This document shows positions 1-64,000 of a stretch of DNA of 64,000 nucleotides, in pieces (positions within the stretch are counted from its first letter, which is position 1; the number at the start of each line of letters is the position of its first letter). The stretch is from assembly GCA_004194705.1 (NCBI GenBank), contig SADC01000098.1, positions 682,001 to 746,000 of the forward strand, read 5' to 3'. Under the pieces are notes generated by a model. It did not search any database. It worked only from the letters and a program-made list of their open reading frames with translations, and was not told the origin of the DNA. The DNA comes from Ditylenchus dipsaci. Taxonomy: Eukaryota > Nematoda > Chromadorea > Rhabditida > Anguinidae. A program made the translations under genes and the position numbers.

Positions 1-778
1 CCCGTGCCAATATTTTTTATGCCGGTGCCGAAATTTCGAACTTTACAGCACTGCACACTGAAAAAAATCCAGAAAGGGAATTTTCGCACAGAGGCATGTA
101 GCCATGAAACAGACTCCAGATTCAGAATCAGCTTAAAAATACACCTGACAGGGTTTTGAAGTTACGTAAAATAAGCTTTTGGATTAATTAGCAAAAGTAA
201 AAAAAAGCCCGAAAAATGTCTTTAAAAAAAATCTGACGAAAAACACCTGCAAACTTGAAACTTTGTCACCGAATTCGTTTCCAGCATGGTCGATTTAGTT
301 TAGAAACTGTTCTTGGAAATAGAAAGTCACTTTCAAGTTTCGGATTCTTTTCAAGAAAAAAAATTGAAATTCAAAAAATCTATATTGAAATGTTTTTGTA
401 TCGAACGGAATTAGAAATTTGACAGTTACTTGCTATTTTTAAGTATAATCTGGTGTCAATTTATTTTGCAAATTTAGAAAAACTGCTTAAATTAATTTTT
501 ATCCGTAACATTATTTTTGTATGTAGGCAAATGACACACCATTAGAAAGCCGAGACAAAGGGCTTTCTTTTAAACATAAAAGAACATGCTGCAGTAAATA
601 AATCCAATGCTCATTAGCCTAAAGAAAAAACCATCCATTTTCAAAGAGTCGCTGTGAAAATTGGTCTATTTGAGGGCATTGCACTCATGTTCGGAGGTCT
701 GATTTTGTGATATTCGTGCGCAGCAGTTACTAAAACCTCCAGTCAGTCCATTTTTACAGTCCGTCTTTTTGTGTTAAT
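1..778. other. AT-rich DNA, no gene seen
   Basis: No reading frame or splice-bounded exon was found on either strand, and I see no RNA gene or clear repeat. The left edge carries GGTGCCG-like bases also seen near 6630-6680. Confidence 0.5.
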
Positions 779-1001
779 GAGGCATATCAGCGCGTTAAAC
801 TGCAATTTAAGGCAGGGACCATCAATTTTTCAAAAACCGTCCTTGTTTTCACTCGTTTCAACTCAAATTCGATATTTATGACCGTATTCTACTGCGGCAG
901 AAAACTTTTTTCGTATCAGCCAGAACGCTTTTGAAAAATAGTCAAGAGAGAAAGAAATTGCTGGTCCCCGACTTAATCGCAGTGTAACGCGCTGGTATGT
1001 T
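779..1001. mobile_element. MITE family A, copy 1
   Basis: Terminal inverted repeat: the left end contains CAGCGCGTTAAACTGC and the right end, read in reverse, CAGCGCGTTACACTGC, followed by matching GGGACCAGCAAT. Further copies are at 13722-13951 and 50311-50528. Open frames here on both strands (863-1315 minus, 1019-1360 plus) run through the repeat and are not genes. Confidence 0.75.
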
Positions 1002-2385
1002 CTCCAAAAGCTTTCAAAGTGCCAAGCAAAATAAAAAAGGAAAGAATAAAAAAAAGCCAAAAAACAGCAAAAAAATGGGCTAGGGTAGATCTGGAAAAAA
1101 TGAGATTTGGCAAACCGATATTTGGCAAGCCGATATTTGTCGCTAAACAAGTAGCTAATCAGATTCTGAGCATGGTTTGGCAGACGAAACGTTATAAAAA
1201 TACTTTCGGGCGTTTTGTAGGTTACCCGTGCCTTAAGATCTCGGTTAAGCTTGCTAAATATCGTTTTTACCGTAGCATACGTTTGCAAAAACGTTTTGGT
1301 GGAAACGGACTCCAATGCAGAAAAAAATTAAGTCCAATATTGGTTAAAGGAAATTTGTAAATTAATTTTTTGGGTACCCTTTGTTCATTTTAGAGAGGGG
1401 GATTATTTGAAGGTATACAGGAAACCTAGCAAATATTGATTGAAGTGAGGGCGTGAAGGGTAAATAAAAAACAAAGGATTGGAAAAAAGAGCTAAATCTT
1501 TCACTAGCTTGAAGGGCATGAATGTGTTCACTAGTACTAATAATCCAATGGTTGATCTAGAGATCTCGAAACGACCAAGGGAAACCACAAGTAGTTTAGG
1601 GCTAGAGATGAGGCAATAGTTTGGAAGCACTTGCAAAAGAATGGATTAACTGCTTTTTGTTTCTCTAGTCATATCACTGAATTGATCCAGCAGTTGTTGC
1701 AGTATTAGGTGAAATTCTTTCAGTGCTTTCAATAGGACTTGTAAAGATAGTGAAAATAAAGAAGAAAATATAGCAAAATAAATTCGGGTTGTAAGAGTTA
1801 TAAAAAAATAAAGGGCACTCTCACAACACGTTTGCATCCGCATGTGCGGACTGTTGAATAGTCATAAATGAAAAATGTTTTTATGTCAATATATTTGTAT
1901 TGTCATTTTTAACAGTCCAGAGAAATCTCTCGTGTATAGGGCTTTTTGGTATGTTAGAAAATAATGAACACTTTTGAGGTTTATGATTGCTAAGCGTTTC
2001 GTGATGCTTGTTTACCTGAGTTTTCGCAATTATCTTTTCTTTCGAAATTATTTACCGTTACTCTAACAACTCCCTCCCCCTCTGATAACTCCCTACCCTC
2101 TAATAACTCCCGACCCCTCCAATTATCCCACATATTCCTTGCGGTTAACATTTTTATACATCAAAAAACATTCTGATCAACGAACCTAAAATATCATCTT
2201 GTAAAGATTGTTGGCGTCGTTCTAACGGACTTTTCCAGTCAGGACAATACGTTTCAGATTGAAACGTATTGTACCTAAAAATATGCCTAGTTTAAATAGT
2301 CCATTTCAAACGACGACTTATCTTGTCCAGAAATACTCGACAGAGCTAGTAAGTTTCATAATTTTTTTTGCTGGATTTTCGATTT
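1002..2385. other. intergenic, no gene seen
   Basis: AT-rich sequence with no supported exon. The only structure noticed is a short direct repeat at about 2061-2125, with about four degenerate units of CTCTAATAACTCCC. That motif resembles the subterminal units of the TACCGTAT-ended MITEs found elsewhere in the window. Confidence 0.45.
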
Positions 2386-3223
2386 ATGGAGCGTGCTCAA
2401 ACATTCTTCGAGGTTAGTGATTTAGATTCTATTAGTACTTTGTCCAGTCAGTCAAGTCTGTCCAGTTCACTTATGGTACTCCAGTCCGGCGTTTCTAAAA
2501 TGAAAGGGGCCTATAATAGATAGGAGCCCTACGATAGGATAGCGCCCCTATCCTATATTGGGTGCCGATTTTCGAACTTGGCCCTTGTTGTTTTTTTCAA
2601 TTTTTTTGCGTAATAGTCTCAAAACTATTCATTTGCACTGTTACACTTTAAACCACTTTTTTGCACTTTAAGCCATTTTCACGAAAAAAAATTTTTGGTA
2701 CAAAATTTCCAAAATATTTTTTACCTTGGTCCCCCAAACTGATTTTTTTGGATTTTTTTTCCAAATTTCTCGAAATGTATTTTTAAAGTTTTTGTACCAA
2801 AAAAATTTAATTTTTTTTATAATTGCTGAAAGTGATTTAAAACTGCAAATAGAAAGTCTCTGAGACCTGAAAAATTAAAAAAACAACAACAGGGGGACCA
2901 AGTTCAAAAATCGGTACCGAATATAGGATAGGGACATGAAAGGTCCAGAGTTAGCTAAAGTTAAAGCTCATTTGCAAGCTTTAATGGACAGCATTATTAT
3001 CCAGTCCACCCCAGTAAAGAAGGTCCGAATCAGTTTGATTGAAGACTTAGATAACCCAGTGTATGCTTCCGACTTTCGATATGAATGGGAATATACCGCT
3101 CCAGCTAACAAGGAGTCTTCTGATGGACCTCCTATTGTATTTCGAGGTATAGTTGGATCGAGCATGCAAAGTCTGTCTGAATTGCCTGCCGATGATGCGC
3201 ATGCTTCTTTGAAGTATGGGTGA
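2386..3223 (+). CDS. unrecognised protein, ORF split by a MITE
   Basis: An ATG at 2386 opens a frame (MERAQTFFEV...) that runs to 2507. There element K (2508-2935) interrupts it, and the same frame resumes at 2944 and stops at 3223. Removing K and one copy of its flanking 8-bp repeat gives 134 codons including the stop, with the frame unbroken across the junction. The protein is Ser-rich near the N terminus, then has a helical segment (AKVKAHLQALMD) and a hydrophilic C-terminal part. I do not recognise the family. The frame is also open upstream of 2386, so the real start may lie further upstream or this may be a last exon. Whether K is spliced out, or the gene is broken in this allele, cannot be told from the DNA. 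Confidence 0.5.
2508..2935. mobile_element. MITE K, inserted in an ORF
   Basis: Long inverted repeats: the left arm contains CCTATCCTATATTGGGTGCC and the right arm, reversed, CCTATCCTATATTCGGTACC, followed by CGATTTTTGAACTTGG. The element is flanked by an 8-bp direct repeat ATGAAAGG (2500-2507 and 2936-2943). About 30 bp at the left end has no partner at the right. The core GGTACCGATTTTT...TTGGTCCCCCTGTT is shared with the ends of the large palindrome at 9585-11770, so K is probably a short member of that family. Confidence 0.75.
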
Positions 3224-3518
3224 AGCCAATAAAATGTGAAATGTTTAAAAAGAAACGAACAAAAGAGGTGCCACTGGGCACCTGTTAATCTGGATAGAAT
3301 TTGGGGAAGGGTAGGGGGTGAGCAAGGGTTGAAAGTACCAGTGCTAACGGTCCAAAAATGCCATTTATGTAGGGTAGGTACACGGCCCAGTTGGTTGATA
3401 TGATGTGAAATTCTATACCGAATTTCATGCTTACAGACACGATTAAGGCACCGATAGGCCCCTAATGACCCTGGTTATTCAAATAAGTATTACAAACCCT
3501 AGTATAGAACGGTACATG
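3224..3518. other. intergenic, no gene seen
   Basis: Short spacer between the split ORF and element L. No exon, RNA gene or clear repeat was seen. Confidence 0.4.
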
Positions 3519-4232
3519 ACAATTCATCGTTAGGAACGATTCATCGTCCCCTATGAAAAGGGGACAATTCATCGTCTCCCTAAAAAAGGGGACGATTAAT
3601 CGTCTCTTTTTCAAACCTGGGTTGGGTACCTAAAACCGAGTCGGTGATATCACAATTTCGGTATCCAACCTGTTCCACACGGGATTTCACGTATAGTTTC
3701 ACGTATAAGATATTTTTGCTACAGTCAAACTTTTCTATAAGCAAACTTCTCTACCTGGGTCCGGTCCCAAGAGGCGTATGTTCCGAATAATAAACCCTCT
3801 AATATACAGCAGGAATCGGTCCCGTAGATGTAGCTTATAGAAGATTGACTGTATTAGATTTCACTTTTTTTAACTATCCAAGCCGTCGAAGTCAATATTC
3901 ACTTACCCGAAAGGTACGCACCACAGCTTTTGGGGTTCGGGTGTATGAAACCGGAATTTCGGTCTACTCAAGCCTAATTTCCGATAGAATTTTAGGTCAG
4001 GAAAACAGAGTTGTTGCTGATTTTGACTAAATTTTAATTTTTAGACCATCCAGATGTGAATCCACCTAGAAGAGGGGTACCCACCCAAGGTCTTAAAAAG
4101 AGACGATGAATTATCCCATTTTCATAGAGGACGATGAATTGCCCCCTTATATAGGGGACGATGAATTGTCCCCTTTTCATATGGGACAATGAATCGTCCC
4201 TTTCATATAGGGACGATGAATTGTCCGTGTCC
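3519..4232. mobile_element. inverted-array element L
   Basis: Both ends are arrays of a 16-20-bp motif, CAATTCATCGTCCCC, in opposite orientation (3519-3610 and 4101-4232). The arrays are followed inward by a matching CTCTTTTT...GGGTACC segment. The interior has no convincing gene, and a smaller pogo-like MITE is nested at 3722-3851. I found no clear target-site duplication. Confidence 0.7.
3722..3851. mobile_element. pogo-like MITE nested in L
   Basis: Imperfect ends CAGTCAAACTTTTCTATAAG and, reversed, CAGTCAATCTTCTATAAG, flanked by TA. The CAGTC ends and TA target fit the pogo/Tc1-mariner group. Confidence 0.65.
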
Positions 4233-5767
4233 GAGAATATAATGACCCCCACCTCATCGATTTTCATTTTTTAAAATTAAGTAAAAAGTACCCAAATATA
4301 TGTCCCACATTCCCAAAAAGTGCGTGAGACGTTTTTTAGTCACAACTTCCATGGGGTGGGGGCGGGTTGTTATTTGACGCCACTATGATATACTCAACCC
4401 CTTGGAAAATGTTGCAAAATATGGCCGGTGTCGGTTTATTGAGTGTAACTTTAATGATCGGGACCACACTTAGGCTGTCCATGTATCGGGTGTGTCTGTT
4501 TTTGAATGCTTATAAAAGGCCCCAACTTTTTACTATAAAAGTGATTTTTCTGTAATTTTGGACGAGCTTCTTACTAATTTTGTTACCTCGAATTTCGACG
4601 AATTTTTTTTTTCATGTTTGAAAATAAGAGGAGAATCTAAGTACGCTTTTAGCTTCCTTTTCACCAGTTAAAACACTATTTTAATTAGGCATTCTATTTC
4701 CCTATTGATACCAGTTGCAAAGCCTCGTTGAAAATACAACTAATTTAATAAATAATTTATACAAGCTTTCACATATATATATTCTACAAGCAACACTATT
4801 TTTCAGCAACCATTCTAAATTTGCACATTAACATACAACAAATAAATTAGGATCTTCAGTGTCAAATATGTGGTGAAGGCACAGAAAGTGAGTTGGATTA
4901 GTAAAATTTTAATGCTAAATGAAGTTGTAGCCTGTTTTAGAAACCGGTCATTACCAAACCAGCATAACAATTTTTTCGCACAAGCGCATTTCAATGTAGA
5001 AAAATAGTAGAATTTGCGAAATACATTGTACAATGGGCCTAGTACCTGGCCCATAAGGTTGAACAAGTGTTTTAGCGTTAAGCAAGTTTTCTGAACAAAT
5101 AAAGGCAGCTCTTCCTTGAATTGCTGGGATATCATCTAAATTAAACAAAGTTTTTGAAAATACAGGCTAGCTCAACCTTTTCTCGCCATCAAATTTTGCA
5201 GTTTGTTTTATGGTATATGTTATCTTTAACCCTCCACCCTTAACACTAGAAACGGGTGTTTGTACTAAAGAGATCGTCTTGCTCAGAATTTTGGGCTAAT
5301 CAGTTCCACACCGATAGTGCTTGGGAAAAAGTTTCTTGTTTGCGGATAATTCTAGCTGTTTAGATCCGACATGCTATGGCTAGGAGTCAGTGTGATTTTT
5401 TCTCTACATCTTTTTATTCCACAAAACTTTTCTTTTTTCAAGCTTATTGGATGCAGAATCAACTGCGCTTCCGAATTAATGTAAATGTCTCTGTCAATGC
5501 TTTAAAAAAGTAATGAAAATAAATTAAAAGTTCATAGAAACATGTATTTTCTATCCTAGATCTTTTTTTGGAATAAATGTCCGGCATTTCTCTTTCCGCT
5601 CAAGACAATAAATATTTGAATTATGTCAAAATAATGCAGGAAATCCAATTTTAAAAATTAAGCGGGGAACTTAAGACAAAAAAGAAGAAAATAATAAGAA
5701 AGTAGGCGGGAGTTATCAGTTTCATCCAATCCATTTTTCAGATTACACAAATTTTAAGACAAATTTC
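4233..5767. other. intergenic, no gene seen
   Basis: AT-rich DNA. The short open frames here have no splice-site support or protein-like composition, and no repeat end was identified. Confidence 0.45.
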
Positions 5768-5892
5768 AAACCGAGGGCTGAAAAGAAAGGAACAAAAAAA
5801 AAGAGAAGATCTATATAAAATCACTTATCAGTCAAGGCTTTAGGTATCTTCTTTCTTTTGTTCTTTTTTTTCAGCTCTCGGTTTAAAATTTT
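5768..5892. repeat. short inverted repeat
   Basis: Arms of about 45 bp around a short loop. The left arm contains AAACCGAGGGCTGAAAAG and the right arm CAGCTCTCGGTTTAAA. Probably a small MITE, family unknown. The following stretch to 6326 holds nothing recognised. Confidence 0.6.
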
Positions 5893-6326
5893 TGCCTACT
5901 ATATACGTCTTCAATGGCACACACAGGGCTTTCTAGCAGGCATAAACTTGATTGTATGTGTCTTCATAAAAAAAGTTTAGAGACTAAAACAACTTTAATT
6001 TAAAAAAACACCCTGTATATTAAAAAAAACAGGTAATTCTCGACCAACATATTTTTCAACCGACTTCTCTTCGACTGCATTGAAGTGATCAAAGTGGCAG
6101 AAAAGTCATTTAATTATGCAGAATAGAGCTAGGCCCTGGAATGGCTTCGGACAGATAAAAATAAACTAATTAGAGCCGAACCCCAAACCACCATAGATCC
6201 CTTCAAACTATCCTTAACATCCAAGTGAATAATCAAATTTCTGATTTCATCGAACAAAATATACAGGTAATAATATTTTTAAGTGACTTCTTACTGAGCT
6301 TAGTAAGAAAGTACCAAAAATTGCAC

Positions 6327-6562
6327 AAAGGGCCATTGCCACCTGTTTTGAATTGTCCCCGCCAATTCAAATTTTTTGCCTAATCATTGAACTTCTGTAC
6401 CAATTTTTCAGCTTGGTTTCTAACAAAACAAGGCCTAGAATTTAATTTCAGGTACAGTTTTGTTAGAAACCAAGTTGAATAATCCGTACAGAAGTTCAAT
6501 GATTCAGAAAAAAATTTGAATTGGCGGGGACAGCCGTTGTTGGAGACGGCAATGGCCCTTTA
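6327..6562. mobile_element. MITE family B, copy 1
   Basis: Ends AAAGGGCCATTGCC and GGCAATGGCCCTTT. Long inner inverted repeats contain AATTCAAATTTTTTGCCT and TTCTAACAAAACAAGGCC. A second, diverged copy is at 48666-48890 in an HHEX intron. Confidence 0.8.
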
Positions 6563-6629
6563 AAAGCGGCAAAAAAGCATAGAATAACAACTCAGTTGAA
6601 GAAATTACCGGTTGAGAACTCGGGGTTGA

Positions 6630-6680
6630 AGAACAGCGCCGCACCGGTGCCGTGAGCTTCCGGTGCCGCACCGGTGCCAC
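6630..6680. repeat. GC-rich CGCACCGGTGCC repeat
   Basis: CCGCACCGGTGCC occurs twice in 50 bp and is itself nearly palindromic. It sits just downstream of the transporter stop codon, so it lies in that gene's 3' flank or UTR. Function unknown. Confidence 0.5.
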
Positions 6681-9600
6681 TTACAACGCTGGACCTAACC
6701 ATTCCATTTTAAGATTTTTATTTTTACCCGATAATCTTGAGATAAACTAAAAAAATTTCCGATTTTCAAGGGTTCGAAAAATAATCCCACGTGTGTGTCT
6801 ATGAAAGGAAACATGGACACTTTAAATTGACAAAAAAAGATGTGTCTACTCACATGAAAACTCCGTCCACTAGTCTCGGGCAGCCACTGGTAGATCACAA
6901 GAACATAGAAAAAATTGATAAAAATAAATGGCAAAAGCACAAATTGAGTCCCGTAAATATTGATTATAGAAAGTGAGATCGTTGTTAAAAAACCACCAAA
7001 TAAATTCTAAAAAATGTCTTTGTATATAAAGAGTCAGTTTTGTACTTTATACCTGTGTAATACCGCAAAGGGCTGACCCAAATATGCGGTCTCTCTGAGA
7101 AAAAAGTTCAGGCACAACGGTATAGGCACTAAAATTATTTTGTTAAACATATTTTTGAGTCAAGTCTGGAGGCCGCTTTTTAGAGTATTTCGCCTATAAA
7201 GATATCTCACCTTTCACTTGCAATAGCGGCCACGGATAGATCAAAAGCAGCCAAAAAGCGATCATATTTTTCATAGGCCATAAACCCAGAAATAAACCTG
7301 TAAATAGCTTTTTTGTTAATAAAGTGACTAACTTTATTCTTAACCAACCGCTATTATTCGACGGGTGGTACTGAAAAAGGCCAGTAACTACCAAAGATGA
7401 TGCCGCCATGCTTGCAATGGTGGGCACAATAAGCAGCAGCCTTCTAGAGAAGCCATCGAAGCAAAACAATAGTATAATGCTGAGAATAGCCTGAGGCAGA
7501 GACATCAGTAGAGAGGATTGCATGGCTTCGCTAGGAGCCATACCCACATTTTCGAACACTTGTGTAGAGTAAGAGATCCATAGCTAAATCAGATAAATAC
7601 TCACGACACAACCTTACTACAATACATAAATTACACCATCCGCGCCACAATTGTAGCCTTTAACGCAGGGTAGGTGACTGTACTTTTAAAAAATTGTACC
7701 TTTTCGGGACCCAAATCTTTTTAAATTTTGAGGTTTGCATCAAAATTGTTTTTGGTGCTCAAAAATGAATGAGTACTGGATAAAATGGCACTTTTCGGTC
7801 GAAAATGACAAAATTGTACTTTTTTAAAAACTTTGAGTTACGTACCCTGCTTTAACTGTAATCAAATGGAATCACATAAATGTTTGATTAAAAAAGTCAT
7901 AGCTAGGATAGGGTCCAGCCATTAGTCGAAGACCTACCGAATCTATCAAACATGAGGCATAGTTTTATCTGTAATCTAAACTACCAGAACGATTCAAGTG
8001 ATACCAAAGAATATGTTTTTTACAGTCATTGTTTGTCTTGGCAAACCCAGCACTTGATAAAGACTCAAATCCAGTAAGTACTTGGCTTCTATTGTAGTAC
8101 TATCTTTGCGCATGGGCAGTATCGCGAACGATGAGGCCTAGCCGAGGTGTGATTATTGCTGGTTGAAAACTTTCACCAATTGCCCTCCTGGGTGTGCTGA
8201 AACATGCACGCCTTGGCAATTTTTGGAAACCCGCAAGGGTGATATTGGTCTTGTCTGCGTAAAAGACAGTGTCTAGCTGTGTCCTTTTAATACTTGTTGT
8301 AAGTCATCAACTTTTTCGCGTAGGTTTTAATTTGAAATTCACTTACCCAATCATCCAGGTGAGCAAATGTGAGCACAAACATTGCTAGCATCAGTGGTCT
8401 CACAAAGGCTCCGCTTCTTAGTCTCCAATTCATCAATTGGAGCAATTTTTGCAGTTGCCGTCTAGACAATGTGCATGTATCCACTTGAAAGGAGCTAGAA
8501 ATGTATGTCCTTCTGGTATCTCTCCTATCTAGCTCAATCAATAGTGTACTTTGACTAGGTGACTTCTCAACCAGATTATGACAGATACTGCCGATCATCT
8601 GCTCTTCTCTCAAACTATCAACTTCAGAAAAAATGTCAGCCAGAGACAGATGCCAATCTTCTGAGCACTACCAAAACCCAACCATTATTTTGGTTTCTAC
8701 GTAAAAAGGCATACTTGGTAAAATTTCAGAGAGTCCAGAGCTTCCTGCCTCTTTCCAGCCATGAGTAAGGAGCGTGGAGAATCAGGTGCACTTATGATCA
8801 GTGCCAAGGCCAACGGAATTAACAGTGTGGGAGCGGCCAAGGCAAAGTGCCAGAGGTTGGGCGTGCCGAGCACACTTTCTAAGCTAATAATCATGCCTGC
8901 TAGTTCGCCAACACACGACCAAACTGTCTAAAAAGAAGCAATCTTTTTTTAGCGTTTGTATAAAGGATTAAAATTGAGTCTTGTGACTGAAGTCTTGGAT
9001 TGTTTGGCTCGTCCGAACTAGGTACTTAAGGCATCAGCAAGTTTGGTGAAACAAATGGTATTTTTGTGTTCCCAAAAGCTAAGAAAAACGTAATTTGGCG
9101 CTAGTAGCGAATACCCCCCCCCCCCCAACAAATTTTTTTTCAAAATCAGGTTTTAATCATTTTTAATAATATTACCGGTCAATAATATTACCGGTCATAA
9201 CAATTAATATTACCGGTCATAACAATTAATATTACCGGTCATAACAATGTTTCGGTCATAACAATTTTTCGGTCATTTTCTGGTCATAATCTTTTTATAA
9301 TATTAAAGGAACATGTAAATCAAAAGGTTGCAGAAAGATATAAAAAATCGGAAAAAAGCGTTAAAATTTTGAATATTTAGCGTAAAAAAACACAACGCCA
9401 ATGAGAAGTTGACAGCATGAAATGTTTTGGCACGCTGTGCGCCGTAAATGAGAATTTTTCACGTTTGAGTTCGCTTGGAACGCTATTTTAATTCCGAAAA
9501 TGTTTGACATTATTTCATTATAAAAAATTAATTGCAGCTAATTCATTTATCAAGCAAGGTAAAATGTAATTAATGACACAAGATGGCTCTACTGGAGAAT

Positions 9601-12600
9601 GGGTACCGATTTTTCACCTTGGTCCCCCTGTTACTTTTTCTATATTTTGTTTCTGTTTTATCATGATTTTCTGTTCATGATTTTCCATAGCTAAATAAAA
9701 AATGATCAAGGAATTTATATAAAAAGGTAGAATAGAATAAAAAGACGAACAGAATATTAACACGAGAAAGGCGGGTGGTGACTTTTGTTGCTTCTGGTGC
9801 AGAAATTCACGCTGAACACGATGATGCAATTAGTTTTTGAAATTATAAATTAAAGTGAGGACATCCAGGCAATTTAAAATTTCCAAAAACGAGACATTCC
9901 TGATCATCGAATTTTTAACTTCTTTTAGGTGTTTCTCACTTTGATGTATCCACTAGTTATGCAAATAATGTCTTAAAATGAAGGAAATACATCAGGCTAT
10001 CTAAGAAACACAAACATTTTAAGCATGGATGAAAAAAATAACCCTAACCAACCATTTTTCTGCCAAAAGACGTATTTACCAAAACAACGTTTAAATCACC
10101 AAAAGGCTCGTAACTTTTTGCACAGGTTATTTCACGGTATTATCTTTCGCAGATTCTTGTAGCGTAACTTGAGAGCTTTCGAATGAGCACAAACACTTCC
10201 ATGTTCATTCAGAAAAAATGCTGAAAAATCGATTTTTCTGAATAAAAACAACTTTATGCATGTACGAATCTTTGAACAGACGCGCCTTTAACTTTTACAG
10301 AGAAAATATTTGGCTAATGGAAATTATTGCAATCTGTAAAAGGTTCACTTTTTAATAGAACACTGGGTACAAATAACTGGATGACTTTGCACCTGATGCT
10401 GCACACATACTTTTGCAGAACAAATATGACAAGATATGACTGGCGTACTTTTCTGGCAGATTTCGCACTCCCTTTTATCGGCGTTGCTGGATGGGCACGT
10501 GTGATGCGACTTAATTAAATCAGTAAACCTCGCAGATTAGAATAACATCGTGCTTGACACTATGTTTTCCTACTTGACACTTGTAATTTTAGATTTTGCT
10601 TCCCCCATTGCTTTTTGCTGCAATTTCTGTTTCATTTTGTCTATTTCGTCTATCTATCTAATTTTTCCATCATCTAAGAATTCGAGCATTGAGTTGTGTT
10701 TCAAATTGAAAGAGAAGAATCATACCTCACGAACTGGCTGCAATTTCTTTTGAATAGGATCCGGAGCCTGGTTCTAAAGAAACAGCCAATTTACGGGACA
10801 CTGCTGAAGTTACATAATCCAAGATCAATCCAGAGACCGAACAGCTAAAATAACACAGACAGGATCAAATTTTATCGACAAAAAAACGTTGACTTACGGC
10901 TAAAATTTCGGTGGCGTTTGTTGTAATATCATCACTTATATCAGAATCACTGGCTTCGTTGAACTCGACATCAAAAACACCTGACATCTGAAAATTGAGC
11001 ATTTATGACTTTTATATGATTCAGTATTGACGATATTTTGTATCTTTATATTGTTTTTGACCAGACCTTATGTGTTTATATTTATTCTGTATTGCCCATC
11101 ACTATGCTAGAGATTGCAATAATTTCCATTAGCCAAATATTTTCTCTGGTAAAAGTTAAAGGCGCGTCTGTTCAAAGATTCGTACATGCATAAAGTTGTT
11201 TTTATTCAGAAAAATCGATTTTTCAGCATTTTTTCTTAATGAACATGGAAGTGTTTGTGCTCATTCGAAAGCTCTCAAGTTACGCTACAAGAATCTGCAA
11301 AAGATAATACCGTGAAATAACCTGTGCAAAAAGTTACGAGCCTTTTGGTGATTTAAACGTTGTTTTGGTAAATACGTCTTTTGGCAGAAAAATGGTTGGT
11401 TAGGGTTATTTTTTTCATCCATGCTTAAAATGTTTGTGTTTCTTAGATAGTCTGATGTATTTCCTTCATTTTAAGACATTATTTGCATAACTAGTGGATA
11501 CATCAAAGTGAGAAACACCTAAAAGAAGTTAAAAATTCGATGATCAGGAATGTCTCGTTTTTGGAAATTTTAAATTGCCTGGATGTCCTCACTTTAATTT
11601 ATAATTTCAAAAACTAATTGCATCATCGTGTTCAGCGTGAATTTCTGCACCAGAAGCAACAAAAGTCACCACCCGCCTTTCTCGTGTTAAATAAAAAGAA
11701 GAACAAAACATGGAAAAAAAATAACAAGGGGACCGAGGCAAAAAATCGGTACTCATTCTCCAGTAGAGCCAACAAGATTATGACCGATTTTTCATTATCT
11801 GGTCATAATCTAGATTATGACCGGTAATGTTACCAGATTATGACCGGTAATATTACCGGTAATATTACCGTTGCCCAACTCTAGGTAGAATACCGTATAA
11901 CCTCTATTAGACGGGCACCCTCTAATAGACGGGCACCCTCAAGGACCTATATCTCAGCGCAAAAAAATGTTTTTGCAAATCTGTTTTTCGCATTTTCTTG
12001 ATCACCTCGATCTTAGTTGATTCCGCTTTTTAGATTTTTTTGAGTACCCAAAAATCTCAAAATCAAAATATTTTTTTTTTCGATTTTTTAGGGGTTGAAA
12101 ATAGAAGGGCATGCCCATCTATTAGAGGTTATACGGTACGCTGAAAAAGGTGGTTTACCTTGTCCCCCAAGGCAAAAAGTCGAATTTTGGTCAAAAATTT
12201 TTTTTCCCCAAAATCAACTTTTTGAGTCAGAAAATGCCCGAAAACACCTTTTAATCGTTTTTAGCGCATAATAATTACTTAGAAATGATTAAAACCTGAT
12301 TTTGAAAAAAAATTGTTGGGGGGGGGTATCGCCACTAGGGTCCGTAATTTTAATGTTAAAGGACCATACTTCCTGATGCAAATGAGAATTTGACAAATTT
12401 TCTTTTGTCTCGCACTCTACTCTTTTGAGTCGTTCAAAATATCTACAAAGTAGAGTGCGAGACGAAAGAGAATTGTCCACGCGCATTTGAATATGCCAAA
12501 TTTTCATTTGCATCAACAAGTATGGTCCTTTAAGCTTAGGCTTGTCGAGTTCCGGTCACAGACTTTTTGAGCCTAGTGTCGAATGCAGGGCTCGTAAGTG

Positions 12601-15600
12601 CTCTGATTTCTCAGAAATGTTCTCATTTTGGGGCTCCGTTTTGAGAAATTTTGAATGTTCTGATTTGTTCTGATTTTCGGCAAAATGTTCTGATTTGTTC
12701 TGATTTGCCATTTGTATGAATATTGTTCAGTACTTTTTCTAAATTTTTAAAATTTCATACTCAAAAATTTTGAGTACTTGACTCAATATTCGAAAAATAT
12801 CGAGCATTACTCGAAATAACTCGATTTCGAGTATTCGACTCGCCAACAGTGGTGTATAATCGCTCTTTCTTGGCTCTGGTTCCCGCTGAGTTTTTTAAAA
12901 TTATGCTCTGGTTCTGAGATTTCAAAATTTTTGCTCCGGCTTGGAGCCAGAGCGGAGCCGGAGCGAGAGCCAGAGCCAGGGCCGGAGCGTTATGCACCAC
13001 TGGTTTCACAATCACTTTCAAACACACCTTCTAATCCAGAAAATTGGTCATACTTGGTTTTCTATCGCGCCAGCTCCAATTTTTTAGATGTTTTGCTTAC
13101 AAAAAGAGTACTTTCTACGTAAAATTTTATGTTTATCAGCTTAAAAGCTTTTCAAATTTTTGAATTTTCGCTCTCGCTCTTGCTTTGAGTTTTTTAAAAA
13201 TGTGGCTCCGCTCTGGCTCTGAACTTTAACTCAAATTTGTACTCTGGCTCTGTCTCCGACTTTTTGAAAATTTCGCTCTGGCTCTTGCTCCGAGTTTTTT
13301 AAATTTTCGCTCTGGATCCGGTTCTAGCTAGGAGCTAGAGCCAGAGTTGGAGCGTTATACACCACTTCTCGCCAAGTCTCCATGTGAGCACCACAAGTAA
13401 TACTTTTTGAGCGTTTGAAACTCAATACTCGACTCGAAATATTTTTTTGAGTCAAAATAAAACTTGAAAATTTTCGAGTGTTAGCTTTCTCGAGTTAAAA
13501 GCAACTAGGGAACACTGATCAAAATGTTGAGGATTGTTTTAAATACAATTATTCCAAAAACAATCGTTTGTCGATGATTATAGCCGAAATTCGTGTGGTC
13601 TGATTTGTTCTGATTTTTGGTAAATTTTTTCTCGTTTTAGGGCTCTCTGACTTACTATGTCTGGTCTAATGCCTGGATTTCAATGTTTTTTTCTTTTTAA
13701 GCATATTGAAATTCCTTAAATGGGCATGCCCGTGCGTTAAGGCGCGAACCAGCAGTTTTTTTCGAATTTTTTCGAATCTTCCCATTTTTCACTCGTTCTG
13801 CGTCAAATCTGATATAGATGACCTTATACTGCTTTTAAAAACTAGACAGAAAACTTGAAAAATCTAAACGAGAACGAATGTAAAAATTTATCGAGAAAGG
13901 AAATAACGGCTGGTTCGCGCCTTTTCTCCCCATCGGGCACGATCATGCCCTTTTAATGTCAAGGTTTATATAAGTATGGAACTGGCAGTCGATATCCATC
14001 ATTTGGTAGATTTCGAGTCTAGTTACCCTAACATGGGTAGCCGAGTCGACAACCCTCGTCAGGAGTTCGAGCTATTAAGATTCTTGCTGGGGTGTAAATT
14101 TTAGCCCGCATCACTGTTTTTGGCATGTTATACTTGGCCATGTACCTATTTTTGCCTATGAAAGGTAGAAAAAAAGTAGACACATAAGTTTTAGGGGTAA
14201 CCTCGACTTACAAGGGAGGGACCCTGACTGTGACCTGGGCGAACTTCGATGAGAAATTTTTTCTGCGTATTTTTATAGAGCGTGCTCGAGTTCCTGACAA
14301 ATCTGGCTCCCAGCTCTGAAGGTTTGCAAAATGTGGTAGAAGGGTCACTCAAACTTCTAAAAACACCTCAATACCCCTATGATGGTTTTTCATAACTGAC
14401 CCTTGGGCCATAGGTCATTCCTAGAAAGAAAGATAGAAATTTTGTTAGCTTTTAGAGCTGGGGAGCCAGATTTATAAGAAACTTCGGTTCTTATCGGTTA
14501 TCCGCACCCCACCCATTGTTTAATAAATATGATGATGATGTAACTTGACTATTTTGTGGAAAAAGTAAGTGGGGTGCGGATAACCGATAAGAACCATTGC
14601 CGATAAGAACCACTTCTTCTTAACTTTTCAGAAACTTTCAGAAACTAAATTTTTTCATAAAAACCCACGTTTCTTAAGAAATTTCACTAACGGATAAAAA
14701 CAGCTTCATCTTATCAGAAATCTCACGTACTTTTAATGCGTGTCCAGGTCAGAAATTTAAAAAATCGCTCTTCAGGTCCAAATTCAAAAAGTGATGGCGG
14801 TTTTTAAGACTGTAAGGAAAAACGAACACCTTCCTACATATCTGGCTGTTGGAAAATTTTGCCATTCAACCCAAATAACCAATGTCTTTTTAAAAGGGTT
14901 CTAAAATATTTGTGCTCGAAAGCCAGCAGTAAAGAAATTTCTATATCTGAAGTAGGTGGTTCCTAGCCTGTTTCTTTACGAAATTCACTCACTAAAGTAG
15001 CAAGGACAGTTCCTCTGGAGTGAATTGGTGGAATCTCAGCTAGCATGGCAGAACCAACTACCTGAATAGATTATTTATACAAAAGTAGAACTTCGTCTAA
15101 CAGACTTGTGCTACTCCAGAACCCACACCGCTCAAGAACCTGCCGAAACAAGACACTGCGACGCCACACTGCCAGGGAATATATACAATGAGACCAGATA
15201 GTATTCCACCGATTAGGTTGAGACACAAAGCCCACAGCAACGGCCCCTTCCTGCTTGGACAATTGGAGAGAAGCAGAGAAATTAGACACCAGCTGCGAGA
15301 CCATATATTCTTGTAGATACTATCCACTCCCACGCACAATCCGCTGAACAATAAAAATTTATTTTATATTTGAAAAAAAAATTATTCTCCTAACCAGCTT
15401 CTTGAGACCTGTAGATGTCGATCAAGAAGGGTTGAGCCACAGGCAGAAGATTGTCAACCACACTGTCCAAAGAAACCTAGAAGAAATTTTTAGTTTTCTT
15501 TAAAAATTTGATCGTCTGTACTTATAACCAAAATGGTTTCTCATGATAATACTTTAAGTGTAAATCAAGATAAATGTGTAGTCAAAAGTTATTGGCGTTC

Positions 15601-18600
15601 CAAAGCCAAAGCTGACTGCTTATTGTTAATTAGCTCCGTAAGAGCGTCCAAAAATTGGTATCGGTATCCGTGTTTCAGGAACCGAACCGGGGCATTGGGT
15701 GAAAGTTTTCAACCAGCAATAAACGCACCTCAGCAAAGCTTCATAGGTCACGTTATTGCCCGTGCGCAAAGTTATTTCCAACTCCAATCCACTGGTCTTT
15801 CTAATATGGAGTGCAGAAAATTGGTATAGGATTTAAGGCAGGTTAGACAATTACAGATTAGACAGTTACAGAAATTCTGATTTCGAAATAAAAATGAATT
15901 CTGTTTTTTTTTATTTTTACCGATAATACCCTAGCCCTCCAAGGCAAAAAGTCAAATTTGGCAAAAAATATGTCGAAAAATTTAAGGATAATTTTGACTT
16001 TTAAAATTGAAAAAGTGGTCAAACATGCCTTTAGAAGATCGCGATATGAAGGAGTACTAATTTTACTCAATTTTCTCTAGGAAAATTAAATTACTACTAT
16101 CTTGAGTTTTAAGCATATAGAAGGAAAGCAGGAAAAAATAGCGTGTTTTCTCTGACTGTCTAACCTGCCTTACATCCTATACCAACTTTCTGCACTAAAA
16201 GTATAAAGACTTTTGGATTGCAAGTTGAAATTAACTTTGCGCACGGGCGATAACGTGACCTATGAAGCTTTGCTGAGGTGCGTTTATTGCTGGTTGAAAA
16301 CTTTCACCCAATGCCCGGTTCGGTTCCTGAAACACGGATACCGATACCAATTTGGACGCTCTTACGGAGCTAATTTGAACTGGTGTTTGATAATATCGAA
16401 CCACATCCTCCTATCTCAATCAAAAATTTGTAAGATCTGAAGACATCCGACCCGGAAATAATTGCTCAAAAAGAATCACTAAATGACGTCATAGGACCAG
16501 CGTACAACTTTAGTCATTACCATAAGAAATCTTGTTCAGATCAACTGGTCTAGATATATCCAAGCCATATTGCCCAAAGAAGTGTTAGAAAAACTATCAG
16601 GTGGAGTTTCCGCTAATCCACTTCATGTCTCAGGCGTTGAAATTATCAAAAAATATGAATTATTGGCTAGGAACCTGTCTGGTCAAGTGCTGTCCGACTT
16701 TATGGATTGGCGGTTATACTCAGTGATGTAGGATATTTGGACGAGAGGTTCTTGGATGCTGGATTTGTAAGTAGAACATTTGTATGTATTTACTTGGACT
16801 CAATGGTTCAGGAACTAGACAAGAGTGCGAAGGCCAAAAGTCAAAATCATCCTTAAATTTTTCGACATACTCTTTTTTGCCAAAATTTGACTTTTCGCCT
16901 TGGATGGCTAAGATATTACCGTATAACCTCTTTTGATCCTTTTTGATCCAGGGGGATTAATGTTCAACGCCCTTCGAAGGGTGGGGGATTAACAGAGGAA
17001 TGGGGATTATATTTCAACCTCTTCGGCGCCGAAGGTGCCGGAATTTTTTATTCAGAAGACTATAATTCTAATTTATGGAATTTGAAATTCCGCCTACATT
17101 TTTGTCTTACGTGTACTTGACGGCTCACTTTTCGTCTCATACCAAACCGTAAACGTCTGCCGAACCTTAAACCCTAATGGTGCGAAAGTCTTTCAACCAT
17201 TCCTTCTATCGCTTCTGGTAGCGATGCCCATTCTAAACTTTACGCAACGCCATTTTTAACATTTCGTAAACATTATTAGTGATAAAGCAATCGCAGAAGT
17301 TGAACAGCTTTTCGTGGTTCATTGTTGACTGCTAATTCCGATGACATATTTTTTTCTTTATCCAGATGTCAGTTGCTGTGAACTGAGTCATCGCCCTAGC
17401 AAATTCTAAAAACACAGGAGATTGAATCAGGGCTGCCATATGTCCTTTTTTAAAAGATTTTTCCTTTTTTGTGAACCCAAATCTTTTTTTATTTTTGAAG
17501 TTTTAGTCAAAATCTTTTTTTCGCTTCAATATGGCAATAAGCACTGGATGAAAGGCATTTTTCCCTTCAAATTCTTGTATTTTGGCCAAATGTCTTTTTT
17601 TTTAAATTTGGAGATGGCAGCCCTGGATTAAGTGGTTCGTTTTGTTTATACCATTTTGGTACATTATCCAGTGTTCATTTCCGTTGTCGAATTCACTGCT
17701 ACAATTTACGCGGCTACAATCCATAGGCGCCAGCACTTGAGGTCGTCTGGGAATAGCAAAGCTGGAACAAGCCTGGCAGGATTTTTTTTTAGTTTGTGCC
17801 CTCGCCACATCCTTCAATGTATCAGAGGATACACAAATAGCAAACTTCAAACTAAATAGGCCAATTAAAGGGCCTGGAAATTTTTCGCAAAATCCGGGAA
17901 AAAGAACTAAGTCGAGGTGGGCAGGACGATGAGAAAAAAACTGCTAGAACAGGGCTCTCAATTGTACTTAATTATAAGATTTGTACTTATTTTGGGTCTC
18001 CAAAGCTTATTGCTTTTCAAAATTTAACGTCAAAATCTTCTTTTTCATCACAAAAATGAAAAAAGGACTGGATAAAATAGCATATTTTTTGTTATAACAC
18101 TTATTTTTGTGTGCTAAAACGATTACTAATATGAGATTTCCATCAAAAATATCAATGAAATTGAGCTGTTCGAAATTGTTTGAAATAAAAGATGAATGTT
18201 ATTGGGTCAAGGTCACGTTTGTGAAAAAAATAACAATGAGTTTTAACATGAAAATCAACTTTAAAATTTTTTAAACAAAAGAGAAAAGAAATAGGGGGGG
18301 GGGGGTTATTAGAGGGTGGGGGATTTATAGAGGTTATACGGTATTGGTAAAAAATAAAGAAAAACAGAATTGGTTTTTATTTCGAAATCAGAATTTTCTG
18401 TAACTGTCTAACCTTTAATTGTCTAACCTGCCTCACATCCTATACCAATTTTCTGCAATAAAAAGTATAAAGACTTTTGCAAGTTGAAATTAACTTTGCG
18501 CACGGGCGATAACGTGACCTATGAAGCTTTGCTGAGGTGCGTTTATTGCTGGTTGAAAACTTTCACCCAATGCCCGGTTCGGTTCCTGAAACACGGATAC

Positions 18601-18966
18601 CGATACCAATTTTTGGACGCTCTTACGGAGCTAATTTAACAAAAAAGTGATAAGTTTTTCACAGAAAAAAAGAGAAAGCTCTTTAATTCGAAATAATTTC
18701 TGGTTTTTTTCGGCAATTGTTATTTCGGTGAAGGATGAATAAAGAAGTATATGAATTTTCGATTGTCTATTCTTAAAAAAGTAGTCACTAAAATCTTACC
18801 AAAACATTGAACCAGCTCCGATGCTTAACACCACGAATACATCCTGCATTTGCCGCCCATTCTGATTTTGCTTCTTTGGTTTTAAGATACAGTTGGGTTT
18901 TAGTAATGGTGATTTTATATCAATATGGTTTCTGGTGGGCTCGATACATTCAATCGATGGTGTCAT
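6681..18966 (-). CDS. GLUT/SLC2 sugar-transporter homologue
   Basis: Major-facilitator sugar transporter of the plasma or organelle membrane. Exons in coding order: 18800-18966, 15409-15462, 15106-15343, 14993-15061, 8715-8927, 8347-8667, 7372-7583, 7211-7297, 7053-7128, 6854-7006, 6681-6746. All junctions are GT-AG with matching phases; the sum is 1656 nt, 551 aa plus stop, close to the usual 450-550 aa. Family landmarks: PSRKG after TM2; GRFLSGVGSG at residues 141-150; EIPPIHSRG at 162-170; the DSPRSLL match to PESPRWL at 225; SRR at 400; VPELFSQ at 459-465; PETSGRS at 522-528. The QLSGIN motif expected in TM7 is absent (HLDDW instead), so the substrate may not be glucose. Most introns are 44-107 nt, but introns 1 and 4 are 3.3 and 6.1 kb and filled with transposons. 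First-exon choice (the only upstream in-phase ATG exon) is the least certain step. Confidence 0.88.
7666..7849. mobile_element. hAT-like MITE (CAGGG family)
   Basis: Ends CAGGGTA and TACCCTG, with flanking 8-mers CTTTAACG and CTTTAACT (7 of 8 match). The interior resembles other CAGGG copies, with an ACTGGATAAAATGGCA-like segment. It lies in a transporter intron. Confidence 0.65.
8109..8245 (+). repeat. diverged copy of repeat F
   Basis: Shares GCTGGTTGAAAACTTTCACC and neighbouring bases with the repeat copies at 16140-16378, 18470-18640 and 35800-36040, but is far more diverged. It lies in the intron between 7584 and 8346. Confidence 0.55.
9585..11770. mobile_element. long-arm palindromic element D
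   Basis: Arms of about 700-750 bp (9585-10332 and about 11111-11770) are near-perfect inverted copies around a unique centre of about 780 bp. Ends are GGCTCTACTGG and CCAGTAGAGCC. Flanks CACAAGAT and AACAAGAT form a probable 8-bp target duplication (7 of 8). The centre encodes the small cysteine-rich protein at 10345-10987. Its end core is shared with MITE K (2508-2935), and the inner part of its arms with the palindrome at 31172-32045, for example GAACACGATRATGCAA. Confidence 0.85.
10345..10987 (-). CDS. small protein with piggyBac-type C5HC2 domain
   Basis: Four exons with consistent phases: 10898-10987, 10726-10773, 10574-10653, 10345-10528. They total 402 nt, 133 aa. Residues 1-30 are acidic (MSGVFDVEFNEASDSDISDD), like the N-terminal tail of piggyBac transposases. 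Residues 47-73 are a basic helical stretch (MKQKLQQKAMGEAKSK). Residues 94-129 hold the spacing C94-C97-C106-C109-C114-H117-C126-C129, the C5HC2 cysteine-rich zinc domain that piggyBac transposases use to bind their own ends. The catalytic DDD core (about 400 aa in the family) is missing. The protein is not a simple frame-broken relic: no stop or frameshift is needed. It could be an internally deleted transposase or an end-binding accessory or repressor. The splice model is mine; the Cys domain is the firm part. Confidence 0.62.
11891..12138. mobile_element. TACCGTAT-ended MITE, copy 1
   Basis: Ends TACCGTATAACCTCTATTAG and, reversed, the same sequence with a few changes; subterminal TCTAATAGACGGGC units occur. 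Other copies are at 16917-18343, 33672-34269, 38988-39243, 43609-43824, 51041-51291 and 59801-60028. Confidence 0.8.
12360..12529. mobile_element. TTAA-flanked MITE, copy 1
   Basis: Inverted ends AGGACCATAC and TATGGTCCT lie between two TTAA tetranucleotides, the target duplication typical of piggyBac-type elements. The inner palindrome has CTCGCACTCTACT arms. A second copy is at 55651-55847. Confidence 0.75.
12586..13670. repeat. three-layer nest of motif arrays
   Basis: The outer layer has runs of TGTTCTGATTT at 12600-12710 and again at 13585-13640. The middle layer has ACTCGA-rich arrays at about 12765-12838 and 13410-13495. The inner layer is the hAT-like element at 12847-13367. Each layer has its own short motif. 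Confidence 0.65.
12847..13367. mobile_element. hAT-like MITE with GCTCTGGCTC arrays
   Basis: Ends CAGTGGTGTATAA and, reversed, AAGTGGTGTATAA. A perfect 8-bp duplication CTCGCCAA flanks it (12839-12846 and 13368-13375), as expected for hAT elements. The interior is made of repeated GCTCTGGCTCYGAG units in both orientations, plus an internal GTTATGCACCACTGG that looks like an extra end. Confidence 0.8.
13722..13951. mobile_element. MITE family A, copy 2
   Basis: Ends GGGCATGCCCGTGCGTTAAG and, reversed, GGGCATGATCGTGCCC-like sequence. The inner GCGCGAACCAGC...GGCTGGTTCGCGC inverted repeat is well kept. TTAAA/TTTAA borders lie on both sides. Confidence 0.7.
14486..14594. repeat. inverted repeat in transporter intron 4
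   Basis: Arms CTTATCGGTTATCCGCACCC and its complement around a short loop, with a third partial CCGATAAGAACC just downstream. Probably a small MITE; no relative was found in the window. Confidence 0.6.
15586..15995 (-). repeat. interspersed repeat F, minus orientation
   Basis: The core of about 250 bp contains CGCACGGGCGATAACGTGAC, TTGCTGGTTGAAAACTTTCA and CGGTTCGGTTCCTGAAACAC when read on the minus strand, followed by about 150 bp ending near CGAAAAATTTAAGG. Other copies: 16140-16378, 16838-18640 (interrupted) and 35800-36040. Reading frames through it are similar between copies only because the DNA is. A tRNA-like box (TAGCTCCGTAAGAGCG) hints at a SINE, unproven. Confidence 0.75.
16140..16378 (+). 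repeat. interspersed repeat F, plus orientation
   Basis: Nearly identical to the copy at 15586-15840 but inverted, so the two form a large palindrome around about 290 bp of AT-rich DNA. It begins at the shared CAGCGTGTTTTCTCTGACTG border also seen at 35800. Confidence 0.75.
16380..16766 (+). pseudogene. M13 (neprilysin-like) peptidase fragment
   Basis: The exon 16540-16766 follows a TTCAG acceptor and ends at a GTAAGT donor. It encodes INWSRYIQAILP..., then EIIKKYELLARN, then DFMDWRLY, matching the part of M13 zinc metallopeptidases with the pattern 'nW..yl...l ... nYl.WR'. After WRLY the frame is lost; one base later it continues as SDVGYLDERFLDAGF, the expected next segment, so a single-base deletion lies near 16718-16724. 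A preceding frame at about 16440-16530 may be the exon before it. No catalytic HExxH region is present. It lies antisense within intron 1 of the transporter, between repeat F copies, suggesting a captured gene fragment, or an assembly indel in a larger gene not otherwise visible. Confidence 0.6.
16917..18343. mobile_element. TACCGTAT-ended element, long copy
   Basis: Ends TACCGTATAACCTCT and AGAGGTTATACGGTA, 1.43 kb, inserted at a TA within repeat F. The interior holds G-rich subterminal runs (GGGGGATTA units), a nested CAGGG MITE at 17428-17625 and a diverged CAGGG-like piece at about 17946-18110. No transposase frame was recognised. Confidence 0.75.
17428..17625. mobile_element. hAT-like MITE (CAGGG family)
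   Basis: Ends CAGGGCTGCCATATG and ATGGCAGCCCTG. Flanks GATTGAAT and GATTAAGT agree at 6 of 8 positions. The inner ATAAGCACTGGATGAAA segment is the family signature. Confidence 0.75.
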
Positions 18967-19317
18967 GAGCCAATTAGAACAATAGCAACAATTTACTTGA
19001 TACTTTAGAATAGAAATTCATCACTTGCAAAGTTATTTGACTAGTGTAATATTAACTGGTAAGCAGTTGCAATTTTTTGCGCACTCGAGGCTTTAAGATT
19101 CAATAGAAACACTGGGAAAAAAATAAAATGTTATCAGAAGTTTTTCCTCGAAATAATTTAAAAAATGATAAGTCTAAAATTCGGAGTTTCTTAGAGAATA
19201 GAATAAAACTAAGTTTTGAAGAAGAGAACAAAAGGCTATTGCAACATCACGATCTTTGACAATGTTGTATAAGTTATATTAACCCTTCTCTCCACAATTG
19301 GCAAAATTCACCTGCCC
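18967..19317. promoter_or_regulatory. upstream region of the transporter gene
   Basis: The 350 bp upstream of the transporter ATG (minus strand) is AT-rich. It contains TTTCCCAG, a possible splice acceptor for an upstream 5' UTR exon. No defined promoter motif can be argued from this alone. Confidence 0.25.
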
Positions 19318-19504
19318 TATTCTCTCTAATAGAACGGCATGACGTTCTATTTTTTAAGCTCCAATTTTTTTTTGATTTAACAATTAAAGTACAGTAAAAC
19401 ATAGTCTACCACCCTCCTCCTAATTTTGGCCTTGACCCCTACCGTTTTATTAGAGAGTGTCGTTCAAATAGAGAATACTGTTCTATTAAACAGAATACGG
19501 TATT
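19318..19504. repeat. degenerate TACCGTAT-type MITE
   Basis: The left side has TCTCTCTAATAGAACG and the right side CTATTAAACAGAATACGGTAT, resembling the other TACCGTAT copies in a decayed form. Confidence 0.45.
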
Positions 19505-21499
19505 TTAGAAAATATTGAAAGTTCACATTAAGAGCCTGGCAAAGGGAAAAAAAGCCGGCTGCAATATTTAATAAACCAAAAGTTTTTCGAAGAGCATAAT
19601 GCAATAAATGGTCAAACGTTTGTGTCAAACCACCTCGGACGTCTATTGCTAAAATAAACAAGCCATGGATCCTTAAATAAAGCACATTTCGAACAAATTT
19701 CAGTGGAAGATCGATATATAGGCACCATTCAAGTTCGTTCCCGCCTATGGTCCTACTCTTTTTTGAACCCAGATTTCGAAGTTTTGTTCAGTTATCTTTG
19801 ATTGGTCTAATTCGAAAAATTGAGAACAAAATATAGTTCTGAGCATTGTTTTCATATTTACAATTCTAACTGTAAATAGAAAATATTGATTTCTTCAAAA
19901 AAAAACAGATTAAATGGATTAGTTTGCTAAAAGAGATCACTCGTAAGGCAAAAACAAAACAAAAAATACATCGAAGAAAAATACATGTTTCGACTTTTAG
20001 GCTCAATTAATTCTACGCTCAAAGAATAAAAAAAGTTTAGATTAGAAACTTTGATACAGGAAAGCCGAATAAAATAAATACTAAATTTTTTTCGCTCTTT
20101 CAAATGTAAATAGATCAGGCAATGATAGCCGTATAATAAATGTCTGTGTTGAATACAAATCGTATTGTAGAGCCAAACACTCCTTTTTTGTTGGAACTAC
20201 TATCTAAACATACCATTAAAAAGCTAGATGCAATTGCTTTTTAACATTTTTATCAGTTTTTTCAAATTAAAATGGTCGGGTGCTTCCCCAAAAATATATA
20301 GAGGAAAACATTATGAAATTTGATAAAAAAAATGCAAAATAACAAATTTACACGGCTATACTACTACAACAACCGCCTCCTACATACCTTACAGATGCTC
20401 TTGTTCCGAGGCTAATCTTCTAAAGTAATTGCAGATTCGAATTTCTTAGCCCTGATTTCCTAGCCAAAGTGACACAATTTTAAAAAAAAAGTAATTTTTT
20501 GGTTCGCTCCCCCATGTAGTTTAAATTTTTCAAGTATACTTTGGCGCCGAAAAATATTTTTCAGTGAATTTTGTGTTGTAAAACAGCCAAAAAAAATTCT
20601 TGGTTGGCTTGAAGTTTAGTTTGAATTAAAAAATTAATATCGAATATTTTCGTAATAAAAGTAGTGTCTTGTGCGCATTCAGACGTATAAAATTTTCATA
20701 GCCAGCGACGGGCTTTTTTTTAGGTCATTTAAAAAGGAAAACGGCTATGTAAGAAATTAGGGTGAAAAAGTATATGCCACTCTAAAAAAAACTTTCTATT
20801 GTGCCATCATGGTTTTAGTTGTCAAAATTAAAAAAAGCTGCCTTATTTATGATTGTAGAAAGTTATGCAGGACAATTTACGCCTAGAACTAATGACAAAT
20901 ATGAAAAGAAGTAAATTCGATAAAATCTATCTCAAATCTCTAGCATATCTAATTCCTTTTGAAGGACGAGAGAAATGAACCATCTAGAAAAACTTTAGAG
21001 CTCAACGAAAAAGCTATCCTCAGTTTCACTTTTAACTAAAATCATCCCTATCTATTTGTAAATTCAAGTAGAGAGTATTGGAATTCTCAGCACTTTTTAG
21101 TGAAAAATATCTGCCAGAAAGGAATAGCAAATGTTGATTTATCAGCATGATTATGAGGAGAGGTTGGTGTGAAGCCTAGTTGGAGGTGTTTATGCAATGT
21201 TAGCAGAACAGACTAGCCAGTCTCTTAATATATATAACCATCTGCATAAACAAACCACCCCTTTTCAGCAGGCTTAGTATTAGTCTTCCAACAAGACAAA
21301 AATAATATTCAAAAATTTGATCCAAATCGGTTGGGAGGTTTTGTTTTTGTTTTGTTAATCGAATGTACTTGTAAGAGATTTTTATTTGTACTATTGGACC
21401 ATTTCAGGTTTAAAAAGATTAGCGAAATATAAAAATAGTTCAAGGAAGCGCAACTTAAACAAAAAAATTAACAAAACAAGATTTTAGGAGATATCTAGC
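19505..21499. other. long AT-rich stretch, no gene seen
   Basis: Two kilobases without a supported exon. A fragment near 19690-19800 contains GTTCGTTCCCGCCTATGG, the internal signature of the pogo-like family at 24437-24714. Nothing else was recognised. Confidence 0.5.
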
Positions 21500-21667
21500 A
21501 GGGGTTGTGGGTATATATCTCCCCAGCATATATCTCCCCTGCGTATATCTCCTCAAATCCCAATTTACACATTTATTTAACTTATGGTTGTCTTACAACA
21601 CTACTATACGGTTGTATGGTGTCCAGGTGGTAATAGTCAGGCAGGGCTACCCTACTAGGGTTACTAC

Positions 21668-22577
21668 CAGGGTGGTATACTCGACAATTACCTCAGCCAT
21701 CAGCCTCAGCCGGCTGAGGTCTGAAAATTTTTATCAGCCTCAGCCGTCAGCCATGCCCAAAAATTTTCTCAGCCGTCAGCCTCAGCCGGCTGATGGCTGA
21801 GTTTAATCTCAGCCGGCTGAGCTTGAATTAAGCCGGTTGTACTGTAATAATCATCAAGAATGATAATTTTATTGGTTTGGGTATAAGTAGTAATAAAACA
21901 TACAAAGCTGGTTTTTGGGGCAAAATGACCTAGGTTTGGTGCAAAATGTCTCTTTTGTGCGAATTTCAATTTTGTAAAATAAACTTTCAGTTGTTCAACT
22001 TTTTTTTAAATGATTTCACCATCAAGTAGCTGTGCGATTCTAATAACTGAAAAAGTATTAATCATTCTATAAAGTCACAAAACGTAAAATAGTAAAATGA
22101 AGATATGAACTGAATTACTTTTCTGACTCCCTTGACGCTTCGTCCTTACTGTTTTAAAATTTTTCGAGATAATACGATAAATTACATCTTGTAAGAAACC
22201 AAAATTGCAGAGCTACCTGATGGATTTATTGCTATGAAAAATTAATAATTTCAAATTTTTTAGAAAAATTCGAAATTCGCTTCCGAAGAATGTTAGACTG
22301 TCAGATAATATATCAAAACAGATAAATTTAAAAATTTCTGTTAAAGAAGTTTCGAAAATTTTTCTCAGCCTCAGCCGTTAGCCATGCTCAAAAAATTTTC
22401 TCAGCCATCAGCCTCAGCCGGCTGAGGTCTGAAAATTATTCTCAGCCTCAGCCGTCAGCCAGTCCAAGAATTTTTCTCAGCCATCAGCCTCAGCCGGCTG
22501 AGGTCTGAAAATTTTTATCAGCCTCAGTCGTCAGCCAGGCTTAAATTTTTTCTCAGCCGGCTGAGGTCACCGCCCTG
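21668..22577. mobile_element. hAT-like element with CAGCCGGCTGAGG arrays
   Basis: Ends CAGGGTGGT and ACCGCCCTG, with a perfect 8-bp duplication GTTACTAC (21660-21667 and 22578-22585). Each end carries repeats of the self-complementary motif CAGCCGGCTGAGG alternating with TCAGCCTCAGCCGTCAGCC. No gene is seen inside. It is nested in element P. Confidence 0.85.
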
Positions 22578-22585
22578 GTTACTAC

Positions 22586-23110
22586 TATGTGCGGTGGTAG
22601 TAGCCAGGTTGTGGTACCTAAGTAGAGGTCCTTAGGTAGTGGTACCCAGTTAGTGATGCTCAGGTTGTATGATTTAGGCAGTGGTGCCCTAATGGTACTC
22701 AAGCAGGGTTAGAGGCACCTATTCAGGTGGAATTAGCTAGGCAGTGGTGCTCATGTAGTGTTCGTGTAGTATCATCCAGAAGGCGCGGATTTTGCGCAAA
22801 ATTTTCATATTAATCTTTTTGTCTTACGAGCAACTCCTATAATTTTAATTTTTTTCTGGAGGTGAATCTCCATTAAGGGCAGGTACCAGGTGGTGACCTA
22901 CCCACCTTAAAGATTACTGGTCTTATAATGAATATTTCGTGACCGTTATTCAAGAAAAAATAATGCCTACTAACACCAGTATTTGAACCTGTAACCTCAA
23001 AAATTTGGAAAGGGATTCACCGAGGGGCGAATATGTAGAGAGACAGTTTGTAAAGGGTGAATTTACCTAGAGCCGTAATTAGGTTGTCTAACGATGGATC
23101 ATACCAGGCT
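22586..23110. repeat. degenerate tandem GGTAGTGGTACC-like repeats
   Basis: About 190 bp (to about 22770) of loose repeats around AGGTAGTGGTACCCAG. The rest up to the right array of element P is plain AT-rich sequence with no gene. Confidence 0.5.
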
Positions 23111-23425
23111 CAGTGGTGGACTGTATATCTGGGGAGATATATGATGGGGAGATACATGTGGGGAGATATATACTGGGAGATATATGTGGGGAGATATATG
23201 CTGGGGAGATAAGTGTTGGGGAGCTATATGTGGGGAGATATATACCCATAACCCTAGCAGGTGCTTAGATAGTTTTCTTGTTTCGATTTTTCAATATTTT
23301 GGTACTTATTCAATTAGAAATTTCTTACCAACGCGTTTTAGTTTTCAAAATTCCCTCAGAAATCCTAATCGAAAAAATTCCCAAAAATGCTTAATTGCTC
23401 ATATATAACCTCAAGATTTCAAATA

Positions 23426-23594
23426 CAGTCAAACCTGGATAAACGGATATCCCTTGGGACCAATGAAAGGTGTCCGTTTATAGGGGGTGTCCGTTTATCA
23501 GGGGTATGTTTTCCAATAAATGTCGTTTACTTGACCGAATCGGGTGACCATAGGTGTCCGTTATCGAGGGTGTCCGTTTATCCAGGTCCGACTT
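23426..23594. mobile_element. pogo-like MITE with GTGTCCGTTTAT repeats
   Basis: Ends CAGTCAAACCTGGATAAACG and, reversed, AGTCGGACCTGGATAAACG. GTGTCCGTTTAT recurs four times inside. The stretch from 23595 to 24436 has no supported exon; a TACCGTAT-type right end (GGAAATACGGTA) lies at about 24424. Confidence 0.7.
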
Positions 23595-24436
23595 AACCAT
23601 CATTTAACTTTAAGTCACATATCAGCAAGCAAGCTTGTGTTTGGAAAACTGTTTTTAGTCGGATTGTTGAAAAAATTTCAGCAACTGAGGGGCGTCAGAA
23701 ACAAAGTTCTTCATAATAAACTTTTATTCACAAAAATGTGTCAAAAATTTCACACAAAAAGCTGGGTGAGCTGGTCGGCCTCAAATAAACGAAGACAAGT
23801 TTGGGCGGTAGGTAGTATACCGAAAAATTCACGACATCAGACGCGCTTGCCAAAACTTGCAAAAACTCTGTGTTCCGACATTTTTCCACGGAATATTTTT
23901 GTACTAATCGACGCAGAATGGTCGATTCAGTATGTAAAAAGTAAATGAAAAGTTTGGGTTGACGTTACCGAAAAATAGTTATAAGATGTTTTAACTGCGG
24001 CGAATACCAGGAATTTCCCGGTAACCGCCTACCGCCCAAATTTGTCGACATATCCTTATTTTGGATATCTCCGGCAGATATGTCTTTTTTTAAGTTGTTC
24101 CTACAAATTTGTATTATTTTATCCAACAGTAATAGTAGCTACCCGTAATAATAGCGTTTGAATAAATTTTTGAGTTAATATTACGGTAAGCAGACGTTTC
24201 ACCAGGGCTCGGATCTGTATTTATTAATACGACTTGGACTTATTTTGAGACTTTTTCTTTTTTTTTTTTATTCTTTTTTGACGTTACTTTTTAGCTCCAA
24301 AAGAGGCTAGGGGAAGATTGCCAAAAACGAAAATTGCCAAACGCAGATTTTCCAAAACGAAAATTGCCAAACCACCCCCCCCTTAGAGGTCGATCGGAAA
24401 ATAAGCGCCCCGGGCGGCAATTAGAGGAAATACGGT

Positions 24437-24714
24437 AGTCGAGTCTCGATAATCCGGCACCCTAAAGACCCGCGGGTCTCGATAATCCGGCACCCCTTTT
24501 TTAAACAAGGGGTGCCGGATTATCGAGAACCGCCGGTCTTTAGGGCAAAAATTTTACTATTCAAAAAAACGACCGGCAAAATCGGAATCCTTGCGATATT
24601 TCGGACGAGACTGGCGAATCATATTGGCTAAAGACTTTGAAAATCGAGGTAAAAAAAGTGTCGGACCCAAGGCGGGAACGAACTTTAGGGGTGCCGCATT
24701 ATCGAGACTCGACT
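24437..24714. mobile_element. pogo-like MITE, GTCGAGTCTCGATAATCC ends
   Basis: Ends AGTCGAGTCTCGATAATCC and, reversed, CAGTCGAGTCTCGATAATG, flanked by TA at the right. Internal GGATTATCGAG palindrome. Signature GGCGGGAACGAACTTTAGG near the right end is shared with 45740-46060 and 61816-62545. Confidence 0.75.
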
Positions 24715-24894
24715 GTATTAATAAAATGCAGTACGGCCATTTCCTGATGAAGCCAGCTCCAGACCCTTTTTTGGTTATGCTCGCTAGCATTGGGCAAAAA
24801 GATTTTCTATGTGCTTTTGGATGCCCTAAAGACTAAAAAAGACAGATATTGAACGTAGTTTGTCAACTGGGGTCTACCACGTGAAGAAATTCTG

Positions 24895-24960
24895 GTATGC
24901 ATGCTTTTTTATGCGTCCAGAGTCCCTTTCGAGTGATTTGTGTCTAAGGTATGTGGGTGT
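24895..24960 (+). repeat. repeat J fragment
   Basis: Contains GCATGCTTTTTTATGCGTCC and CGAGTGATTTGTGTCTAAGG, shared with 34735-34787, 40230-40318 and 57440-57640. No gene between 24715 and 25403. Confidence 0.6.
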
Positions 24961-25403
24961 GCGCATATCCACCTGAATTCTCCAAGTCCCCAAGCATCCG
25001 AAGTGGGCTCGAAAAGAGCGTCGGGAACTGGCAGGCGTCCTAATAAAATAGCAAATTCTTGCTTAAATACCCTAAATGTACTTATTTCGAGCAAATGTAC
25101 TTTTTTAGAAATTTTGAGATCCGAGTCCTCTGACATGTAACACGCCTCCCAATAACTTTTTGGAACAGAAACTGACTCAGTATGAAACTTTCAAAAGAAC
25201 TGACCGAGGATAAAATAAAAGAATGGGTGGTTATCTTTCTGATCAATCTGAGTGGATGGACATTTTGTCAAAAAAATAAAACGTCTAGACAAATAATTAA
25301 AAATATGAATTTAGGGCACACTTTAAGAATACATCCCCACTAGATTTAGTAAGTTTTTGCCTTGGTCCCTCAAGCTGGTCTTTTTTAATCGACTTCATTG
25401 TAG

Positions 25404-26582
25404 CTCAAAATGCTGATTGCCACTGATATATTGGTAGACATACTCAGTTGTTCTACAAATCGCAAGCATTTGAACAGCATTAAATCGGTGAACTACCAAA
25501 TTTTCAACTGCATTAGCCATTTACTGCAAGACAAACCACTGCATTTTGTAGACAAATTAGAAATGGATCTAAAGTCCAACATCTGCTTGCTTATCAAAGG
25601 AGATAAGCCAACCGCTTTGTGTTTATTTTTTTTGCTGGCTAAACTACCGATTCCTGCGAATATACGCACTCTACAGCCTGTGATCAAGTGCTGGAGTTGT
25701 TGTAAAGTGAGTGAAGCTAGTGCTCAGATTCTGCAACTCCAAAAGCACATATGGCAGGGCTGACCACTTTGCCTGCTGTTGAATAACCACCGCGTGGCCA
25801 ACATCAATTTGCCGAAACATATCTTGCGAAATCCTGATTTCCAATTCAGCTCATTAACTGTGGAATTGAGCGAAGACAAAGAACCATTCCCCCTAGCTGC
25901 TTTTCTGTCCAGTCCAGTGCGACAATGTCACTGTGACTACTTTTAAGCCTTTGGGATCTGGGTGGGACGAGATTGTCGCCTACTTGCACCATAACAACAA
26001 TAAGCAGTCCAAAAAACACAGACAGCTTCGACTAAATAGTCTGGACAGGGATGATTCGCATGATGTGCTCTATTTGTGGCGCTGCCTTTCTAAGGTTCGT
26101 CTAAATTGCCAAATTAGTAAAAATTGTTAGTTTTTAACTTTCGAAACGACTTCTAACTACACCATTCAATTGCAGTCGAGCGGGTTAGTCGACCTAGAAA
26201 TACATGCAAATAGTCATTTTTGAGTTCAAACTACAAATGACTCCTCAATAATAGATAATGAAATACCGCTTAGAAAGAACCGTGGAGCTCTTATCAGAGA
26301 TTACCGCATAAGCTATCGCATTTCCTAACAATCGTTGATGTTATCGTAAACTCTCGTTGCAAAAAGTACAGTGGTAGTAGTAATGAATCAAAGTTGCTAA
26401 ATTTCCTCATTTTGCAGATATTCCGAGAAGACGTCTGCACTCGCTCATATACTCTCCAACTCAACTTTTCTTGCAGCAATCCATATCAATCGATTATTTT
26501 AAACAACCCAACTACCAATGAACAGCTAGAAGTTGCTTTTGTCGAGCTTGTGCTACTTACGAGGAAGGGTACTTTATTCTGA
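25404..26582 (+). pseudogene. unrecognised helical protein, stop and frameshift
   Basis: A TTGTAG acceptor precedes a frame (LKMLIATDILVDILSC...) with protein-like composition. It meets TGA at 25761-25763 but continues in the same frame (PLCLLLNNHRVAN...) to about 25940, where the coding signal shifts by one base into ...VTTFKPLGSGWDEIV... up to a GTTCGT donor at 26094. A last exon, 26418-26582, follows in phase and ends with a stop. The N-terminal pattern (short helices, then KPLHFVDKLEMD) resembles F-box-like proteins of nematodes, but weakly; I do not assign a function. Two lesions suggest a pseudogene or sequence errors. Confidence 0.5.
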
Positions 26583-28122
26583 CGGGTACTGCATTAATCG
26601 ATCAACTATTCCTGCTTGATGATGCATAGACAATCTGTTTATAATGTTTTGTCGAAAAATTGTTGTTCTTTGTAAAGTTTACATTTCGAAATTTTATTGC
26701 ATAAGCACAGGTTTTATCATAAGGCTAAAACAGTAGTTTTATTGTTGTCACATTGTAAAAACCTTTACAAGAAGAGTGTTTAAGCTTGAAGTGTGCCAAA
26801 TGAAGTAAAAGATTGCCAAAAACTAGAGTTGGTTATGACAGATTACATCTCAAATGACAAGTAACTAAAATTTGTCGTTTTAAAATTGTATACCCGCAGC
26901 TTTTTTTGAGCAGCCATTTTCGTGCAGCTGATTTACGCCTTTTTTGCAGCTAATTCTCGTCTTTTCACATTATTTTTCGTCTTTTTGAAGCTAATTTACG
27001 TCTTTGTGCAGCAGATTTCCGTTTTTTACAGATGATTTAATTCTAATTTATTCATAAGCTGCAAAAAGACGAAATTAAGCTGCAAAAATGTTCTGACTAA
27101 TTTTTGCGATGTGCTATTGTTATTGAACTGCCCATCCTGTATTTTTACAAGCCAGCAAGAAAGAAGGAACAAGTGGAGATTAGAAGAATAACCAAATGAA
27201 AAAAAAACTATTTTTTAATTAAAGAAACTAATGAAGAATATGATATTGATTTGTAAATTTTTAATAGGCTGTTGCAATTTTCGTGTTTACCTAGATAAAA
27301 TTGTTATTTGGACTATAGCACAAATGACAACACAAAAAAACATTACAAATGACTTTTTTAAAATGACATGTCATTTAGCAACCCTATGAAAACCTTTACA
27401 TTTTTTAAATAAACACTTGTTTGTTTAAAGTCTTTAATTAATTTCAACTACTTTAAAGCTTTCAGAATCACCGATGTCACAGATAATGGCATAAACCATT
27501 AGATTCGCCGCTTCAAAGAGCATAGGCGGGAGTCGAGGGAAACATACAGTTACGGTTTTTTAATATTCACTGGCTGAACCCGCATTTACTGATAAACCCA
27601 CGAGGATTAACATTCGGCATGAATTGCCTTTTGCCTGTTTGAATATAAAGAAATGCCCGAATTTAGAAAAAAAATGTGCAAAATTTTGTCTCATGAATAA
27701 AACAAAATAACAGCAAATACTTAAAGAAAAATGTCAAAATAAAATTTGCTGGTAAAATTCAGACTTTTCAGGAGTTCTTCAGTTACAGCCTTAAGAATTC
27801 TGCGTGCAGCATTTATTTATTAGTTTTTTGCTTGCTAGTCGTTCTACTGTAAAGATGTATGGTTGGTTGCAGTCTATGTCATTTTGAAGCTGAGATAAAT
27901 ATCTTCCTAGATTCTTACCCATACCTTTTTTCGTGAACTGCTTTATGATAGCCAAATTGAGACTCTCAAATGTAATAGTAACATTTTTTATTATGCTTTT
28001 TATTTGATATCATCATAGACAAAATAAGCTTTTATTAATCTTAAAACTTTAAATTTACAACTTAAATTTCTTTATTATAATAATGAAGTAGAGTACATGC
28101 ATTTCTAATCAAAATCATTCTT
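26583..28122. repeat. intergenic with repeat GCAGCTAATTTACGTC
   Basis: At 26920-27085 there are five or so degenerate units of GCAGCTAATTTACGTCTTTT, the last inverted. They may lie inside an element bounded by GAGTTGGTTATGACAG (about 26826) and GTCATTTAGCAACCC (about 27386). Nothing else was recognised. Confidence 0.45.
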
Positions 28123-31100
28123 TCACGTTTTTTTAAAACGAGGTATTTGAAGGCACTTGAACCTATTGTCCCTTGCCTGTTCAAATGTTTTCTTCGCTTT
28201 CACTGTTAGACTTTTTATTTTATCCGAGCAGTTGGCATGAGAATCAATAATGGCCTTGCTGACTCCATCCATAATTTCTCCTACGTTCACAGCAGCACCT
28301 TCGAATGTAATACAATTAAGGTAAAATATCAAAAAAATATAGTGCATTTTTCATTATTACACTTCTCACAAGTGACAAAATCAAATTTAGGGCATTTTTC
28401 GGAAGAAATTTTCCAATGCTGATATTCCTTGTCAGAGAACCACCTTGCAAAATCAGAAATTTTGCTATTTTTCTGCTAGCTTGATGAATCGTAACTGGGA
28501 AAATATTTCAAAAATAGAGGTAAAGAAATGTCAACCCTAAGCGGGAACGAACTCGAGTAAGATTCCGATTTAACAGGGTGGATTGTATTTAAAAATTTGA
28601 AGACAAATTTACCATGTGATTCATTCAACTCTGCATAGGTTTTGTTGGTGGTGTAAAATTCGAGAGCAATGTAAAATTTTTCTTCAGCTTTTAGAGCATG
28701 ACCTTCTTTTCCAGGTTTTAACCTTTTAGCTATCCGTTGGAACAGCTTTTTGGCGTGTGATTTGCTAAATTGAAACCGCCTGTAAAAATCTTTTTTAGAC
28801 AATTTGACTGGTTTGCGTCGATGTCGTTTGCGCACTGCTTTTTTAGCTGTACTCAATGACAGACAGTTGCCAAAGAGAACTAGGCCGCATCAGTATCTGA
28901 AGTTTTCACAATGCCATGCTCGTAAACAAGTATTCCTAGCACCACATACAGTTGATCCATAGTTACGAAATTTGTTGGTAGTAGTTTCATTAGTAGCTGC
29001 ACGTTTTGCACATCTGAAAATAGCAATGTGTCAAAAGAATTTAAAAAGTACGCGTACGATCAGCCTTGGTGAAGCCAGCAACACTAAAATTTCGTTCAAG
29101 CCTAGAATCCGACACTTTTTCATCCTGATTTTGAAGTTTTTAGTAGTTCTCTTTTGACAGTCTGGTCCATAATTTGCGGACTCCGATTTTTCAGATAGTA
29201 TTTCAAAACATGCAATTTCTTTCGATTTAATCTAAAAAACCTATTTATAGTGCATCCTGTTTATCAATCAAGGATCACTAGAGTTTTCTGGGTGTTTAAA
29301 AGAAAAATTTAAATTTTTTTTAGCAAAATAAAAATCCTAACGATATTTGAGACCAGATTGTCCAAACAGAAACTGGTAGCAAAAATTTTATTTAAAAAAA
29401 AATTGCGTGAAAACGGTGAGGAGATGATTTGGTGGCGGAAAGTTCGACGGCGGAAAATTCGGCGTAATTTTTAAAGAGCCATTATGAATGTTTGCTTTGC
29501 AATTTCTGACATCAGATTCGTGTCCAGCATAGTCACTTTGCTCAAAACACTTTTTTAATCTTAAAAATCACAAATATTTTGAATTCTACTCAAGGCAATA
29601 AATATTTGAACCGAAAATATTTTTTGTCAAAAGATATTTGTTGTCTCGAGTGGAATTCAAAATATTAGTGATTTCTGAGAAAAAAGCAGCATTTTTAATA
29701 GCAAAGCGACCATGCAAGCCTTCCGCTGTCCAATTTTCCGCCGCCGAATTATCTCCTCACCGTAAAAATGAAACGGTGTGCTCAGCTGAAAAGCAAACTG
29801 TTTGGGTTACCGGCTTAGTTAGGGCTGACTGTAGTGCGTAACACTGACCTTTGAAAAAATAAAGACTGTCATAATTTTTAATGTCACTCAAAATAAAATC
29901 AAAATTTTTATTTTTATTTCGAATTTTTCAAGAACATCCCTTCTCGACATCATTAATCTTTTTAGGAATTTTCGGAATTTTCGGCGTAGTTTAAATAATA
30001 AACCTGCCTTTTTGGTTTTCGAGCATCACTGTTTCGCGAACTTTCTCGATCATATTTCGATTAATGCCTAGTACACCCCAGGACAGCTGAAATCCCTGTT
30101 GAACATCAAATGCTAAAGTTTTGCTAACAGTATGCTCTGGCACATCCATGTAAACTTCCAGCCATTCTGTTATTTGCTCCTATAAACTTTTAATTTCAAT
30201 ATTTTTATATATAGGCATTTGCTTACAAAGGAATATCCCTCATCTGTTAATGTATGGATGTTGTAGCAAAGTGACCCTTCTGTTGACTTTTCAACAAACA
30301 GATTCTTTTCTTTGGTTGACTCCGAGAATAATGGTACAGCACCAGCAGTTCCCAAAGCTCGGCCATTTTCTTGCACATCTTTGTCTGAGTTAACAAAGCT
30401 TGACTGACAAACTTTCTTTTGGAGAGGATGAGTATTTCTTCGTGGTAGCTTCTTTCGAGTAAAGTTTTCTAGCAAGCATTTGATACACTCTTTAACTTTG
30501 GCCTTACTAAAAATTAAAATTCATTGAAAATACTTAAATCAGAGGGCGAAGCAACTTTTTCTGTTCAATTAATTTTGGCAACAACTTTTGATTTTTTAAG
30601 TCTTTTTTTTTCGAAAGCTGAAACTTAACTTTAAGTTGTCGAATAACAAAGCAATAAAACAATTATCCCCATGCTCCTGTTCGACCCTCCTTCCGTTGAC
30701 TTCCAGACAATTCCCCAGGCGGGTCGCTTAGAACCCCAAGGCGCACTCTGCCGAAGCTAAGCCGTGCTGGCGGTCGGAGACGAGCCAACCACACTATTAG
30801 TCCATCTCCTTGGAATTAATGAGTTGGACTAAACCAAGGAGTAGAGCCATTTTATTTTCTAAATTATTCAGAGAAAAACAGTGGTGCAATCTTTGGTCCG
30901 AAAAACTGCGTGAAAAAAAGATTTAGTTTAGTTAATAAAAATATATACGTTTGCTCTTTTCCTGATTTTTTAAATTCTTGTGACTTTGAGGCTTTTCTCG
31001 TTGAAACGTTGCCAAAAACGCTAATTCTTCTTTTAGATTTGCACTGCTTGATTTGTACATGTTTGCAGAGTTGAAAGCACTTGCGTGATTGGGACAATTC

Positions 31101-31152
31101 AGTGCATTCGTCTCGATTTCCACTAACATTCCTCTGCTCATCATTCAAAAGC
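28123..31152 (-). CDS. Harbinger-nuclease-like protein lacking catalytic part
   Basis: Six exons with matching phases: 30949-31152, 30227-30506, 30004-30179, 28946-29013, 28613-28879, 28123-28298. The first exon(s) and start were not found. About 390 residues are readable. The segment DFYRRFQFSKSHAKKLFQRI, then GHALKAEEKFYIALEFY, then YAELNESHGAAVNVGEIMDGV matches the helical N-terminal region of PIF/Harbinger nucleases (HARBI1-like; plant and animal transposases). In the family a DDE domain of about 150 residues follows. Here the protein stops after a basic tail about 60 residues later, so no nuclease activity is expected. The upstream exons contain a Cys/His-bearing basic stretch and a serine-rich part that I do not recognise. 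The exon 28946-29013 and its neighbours are the weakest joins. Confidence 0.5.
29413..29763. mobile_element. MITE with GTGAGGAGATGATTTGG ends
   Basis: Ends ACGGTGAGGAGATGATTTGG and, reversed, ACGGTGAGGAGATAATTCGG. A second inner inverted pair surrounds CAATAAATATTTG. It lies in an intron of the Harbinger-like gene. Confidence 0.7.
30668..30850. other. GC-rich island, possible Pol III relic
   Basis: A sharply GC-richer block in AT-rich intron DNA. The plus strand has GCCGAAGCTAAGCC and GGTCGGAGACGAGCC, like the 5S rRNA internal promoter but too closely spaced. The minus strand has TAGCTTCGGCAGAGTGCGCC followed by GGGGTTCTAAGCGACCC, like tRNA A and B boxes, also too close. A SINE head or RNA pseudogene is possible; neither fits cleanly. 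Confidence 0.3.
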
Positions 31153-31171
31153 CTACAAAAATAATACTTTT

Positions 31172-32045
31172 TAACACGAGAACGGTTGGTTGTAATTTCT
31201 TTCAATTTGACTCAGAATTTTACGTTGAACACGATAATGCAAATAGTTTTTAAAATGTTGGTCAAAAGTTAGGACATCAGGGCAATTAAAATTTGATGAA
31301 AACGTGATATACCAGATCATTGAATATTAATATTTTTCAGATGGTTCTCTCGTATATTCGTATTCCAATATGGAAAATAACATATCAAAATGGTGACCCG
31401 GATCAGAGCTATCTACTGCGCCAAACTGCGCCAAGAATTTAAAATTTGACAGTGACTTTTTAATTTCAAGAGCATTTTTATATGCAAATCAATAGCACTG
31501 GACACGAATTCCGTGTCAGAATCGAGGTTATCTTAGCGGGAAGAAACTTATAGAAAAGTTGACTTACAATTTGCATAATGATTTTGCAAAACTTTTCACA
31601 ATCTTATGATAAACTTTTGCTGTATTCAGTGGCGAAAGAACCGTAATATTTTATTCATTCGTTTTGTTTTGACCATTCAGTTAGAGGCAAGTTTATGGCT
31701 ATTTTAGTATCAAAAACAAGGATACCCAGAACTGGATCTTTGTTGAAAATCGTAAATTGTCTGTGAAACTGTGATCACTCTGATGTAAGTTTAGGCGAAG
31801 TAAATAGCTCTGATCCGGGTCACCATTTTGAGAAGTTATTTCCATATTGGAATGCGAATATACGAGAGAACCATCTGAAAAATATTAATATTCAATGATC
31901 TGGAATATCACATTTTCGCCAAGTTTTAATTGCCCTGATGTCCTAACTTTTGACTAAAATTTTAAAAACTATTTACATTATCGTGTTCAACATAAAATCT
32001 TGAGTCAAAATCGGCAGAAATTACAGCAAAACGTTCTCATGTTAA
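31172..32045. mobile_element. palindromic element X, related to D
   Basis: Inverted arms of about 250-270 bp (31172-31425 and about 31790-32045). Both arms share GAACACGATAATGCAAATAG, AGGACATCAGGGCAATT and a TTAACACGAGAA end with the inner arms of element D. The centre, about 370 bp, has no recognisable gene. From 32046 to 32504 nothing was seen. Confidence 0.7.
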
Positions 32046-32504
32046 GTCCAGAAAGCGTTTTTTGTTTCAAAAGCGTTTGAAGGTTTTTTTTTTGAAATTT
32101 TTTGAGAAGTTTGAAAATTTATGCAAAAAGGGTCAGAATCTTTATATTTCGATGTCATTTTGGAGCCATGTAAACAACTCAGTCGTGCGATGCTAAAAAA
32201 ATTGTGCAGAATTAAACGTTAGATTCGAAATTTATATCAGGATCGGGATTTTCTTCGCAAAATGATCTAAAAATTGAAGTGCAATACAAACTACGACAAA
32301 TTTTTATTTATCTGTCTCTTTTTTCTGTGACTCCTCAATTTTTAGCTCCTTTCGTCGAAAATTTTTTGCGATGCTGAAAACTTGTTCGTACAACTTTTGT
32401 TTACATCGTAACAGGATTGTCAACAAAACATGGCTCTGAAGCGATTTTTAAAAATACACATTAAATGTGTATTTTAATACATTTTTGTCATGCCTTGGCC
32501 ACGC

Positions 32505-32700
32505 TGGAGGTGCGAGGTCGAGGTGGGAGCTCTTTGAGGCGCCGTAACTCCTTTACTAAACTGAAAAGTTTTTTACCTATTTTTTGTAAGATTCTATATA
32601 AAATAAAATTTTCACTATCGGATATAAAATTGAAATTTTATAAACGGACCTCGCACCTCACACCCCACACCTCTTATCTCGACCTAGCGCTTGCACCTTC
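32505..32700. repeat. inverted GAGGTGCGAGGTCGAGGTG arrays
   Basis: The left side has GGAGGTGCGAGGTCGAGGTG; the right side has GGACCTCGCACCTCACACCC and TATCTCGACCTAGCGC, roughly inverted. Probably another small array-ended MITE. Confidence 0.5.
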
Positions 32701-32758
32701 ATTTTGAAGAGGTCGTTTATTAGAGTCAGCTTTTACTGTCCTTAACATTTTTTATCCT

Positions 32759-33341
32759 TTAATTTTTTTCTGTGTAATGAAAAAACCTTTTATATGGTTG
32801 CAAAATATCTTGTTCAAATTCAGTTATTTTGCCAGATGTTGCATGCAGTAAATTCCGTTTTACTATTAAAGACGAAGATGAAGATTCAGTCATGACTATT
32901 TCTTCGGTATTGTTTCGCGAATGTCCTTCTAGGCTACTTGTATTTTGATAGTAGTCAATCATGATTGGTATTTCTTCTTCTTCCTCTTAAAACCACAAGA
33001 TTATTCAAAAGTTTTTTTTTTGTTAATTGACTAAAAATCTTACCTTTGAATATAGACCCATTATTTTGACTGCCAGAAATTACTGGCTCTTCTACGATAT
33101 TCTCCGTAGCTATATCTTCGGAAATTATCTCATCAACCGGGTCCTGGTCAGAAAAGCTGTCTTCTGAGCCAAAATAGTTGTGCCTTGGCTTGGAAGAAGA
33201 GCTAGATTCAGCTGTGCTTTCGGACAGCTCATCTTCAAATTCTGCCCATAAATTATAGTCTTCATTAATAAAATTGAAATTAAAGTCATCTTCTGTCTCA
33301 TCACCATCGTACAGAGGGTTCCATTGAGTGAAATATTCCAT
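32759..33341 (-). CDS. acidic two-exon protein, unrecognised
   Basis: Exon 1 33044-33341 (ATG at 33341) ends at GTAAG; exon 2 32759-32985 follows a TTTTAAG acceptor in matching phase. Together they give 174 aa plus stop with a 58-nt intron. The first 100 residues are strongly acidic and Ser-rich (DGDETEDDFNFNF, ELSESTAESSSSS); the second exon starts EEEEIPIM and ends in a mixed-charge tail. No domain is recognised. It lies upstream, same strand, of the Harbinger-like gene, with element X between them. Acidic low-complexity N-termini are common in transposon proteins, so a transposon origin is possible. Confidence 0.55.
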
Positions 33342-33671
33342 ACAGATTATTGTAGCTATAAATTTTTAATATTGCCTGAGTACTAATACAATAAAAGTAT
33401 TTTTTGATGAACTTTTTGATAATACTGGTATCAATAACGATATCAGTTTTTAGAGAAATCAGTCAAAATAATCACATGAACAAAAACAGCCAAGATGTGA
33501 GGCATTTTTGTCTATTTTTATTATTTGTATTAGTGACAGCCGTTACTATAGACTAAAAAGGATGGGCCCTATCCTAGAGACATTATCTGTTTTGCCCTGG
33601 CCCCTCTATTGATTTTTTAAGAAATTTTATTGAACATACTAACTGCAAAAACAAAGTAGGAGTGCCATATT

Positions 33672-34269
33672 TATTGTAATAGACGGGTATATCCGTCTAT
33701 TTTTCAACCCCCCTTAAAAGATAGCCGTCTATTAGAGACTACCCTTCGTGAAAGTGACGGACTTTGGATTTAAACGTAGCATCCATAGCCGCATAAAATA
33801 GCACACTTAACCCTTTTCCCGACCGCATAATTAACCTTGACACATATTGACATAATTAACCTTAATCGAAACAGGCCGGAGGAACAAGGCGATTATTTTC
33901 GTTTTTAAATGCCAACATTTTTCGCATAAAAATTATTTAAAATCGTTTTAAGCTTGCGTGATGATCTTGACATTTAGATCTCGACATTTGTCCTGCTTCC
34001 CGATTCTTCGCTTATCTATACACCTCAGATAAAAAGTAAATTTCACAAGCTCAGACAGAGAGAAACGAAAGAAAAATACAAAGCGACAATAAAAATAAAA
34101 ACACCAAGACAACTGATTTTTTTAAGCTTATTAGGCCTTAACAAATGCTTTAAAAATTCGGTTATTTGAGATTGGAAATTTTGGGTCTTTTCAACGCTCT
34201 CACCTTGGAATGGTTCCTTTGGGGTACCCGTCTAATAGAGACTGCCCGTCTATTGGAATAAATACGGTA
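33672..34269. mobile_element. TACCGTAT-ended MITE, copy 3
   Basis: The right end CTATTGGAATAAATACGGTA and subterminal TCTAATAGAGACTGCCCGTC units mirror a left end with GTAATAGACGGG and CCGTCTATTAGAGACTACCC. The left tip is decayed. Confidence 0.6.
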
Positions 34270-35020
34270 TATTTTCGACATTTGCTCGAAAAACTTCTCC
34301 AATAACAGGGTGACACAAAATTACTGCACAACTTATTCAAAAATGTGCGTAGATAGCTGCTTGCCCCACCGACTTCTCCAGGAAAGCCGATGACAGTAGA
34401 TAAACTACCTAGGAGCTCTATGGCTAGAAAACACACAAAAGATTCTTTTAGAAATACAATTACTTTTTACTAAACACAGCAGCAAAATTGAAATACGACC
34501 CAAATTTCTATTTAAAATTTTTCAGATCAAACTTAAAAATGGTGCATTTATTCGATCGAACATGACGTTAATCTGGTGTGTCGTTAATTCGAGCGTTGAC
34601 AGTATTTGCAAATAGACAGTTAGCTACATAGCTTGGGTAAAAAAGGACTGGTCATTTCAAGAAGTCAAGAAGGTGGAGATGGAATTTGAACATGGTTTTG
34701 TTAGCCGTGTTCTACAGCGTATAGAAAAGCTAGTGTGCATGCTTTTTCGTGCATCCAGAGTCACTTTCGAGTGATTTGTGTCTAAGGTATGCTCAAGCCT
34801 CCAAACTCTATGCTTAAATATAAACCAGTAGCATCAAAATATTTTTCCTGTGTACATTTGTTTCCTAAACTGTTCACTTAAAAATTAAGATTTTAAAATA
34901 TTCAGCAATTTCTTTTGCAATCCAAAAAATATTTATTTTAATAAAAGAAATGATTATTATACATACGATTTAAATTTATTATACATACGATTTAAAATGA
35001 AAGGAAAACAATAAAACCAT
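34270..35020. other. intergenic with repeat J fragment
   Basis: A repeat J piece lies at 34735-34787 (GCATGCTTTTTCGTGCATCC, CGAGTGATTTGTGTCTAAGG). A direct repeat of TTATACATACGATTTAAA occurs at about 34957-34997. A minus-strand open stretch at 34271-34436 after a TTCTAG acceptor is possibly an exon, but I could not connect it to anything. Confidence 0.4.
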
Positions 35021-36855
35021 TTACGTTTCAATAATCTCTTGCTGAGTACAAACAAAGATTGTCATGCTGGTGTCAGGAAGAGTTCTTGCCCTTAGCACCG
35101 AATTACTTTCTTCATTGCAGGTGCAGTGAATGAATGTGCGTAGACCCTCGACGGTCATACTATCTTCTTCAGGTTTGCAGTTGGGGATGTGTTGGGATTC
35201 GCTGCAGAACTTAAAAGATCAAATTATTATAAGCAATATTGATAAACCTATGTTAACAAAACTTTCCGCCAGAAAGTTTTAAGGTGCATATTTATCACGA
35301 ATAGCTCAAGTAAATGTTCTTTTCAATCACCAAAAACGATAAGGGCTTGTTCACGTTGTTCGAGTTAGAGTTTGGGTAAGAGGTGTTCATGTACTCAAAA
35401 ATCTGAACTCGAACCCGATGGTGTTAACGTACTTCGAGTTCGAGGTCGCGCTTGAAAATGCCTACGTATGTGGCTTAGATGGCTCAGAGTCTCACCCCAT
35501 AGCGGTCAAAATCCACTAAAAGTAGGTTTTTTGGCGGTTTACTACGCGTGAATCCGAGTTATATACTTCAACACCTTCAAATTCGACCTCTAACTTGAAC
35601 TTTAACTCGAGCTACGTGAACACCTTCGAGTTAGAGTTCAAGTTTGAGTTCGAATTAGAAGTGTTCACGTAGCCAAAAATCCGAACTCTAATTCGAAGAA
35701 CGTGAACAGGCCATAAAAATATGTTTGAGTATGTCTACTACACTGGCCTATACCTAGCTTAAACACTGGTCATAAGAAATAAAATGAAGCATATGGCCAG
35801 CGTGTTTTCTCTGACTGTCTAACCTGCCTTACATCCTATACCAATTTTCTGCACTCCATATTAGAAAGACCAGTGGATTGGAGTTGGAAATAACTTTGCG
35901 CACGGGCGATAACGTGACCTATGAAGCTTTGCTGAGGTGCGTTTATTGCTGGTTGAAAACTTTCACCCAATGCCCCGGTTCGGTTCCTGAAACACGGATA
36001 CCGATACCAATTTTTGGACGCTCTTACGGAGCTAATTTAACCCTAGGATTACGAGAAAAGAACTGACGTCTCATACAATTGTGGTCAATGTTATCCTCTC
36101 AATATGACGCTTGGGTCAAATTGACCCTCAACCGTATAAGGTGCTGTTTTTGTTGTATGATATCGAAAATAAATATAGTCCAAATGTAGCTAACAGCGAG
36201 ACAAGCATAGTCATAAAAAAACAGTCCTTGTTGATGTTTAAAATTTTTTAACAGGTCTTTGAAATGTCTTCTGGGGTCATATAGACGCACGGTAATATTA
36301 GGGTTAACAAAATAAGTCATCAGCTCGCGCTAAAGCAGAGAAAACATGGTGTTTAACATTACACGTACATTTTTCAAATTTTTTTGCTTCAAATTTTCGA
36401 AATTATATTTCAGGGTGTGCAAGATCATCAAACCATTAATTTTTTTCTCAAAAAAATTCTCAGGCGTCTTTCTGACAAGATTAATAGACACAAAAAATGA
36501 AATTGTGGACGACTTCCGCAATAGAATCGAAACGTGCATCGTCGCTGAAAAAATCATTCCGAATGACCTTCTGCTCGAAAAATTTGTTGGGCTGTCAATA
36601 TACATTTTTCTCTGTGTATCAAACGTTTCAATGCGTCGATGATGTTTGAGCAACTCTAAAACTAAATCAAGCTGGGGATTTTTTCGGCTAAGGGTCCCAG
36701 TTTTGGAAATTGACCGGACAGAGAGCTACCTACGCAAAGTTTTTAAATGCTCACATTGTAAGTAACTCCAAAGCTAAAGGCAGCATTGCTCCTGTTGGCC
36801 TGACATGGCTTCGGCTGCAGCAGTCCAGGACAAGTACACATCTCAAAACGATATC
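35021..36855 (-). CDS. cysteine-rich protein, last two exons
   Basis: Exon 36755-36855 (acceptor CTCTAG, donor GTGAGC) joins in phase 0 to exon 35021-35209, which ends with TAA. Readable residues: YRFEMCTCPGLLQPKPCQAN..., then FCSESQHIPNCKPEEDSM..., then FIHCTCNEESN..., then IFVCTQQEIIET. The eight cysteines and two CxC pairs suggest a secreted disulphide-rich protein. The N-terminal exon(s), where a signal peptide would be, were not found. I do not recognise the family. The 1.5-kb intron carries element Q and a repeat F copy. A polyadenylation-like AATAAA lies about 90 bp downstream on the minus strand. Confidence 0.6.
35341..35714. mobile_element. inverted-array element Q
   Basis: Ends GGCTTGTTCACGTTGTTCGA and, reversed, GGCCTGTTCACGTTCTTCGA. 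The interior repeats TTCGAGTTAGAGTTC and GTGTTCACGTA in both orientations. No gene inside. Confidence 0.75.
35800..36040 (+). repeat. interspersed repeat F, plus orientation
   Basis: About 240 bp, nearly identical to 16140-16378 and sharing its left border CAGCGTGTTTTCTCTGACTG. From 36041 to 36754 nothing firm was seen. Confidence 0.75.
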
Positions 36856-38272
36856 CTAGAGCTGAATAAAGGCAACTTTCATTAGGCAAACATTCTGGTC
36901 TGATGTATCTGGCTGTCTAAAATATTACTAAAATAATTAATATTTCTAACTTTTACTCAATAATTTTGGTTATTTTCGACTTTCTTTCTGTATATTTTCA
37001 TATTTTAAGGGGCATGCTCGCCGTCGATGGGAGTATTTTGAAAGTCGGGTACCAGGTCAATCTGAAAAAAGAATGATTTCGAAATTATTTTTGTTAATTA
37101 CCCATAAGTTGAGTACCCATTAAAATTTTGAAAATTTTTCTTTAAGGTATTTTGAAATAAATACAAAATTTATACGCTATTTCATCTAGTGCTTATTGTC
37201 CTATTGCTGCTAAAAATAAAATTTGGAGTCCTAGGATAATTAAAAGCTTAACTCCCAGGATAAATGTTCCATAATTAGAACGGTTTTGGAACAAGATGGG
37301 AACGGGCTGTCAACAAAATATCGTTCCAAAGCGACAAAGTTCCAAAAGTACCAAAATTTAAGTTGCCGAAATTGGGTCGATCTTCTTAACAGCTTGCATC
37401 TTCTTTAATTTACGAATTCAGCCAAACAGTTGGAAAATTCGTAAAAAGGTTACTGAACAGCCCAAACCTGCTCACCTGTTTGTCTATTCTGTAGGCATTT
37501 GAAAAAAGACAAAATGTGGTCATCAAAATCAAATATTTTGGCTCTAGTATGCTCCACAAGGAACTCATCTTGCTATATTACCAAATAATTATTAATTCTT
37601 ATTACACTGTCTTTTTCAGACCAATTTCACGACTCGAACAGAGGAATGAGTGGGATACTACCTGGGAAAATTGCTTATATAAACATTCAACCACGAAAAT
37701 TGTTCTCAGGGGCCGAAAAAGCTGCTAGTAAAAGATGTCATCAGTTTTTTATTACAGGGTATTCCAAGAATGCTACGCTTGTTGGTTTTCTCATGACTCT
37801 TTTTCTGGACCAACATATTTGCGAAAAGAAATCTCAACTTAGGTGAAAAAGCTAGTATATTTTTTTATTCTAGTTTGTCTACGTAGTATCTATTTCAAAT
37901 GCTATTTCCAATAGTCATCAAGAGGGCGTTTCGAACAAACGCGCATATTTCTAAGTGGTCTGTTCTTTTCATCACCCTGGTTCGTTTAAATCTATAAGTT
38001 CTATTTGGCAGACCATGAGTTTCGCTTGCAAAAAGTTCTGTCTAAAACAGTATGTGTAAAACAGTATGTGAACAAACCAGTAAAAAAGGATTTTTTGGAA
38101 AATTCAGCAAAAATGAGTTAATTCTTGTTTGGATAAAACCAAAATGGGCAAGCAAAACTGGAGTTTCCGAGTGAGCTGATTTCACTATACATCCCCCTAA
38201 AAAGTAGACTAACACAAATTTTCGAAAAAATTAGCTTGGCGGAAGGGTTAAGGCAAATTGAGCGGGGTGTAT
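36856..38272. other. intergenic or intron, possible exons only
   Basis: A minus-strand stretch at about 37015-37065 after TTTTTTCAG and a plus-strand stretch at 37622-37845 after TTTTTCAG look mildly protein-like, but neither joins to a neighbour in phase. A CAGGG-family interior (GTGCTTATTGTCC) lies at about 37120-37270. Confidence 0.35.
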
Positions 38273-38639
38273 ACAGTACGTTTCATAATTTTACAGGCAC
38301 CGCCTCTTTCAGGTGTTTAGTGACATTTTTAAAAGAAAGTAAAAGATCTGTCTTTGCAGAAAGGATAAGCATAGTCGATAACAACAAAAATGTTTGGGGA
38401 TGTTGGGTTGTGAAAAAAATATGACCGAAAATTCAAATTTCCACCGTTTCATAATTTTACAGGCAGTTAAGGGAAGAAGCTTTATTCGAAAGATAATTCT
38501 CGCAACATCCCCAACATTTTTGCATAATTTCTAAGTTATCGACTATGATTATCTTTTAGTAAAGACAGATTTTTTATTTTTTTTAATGTCACTAAAAACC
38601 TAAAAAAAGGGTGCCTTTAAAAACAAGAAACGGACTGTA
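38273..38639. mobile_element. TA-flanked MITE, ACAGTACGTTTC ends
   Basis: Ends ACAGTACGTTTCATAA and, reversed, ACAGTCCGTTTCTTGT, flanked by TA. Long inner arms include GTTATCGACTATGATTATC against its complement. Tc1/mariner-type by target, family otherwise unknown. Confidence 0.7.
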
Positions 38640-38746
38640 TTGCGGTCCAGTGCTGGGTGTATACTACAATTAACCCTGAAAATTGTTCAGCCCTTTTTAC
38701 CAAAGAGAGTTTTTTTCGCCTTTTTCCCCTCATGTTGAAATTTTGT

Positions 38747-38869
38747 GATTTTTTAGGTTTAGGCCAGGGTCGGTCAGCGTATGTTAGGATGTACTCAAAC
38801 AAATCTTAGACTCCTGCTTGAGTCTGTCCTAACATATGCTGGCTTACCCTCGCTCAAGCCTAAAATATT
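38747..38869. repeat. inverted repeat
   Basis: Arms of about 42 bp contain AGCGTATGTTAGGA and TCCTAACATATGCT, with TTTAGGTTTAGGCC against AAGCCTAAAATATT at the outer edges. Probably a short MITE. Confidence 0.6.
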
Positions 38870-38987
38870 ACAAAAAAGAACAGAGGACGCCAAGGCAAAA
38901 AAACTCTTTGTTGGATAGGACTGATTTTTCCAAGACAGTTATCATGGGTTTATCCTTAAATTGTTGAATATTATTATCAAATAAAAC

Positions 38988-39243
38988 TACCGTATTTCCT
39001 CTAATATAACCACCCGCTCTAATAAACCCACCCCCTCAACTTCCAGTGTCTGTATCTCGGAACAGAGTAAATATTCTGCAAAGCTGTTTTTTGCGTTTTC
39101 TTAGTTCCCACGAGCTCTACCGATTCCGCTTTTTGGATTTTGGTTGAAGCCACATAAATCTCAAAATGACTCTAATAAACCCACCCCTCAGAAGGGGTTT
39201 GAAAAATAAACCCACCGGTGGTTATATTAGATGAAATACGGTA
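38988..39243. mobile_element. TACCGTAT-ended MITE, copy 4
   Basis: Ends TACCGTATTTCCTCTAATAT and, reversed, TACCGTATTTCATCTAATAT. Subterminal CTCTAATAAACCCACCCC units lie at both ends. The inner GTATCTCGGAACAGAGTAA segment is shared with the copy at 59801-60028. Confidence 0.8.
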
Positions 39244-40229
39244 TTTAAATAATTCAATCACCCTGCACACGGCAGACTTTCCCTAGCTTTCTGGCTCACA
39301 TCACCTTTTATTCAAGTACAATTTCCCAAGCAATTAAATAGCAAAAAAACAATTTATTTACAGAAAAATGTAGGACCAAATTTTTTTGCAGCTGAAGACT
39401 TTCTCAGCTCTGCAGAGATTTTTAAAAGACCAGGTTTAAAACAGGAGTTAAAAATATAAATCAAACTGCTGACTTTATAGGGCTTATAAATCCAAATAAG
39501 TAGGTCTGGGAAAATGACATTTAAGTTAAGTGCGCTCTCTCCAAAAATTTAGTCACTATTAAAAAGGTTGAAAAGACATTCAAGAGCAGACTAATGAGGT
39601 GAGAATAAGGAGCTGGAAGCAAATTAAAAGACTTCGAAACACATGCATAGTCACGCACACATATATTTCCAAGAAGCATACAAACTCAATCAGGTTGACT
39701 CAACAAATAGGAAATCTTGGCTTAAAACAGGTATTATTCATAATTACACAATTCGACTGGCTTTTTCTATAAGTAGTTTTGAAATAAAAACTTTATTTTG
39801 CAGATTGGTCAGGAGGAATTTACACAAACAACCCTAGATGGTGTAGTGTAAACTTAATTTGACACTAGAACGGCGGTTTGTTACATGTGTTGCGTTTTAC
39901 TCTGAATTTCAGGGTGATTAATTCTGAGCAAAGAAAGTTTACAAAAAGGTGGCTAAAATACACTTTGTAAACGGAGCCAAAACCTCCTTTTCAAATTCTA
40001 ACCATGTTTTAGGCTCTGAAAACAATAGAGAGTGCAAAAAATGTGGCAAGAACTTTTTTCAATTGTTTGTTTGCTTTATTCCCCTATGGTTTTTAGTCAT
40101 TTTTGCCTTGGTCCTTCTATGTTTTTCGATCATTTTTTCACTTGGTCACCTCTTTTGGACCTTGAAAAATGGAGTTTTAACATAGTTTTGCTATCTGGAG
40201 CTTACCGCGTAAAGAAACGCTGAAATGTA
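39244..40229. other. intergenic, no gene seen
   Basis: AT-rich DNA without a supported exon, RNA gene or recognised repeat. Confidence 0.4.
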
Positions 40230-40318
40230 TGCTTTTTCATGCACTTGCTCGGAATAATGTCTAAGGTATGTGTGTGTGTGTGTGCACTCACTTACCTTAG
40301 ACATTATTCCGAGCAAGA
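40230..40318. repeat. hairpin with repeat J ends
   Basis: Perfect arms CTTGCTCGGAATAATGTCTA (continuing AGGTA) and complement around a GTGTGTGTGTG loop. The left flank carries the TATGCTTTTTCATGCA of repeat J. Confidence 0.7.
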
Positions 40319-40856
40319 CTCATGATCATAAATGCGTAACGAAGCTCTTTTTGCATAACTCCAGTGAACGAAACGGGGTAAAATACCAAAAAAATAACCG
40401 AGAAAAACATAATTTTCAATGAAAGTTTCGATGTGATAAAAAAAATCCACACTTTTTCCATTAATAAAAATAACTTTTATGAAAATTTCTGTAACTTTCA
40501 GAAAAAAAATTATAAAAATGTTTGCTGAAAATTTTTATCTGAACATTTCTTAGGAATGTTCTTAGTTTCTACCTTTTTTGACGTTGTGTTTTCTGCATCT
40601 TCCTTTTTTGAAGTTCCTGTTTTCTCTTTTTTAGTTTTGGTTTTTTTTAAACCGGCTCCGACTCTGATGCAAATGACGTCTATGAGAATAATCTTAAATA
40701 AAGGGCATTCTCAAAAGCGATTTGTGAAATTTTAATATAATTTACTGTTTTTTAAGTTTTAAAAATCGTCTCCCGAGGTTTGTCGAGGCTGTAGTCAAAT
40801 GAATGCTGGGAATTTTTCGAAGCTGTTCAAAAAAATTTAGTGAATCACTTTCGGAA

Positions 40857-41322
40857 GGACAATACTTTTTTCTCCGACTAAAACACTTTTTTTCCGACTA
40901 ATTTCTTTTTTTCCGACTAATTTTAACTTTGTTTTTATTTTGGCATTTTTTCTTAATTTTTGTGCTAATTTTTTAAAAGTTTTAGTATTGTCGTGTAGCC
41001 CAGGATCTCAGCTTTCCAACAAGCTATAAAACTTCATTGAAGGATTTTAGAAAGGTAGACTTTTAGAGGTTTCAAAAATAAAATTTATTTTTATTTTATT
41101 TTTTGAAACCTCTAAAAGTCTACCTTTCTAAAATCCTTCAATGAAGTTTTATAGCTTGTTGGAAAGCTGAGATCCTGGGCTACACGACAATACTAAAACT
41201 TTTAAAAAATTAGCACAAAAATTAAGAAAAAATGCCAAAATAAAAACAAAGTTAAAATTAGTCGGAAAAAAAGAAATTAGTCGGAAAAAAAAGTGTTTTA
41301 GTCGGAGAAAAAAGTATTGTCC
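40857..41322. mobile_element. near-perfect palindromic element U
   Basis: Two arms of about 230 bp, almost identical inverted copies with a loop of only a few bases. Ends GGACAATAC and GTATTGTCC. A perfect 9-bp duplication CTTTCGGAA flanks it (40848-40856 and 41323-41331). Each end carries three TTTTTTCCGACTAA-type units. Long inverted ends plus 9-bp duplication recall foldback or Mutator-type elements. The arms' near-identity points to a recent insertion or ongoing arm homogenisation. Confidence 0.88.
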
Positions 41323-41331
41323 CTTTCGGAA

Positions 41332-42283
41332 TACGCATGATTAAAAAAATGCGCCACAGTTTCACCAGTTTTTGACATATAAAATGTTTGTATTGACGCT
41401 CTAAGCTACATTTTGAATATAGTATGTTTAGTGTGAAAAAATAGCTTAAAGTACAACATTGCCAAAATAGCAGTTTTTTAAAAGTTCTTGACGTATGCTT
41501 GATAAACTTGCTTTTACATTAGTCGTGAAAATTTTGATGCTAGTCAAAATAGAAAAGAAAAAAGTAAGCACTTCTAAAATATATTTAAAAAGACGAAATA
41601 AAAAATGGGTGTAATATAAAGTTTTACATAGGCTTTTAATATAAATGAATCTAAAATAAGGATAAAAAGGGTAAGGTCCACGGTTTCCACTGACCAGAAA
41701 GCGCTAAGCCTCGTCTTTTTCTGGCAGCAGGAATAGAGATAAACTTGCGAAACTTAGCACGACTGGGGAAATCGGCACCCCAGCTCATCATCCTTAAAAA
41801 CGGTGGTGATATGGAAAGTAAAATGGAAAAAGATGGCAAAATATTTAAATCTTCTTTGCCATGTTTTGGTTCTAGTTTTTTGGAAAAAAAAATTATTTGT
41901 CCATTGGTAGTGAAAAGTTTATCTCATGTTATTGATGAAAAAAATTAGTTTTTAAAGGTTGGGTGTCAATCGAAAAGGCAAGTAAAGTGGAACCTCATAA
42001 AAACGACACTTTTTAGTCAGCTCTCTGGGATGTCGGTTTGAATATTTTGGATTGTAGTCTTTTACATGATAAAAAGGGATCCGGTAAAAACTATTCAAAA
42101 CAATAAGTTACAGCCATTTTAAAAAGCAAATTTTTTGGCTAACTTTTAATCCAATTTTAGGTCACATATTTTATTAAAACCAACATTTGAACAAAATTAA
42201 AATATTTAAAGTAAGCGCTTGGACAATAATAGTCTATGTTTCAAAACAAAATACTAAATACTGTATCAACATCCACGTTAGCA
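41332..42283. other. intergenic, weak exon candidate
   Basis: A GC-richer piece at 41670-41790 has open, basic reading on the minus strand after a TTTTTAAG, but no link to a gene was found. The rest is plain AT-rich sequence; part may be 3' UTR of the HHEX gene. Confidence 0.35.
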
Positions 42284-45200
42284 CTATTCCAAAGAGTCCA
42301 AAGGGAAACTGGCATGAGAAAAGCTTCCGTCGGAAGGAAGGTTTCTGCGATGTTTCGCACGTCTGTTTTGAAACCACGTTTTCACCTAAAATCAAATTTT
42401 TTTTTTTTTTTGTTTCATTAATTTTTTTTCGAAACGAATTTTTCAAATTTTTCCTTTGTAAGTAAACTGTTATCTCAGCCCTACCTCATTCTTTTCGAAA
42501 TTTTGAATTAGAAGAACAAAATGATAGAAAACCTTTGCAAAAAGCAATACGGGGTCATGTCATGTTTCTTTCAGTAGCCGGCCGAACATATATAAAGTTA
42601 AAATTTGGCTTTATATCAGGGTTACGATCCCAAAGTTTTGAAAATAAGGACATTTTTTTTTCAAAACAAGGACATTTTAGGGTATTTCAGCAAAAAATAT
42701 GCTGTTTTCTCTAGTGCTGCTAAAAATAAGATTTTGACATGAAATCTTAAAAAAAAGATTTGGAGTCCCTGAAGAAGGACAAATTTTGTAAATAAGGACA
42801 GCTAGTAACCCTGCATTATACATTCTTTTTTGTTAAGCTAGTCTTAAACTAAACATATGCTCAAATTATGGCAGACAATCCATCTTAAAATGTTCTTAAA
42901 GGCCTTAATCAGTCAAAGAGACACTTGGTGTCAATATCATCAACAAGTCAAGGAGTTTGTCTGTCTAGAAAAGCAATACCCTCAATTGATTTCTAAAGAA
43001 TGGGCTCTATTCTATCTCCTAATGTATTTAGGAGCTAAATAGAGCAAGAGGTTAAACAAACACTTCCTTTCTCTCCTACATAGTGATCATCTCCAATACT
43101 TTTGCAGGACATCACTTGCGTAAGTAGCCAAAAAGAAGGAGTGCCTTCTATATGACCTATCAATAACTTTATTAAAAACCGGAGTTATCTAATTCGAAGT
43201 TAATCCAACCTGATCATGCTGTGTAAACAGCTTGAATGACAACACAAATAAGGCTAATGACAAATAGTAACTTTCGAGCATAAATTCTTATCCGGTCTAC
43301 TACATTATGTCTAATTATTTGACAACACCAAAATCTCTGCTTGAAACTTGTAGATAACAACGAGTTTGTAGGTTGCCAAAAGTTACTATTTGGGTTAAGT
43401 AAGAGATCTTCCCATTATTAATTTGTTCCAGCAGCATTAAAAATAAAAATCCGTTTCAAAGTCCACTCTCGACAATCCGTCAGCTCAGGGATCACGGGTT
43501 ATGGAGTGACGGATAAGCGGGAGTTGACTGTAATTCATTTGGAATATCAAAGAATGCAAGATTTCCGCAGTTAAGAATATTGTGTAAATAAATATTCGAA
43601 CATCATAAAACCGTATTTCCTGTAATAGGTCGGCCGCCCTGAATTCGAAAAAACGTGTTTGTGGCATTGTGTTTTTTACCCACTTTTGATTACTTCTCTT
43701 CGGCCAGTTATTAGTTATTTTGCAGCTCATTGGCTATAAAATGGGTGGTAACTTGCCTGATAGAAGCATTCAGAAAGTGGGTCGAAACTCAATGCCGCAA
43801 ACACGATTTACAGGAAATGCGGTAGTCAAAAATCTCTACCGAATCGATTTGGACATTAGGAAGGTAATAAAACAAATTTGAAATTCCTGTGAAGAATTAA
43901 GACTTTAGAAACATCAAAAATTTCAAAGACAAAAATTAAAAGTGCCAAGCAAGAATAACGGGTTTCGGTTTTGCCTTAATTTATGTTACACCCGAATTAG
44001 GTGCATTTTGTTAATTATTAGAAAGACGATTATTGGAAATTGTATGGGTACCATATTGAACTCACCTAATCTTTTAGGCTCATTTTGTCACACTTTCTGC
44101 TAGACTGCAATAATAAATATCTACTCAGGGTGTTGACTCACTTATGAGTCTCAATTCTCGGTTAGTCATCCGTAAGTCACACTTAGGCTACGATGACGCG
44201 GAAAAGGGAGTGTGTGGCCTAGTGTTACCGAAATCCCGCTGCATCTTGTCCTACAATTTCATTAAAAATCTCCTCACAAGCATCAAATGTCATTTTTTGA
44301 ATTACTATAGAATATAAGAAATAATAAAAAAATCGACCCTAGTATAGGATACCCCCACCCCAGAAATTTTTCCTTCTAAAACTTAAGTAAAGACTACCCA
44401 AATTTATGTACCAGTTCTATACTAGCGCAAAAAAATCAATTCTCCAAAAACACAGGCTTTTAGAGGACCAAAAGCCTAAGAAAAATCCCTATCTCTATAT
44501 AGTATTTGGGTCGGGTAGGTGGGTGGTTGGGTGGTTCACACTTTTTAAAAATTATCAAAAACAACTTTTTTCGACTTTGAATATCATTTTGAGTTTTATA
44601 ACGGTGAAAACTATAGAATCTCAGCTACAAAACAAGCTATTAACCAGTGAAGTTAGAAAAGTGTAAGGGGTCGAACTGGCCCGGACAAGCTCTCAACTCA
44701 GTGGTTTTTTAGGTGGACTTTTTCCTATTTTTAACTTCAGACCCAATTTTGAGCCACTTTTATAGAGAAAGTCGATGTTGATGTTTTATAATGGTGAAAA
44801 CTAGAGAATCTCAGCTACAAAATGAGCTATCAAACGGGGATTTTTAATAGTGGCAAGGTTAAGGGGGCTTGGACAAGCTCTCACGTTCTCAAAGAATCTG
44901 GAGTAGGGTAGGCGAAGATAGGCAAGGGTAGGCGAGGATAGGCGAGGTAGAGTAGGTGGGTTAACAAGTAGGGTGGAGGATCTGCCCTAACCATTAACGC
45001 ACTCGAAAGATTAATCTGCCTGAACTACTAATGTAAATGAACCACTGATGTTCGCGAACCACAAGAATAGTGCCCGAACCACCAATGTTCCCGCACAGCA
45101 TAGGCGCCGATAGGCGCCTGCAGACCCCAGTTTTTTATATTGTAGTATTGCTAGCTTTCACTTTGTTATTTTGTCTAAAAATAATGTTCACCTGTCTCTC

Positions 45201-48200
45201 GCTTAGAACTAATGATTTGGCCAGCTTCTTACGTTGGTTATTGGACAAATACTTGTGGTTGTCAAATGTATTTTCCAGTGCGTCAGTCTGCTCGTTCTAA
45301 ATCTTTTTTTAAACACTAAATCAAAAATTATTAAAAAAGCACAAACAGTGAATCTTATTTGACCACCTTTGCGTTTGTGCTGACTCTTGTGGTGATTATG
45401 TTGATGCATGGGTCCACCTGCGGGGTTGGCATAAGGATAAAGCCACGGCTGCAATCTACCAAGATCCCATCCTGAAATTAAAATGATATTTATTTTTGAA
45501 AGCTTATTAATTAATACACATTTTTGACACTACTGTAGTTCAAGAAAAAAATGTGCAGCCGAAATTTCCTTCGAAATCTAAGTCACATACGACATTTAAA
45601 AAATACTTGTTTGCTAAGATAGAATTTTAATTTAGATTGCTATGATTTGATATTTTAAAATGACGACCATCCAACTTTTTAAGAACTTTTTTTTAATTTT
45701 TTTAAAGAAGATGATTCAAAACTGGCTATTTTCCGATAAAAAATATACACAGCCAATCCCCGATTTAACGGCCCCCACCTGAAGTTCGTTCCCGCCTAGA
45801 GTCCGACACTTTTTCACCCTGATTTTTGAATTGTTTTGAGAGTTGTCTTTTGGGTAGTTTTTGGGTATTTTGATTTCGCCGATCGTTTTTAAATTAAAAA
45901 TAATTTTGCCGAAAAGCCGCGTGTAATCGATTGAAGCGCCTTCTAATTTAAAAATAGAGAGCCGAAAAATAGAGAGCCAAGACAACTTGGAAAACAATTC
46001 AAAAATCAAGGTAAAAAAGTGTCGGACCCTAGGTGGGAATGAATATGAGGCAGGGCACGTCATATGAGGCACATCGCGCTTTGACTTATTTTTTTTTTAA
46101 ATATTGCCGGTAAACTACTTTCGAGCCATTTTTTCCAACTTCAACATCTTTCATGTTGAAGCTGGAAAACAAACCAAACAATGCACGTACCATAAACAGG
46201 TAAAACAATAGAAATTTCTCTTGTTTATTTAGCCCCAAATGCGGTAAATCAAACTTAAACACCATTTAATTGTAGGTAGATATACCCTTACTTTGCCAAC
46301 AAAGGGGGTAAGGTGAAGTAGTAGTAGGAATTTGCTAGCCGCCTGTATTAAAGAGGTAGCTAGCTGTTGGGCTGGCCGTGTAATCCAATTCCCCGCCTTT
46401 GATTGTGTGCTACTCATACTATCAAAGGTGAAGAGCTGTATAATGCAGCGCCTCAACAACATCAACAAATCTGCTTCTTTTTCTTCTCTTTGTTGTTCGA
46501 GGAGAAGCACGAGAGGATTGGAATTAATACATATACAAATAATGCTGCTGCTAAGTATTAGAATAGAAGAAGAAAGACTAGAAAGCGCAAAACACCAAGA
46601 CCTACTGTAGGTAATGGAACAAAGCAATGAGAGAACATATTGTTAAATAGCGGTAAGCACTGGTTAAAAAAAAGTTCATTCGGTTTTGATTAGTGGCCCT
46701 TCATACGGCCACCCCTTATTTTCTATATACCTTTAAATTTGACTTATCGCTTAAGGATCCAGAGTTGGGGTCAAGGATGTGTATTTTCAAACCATCTTGG
46801 GGGTGTACGTTCATCAGACAGTGCTCTTGATAATTGGAGACCGCCCGATTAATACAAAAATACGTTATGTAAAAATAAAATCAAAATGGTCCTATTTGAG
46901 AACTCATGCTTCTCATTGGGTTATATAAGAATTTAGTCCTGATTTAGTTTCTGGTCTTAATTTAGGACCGATTTCGGTACTATTGCCGTCTTGTTTTATG
47001 TATCATAAAACTAAATGCACATGCCTGACTCCTAATCAGGATTGGATGAGCCACCAATAACAGAAAAAAGTAGAAATTGAGAAGCAAATGGAAAAGCTCA
47101 AGTCGGAGGCAGCACACAATACCAAAGCAACTACGGAATATAGGTCTAGATCTCTCGAGATTTGGGTCACTGACCCGAGATTTTCGAAATTTCGACCCTA
47201 GCTTTTGATTAAAAAAGGCCATTTGCAAAAAATTTTCTTTTTGAGATTTTAGCTTTTTTAAAACTTGTAATTTTCTGTCACCTCTCTCTTTGAAAGAACT
47301 AACTAATTAGTTAAAGACATAAGCTGTATGTATAATAGCATTAATATATGAGGATTACTGCTGTATTGGATTAGTCTGACTCCCAAAGGTTGAGCTGTTT
47401 ACCCAGGCTCGGGTTCAATACTAAGCATTATAGGTAGTGGTCCTAAGCCTACTGCCACAAATACATACATACCTATATCATTCTCTTACTGATCCAATTA
47501 AAAAACATTGCTGCACTTTAAACTCAAGCTTCTTGTCTCAATCAGCTAAATGATTGACTTAGTAGGGACAGTAGTAGAGAGACACACACACACAAGTGAG
47601 CAAATAAATTGTCATAGATTAGGCAGTCAATAACACTACAACACATTTTCTACACAACTACTGCGAGATTACAAAAAAAAAGTTTATGGAAAAAGACCTA
47701 TATAACACAAACTTTATGGTTCAGCGGGGCTTTTCAATCTAATTTTATGCTAAAAAAGCTCCAAGTTCAAATTTTTTTTGACTACACAATTTGTGAAAAT
47801 AAGCACTGTCATATCAAAGACGGACATTTTAGGGTATTTTGGTGAAATATGCTATTTTATCCAATGCTTATTGCTCTTAAAAATAAGATTTGGAATCACA
47901 AAATAATGACGATTCTTATAAATAAGGACAACTGGGAGCTCTGCTATAAAGTGTTTTTTAATGTCGGCGGAAAATGTCGTATTAGTGATTTCAACCTTTT
48001 AAACATAGTCACTTAAGCCGACCTGACGCTGCAGGCATGACTCCAGACATAGCACTTCCACCCACTTGTGCAGCCAATTGCATTTGTTGATGTTGTTGTT
48101 GAGAAGTAGCTGCCGCAGCCATACTTGCTGCTACGTAGTTGTACCTACAAAAAAGCTTTTTATGCTTTATTTTCATCGAACAAAATTGGGTCGATTTTGA

Positions 48201-49801
48201 GATTTTTTTGGCGCTCAGCCTAAAATTAAAAAAGTGGGATCAAGTGAGCTCATGGTGATTAAGAAAACGCAAAAAAACAATTTTTGAAAATCATTTTCTG
48301 GGCTGAGATATAGGATCCCTGGGGTGGGTAATTATTAAAGATTAGGAAAATTAACACTGTCAGGCCCGAGTGTACCAAGTGAGGCTCTAGTGCAGAATTT
48401 CACGGAGAAGGCCACAGAAAAAGAGTGTGGTCAAAAGGTTTGATCTTTTACACTTTGCATAGGTTTGAAAGTTGCTTATTTTTTGACTACCTGCAAACTT
48501 CTAATATTTAGAGTGTTTATGGGTGGTACTTGCTGAAATTTATGTACCACCTAGTTGTGTAATATCTCAAAATATAGCACGTGATCAGAGCTATCTATTG
48601 CGCACAGACTTATAGCAGAGTGATTTTAATTTCACAGAGAATTTTTGATTTTCCCTTACTGAAGATGCATGCCCACGCTAATAAGAGGTGGTGCCCGGGA
48701 ATTGAAATAACTTTCCATTAAACTTCTGTATGGATTTTTCAATTTGTCTTCTAACAAAACCATACCTAAAATAAAATTATAGGCCTTGTTTGGTTAGAAA
48801 CCAGGTAGAAAAATCCGTTCAGAAGTTCAATGATTAGGAGAAAATTTTGAATACCCGGGCACTACTTCTTATTAGCGGGGCATGCCCCTTCAAGCCAGTT
48901 TTTAGAAATTATTAATTTAGACACAATAATGAGCATAATTTTGTGTAGAAGTAATGTTTATCTACATGCTAAATGCAGAATCTAGCAAACTTTGGCATTT
49001 AAATTTTCACGAATGCACGAAAAAAGTTTGTTATTATATATTTGTCTCGTGATTTTGTCAGGCGTCTTGTGACTCTGACTCGTGAGACATCTGACAAATT
49101 TACGAGACAAGTTTTAATATTGAACCTTTTCCAAGAATTCTTAAAAACTTTTAATTTCAAAATGTTCGCTAGATTCTGCTGATCATTTTAAGTAAAAATA
49201 TTTAAAAAGTGAAATAAAAAGTTATGTTTACAAACCGGTTGAAATTTGTCTCGCGACTTTTGTCTCGCGAGAGTCTGAGGAGAGCTTAAATAAATGTGGC
49301 TATGTTTTACGAGGCGTATAAACAAGCGGAAATTATTTTCCGTTGAAAACCACTCTATTGAAAACAAATTCGAAACACCCACCACTGATTAGCATTCATC
49401 TGAGCATTAGGTAGTGCCGGAATGACTACTTCAGGGGATGAACAGCCTTCTACCGCTTTGGAAGAAGCACTGGAAGGGGATATGCTGTCTTCTCGATCTT
49501 CTTCTTTGCCTAACTTACTAAACTGATCTTCTAATGCTCCTTCTGCGCTTTTCCTTCTTACACTTTTCATAGGATTATGCTCCAACACCACCTTTGGACT
49601 CAAACCATTAGCAATAGAATTGTGCCTAGTGCCCAAATCCCTAGCTTTTTCGACCAACTGGGCACTCGAATTATTCAGCAGCAGGTTCAATTGGTGCAAA
49701 AATGTCGGGGCTGGTATACTAGCTTTAGGAGATGGCTTGGCGTTATCGGTTTGCAACAAACTAGAAATTGAAAAAAGTGCCTGACCACTGGAAGCAGTCA
49801 T
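42284..49801 (-). CDS. hhex: HHEX-type homeobox transcription factor
   Basis: Nuclear DNA-binding regulator; HHEX acts mainly as a repressor in endoderm, pharynx and blood-lineage development in animals. Exons: 49383-49801, 48023-48144, 45347-45471, 45192-45296, 42284-42385, all GT-AG and in phase; 873 nt, 290 aa, near the usual 270. An eh1-like Groucho-binding motif, FSISSLLQ, lies at residues 10-17. Exon 2 encodes an Ala/Gln-rich stretch (AAAATSQQQHQQ). The homeodomain (about 213-272) opens with HKRKGGQIRFT, the HHEX hallmark; continues EQTDALENTFDNHKYLS and LSERQ; and ends VKTWFQNRRAKHRR. Splitting before VKTWF matches the vertebrate gene as I recall it. Contact residues Q50, N51 and R53 are intact; position 56 is His where HHEX has Trp. 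Introns carry several MITEs. This is the most secure call in the window. Confidence 0.94.
42617..42813. mobile_element. hAT-like MITE (CAGGG family)
   Basis: Ends CAGGGTTAC and GTAACCCTG; flanks CTTTATAT and CATTATAC agree at 6 of 8 positions. In the last HHEX intron. A related interior without clear ends lies at about 47790-47945. Confidence 0.7.
43609..43824. mobile_element. TACCGTAT-ended MITE, copy 5
   Basis: Ends ACCGTATTTCCTGTAA and, reversed, ACCGCATTTCCTGTAA, with inner AACGTGTTTGTGGCATT against AATGCCGCAAACACG. It lies in the last HHEX intron. A short GACAATCCGTCAGC pogo-like relic sits just upstream at 43460-43530. Confidence 0.7.
44560..44960. repeat. direct duplication and GTAGGCGAGGATA tandem
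   Basis: GAATCTCAGCTACAAAA and GGACAAGCTCTCA occur in the same order at about 44585-44695 and 44770-44885, a diverged tandem copy. It is followed at 44900-44960 by four GGTAGGCGAGGATA-like units. HHEX intron 4. Confidence 0.6.
45740..46060. mobile_element. pogo-like family member, worn ends
   Basis: GTTCGTTCCCGCCTAGAGTC at the left and GTCGGACCCTAGGTGGGAAT at the right are inverted, the same internal signature as 24437-24714. The outer tips are degraded. HHEX intron 2. Confidence 0.6.
48666..48890. mobile_element. MITE family B, copy 2
   Basis: Ends GCATGCCC and GGGGCATGC; inner TTCTAACAAAACCATACC against TTGGTTAGAAACCAGG. Homologous to 6327-6562. HHEX intron 1. A TTTGTCTCGTGA-rich palindrome follows at about 49040-49115. 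Confidence 0.7.
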
Positions 49802-50310
49802 TACGACTGCAAAATAGATTGATCCGCTTAGTTATCCACACACAGATTTAATTGGGTAGGTGATTTGCGGAGTGAAGAATGGTCGCGCTTTTCACTCTGG
49901 CTGTAGTATTAGTGGGATGGATCACTTTACTGGTACTACTGCTGCTGATAGTCTTGTTGCTTGCTTGCCTCCTACCTCCTCGATCAACAGGGCCCTTGTT
50001 GCTAATTGAAGTCTCCTCCTACTCCTAATAGTGCTGCTATTCAATCCATTGCTTGAGTTACTACTTGAAGAGATGCTTCTGATGTTTCTGCCTGTGTTTG
50101 AGTAAAGCACCCAATCAAATGAAAGGATGAGGGAAATGCTCAAGTTGTGCGCATCTAATGCACATCCTACTACTCTCTTGCTCAAAGGAAATTGGAGATG
50201 GGAATAGTATTAGCGACAGAATACTACTGTAAGTCTTGGATGGTTGCTAATTGAGGAACAAGTTGCTTTTGGTGGAAGATATATTCCTTGCAACGTTCAT
50301 ACCCCTTTTT
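49802..50310. promoter_or_regulatory. upstream region of HHEX
   Basis: The 510 bp upstream of the HHEX ATG is less AT-rich than its surroundings and rich in GCTACT/GTTGCT triplets. It probably holds the 5' UTR and promoter, but no specific site can be defended. Confidence 0.3.
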
Positions 50311-50528
50311 AGAGGCATACCAGCGCTTTACACTGCAAATTAAGGGGACCAGCAATTTTTCAAAAATCATTTTTTTTTTACTTGTTTCAACTCAAATCTG
50401 ATATTTATTACCTTATACTACTTTTAAAAAGTAGGCAGAAAAATTTCGTCGGATCAGGTAGAAGGCTTATAGAAAATAGTAGAGAAAGAAGGTTGCTGGT
50501 CTCCGCCTTAACGCGCTACTATGCCCCT
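50311..50528. mobile_element. MITE family A, copy 3
   Basis: Ends GGCATACCAGCGCTTTACAC and, reversed, GGCATAGTAGCGCGTTAAGG, with inner GGGACCAGCAATTTTTC against GAAGGTTGCTGGTCTCC. Confidence 0.75.
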
Positions 50529-50719
50529 TTAAAGCGCACACACAATGAGAAGTCTGTTTGCGAACTAAGAAAACTCACTAAGAATCCCGGAAACAGAATC
50601 CTCGCTTTTTTTACTTCAATTTCCAAAATTATTCAGTGGTTTTTATTTTGACTAAAAATAGGATTTTACAAGCTTAAGTTTGTTTAAACCCGTATTTTTT
50701 CACACCAATCGATATTATC

Positions 50720-51040
50720 ATGAATCCACCCGACAAAAACACACTTACTTTTTTTTGCCACCAACTGGTCATAATGCAACATGGTTATTGGGCTCCTAAA
50801 TGTCAGTCTATTTTGGTGAGAGTTGAATGTAATGAAGTTTTTGTGAGATTTTTCAGGGCTTGGCAGCCGTGCTTGTGGTTTTTTCATTGTTCTATGTGGC
50901 CCTGTCTGGATTCGGGTAGCGATGAAAAGATTGAAAATGCGTACAATTCCATCGTCTTCTTAACTTTCGCGCTTGTAGTTGAGCTGCTTATAGTTTATCT
51001 GTTCGCATTTGCAACGTGGACCGTTTACAAGAATATTAAG
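50720..51040 (+). pseudogene. two-TM membrane protein fragment, one-base shift
   Basis: ATG at 50720 opens a 96-nt exon ending at GTGAGA; a 41-nt intron ends TTTTTCAG at 50856. Exon 2 reads GLAAVLVVFSLFYVALSGFG, a clear membrane segment, then hits TAG at 50917-50919. One base over, the coding signal continues SDEKIENAYNSIVFLTFALV..., a second membrane segment, up to 51040. There the TACCGTAT MITE (51041-51291) begins. So one extra base separates two well-formed halves. No downstream exon was found. Loosely like four-TM proteins, but too short to name. Confidence 0.45.
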
Positions 51041-51291
51041 TACCGTATTTTCTCTAATTATAGACTCGTCTCTAATCATAGACCCCCTAATTACAAGTGG
51101 TCTGAAATTTCTGTTTTCATTAACTTTTAAAGCTCTGTAAAAAGTGCCTGTGAGGGATTTTAAAAATCTAACAGGCACTTTTTACAGAGCTCAAAAGATA
51201 ATGAAAACAGAAGTTTCAGACCGCTTGAAGCTTGAAAAAATTGCCACTCTCTAATTATAGACCCGGGTCTATAATTAGAGAAAATACGGTA
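51041..51291. mobile_element. TACCGTAT-ended MITE, copy 6, near-perfect palindrome
   Basis: Ends TACCGTATTTTCTCTAATTA and complement. Arms stay paired almost to the centre (AAAGTGCCTGTGAGG against CTAACAGGCACTTT). Subterminal CTAATTATAGACCC units lie on both sides. Confidence 0.85.
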
Positions 51292-51892
51292 TGCTTGAAT
51301 TCAATTTCAAAATTCGTTTTTCTTCAAAGTAAGGAGCTCTTAAAGGGTGCAAACAGTACAATTTTTTTCATAACTCTTTGTTGTTTCTTCTCAATACTTT
51401 TTTAAGCTATTTAATCGATGTATATAAATTTTTTTTAACTGCCTAGTTTTAAAAAGCAATGTGAAGTTATATGAGGTTTCATACAAAACTAGTAAAAAAC
51501 GAAACGGTGCAAAAATATTCTGGTCCGCGCTTTTCGCGGACGGGCATTCTTTTTTCAACATTAGAAGTCTTAGTTACAGTAGCGTACATTTAACTGTCAT
51601 AGTGAGGCTAAAATGATGCGGGAAAAATAGCAGTCACAGTATCGGAGTCACCGTTTATCTACAAAGAAGGCCACAGATCGCAACGATAAAAAATTTCCAG
51701 CAATGTTAGTTAGCAAAAAAGCAATAATAAAAATACCCCTCCTCGCTTTAAATCGAACTCGAATAACAACTGGTCAATTTATTTTATCATCTCTTGCCTT
51801 TTTACGGTTCAAAAAGTTATCACACTACATCTTAATCTCAAAAGTCTACTTAAGCTTATGGCCAAACTTTTCTGCGACATTATCTTCTATAT
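51292..51892. other. intergenic, no gene seen
   Basis: AT-rich; no exon or repeat end was supported. Confidence 0.4.
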
Positions 51893-52433
51893 ACAGAGTG
51901 TTTAAAGAAACTTTTTGATCGGCCATAACTTTTTGGTATGACACAAACTGGAAATTCTGCAAACGCAGTTCGGCTCAGTTTGTTCTAACATTTTTTTGAT
52001 GTGTGATGTGAAAAACGCGATTTTCGCTTAGTACCTCCCCCCTGTGATTTGGGTCTTGCCCATTCAGAGGCCATCCACAGACCGAGATCCGAACCGCAGG
52101 GAACCAAACAAAAACGTGTTTTTGACATTACATACCAAATAAAATTGTTAGAACAAACGGAGCCAAACTGTGTTTACAGAAATTCTGTTTTGCGTCATAG
52201 CAAAATATCATAGCCGTTTCCCTGTGGTTTGGGCCTTCTCAATCAGAGGCCACCTACTTACCAGGACTCAAACCACAAGGATGACCACGAGTTAAACGTG
52301 TTTTTCACATTAAATAACAAAAAGTTGCTAGAGCGCTTTGAGTCGATCTGAGAAAACAGATTGTAAAAACGGCTTAGGAAAAAGTTATCAAGTTTTAAAT
52401 GTGTAAGAAAAATCTAATACACCTAGTATAAAA
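51893..52433. repeat. inverted/direct repeat block around TTTGGGYCTT
   Basis: Segments CTGTGATTTGGGTCTTGCCC / CTGTGGTTTGGGCCTTCTC and their inverted partners (AACCGCAGGGAACC, AACCACAAGG) recur, together with AAACGTGTTTTTSACATTA. Probably a palindromic element with end TACAGAGTGTTTAAAG; the right tip is unclear. Confidence 0.5.
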
Positions 52434-52676
52434 GAAACAAAAAATGAGCACGAAAAAGCATCGAACACGGTCAGATACAGTGTGACTCCAAATGTGACGG
52501 CGTCGCAAAAACTTTAATCTTCATGGTAGCATACTGCGACCGCTACTCAAATGTGGCTAAAATGTTTGTGAAAATTCGGTCGCGGCCAAACATTTTCGCG
52601 ACATTAACATAGAAAAGGTTGTATGTTTTTTTATAAGACATGGGTTATATACAACCCTTCCTGACTGACTGTTTAG

Positions 52677-54078
52677 AGTCCCAAGCCAGTGTCTTCCTTC
52701 TTTCAATTTCGACCAAGTTGCTCCTCCTTCTGAACCCAATGCTTTTCTGCCTGCTGTTGCATTTAGTGGAATTGCCGACGTGGAAGCTCCTACTAGCAGT
52801 CAGGTCTGAAATCAAGGATTTCGGTCTAAAGTCTCTGCGCTAACACGAAAAATGGTCTTCAATATACAGGGTGTCTCAAAAGTATTGGGTACTTTTTGAA
52901 AATTTTGTGTACGTAGCCCTTGCCCGGTCGATTCCCTCTTTTTCGTGAAACTCCACAAAATATGATTTTGAGAACACAGCAAATTTATTTTTAATTGTTA
53001 TCTCATTTCTATTTAAAGAAAATGGTTTATGGGGCAGAACAAGAAAATTTCAAAAAATTAGAGATTCAGACAAGTTTTGCATGAATTTTCAAAAAATGCC
53101 CAATACTTTTGAGACACCCTGTACACTGTTTGGCGCTTGCGACTTTTGCGCTTTGTTTGTAAGTATTTCTTTTTCTGTTACGTGAGTTTTCCTGTTTTAA
53201 TTTGTACCCACAAGCCATTCTTTGTACATGAAAGTGGGGTTTCTGCAGAGGATCAAGACTACTCAGTTTACAAGAAATGTGAACATAAAGCTATTCCGCT
53301 TTACAGGATCCCAATCCCTCGCAATGTGCGCTGTGCTGCTCTTTGCCGGACACTATAATCTGAAGTAGCTTTTGAGACCTTTTGGAGAGAAAAAAAGTTC
53401 TGGAAAAAATCAGCCTGGGGGACCAAGGCAAAATTTTTCAATAATTTTTTTTGTAAAAATATTAAAAAATTAAATAAACACTTTTTGAAACTTTTGGGAA
53501 TTCTCCGCAAACCAAATCAAGAGGAGTGACTACGGCATGTTTTTTCAAAGAACTGTCAGTGCATATAGAACCGAGACTAGAATCGCATGGTTATCTGATG
53601 GTGTAATTACTTTAAAGGAAAAGTGAGTATATTCAAGCCATTTACGCTAAAACCAAAAAACTGGGTAGTTCTTCCCAAATCTGTGAATTTTCGCGTATCG
53701 TCCAAAACAATTACAATCAAGGATATTACGGGAAATCTGACAACAAGTTTAAAATGTATTAGTCACCACTACCACTGATTTTTCGGCACATCATACATTT
53801 CCCAGTTTCACAAAATGGACTGTATAGACACGGATTGTCACTCAAATGAGTTACATCAAGTCGAATGCTAAACAGAAATGTTTGTTAGTTGCTATTGACG
53901 GCATTGGCTTTAATAGCTGTGTTTCTGGGCCATCTTTTGTGCTTAAGACTCGAATGAGAGTAAAAACATTTATAGTAATGAAGATGGTAATCGATACTGT
54001 CTTCAGCTGCATAGAACAATAGAAGAACTAGAAACCCAAATGCTAGTCAACAACATACAATCCAAAGATTACCACTAA
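52677..54078 (+). CDS. multi-exon protein, unrecognised
   Basis: Small exons with matching phases: 52677-52803, 53249-53364, 53524-53622, 53669-53755, perhaps 53806-53821, and a last exon in about 53876-54078. Readable protein: FNFDQVAPPSEPNAFLPAV..., RIKTTQFTRNVNIKLF..., SDYGMFFQRTVSAYRTETR..., SSQICEFSRIVQNNYNQGYY..., and at the end GNRYCLQLHRTIEELETQ before TAA at 54076. Introns of 46-54 nt match the window's usual size. The first exon was not found, and the joins after 53755 are uncertain because two frames stay open. Composition is protein-like, but I cannot name the family. Its first intron holds the mariner-type MITE at 52867-53121. Confidence 0.45.
52867..53121. mobile_element. mariner-type MITE, CAGGGTGTCTCAAAAG ends
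   Basis: Near-perfect ends CAGGGTGTCTCAAAAGTATT and complement, flanked by TA. This is a common Tc1/mariner terminal sequence. No transposase. A lone similar end (TACAGGGTGACCCAATA) lies at about 58398. Confidence 0.85.
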
Positions 54079-54815
54079 CACTAAAGTTGAGGGCTGCAAA
54101 GCACGAGAAAATCAATTTTAACTTAATTTCAGCGTCAAATTCAAATCATATAAAACTCTGATTATACGGTTATTATATCAATTTTTATTTCTGCGTCTTG
54201 TGGCATAGTTCGATTTTGTAAATGAAACTTTCCTGTTTGCGTAGCTGCGCACTTAAATATGTTTTGGATAGAAAGCACGGTCCCCCAAAATTTGAATTTA
54301 CTTACCGTAGAAAAAAGGCAGAACGCCAAGAACTCTTTTTGGCGAGTTATCGAATTTGAACGAATTTTTTGCGAATTTTTGTTTTTTCAAAAAAATCTCA
54401 ACAATGTGTTCGATATTTTATGATTTCGGAACAATAACACAACAAATTTTTCACGACATTTTTATTGCGACAAAATGAAATGTAGCGGCTCCAGCCTATG
54501 GGTGTTAGTTCACCCGCCTGCTACAGCGTGAAAGCCTACCCAATGATGCACTAAAAATGCCGCCCCCGCAAACAAAGTAATCATTGATTGCTCGGAAAGA
54601 AGTTTCAAATTTAGTAGATGCTATATCTCAGCAACCAGTTTTAATAATAGATGTACTTCAGTTTAGCTAAAAAAGGCGAAACTTTAATCGAATAGTTTTT
54701 ATCTTCACAGCTTTATTATACAACTTTTAATAGGGCGACTTTTCCTAAAACATAACTTTTGAATTTAACGGAAAACATTTGTAGAAAAGCAGCTGTCGAA
54801 ATTGTCTAAGGTCCC
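54079..54815. other. intergenic, no gene seen
   Basis: No exon supported. A slightly GC-richer piece (54480-54570) did not fold into anything convincing by eye. Confidence 0.4.
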
Positions 54816-55228
54816 AGCAGTGTTTTAATCGACACCGACATTGACACGGACATGTCAGTTTACCCAACCTGACATTTTTTTAAAGTGATCGTAGGTATAA
54901 AAAAAACTGTCTTTTCGAAATTATATAAAGTGCATTAGAAAATATTTAAAAAAATGTCAGTGTCAGTTCAGACTTTGCTAAACTGACATTGAAAATAAAA
55001 CGGACACTTACTTTCTCCGGCTTTTTTATAAACTTATAATTTTTATAAACAGGTGAAAATCTGATAACACCTTTCTCAATCAGAAATTCCTCAGCTTTCT
55101 AACGCACTTTACAGAATTTTTAACAGACAGCTGTTTATGTCAACGACCACTTTTAAAAAATGTCAGGTTATCTAAACTGACATGTCAGTGTCAATGTCGC
55201 TGCCAGTGTCAATTATGAAAACACTGCT
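54816..55228. mobile_element. inverted-array element with TGACATGTCAGTGTCA motif
   Basis: Ends AGCAGTGTTTTAATCGACAC and, reversed, AGCAGTGTTTTCATAATTGA. Arrays of GACATGTCAGT / TGTCAGTGTCA lie at both ends in opposite orientation, with matching AAAAAATGTCAGG inner segments. No gene inside. Confidence 0.75.
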
Positions 55229-55331
55229 TCCTAGCCACCTTTTTTGCACACACACCAACCCGAAAAAGCTTAAACACGAAGCTACACAATCATGAAAAAA
55301 TCATATTAACAATCTGACTATGCCACGAGAT

Positions 55332-55506
55332 CAGGGCTCTCATCTTGAAATGTCGAGATAAAGTACAACATTTTTTTTGTCAAAAGTGTCATTTTGTCCA
55401 GTGCCTGTTGAGGTTTGAGCACTAGAAAAAATATTTTGGCGAAAAATCTTAAAAATTTGAAACACTAAAGGTCTTAATCTTAGAATAAAGTACAGATGAG
55501 AGCCCC
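55332..55506. mobile_element. hAT-like MITE (CAGGG family)
   Basis: Ends CAGGGCTCTCATC and GATGAGAGCCCCG; inner TTTTGTCCAGTGCCTG signature. Flanking 8-mers CACGAGAT and CATAAGAC match weakly. Confidence 0.65.
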
Positions 55507-55650
55507 GCATAAGACGCATAATATGTATGCTTAGATTTTCGACATGAACTCAATTTGACATTGAAAAATCAAGTTAAAGTTGACTTTTGCGCGGTTTGCG
55601 TTTTAGACATTTTTTAACCGCAAAGATTGGAAATTTCATTTTTTATTATA

Positions 55651-55847
55651 TGCCTTGTAAAGGACCATAGTTTTTGAGCACAGCGGCATGCGCAAAATTT
55701 GAATTGGCGGGGGAAGCTTCTCTTTCGTCTCTCACTATACTCGAATGATTCATTTCGAACGACTCCAAAGAGTACAGTGAGAGACCAAAGAAAACTGTAA
55801 CCCGCCAATTAAAATTTTACAATGTTTGTATGCAAAACCATGGTCCT
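55651..55847. mobile_element. TTAA-type MITE, copy 2
   Basis: Ends AGGACCATAG and CATGGTCCT, with TTAA at the right and GTAA at the left. Inner arms TTTCGTCTCTCACTATACTC against GAGTACAGTGAGAGACC. Homologous to 12360-12529. Confidence 0.7.
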
Positions 55848-56127
55848 TTAAACAAAAATTCGACTAATAAATAGGGATGTAGAAATAGCCGGATTTTCGG
55901 ATAATAAGCCGATCTAATTTCAATTTGTCGTATAAAATGACTAGCTAATTTGATGGCTAATACATGTCTTTGGGTTCTTTTGTGAAGACTGAATTGAGAG
56001 GTCTGGCCTACAATTTTTTTCCGGCGAACTCGACAGCCCTAGAAAAACAGTTTGAAATAAAAGAACTAAAAAATCACTATTATTTTTTTCAATAAACAGT
56101 AAACTCAAAACATACGGTTGCAGTATT

Positions 56128-57104
56128 TAGGTTGGTGCATAAGTTTTAAACCATACAAAGACCGCCAAAATTTTTGTTTATTCGGCGATTCGTTACCACT
56201 TCTTTTATTTCATCATTTTATTCATCTCATAAGCTTTCTAAAATGCCTATTCCAAATCATATTGAAATTCGCTATGTTTTGCTAAACCACTTCAAGAAGA
56301 ATTGGACTTCTGGAGAGTCATATCGCGATCTCGTCGACACTTACGGAGAGGATTCCATCAGTATAAGTACTGTGAAATATTGGTTTTCCCGCTTTAGATC
56401 AGGTGACACTAATGTGGAAGATAAGGAAAGAGACGGCAGGCCTTCCGAACTCGATGATGATGCTCTTTTGGAGGCTGTGGAAGCTGATGAAAGCTGGACC
56501 ACAAGAATGCTTGCAGAGGAATTTGGAGTCGACCATTCGCATTGTTCGCCATCTTCAAAAGCTTGGAAAGGTTAGACATTTATGTCTTTACTTTTTAATT
56601 AAAGACAGATTATAGGTGTGAAAAGGTGTGGTTGGGTGCCCCACGAACTCACTCAGCAGAACAAAGACAATCGAGTGACAACTTTCACCGCACTTCTTGA
56701 ACGCCATGAGCAGCAACCATTTCTGCATCATCTGATCACTGGAGATGAAAAGTGGATTCCAAAAGAGCATCATCATCGAGTTCGGAAGGCCTGCCGTCTC
56801 TTTCCTTATCTTCCACGTTAGTGTCACCTGATCTAAAGCGGGAAAACCAATATTTCACAGTACTTATACTGATGGAATCCTCTCCGTAAGTGTCGACGAG
56901 ATCGCGATATGACTCTCCAGAAGTCCAATTCTTCTTGAAGTGGTTTAGCAAAACATAGCGAATTTCAATATGATTTGGAATAGGCATTTTAGAAAGCTTA
57001 TGAGATGAATAAAATGATGAAATAAAAGAAGTGGTAACAAATCGCCGAATAAACAAAAATTTTGGCGGTCTTTTGTATGGTTTAAAACTTATGCACCAAC
57101 CTAA
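56128..57104. mobile_element. mariner element rearranged into a 5'-5' palindrome
   Basis: Ends TTAGGTTGGTGCATAAG and complement at TA. The plus strand encodes the start of a mariner transposase: MPIPNHIEIRYVLL..., then the HTH region SISTVKYWFSRFR and DGRPSELDDDALLE. After that come broken frames with WVPHELTQQNK and TGDEKWI, the latter holding the first catalytic Asp of the D,D34D triad. Right there (about 56758) the sequence switches to an inverted copy of bases 56128-56469, giving a second, minus-strand transposase N terminus (57056 down to about 56760). The last two catalytic Asp and the original 3' end are gone, so the element is dead as a transposase source but has two matching 5' ends. 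Confidence 0.88.
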
Positions 57105-57106
57105 TA

Positions 57107-57937
57107 ATCCCCCCCCCCCCCCACGGGGAGTGATCAGATCGAGGAGATGACTTCATGTTCGTGTTTCTCGAACCCGATTTCATGTGAAAGCCGGCTTTTT
57201 TTGATTCTGAGAACTGGAAAAAAAATTCGAACCACAGGGGGTATCATGGTTTTTTAGTCAAAACCATGAATTGGCGCCTTTTGAATTTTAAAGGGATTAA
57301 GGGCTGTATTGGGAGGGAAGAGAATAAAAGGGGCCACTTTCATGGCAGAACATTATAAATTTGAATATCTGTATTCTTCGACTGCCTCACCATGTTTTTC
57401 AACTGGGCCGTGGCAAAAAGATACTCTATATGCATTTTATGGTCAAGAGTACTTCTCGGAATCATTTCTAAGGTAAGTGTGTTCGCGCATCTCTAACTCT
57501 CAATCCCCCTGCGACCCCTTCGTGGGCGCAGGGGGCTTGGGCTTAGAGTTGAGATGCGCACACCCACATACCTTAGACACAAATCACTCGAAAGTGACTC
57601 TGGATGCATGAAAAAGCATGCATACCAGATTTTTTTATGCGGTAGTCCCAGCTAACAAAACTATGTTCAAATCTTCTTGTTAGTGCCCTTGTGTGATTAG
57701 TGGACCTCTTTTATTTCCTTCCCCTCCCTATACAGCCCTTAATCACTTTAAAATTCAAAAGGCACCAATTTAAATTTTTCAAATTTTGACTAAAAAACCA
57801 TCATACCCCCCCCCTGTGGTTTGAAAATTTTTTTTTCTCAGAACCAAAAAAACGCGCGGCTTTCACATGAAATCGGGGTCGAGAAACACGAATATGAGGT
57901 TATCTCCTCGATCTGATCACTCCCGGGGGGGATTCTT
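57107..57937. mobile_element. palindromic element I with repeat J centre
   Basis: Arms of about 240 bp (57107-57355 and 57700-57937) contain GGGAGTGATCAGATCGAGGA and TTCACATGAAATCG in inverted copies, with runs of C at both tips. The centre carries repeat J (GCATGCTTTTTCATGCATCC) and a CCCCCTGCG...CGCAGGGGG hairpin. It abuts the mariner element directly. Confidence 0.75.
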
Positions 57938-57964
57938 TACTCAAGCCAAACATACAATAGCTAG

Positions 57965-58222
57965 TCAAGCAAAAAATTTACTAAATTTACAGCAATTTAT
58001 TGTTTTGTGGCAAGCGACAAGATCCTTATGTAGTTTATGAACTTCGTTCATCATATCATCTGAACACTTGTCCAATTCTTGTAGCAAGTCCAAATATTTG
58101 TAAGCCACCCATGCTCCGCCAACCAGCAGAAATATCAAGAAGAAGACGAATAAACATTGTCCGAAGGTGAACTGATTGTCGAAAATGTTTGATTCGGAGG
58201 GTGTGCCCTGTGTTTTGTTCAT
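57965..58222 (-). CDS. small one-TM protein, unrecognised
   Basis: A single exon of 85 aa plus stop. The ATG at 58222 lies 3 nt after an ATTTTAG acceptor, which suggests an upstream 5' UTR exon or a trans-splice site. The N-terminal 20 residues are polar; then comes a clear membrane segment (CLFVFFLIFLLVGGAWVAY), followed by a charged helical stretch (DLLQELDKCSDDMMNEVHKL). Topology and function are unknown. Composition is unlike random AT-rich frames. Confidence 0.45.
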   Translation of the reverse strand: MNKTQGTPSESNIFDNQFTFGQCLFVFFLIFLLVGGAWVAYKYLDLLQELDKCSDDMMNEVHKLHKDLVACHKTINCCKFSKFFA

Positions 58223-59115
58223 TTCCTAAAATATTGTTGAAAAAATTAAGTAAAATCCGAAATGAGATAATTTATGACCAAAAATCAGAGTCCATTCTAA
58301 TTTTATCTCAAAATCAAACGTTGGTCTAACTTTATATGTGATATAAAAAATTAAATAAACCTGAAATAGTGAAATTATCAAATTATATTTTAATACAGGG
58401 TGACCCAATAAAAAAAACCTGAACTTTGACGGCGCCGTTAGGGCGATTTTAAAAATTACTTTTTTGCGATGATATGTCATTTTGTAGCCCTGAAAATTCT
58501 CTAGCGAACGGTATAAATATTGAATGACGGAATAAAATATTATTAATAATTTACAAAACAAAAACTTTAGCCTCGATTTCAATTTGCCGAATTTTAAGTT
58601 CGTGTTAAGAGATTTCAAATTGCCGAATTTTCAGTTTTGTTGTTGTAACTTGGCTTATCGGTGATTTTTAATATTAAAATTATTTTTTATAATATTTCCA
58701 ACACATGATTTTGTCTTTTCTTCCTTTTTTGGCCAGTATATTGAAACGTACGTGGATTCTTAAAAAAGTCAGCATTTGGCTCCTAAACTCGTGAAGTCAT
58801 TTTAAAACGTTAAGAGAATTTTTTATCAGTTTACTGATCAAAAGTTTGATTAAATTTCAAGCGCTGTAACAACATGTTAACACTATGTCGTAGCGCAGCT
58901 CAAAATCTACAAAACACATTTACAGAAAAAAAATTGAAAATTTAAGTGATGAGATATAAGCAATCGAATTTCTCGAAAAGCTTACCACCCCCCCCTCAGC
59001 TTTCAGGCGCTTTTAGCCAGTCCGGGTGGGATTCTGAGGGATCTAAGTCATTTACAGACTATAAAATTTCAATTTTCAAAGTTTTACAAATTTGGTTGGT
59101 CTTGGACAGAAAATT
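58223..59115. other. intergenic, no gene seen
   Basis: AT-rich. A lone mariner-like end lies at about 58398; nothing else was supported. Confidence 0.4.
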
Positions 59116-59200
59116 AGGTTTGGTACAGAAAAAAGGAAATTTGGTACAGAAAGAAGTAAATTTGATGCAAAAAGAAGCAAATATGGTACAAAAAAAGTAT
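59116..59200. repeat. minisatellite, AAATTTGGTACAGAAAGAAG units
   Basis: Four degenerate units of about 20-24 bp in direct orientation, centred on TTTGGTACAGAAA. From 59201 to 59800 no gene was recognised; 59620-59790 carries pogo-family interior remnants. Confidence 0.65.
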
Positions 59201-59800
59201 TGCCCTTAAAAACTATGCAAAGAAATTGCAAAAGCAATCAAATAACAATGTGTGTTTATTATAAGTTTAATACAAAGAATAATAATTTTTTAATGTAAAC
59301 TTTACTGCACTTTTCCTTACTTACTAAAATAACAGAAATGGATTAGGAAAGTCTTTTCAATAAAATAAAATATGTTTAATCACTCTGCGTATTTTAAATT
59401 AGTCATTTATTTGTAAAAGTAAAATTGAGAGAAAACGTGTAAGTTACTATTTTCAAAATAGTCCAGCGTTAAAATTTAAGTTTTAATTTTTACATTCGAT
59501 GAGGTCACTTAAACAGTATATACTTCAACTTCACATCACACAAATTGAACAGATAAGTTTTGATTTTTATATCCTTCAAATGTCAACTGAATGAATTCGA
59601 TGAGCTCACTAACTGTCTTCTCTACTCCAATCTTCTCGAGCGCAGATTTCGGGCTGCCAATAAACACTAGTCGATCAAAAACTGTATTTCGAGTTCAAAG
59701 TGCACCCAAAAGTTTGTTCAAGTGTCCGACGAGTTTTTTCGACTCAATTTTCGAAGCTTTTACCAATTATCTTTGGTTAATTTAGTCCGAAAATTTGCAA

Positions 59801-60028
59801 TACAGTATTTTCCCTAATATACCGACTCTCTCTAATAAACAGACCCCTTACTTGGGGTCTGTATCTCAGGGCAGAGTAATATTTTGCAAAGCTGTTTCTT
59901 TGCGTTTTCTTAGCTCCCACGAGCTCTACCGATTCAGCTTTTTGAGTTTTGTATTTTCGAGACCGACCAGAAATTTTCCCGATACCAGAGAAGTTAAAAA
60001 ATAAACGGTATATTAGAGAAAATACGGT
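59801..60028. mobile_element. TACCGTAT-ended MITE, copy 7
   Basis: Ends TACAGTATTTTCCCTAATAT and, reversed, ACCGTATTTTCTCTAATAT. The inner GGTCTGTATCTCAGGGCAGA and CCCACGAGCTCTACCGATTC are shared with copy 4 (38988-39243). Confidence 0.75.
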
Positions 60029-60146
60029 GTTCCAATTTGACCAATCATTTTTGCAAATTAACTAATAATAACAAAATAATAGCAAATGACAAAATAAAAA
60101 ACTCGTTATGACTTACACCTGAATTCAAAATACGTGTAGGTTATAT

Positions 60147-60699
60147 AAGGTTGTTCGGAAACTTCGCTGAATTTCGTAATGGTCTCTGTTGTGTTTTTAG
60201 CGTTTTGGTTTTCGAGTTTTCTTGCAATTTTGTTGAATTTAAACCGTTTTTTTGTTGTTCTTAATGTCGAATACAATTTTCACCCATCTAAAAACAACAA
60301 AAAAAAAATCGGTTTAAAAGCAACAGCATTGCAAAAAATCGGAAACCAAAAACTAAAAAACACAGGTGACCATTAAGAGTAGTTCACGGTCGGTTAATTG
60401 GGCCTTACCCGGTTTCGGTTAACCGGGATTTTGGCTACCCGGTTTTCGGTTACGGTTTTTCAGTTTTTTTTCGGTCAGTTAACCGGCTTATACCCGGTTT
60501 TCGGTTTTTTTTTGTCGTAAATTAACCGAATTTTGCTGTACCCGGTTTTCGGTTTTCCCGGTTTTTTTGTACCCGGTTTTTCGGTCGGTTTTTTTTTGGC
60601 CAAATACCCGGTCGGTCGTTAACCGACCGGGTCGGTTAACCGACCGTGAACTACTCTAGTGACCATTACGAAATTTCGCGAACTTTCCTAACAACCTAA
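60147..60699. mobile_element. mariner-like MITE carrying a nested element
   Basis: Ends AGGTTGTTCGGAAACTTCGC and, reversed, AGGTTGTTAGGAAAGTTCGC; matching TTTCGTAATGGTC lies inside. AGGTTGT...AAGTTTC ends are mariner-like. Its own inner arms are also inverted (TTTTTAGCGTTTTGG against AACCAAAAACTAAAAAA). Element R is inserted within. Confidence 0.75.
60376..60658. mobile_element. array element R, ACCCGGTTTTCGGTT units
   Basis: Ends AGAGTAGTTCACGGTCGGTT and complement, flanked by GTGACCATTA at 60366-60375 and 60659-60668. The interior is largely repeats of ACCCGGTTTTCGGTTA with inverted GTTAACCGACCGGG at the right. No gene. Confidence 0.8.
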
Positions 60700-60879
60700 T
60701 AGCGAGTTAATTCATTTAAATCTTTGTAGTTGGCGAAAACGATCGGCAAAGTCGGAATGCTTGAGATTTTTTTGACCAGACTGTCCAAACAAAATTAGTA
60801 AAAAGACTTTTAAAATTGAGTCAAAAAATCGTCAGACACTCCGCATAAACCAATTTATGTGGTGTAGGTTGCGAAGAAA

Positions 60880-61296
60880 GTGGAATGTGTCATGAAATTT
60901 TTTAGTATGATGGTAGAAATTTTAAAAAAAGACCATTACAAAAATTTTCCGAAAATTAACTTTTCTAAACTACCTGATAATATTCTTCTATGTATGCCTT
61001 GTGCCTGGTTTGGAGACAGTCGTAAAAGTGAGCGCACAAATTGTCGGCGAGACGGCACACCTTTGAGAACTGCAACAATAATAATAGAGCAAGCTTTGAT
61101 CCATCCACTTTTATGTCTTTTTATATGGATGCCCTTGTGCCTCCTCAACACGCTTTTATTTCCTCTCTGTTTCTCTTTTTGGATGGGAGACGAGATGAAG
61201 AAGTCGGAAAAGAATATATGTGGCCATTTGTTATTATTTATTTGTCTTCTCGCTCATAATTTATTTGCTTCATTTTGGTTGGCTATCATCACCTAA
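60880..61296 (+). CDS. possible small membrane protein (low support)
   Basis: An open frame of 138 codons with two hydrophobic segments (PLLCLFIWMPLCLLNTLLFP and LLLFICLLAHNLFASFW) and a charged first half. There is no splice or homology support, and frames of similar length occur by chance inside repeats here, so this is only a candidate. Confidence 0.22.
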   Translation: MECVMKFFSMMVEILKKDHYKNFPKINFSKLPDNILLCMPCAWFGDSRKSERTNCRRDGTPLRTATIIIEQALIHPLLCLFIWMPLCLLNTLLFPLCFSFWMGDEMKKSEKNICGHLLLFICLLAHNLFASFWLAIIT

Positions 61297-61815
61297 GAGG
61301 GTTTTGATTATTTCTGCTGATTTTCATGTTAACCTTTTTTGGAGATGACGATGAATTAGCGTCTGGACGTGATCAAACAGATTTATGCGTAAAACACAAT
61401 GTGTTCCAGCAAAAAGCTCTTTTCGATCTGGTTCCTCTGTAGATTTTTTGCAATTTTTTCAGCGTTTTGGGCGAAAATAAAAAACAGTGCTTAATTTTTA
61501 AGCACATGTGTATGCCAAGAAATTTTTGACGTGGCACCAAAATTTTGAAGGCTTATTTATTTATAAGAGCTTATATATTCATGTAAACCCTATTATACTT
61601 GACTGGAAGTTTTCTATAATGGGTTTACGACTAATGAGCATATTTATACACAAGCAAAACTCTTTTTTGTCTTTTTAATATTTCGATAAGAAGTGGCAGC
61701 TGAAGAAATTTATTGCCCACAAATTAATTATTCTCTTCTACTCATATCAGTTGCATTTCATTGTAGTTGTGTGTTACTGAAGTAGCCAATTTATTTATTT
61801 TTTTAATTTCATTCA

Positions 61816-62545
61816 CAGTAGAGTCTCGATAATCCATCACCCACCTTAAGTTTATTTTGGGTCTGGCACTTTTTACTTACATTCTTAAAGTCTTCCCTGA
61901 TCCATCCGTCTAGTCCTAACAATTGCAATGATTTCACTTTTACCCGGAGTCGACTCTCGATAAACCGTCACCCCCAAAAATTCGTTCCCGCCTAGAGTAA
62001 TTTTTTCCAATTTTCACGGGGTTTTGCCACTTTTGAAGCAATTGATTTTTTTCAAAAAATCCATATCTTAACGCTCTGATTAATCCAGGGCTCCCAAGTT
62101 GGCTGATTTATCAGCCATTGGCTGATTTTGGGCCCTCGATGCTGATAATTTCGTTTTGGCTGATTTCGGCATATTTTGGCTGATTTTTACTATTTCTAAA
62201 GCGATTTTTGTAACAATTTATGTGTGCTGACTTTTGGCTGATTTTCGGAATTTTTCGGCTGATTTTTGACCCCAAATGCTGATTTTAGAAATTTTTTGGC
62301 TGATTTCAAGGTCCTCCTACTTGGGATCCCTGAAATATGTTGACGGATTATCGAGAGACGCGGGTCTTAATGGTCAAAATTTTAAGTTTTTGACAAACGT
62401 ACGGCAAAATCGGAATCCTTGCGATATTACATGCTAGACTAACGAATCAGTTTTGTCAAAAAAAAAATTGAGCTAAAAAAAATGTCGGACCCTAGGCGGG
62501 AACGAACTTTTGGCGGTGACGGTTTATCGTCAACTGAGTCAACTG
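61816..62545. mobile_element. pogo-like element with nested copies
   Basis: Left end CAGTAGAGTCTCGATAATCC; right end, reversed, CAGTTGACTCAGTTGACG. A second left-type end (GAGTCGACTCTCGATAAACC) at about 61949 pairs better with the right end (GGTGACGGTTTATCG). Interior signatures GTTCGTTCCCGCCTAGAG and CCTAGGCGGGAACGAAC mark the family. A CAGGG MITE is nested at 62096. Confidence 0.65.
62096..62332. mobile_element. hAT-like MITE with GGCTGATTT repeats
   Basis: Ends CAGGGCTCCCAAGTTGG and, reversed, CAGGGATCCCAAGTAGG. The interior consists of eight or so copies of GGCTGATTT in direct orientation. It is nested in the pogo-like element. Confidence 0.7.
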
Positions 62546-62891
62546 TATTAGAGAGTCAGCTGTATTAGTTTTGTAAAAAACAGCTGACAAAACCGAATTC
62601 TTACGATTTTTTGGACTGCACTGACGTATCATCTTCGGAATAAAACTTTAGGGCTGGAAGTGAAAAATAAGCAGATAAGGTTTTTCTTGGATGTATTATA
62701 AAAGAGGGTGACTAAAATATAGAAATTCTATTTTTCGGTCATCTTTAAACTAAATGCAACCTGATGATTCACCTACACAAGGATTAATTAGAAACCATCC
62801 CTTGTTTCCAGTGCTTGAGGTTGGCCTTGCGCTTTCTTAGAGTTTATAAAATAAAACTTATTCAGCTTCTCACACAAAAATGCAGTAGGCA

Positions 62892-63869
62892 ATGGTGCCA
62901 ATAGACGATCCTTGTAAGAAACTAAAATCGTTTTCGCTGGATGATGTCAATAAGGTAAGCTCAATGTTGTAACTTTTAAAATACACAGAAAAATTACTAA
63001 AAAGTAGTGTTCTGGCTCTAAAAAAGTTTGCTTCAAGGTTTTACAGGATTTACAATTAAAAATTGTATATGTAGTCTTTTTCCTTTGATTTTTCTTCGAT
63101 GCATGTTTCAATCCCTTTTCGGGACAATGTCAAATATCACGTTGACCATCTCTCAGCAATATCTAAAAACGGTAAAATACAGAGATAACAAAATTGATTT
63201 AAAATCATAAAATGATTACAAAAATAGCCAAAACACAAAATGCCAAATTACAATTTTAAAGCAAAAAAATCCAAAATGTCCGTTTTTGACCAACCCTGTA
63301 TTGGGCCTTGCAATTGAGCATGATTCATATTGTTTAGCATAATTTTTTACTGGAAGTAATAACAACTAATTTTTTCTCTTTCTATTAACACAAGCTAAAC
63401 AAATGACACAATATAACTGTTGTAAAACAATCCACCAGACAACAGCTGCTAAATTTAAGATTTGTTAGTTGTGTAGTTTAATTTGAAAAAAAGTCAACCT
63501 CGGTATCTGAATGCACAATTGCTGTCATCTTCCTTTTCGTTTGGTTTCTTTAATATTGAAGAATTAATTATCTGTGCCGTTTTCTGCGTTGCTGGGTGTA
63601 GCATGTCGGGTGAAGATATCTGAAATATCTGTCACCTTTTTTTATATCTTTTTTATTAGCTAGACCAGAAAGCCCTTCGCCAAAATTTGAAATTGCTTTT
63701 TGTCGACTTCTATTCGGAATTTCTAAGCAATCTTTTTGGTTGGAGGATACGGAAAATGCCATCTTTTGGCGAAAAAGCGCCCCTCTTCTGTGAAAATGAT
63801 GCCCTATTAAATCTGACACTATCCGATAAACTGGTCCCTCTCGACTTTGAGACCTCTATCTTAACTTAA
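62892..63869 (+). CDS. two-exon 90-aa protein, unrecognised
   Basis: Exon 1 62892-62954 (ATG, 21 codons, MVPIDDPCKKLKSFSLDDVN) ends AAG|GTAAGC. Exon 2 63660-63869 follows TTTTATTAG in phase 0 and ends with TAA. Readable core: LDQKALRQNLKLLFVDFYSE, then GWRIRKMPSFGEKAPLFC, then LVPLDFETSILT. The 705-nt intron holds no recognised element. Strong donor and acceptor and protein-like composition support it; the family is unknown. Confidence 0.5.
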
Positions 63870-64000
63870 GCTAAAGTAAAAATGTTGTTTTTTTTTGCTT
63901 TTTGATAAGTGCCACGAGTTCTGCCGATTTTGTTTATTATATTTTGTTTGAGAATTTGAAATTGATCCGATTCCGGTTTTTTGTTAAGATTGAAATATAA

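Follow-up and report, generated by a model that had tools for sequence, protein, structure and literature searches.

A natural piggyBac variant with tandem cysteine-rich fingers and near-identical ends in Ditylenchus dipsaci, and its ordinary relic nested in a MITE

The piggyBac element of T. ni (PDB 6x67/6x68) targets TTAA, encodes a transposase with a DDD catalytic core and a single C-terminal C5HC2 cysteine-rich domain (CRD) per protomer, and has two unlike ends. According to the accessible text of one study, the native enzyme in cells both excises and integrates only the unlike LE35/RE63 pair, a requirement that the authors call enigmatic, and hyPBase mobilises symmetric ends with a single CRD (PMC7351741). 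Hyperactive versions have been obtained by giving the protein an additional CRD and making the two ends symmetric, as described in the available portion of PMC11707139. Very long terminal inverted repeats (TIRs) are reported for a bivalve piggyBac, that of Crassostrea virginica (528 bp), in a survey whose accessible part lists no element of this type for any of the ten nematode species covered (PMC10813416).

We analyzed a stretch of 64,000 nucleotides of the D. dipsaci genome (contig SADC01000098.1, positions 682,001 to 746,000), hereafter the window. The initial annotation had described positions 9585-11770 as a single palindromic transposon with flanks suggestive of an 8-bp duplication in place of the TTAA expected of piggyBac. 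Its long inverted arms are real, with 542 nt at 99% and 46 nt at 93% identity, or approximately 583 nt in all, and recall the very long TIRs of the C. virginica element (PMC10813416, as far as its accessible text describes them). The segment nevertheless resolves into two nested elements:

9585..11770, no strand assigned: outer MITE, interrupted by the inner element; about 250 bp when uninterrupted, TIR GGCTCTACTGGAGAATGG
9757..11690, minus strand (gene strand): inner piggyBac derivative, 1,934 bp, TTAA at each end
9757..10339, plus strand: left arm (TIR) of the inner element, from self-comparison and the copy map
11108..11690, minus strand: right arm (TIR) of the inner element, from self-comparison and the copy map

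The inner element is bordered by TTAA at 9757-9760 and 11687-11690, and TTAA is found on both sides in all nine complete copies of its family, a set that excludes the truncated copies L015, L018, L019 and L020. Positions 1-173 and 2106-2186 of the 9585-11770 segment match MITE copies that are uninterrupted. In all 14 of those fetched, the alignment runs straight through the joined flanks and shows no 4-bp gap there, and these empty sites show where the inner element lies in the MITE. The 8-bp duplication is thus a property of the outer MITE, a candidate hAT-type element, and not of the inner palindrome; it is perfect in locus L057 (GGTTTGTC) and matches at 7 of 8 positions in the window (cacaagat / aacaagat), while many other MITE copies sit inside one shared repeat and their flanks are not independent. 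Megablast of the window's first 8 kb against phages gave no match.

The inner element had also been credited with a splice-consistent 133-amino-acid protein with no stop and no frameshift. When compared with full-length relatives, the window copy carries five private deletions, with a total loss of about 1.7 kb. What remains of the gene, all on the minus strand, is as follows:

11032..11033: private deletion of about 110 nt, upstream of the ATG (alignment to relatives)
10931..10987: remnant of native exon 1, with the ATG and acidic N-terminus MSGVFDVEFNEASDSDISD
10921..10930: private deletion of about 372 nt, the remainder of exon 1 and beyond (L014rc 873-1244 missing)
10758..10760: private deletion of about 97 nt in exon 2, with a stop already upstream (alignment and deletion map)
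10646..10660: private deletion of about 970 nt that removed the DDD catalytic core, about 12 nt of filler being present (alignment and deletion map)
10512..10513: private deletion of about 149 nt that removed an intron and some of the first finger (alignment and deletion map)
10345..10467: second C5HC2 finger (CRD2) and stop, in a frame that differs from that of the upstream coding sequence

Immediately before the exon-1 ATG stands CTCAATTTTCAG, which resembles what we take to be the nematode splice acceptor consensus. Native exon 2 runs into a stop following ..SSVP, and just before the CRD the frame is shifted by a one-base difference; only chosen GT-AG introns rescue the proposed model. Because the assembly looks like a PacBio draft, some of the single-base frame breaks in homopolymers may be sequencing errors. 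Of 300 dinucleotide shuffles, 171-185 likewise contain a path that is open after splicing and leads into the CRD, and 76-86 contain one at least as long as that of the window (ranges over three intron settings); the apparently splice-consistent reading frame is a chance-level expectation. The C5HC2 cluster itself is complete, as had been proposed: it lies at 10348-10467, is followed by a stop, and each of its ligands lines up with its counterpart in 15 piggyBac transposases. Among the copies mapped, no second one carries the breakpoints of the window. The DDD core is indeed absent from the window copy, through deletion and not as an original feature of the family.

Two 3.6-kb relatives (L014 and L016) have these arms too, and in them a piggyBac DDD core separates the exons retained in the window. 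Pieces of this core match DDE_Tnp_1_7 (best E 6.2e-15) and T. ni piggyBac 6x67 (E 1.8e-21), and the three catalytic Asp regions (T. ni D268/D346/D447) are readable in the DNA alignment, with positions assigned by eye. The CRD was named neither by Pfam nor by PDB sequence searches, in which the best, weak PDB match was UHRF2 (E 0.0033). We therefore built an HMM from homologues, 38 of 120 of which yielded no CRD, and this model, together with the alignment, recognised the C-terminal piggyBac CRD in the inner family. In TTAA target, DDD core and C-terminal C5HC2 domain the family is thus like T. ni piggyBac.

Selection on the reading frame is not apparent across copies. Substitutions in the window family number 5N:1S in exon 1, 12N:4S in the CRD exon and 2N:1S in the core, where L011 contributes a row for each of its ends and the near-twins L010 and L012 one apiece; these patterns fit neutrality, but the counts are small (16 for the CRD exon). 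The copy comparison omitted the sister copy for L010/L012 and L011/L015, and a variant of L010/L012 may therefore count twice. L010 and L012 share one deletion, have different flanking sequence, and join exon 1 out of frame; as they multiplied in this state, spread needs no coding sequence.

The same genome harbors piggyBacs with two tandem C5HC2 fingers, of the end-binding type, at the C-terminus and with symmetric ends of about 0.5 kb. Two complete finger motifs were found by strict scan in L054, L053, L025, L026, L032-L034 and 15 of the 20 loci L069-L088, and two fingers can also be read in the centre of the C3 family. Within the 12 core loci L024-L035, the same scan gave two motifs in five, one in four and none in three. 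The first finger of the window family is one Cys short (KCQVG). Arms reach 492 bp at 100% identity in L054, 488 bp at 98% in L046, and at least 1,671 bp at 99.7% in L053. Among the 120 homologues listed of 200 matches, 84 have one finger motif, 36 none and none two, and a search for homologues of the tandem region gave 22 candidates, none at E<=1e-3. Thus, two tandem CRDs are not general among the piggyBac homologues listed. Against the single CRD per protomer and the unlike ends of T. ni piggyBac, these relatives have two CRDs and near-identical ends. The natural tandem-CRD piggyBac with near-identical ends is a new variant, and the window locus is its ordinary relic; no paper on 'two cysteine-rich domains' in piggyBac was found with a coverage that leaves out most subscription journals and Repbase, which does not prove the tandem CRD to be unpublished.

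Two sister families have seen the multiplication of short palindromes that lack the N-terminal half and keep the tandem fingers. For the L054 family, the count is at least 39 tandem-finger exons, of which three belong to full-length elements, against three complete copies of a core stretch, these numbers being lower bounds because a DNA search scores at most about 40 candidates; 18 of 20 fetched loci are derivatives of about 1.7 kb in two classes, and both motifs are open in 15 of the 20. The C3 family repeats this pattern. Mirror elements with two right ends (R/R) occur as L011/L015, which have a common inner breakpoint at two loci, as type B, whose inner breakpoint is identical at 12 loci with different flanks, and in the C3 family. 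In type B, the exon that precedes the finger exon is in frame with an ATG. Substitutions in the tandem exon (38N:12S, with 41.1 N expected and 785 of 5000 simulations as low) include hits in Cys codons and are indistinguishable from neutral. Palindromes with TTAACACGAG ends and no fingers also exist (L047 and L049); L048 has the same ends, and was not counted since no long inverted arms were seen.

The window element is very probably a defunct passenger, an internally deleted member of this piggyBac family. Its parent would have been a full-length 3.6-kb element with a TTAA target, symmetric arms of about 583 bp, an acidic N-terminus, a DDD core and two C-terminal tandem fingers. The window copy would have arisen from it through five internal deletions, filler DNA being present at one of them, as might be expected from repair by template switching, although five separate deletions exceed the expectation for one abortive repair. 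This copy was inserted into a TTAA-like site of the older MITE, as the empty sites show, with transposase presumably supplied in trans. The CRD probably survives by position and not by use, because its exon adjoins the right arm.

Several other explanations were weighed. KP-type P elements are multi-copy internal deletions that keep the DNA-binding part and have lost the catalytic part, and truncated P-element proteins damp their parent element. The CRD-only palindromes could likewise be kept as repressors, a core-less tandem-finger protein occupying transposon ends and damping the parent; KP-type elements keep an N-terminal binding domain, whereas the finger palindromes keep the C-terminal one. 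The excess of finger exons over core stretches, the open motifs in 15 of 20 mostly 1.7-kb loci, the parallel in the C3 family and the in-frame ATG of type B all speak for such a role. We nonetheless consider it unlikely: the 39 copies trace to few deletion classes, retention of the finger exon, which sits close to the right arm, is likely positional and is automatic in mirror R/R elements, the tandem-exon substitutions are indistinguishable from neutral, CRD-less palindromes exist as well, and the frame is broken at the window locus. A functional 133-residue gene at that locus is rejected in view of the deletions, the broken frame, the shuffle result and the neutral-like substitutions.

Inverted repeats are a known artefact of long reads, arising from missed hairpin adapters, and the C225 copy L092 does look like poor consensus: its differences, an apparent divergence of 8.8%, are patchy, and the copy was therefore not used in assessing divergence. 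Such an origin of the palindromes is very improbable, since the inversions end at TTAA and the same inner breakpoints recur at the 12 type B loci and at the two loci of L011/L015. Domestication of the CRD as a host gene, for which the completeness of the cluster could be invoked, has a negligible probability with the sequence still within TTAA arms, in a broken frame and with no second copy of these breakpoints among those mapped. We give equally little credence to the earlier proposal of a palindrome with a captured CRD, moved by another chemistry. An 8-bp near-duplication does flank the whole segment, but it borders the MITE, around which it is also present at other locations, and the empty sites refute this chemistry for the TTAA-ended inner arms. 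Overall, the initial annotation is partly supported, its palindrome and C5HC2 cluster being real and most of its remaining interpretation wrong; the window locus itself is a negative result, offering neither a new chemistry nor any hint of a small gene that functions.

With two complete CRDs and near-identical ends, a protomer pair could grip both ends symmetrically, which would explain the spread of mirror R/R elements; this symmetric step is inferred from the near-identical arms and the multi-copy R/R elements. In the accessible part of PMC11707139, engineered 2xCRD piggyBac and piggyBat act on LE/LE ends, and resemble the present relatives in combining a duplicated CRD with identical ends; those proteins are laboratory-made, whereas the pair described here is natural, with two fingers that are unlike in sequence and spacing. 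Nature may have evolved the engineered arrangement, with two fingers per protomer, identical ends and spreading R/R mirrors with competitor-ready fingers, the window copy being a decayed relative. We regard this as a minority possibility, in which any end could serve as either, so that mirror R/R elements would arise and spread, and the tandem-finger part would be a ready-made end-binding competitor of the parent. Against a link between CRD number and symmetry, symmetric ends in principle need no two CRDs, as hyPBase with one CRD indicates in the accessible text of PMC7351741.

If elements that combine the two features occur in nature and, as it appears, were active recently, this would suggest an evolutionary link between the number of CRDs and the symmetry of the ends, a relation that could then be tested across families. 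The copies also show routes to long palindromic arms, namely mirror copies and arm-to-arm homogenisation.

The stretch at 9585-11770, described in the initial annotation as a single palindromic transposon, is in fact composed of two nested elements:

9757-11690, gene on minus strand: inner element, a piggyBac derivative that begins TTAACACGAGAAAGGCGGGTGG and closes with the complement of TTAACACGAGAAAGGCGGGTGG
9585-11770: outer element, a MITE of ~250 bp with TIRs of ~80 bp, present as uninterrupted copies elsewhere in the genome

The inner-element arms measure ~583 nt (542 nt at 99% and 46 nt at 93%). All 14 fetched uninterrupted MITE copies aligned across the joined window flanks, none with a 4-bp gap at the site, where most carry TATAAT in place of the window TTAA. 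One of these copies, L057, displays a perfect 8-bp duplication (GGTTTGTC), whose window version is cacaagat/aacaagat. The 8-bp duplication, previously attributed to the palindrome instead of TTAA, is therefore that of the MITE, and TTAA served as the insertion site of the palindrome. Each of the nine complete inner-family copies starts and ends in TTAA. A third, outermost inverted pair (9119-9166 / 12279-12326; 48 nt, 92%) surrounds the nested elements and is possibly a triple nesting. It is flanked on both sides by AATATTACCGGTCATAACAATT-like repeats, and similar flanks surround many fetched MITE copies.

A genome search (best 40 of 435 candidates scored) located the inner family at at least 13 places at ≥93% identity, window included. 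Full-length relatives with the same arms and a transposase, whose search had been proposed as a check, were found in L014 (3,614 bp) and L016 (3,589 bp), where pieces of a piggyBac core lie on the gene strand between the exons of the window copy. Five of six submitted core or pre-core pieces matched the catalytic-core profile DDE_Tnp_1_7 (E 6.2e-15 to 3e-4), and core pieces matched the T. ni piggyBac structure 6x67 (E 1.8e-21). We take LTVDETLLGFRGRC, CDNYFTSPALGK and YNKAKCGVDQFDEM, the last from a DNA alignment, to be the presumed three catalytic Asp sites. The DDD core is thus missing from the window copy, as first reported, but present between the same exons in its relatives. The window copy is short of ~1.7 kb through five deletions (~110, 372, 97, 970 and 149 nt), the largest of which, ~970 nt, carries a ~12-nt filler at its junction; their breakpoints occur in none of the other mapped copies. 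The window locus holds the relic of an element from a known superfamily, piggyBac.

The 133-aa reading frame had been considered splice-consistent and free of stops and frameshifts. Exon 2 in its native frame, however, is closed by a stop following SSVP, and a one-base difference puts the C-terminal Cys-rich finger (CRD) in another frame than the sequence upstream of it. An open path from ATG to CRD exists only via chosen introns (520 paths with ≤3 introns). At least one such path also occurs in 171 to 185 of 300 dinucleotide shuffles, and one at least as long as that of the window copy in 76 to 86 of 300. Substitutions in the inner family are as expected without selection, at low power: 5N:1S in exon 1 (4.6 N expected, 7 rows), 12N:4S in the CRD exon (11.5 N expected, 11 rows) and 2N:1S in the core (2.0 N expected, 4 rows).

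Full-length relatives of the window copy carry a second Cys/His cluster upstream in their C-terminal exons, one that is not complete in the inner family. The related element L054 (3.34 kb, 492-bp arms at 100% identity, TTAA ends) has complete versions of both the upstream finger (CHIC-x11-CSKC-x4-C-x2-H-x6-CTKC) and the downstream one (CQVC-x7-CSRC-x4-C-x2-H-x8-CDQC), and its gene appears open except for one frame break. A second sister family, C3, also has both fingers. A strict motif scan of 12 core loci (L024-L035) identified one finger in four, none in three and two in the following five:

L025
L026, the locus of L053
L032, the locus of L054
L033
L034

L053 (C1247:608500-614500) is a related tandem-CRD piggyBac whose arms match at 99.7% over at least 1,671 bp and extend beyond the fetched stretch.

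Among the 120 homologues listed of 200 matches to the L054 core, from 5.8 billion proteins, none had two finger motifs, 84 had one and 36 none. A protein search with the tandem region returned 22 candidates, none at E≤1e-3; distant tandem CRDs could escape it because the tool requires shared 5-residue words. One survey that covered ten nematode species detected piggyBac in none of them (PMC10813416). The tandem-finger clade of the window copy is a new form of piggyBac and merits specialist attention.

The L054 tandem exon is present in at least 39 copies at ≥93% (40 of 40 candidates scored), and a 605-nt core stretch of this family in three complete copies and three remnants of ~150-185 nt (10 of 10 candidates scored). 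Two of 20 fetched loci that best match the exon are of full-length type (L077, L085); the other 18 are ~1.7-kb elements devoid of core and N-terminal half:

Type A, 6 copies: L054 coordinates 1-517 fused to 2128-3341
Type B, 12 copies: L054 2246-3341, preceded by inverted 2732-3341, giving two right ends

Mean substitution divergence is 0.077% for type A and 0.065% for type B, and 17 of the 18 have TTAA at both ends, the exception (L083) starting at a contig edge and reading CATAAC. Of the 20 loci, 15 have two open finger motifs and 5 have one. Over 33 rows, the distinct substitutions in the tandem exon number 50 (38 N, 12 S; 41.1 N expected), with Cys codons among those changed; an N count as low arose in 785 of 5000 simulations, a result compatible both with a function of the core-less copies and with none.

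In the C3 family, at least 16 loci have two facing ~0.55-kb arms (best 40 of 105 candidate arms scored), 14 of them with a tandem-finger match. All eight centers examined are mirrors with two right ends that keep the tandem fingers and third-Asp exon and miss the N-terminal half. Seven differ by 0-0.6%; the eighth, L092 (C225:40020-41130), shows patchy indels among perfectly matching stretches, probably reflecting poor consensus within the palindrome. CRD-only palindromes are recurrent, being present in both the L054 and C3 families. Two ~1.2-kb palindromes with TTAACACGAG ends (L047, L049) have no finger, which counts against a need for the CRD.

Inner-family copies also vary. L009, L010, L012 and L013 are further internal deletions; one is common to L010 and L012, whose flanks differ (only a 74% repeat match, inverted), and joins exon 1 and the last exon in different frames, while L009 has a matching joint in frame, followed by a one-base frame break. 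L011 and truncated L015 share a mirror structure, with an inverted right end in place of the left, and L017 is the reverse case, with two left ends. Over ~570 nt, arms within a copy differ at 0 positions in L011 and L014, 2 in L016 and L017, 3 in the window, 5 to 7 in L009, L010 and L012, and 16 in L013; between copies, divergence is 1.2 to 8.4%, the near-twins L010/L012 excepted. Copy-private variants fall in both arms in 36 cases versus one arm in 37 (18 in L013), and those common to both arms point to past arm-to-arm exchange in some of the copies.

In the T. ni piggyBac structures described in PMC7351741, a CRD dimer occupies one end only, and the cell assays reported there show excision and integration by native piggyBac only with unlike ends, LE35/LE35 being inactive. 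According to the experiments described in PMC11707139, addition of a second CRD makes symmetrized ends functional, and hyperactive for piggyBac. Unlike in this engineered 2xCRD form, a second CRD and symmetric ends co-occur naturally in the tandem-finger clade. The second finger may thus permit symmetric ends, and R/R mirror elements could spread because of it. Two of the reported results argue against a strict link between fingers and ends: hyPBase, with a single CRD, acts on symmetric ends (PMC7351741), and 2xCRD piggyBat is barely active on LE44/LE44 (PMC11707139).

A 28-kb span inside the window contains five genes for U4 spliceosomal RNA, each scoring higher than the Rfam cut-off:

8102-8240, plus strand: U4 RNA gene
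15634-15773, minus strand: U4 RNA gene
16233-16369, plus strand: U4 RNA gene
18492-18630, plus strand: U4 RNA gene
35892-36031, plus strand: U4 RNA gene

Another mirror-like transposon carries a mariner-type ORF in inverted duplicate, at 56150-56575(+), which matches HTH_48 (E 1.6e-18), and 56736-57152(-). SL1 RNA (RF00198) has at least 50 matches in the genome (best 50 of 103,254 candidates scored) and none in 14 control genomes; the best reaches 61.4 bits (E 2.4e-8), under the curated 75. SL1-like RNA matches form tandem arrays at C351:6620-19444 and C409:50373-59806, with periods of ~1,079 and 1,166 bp.
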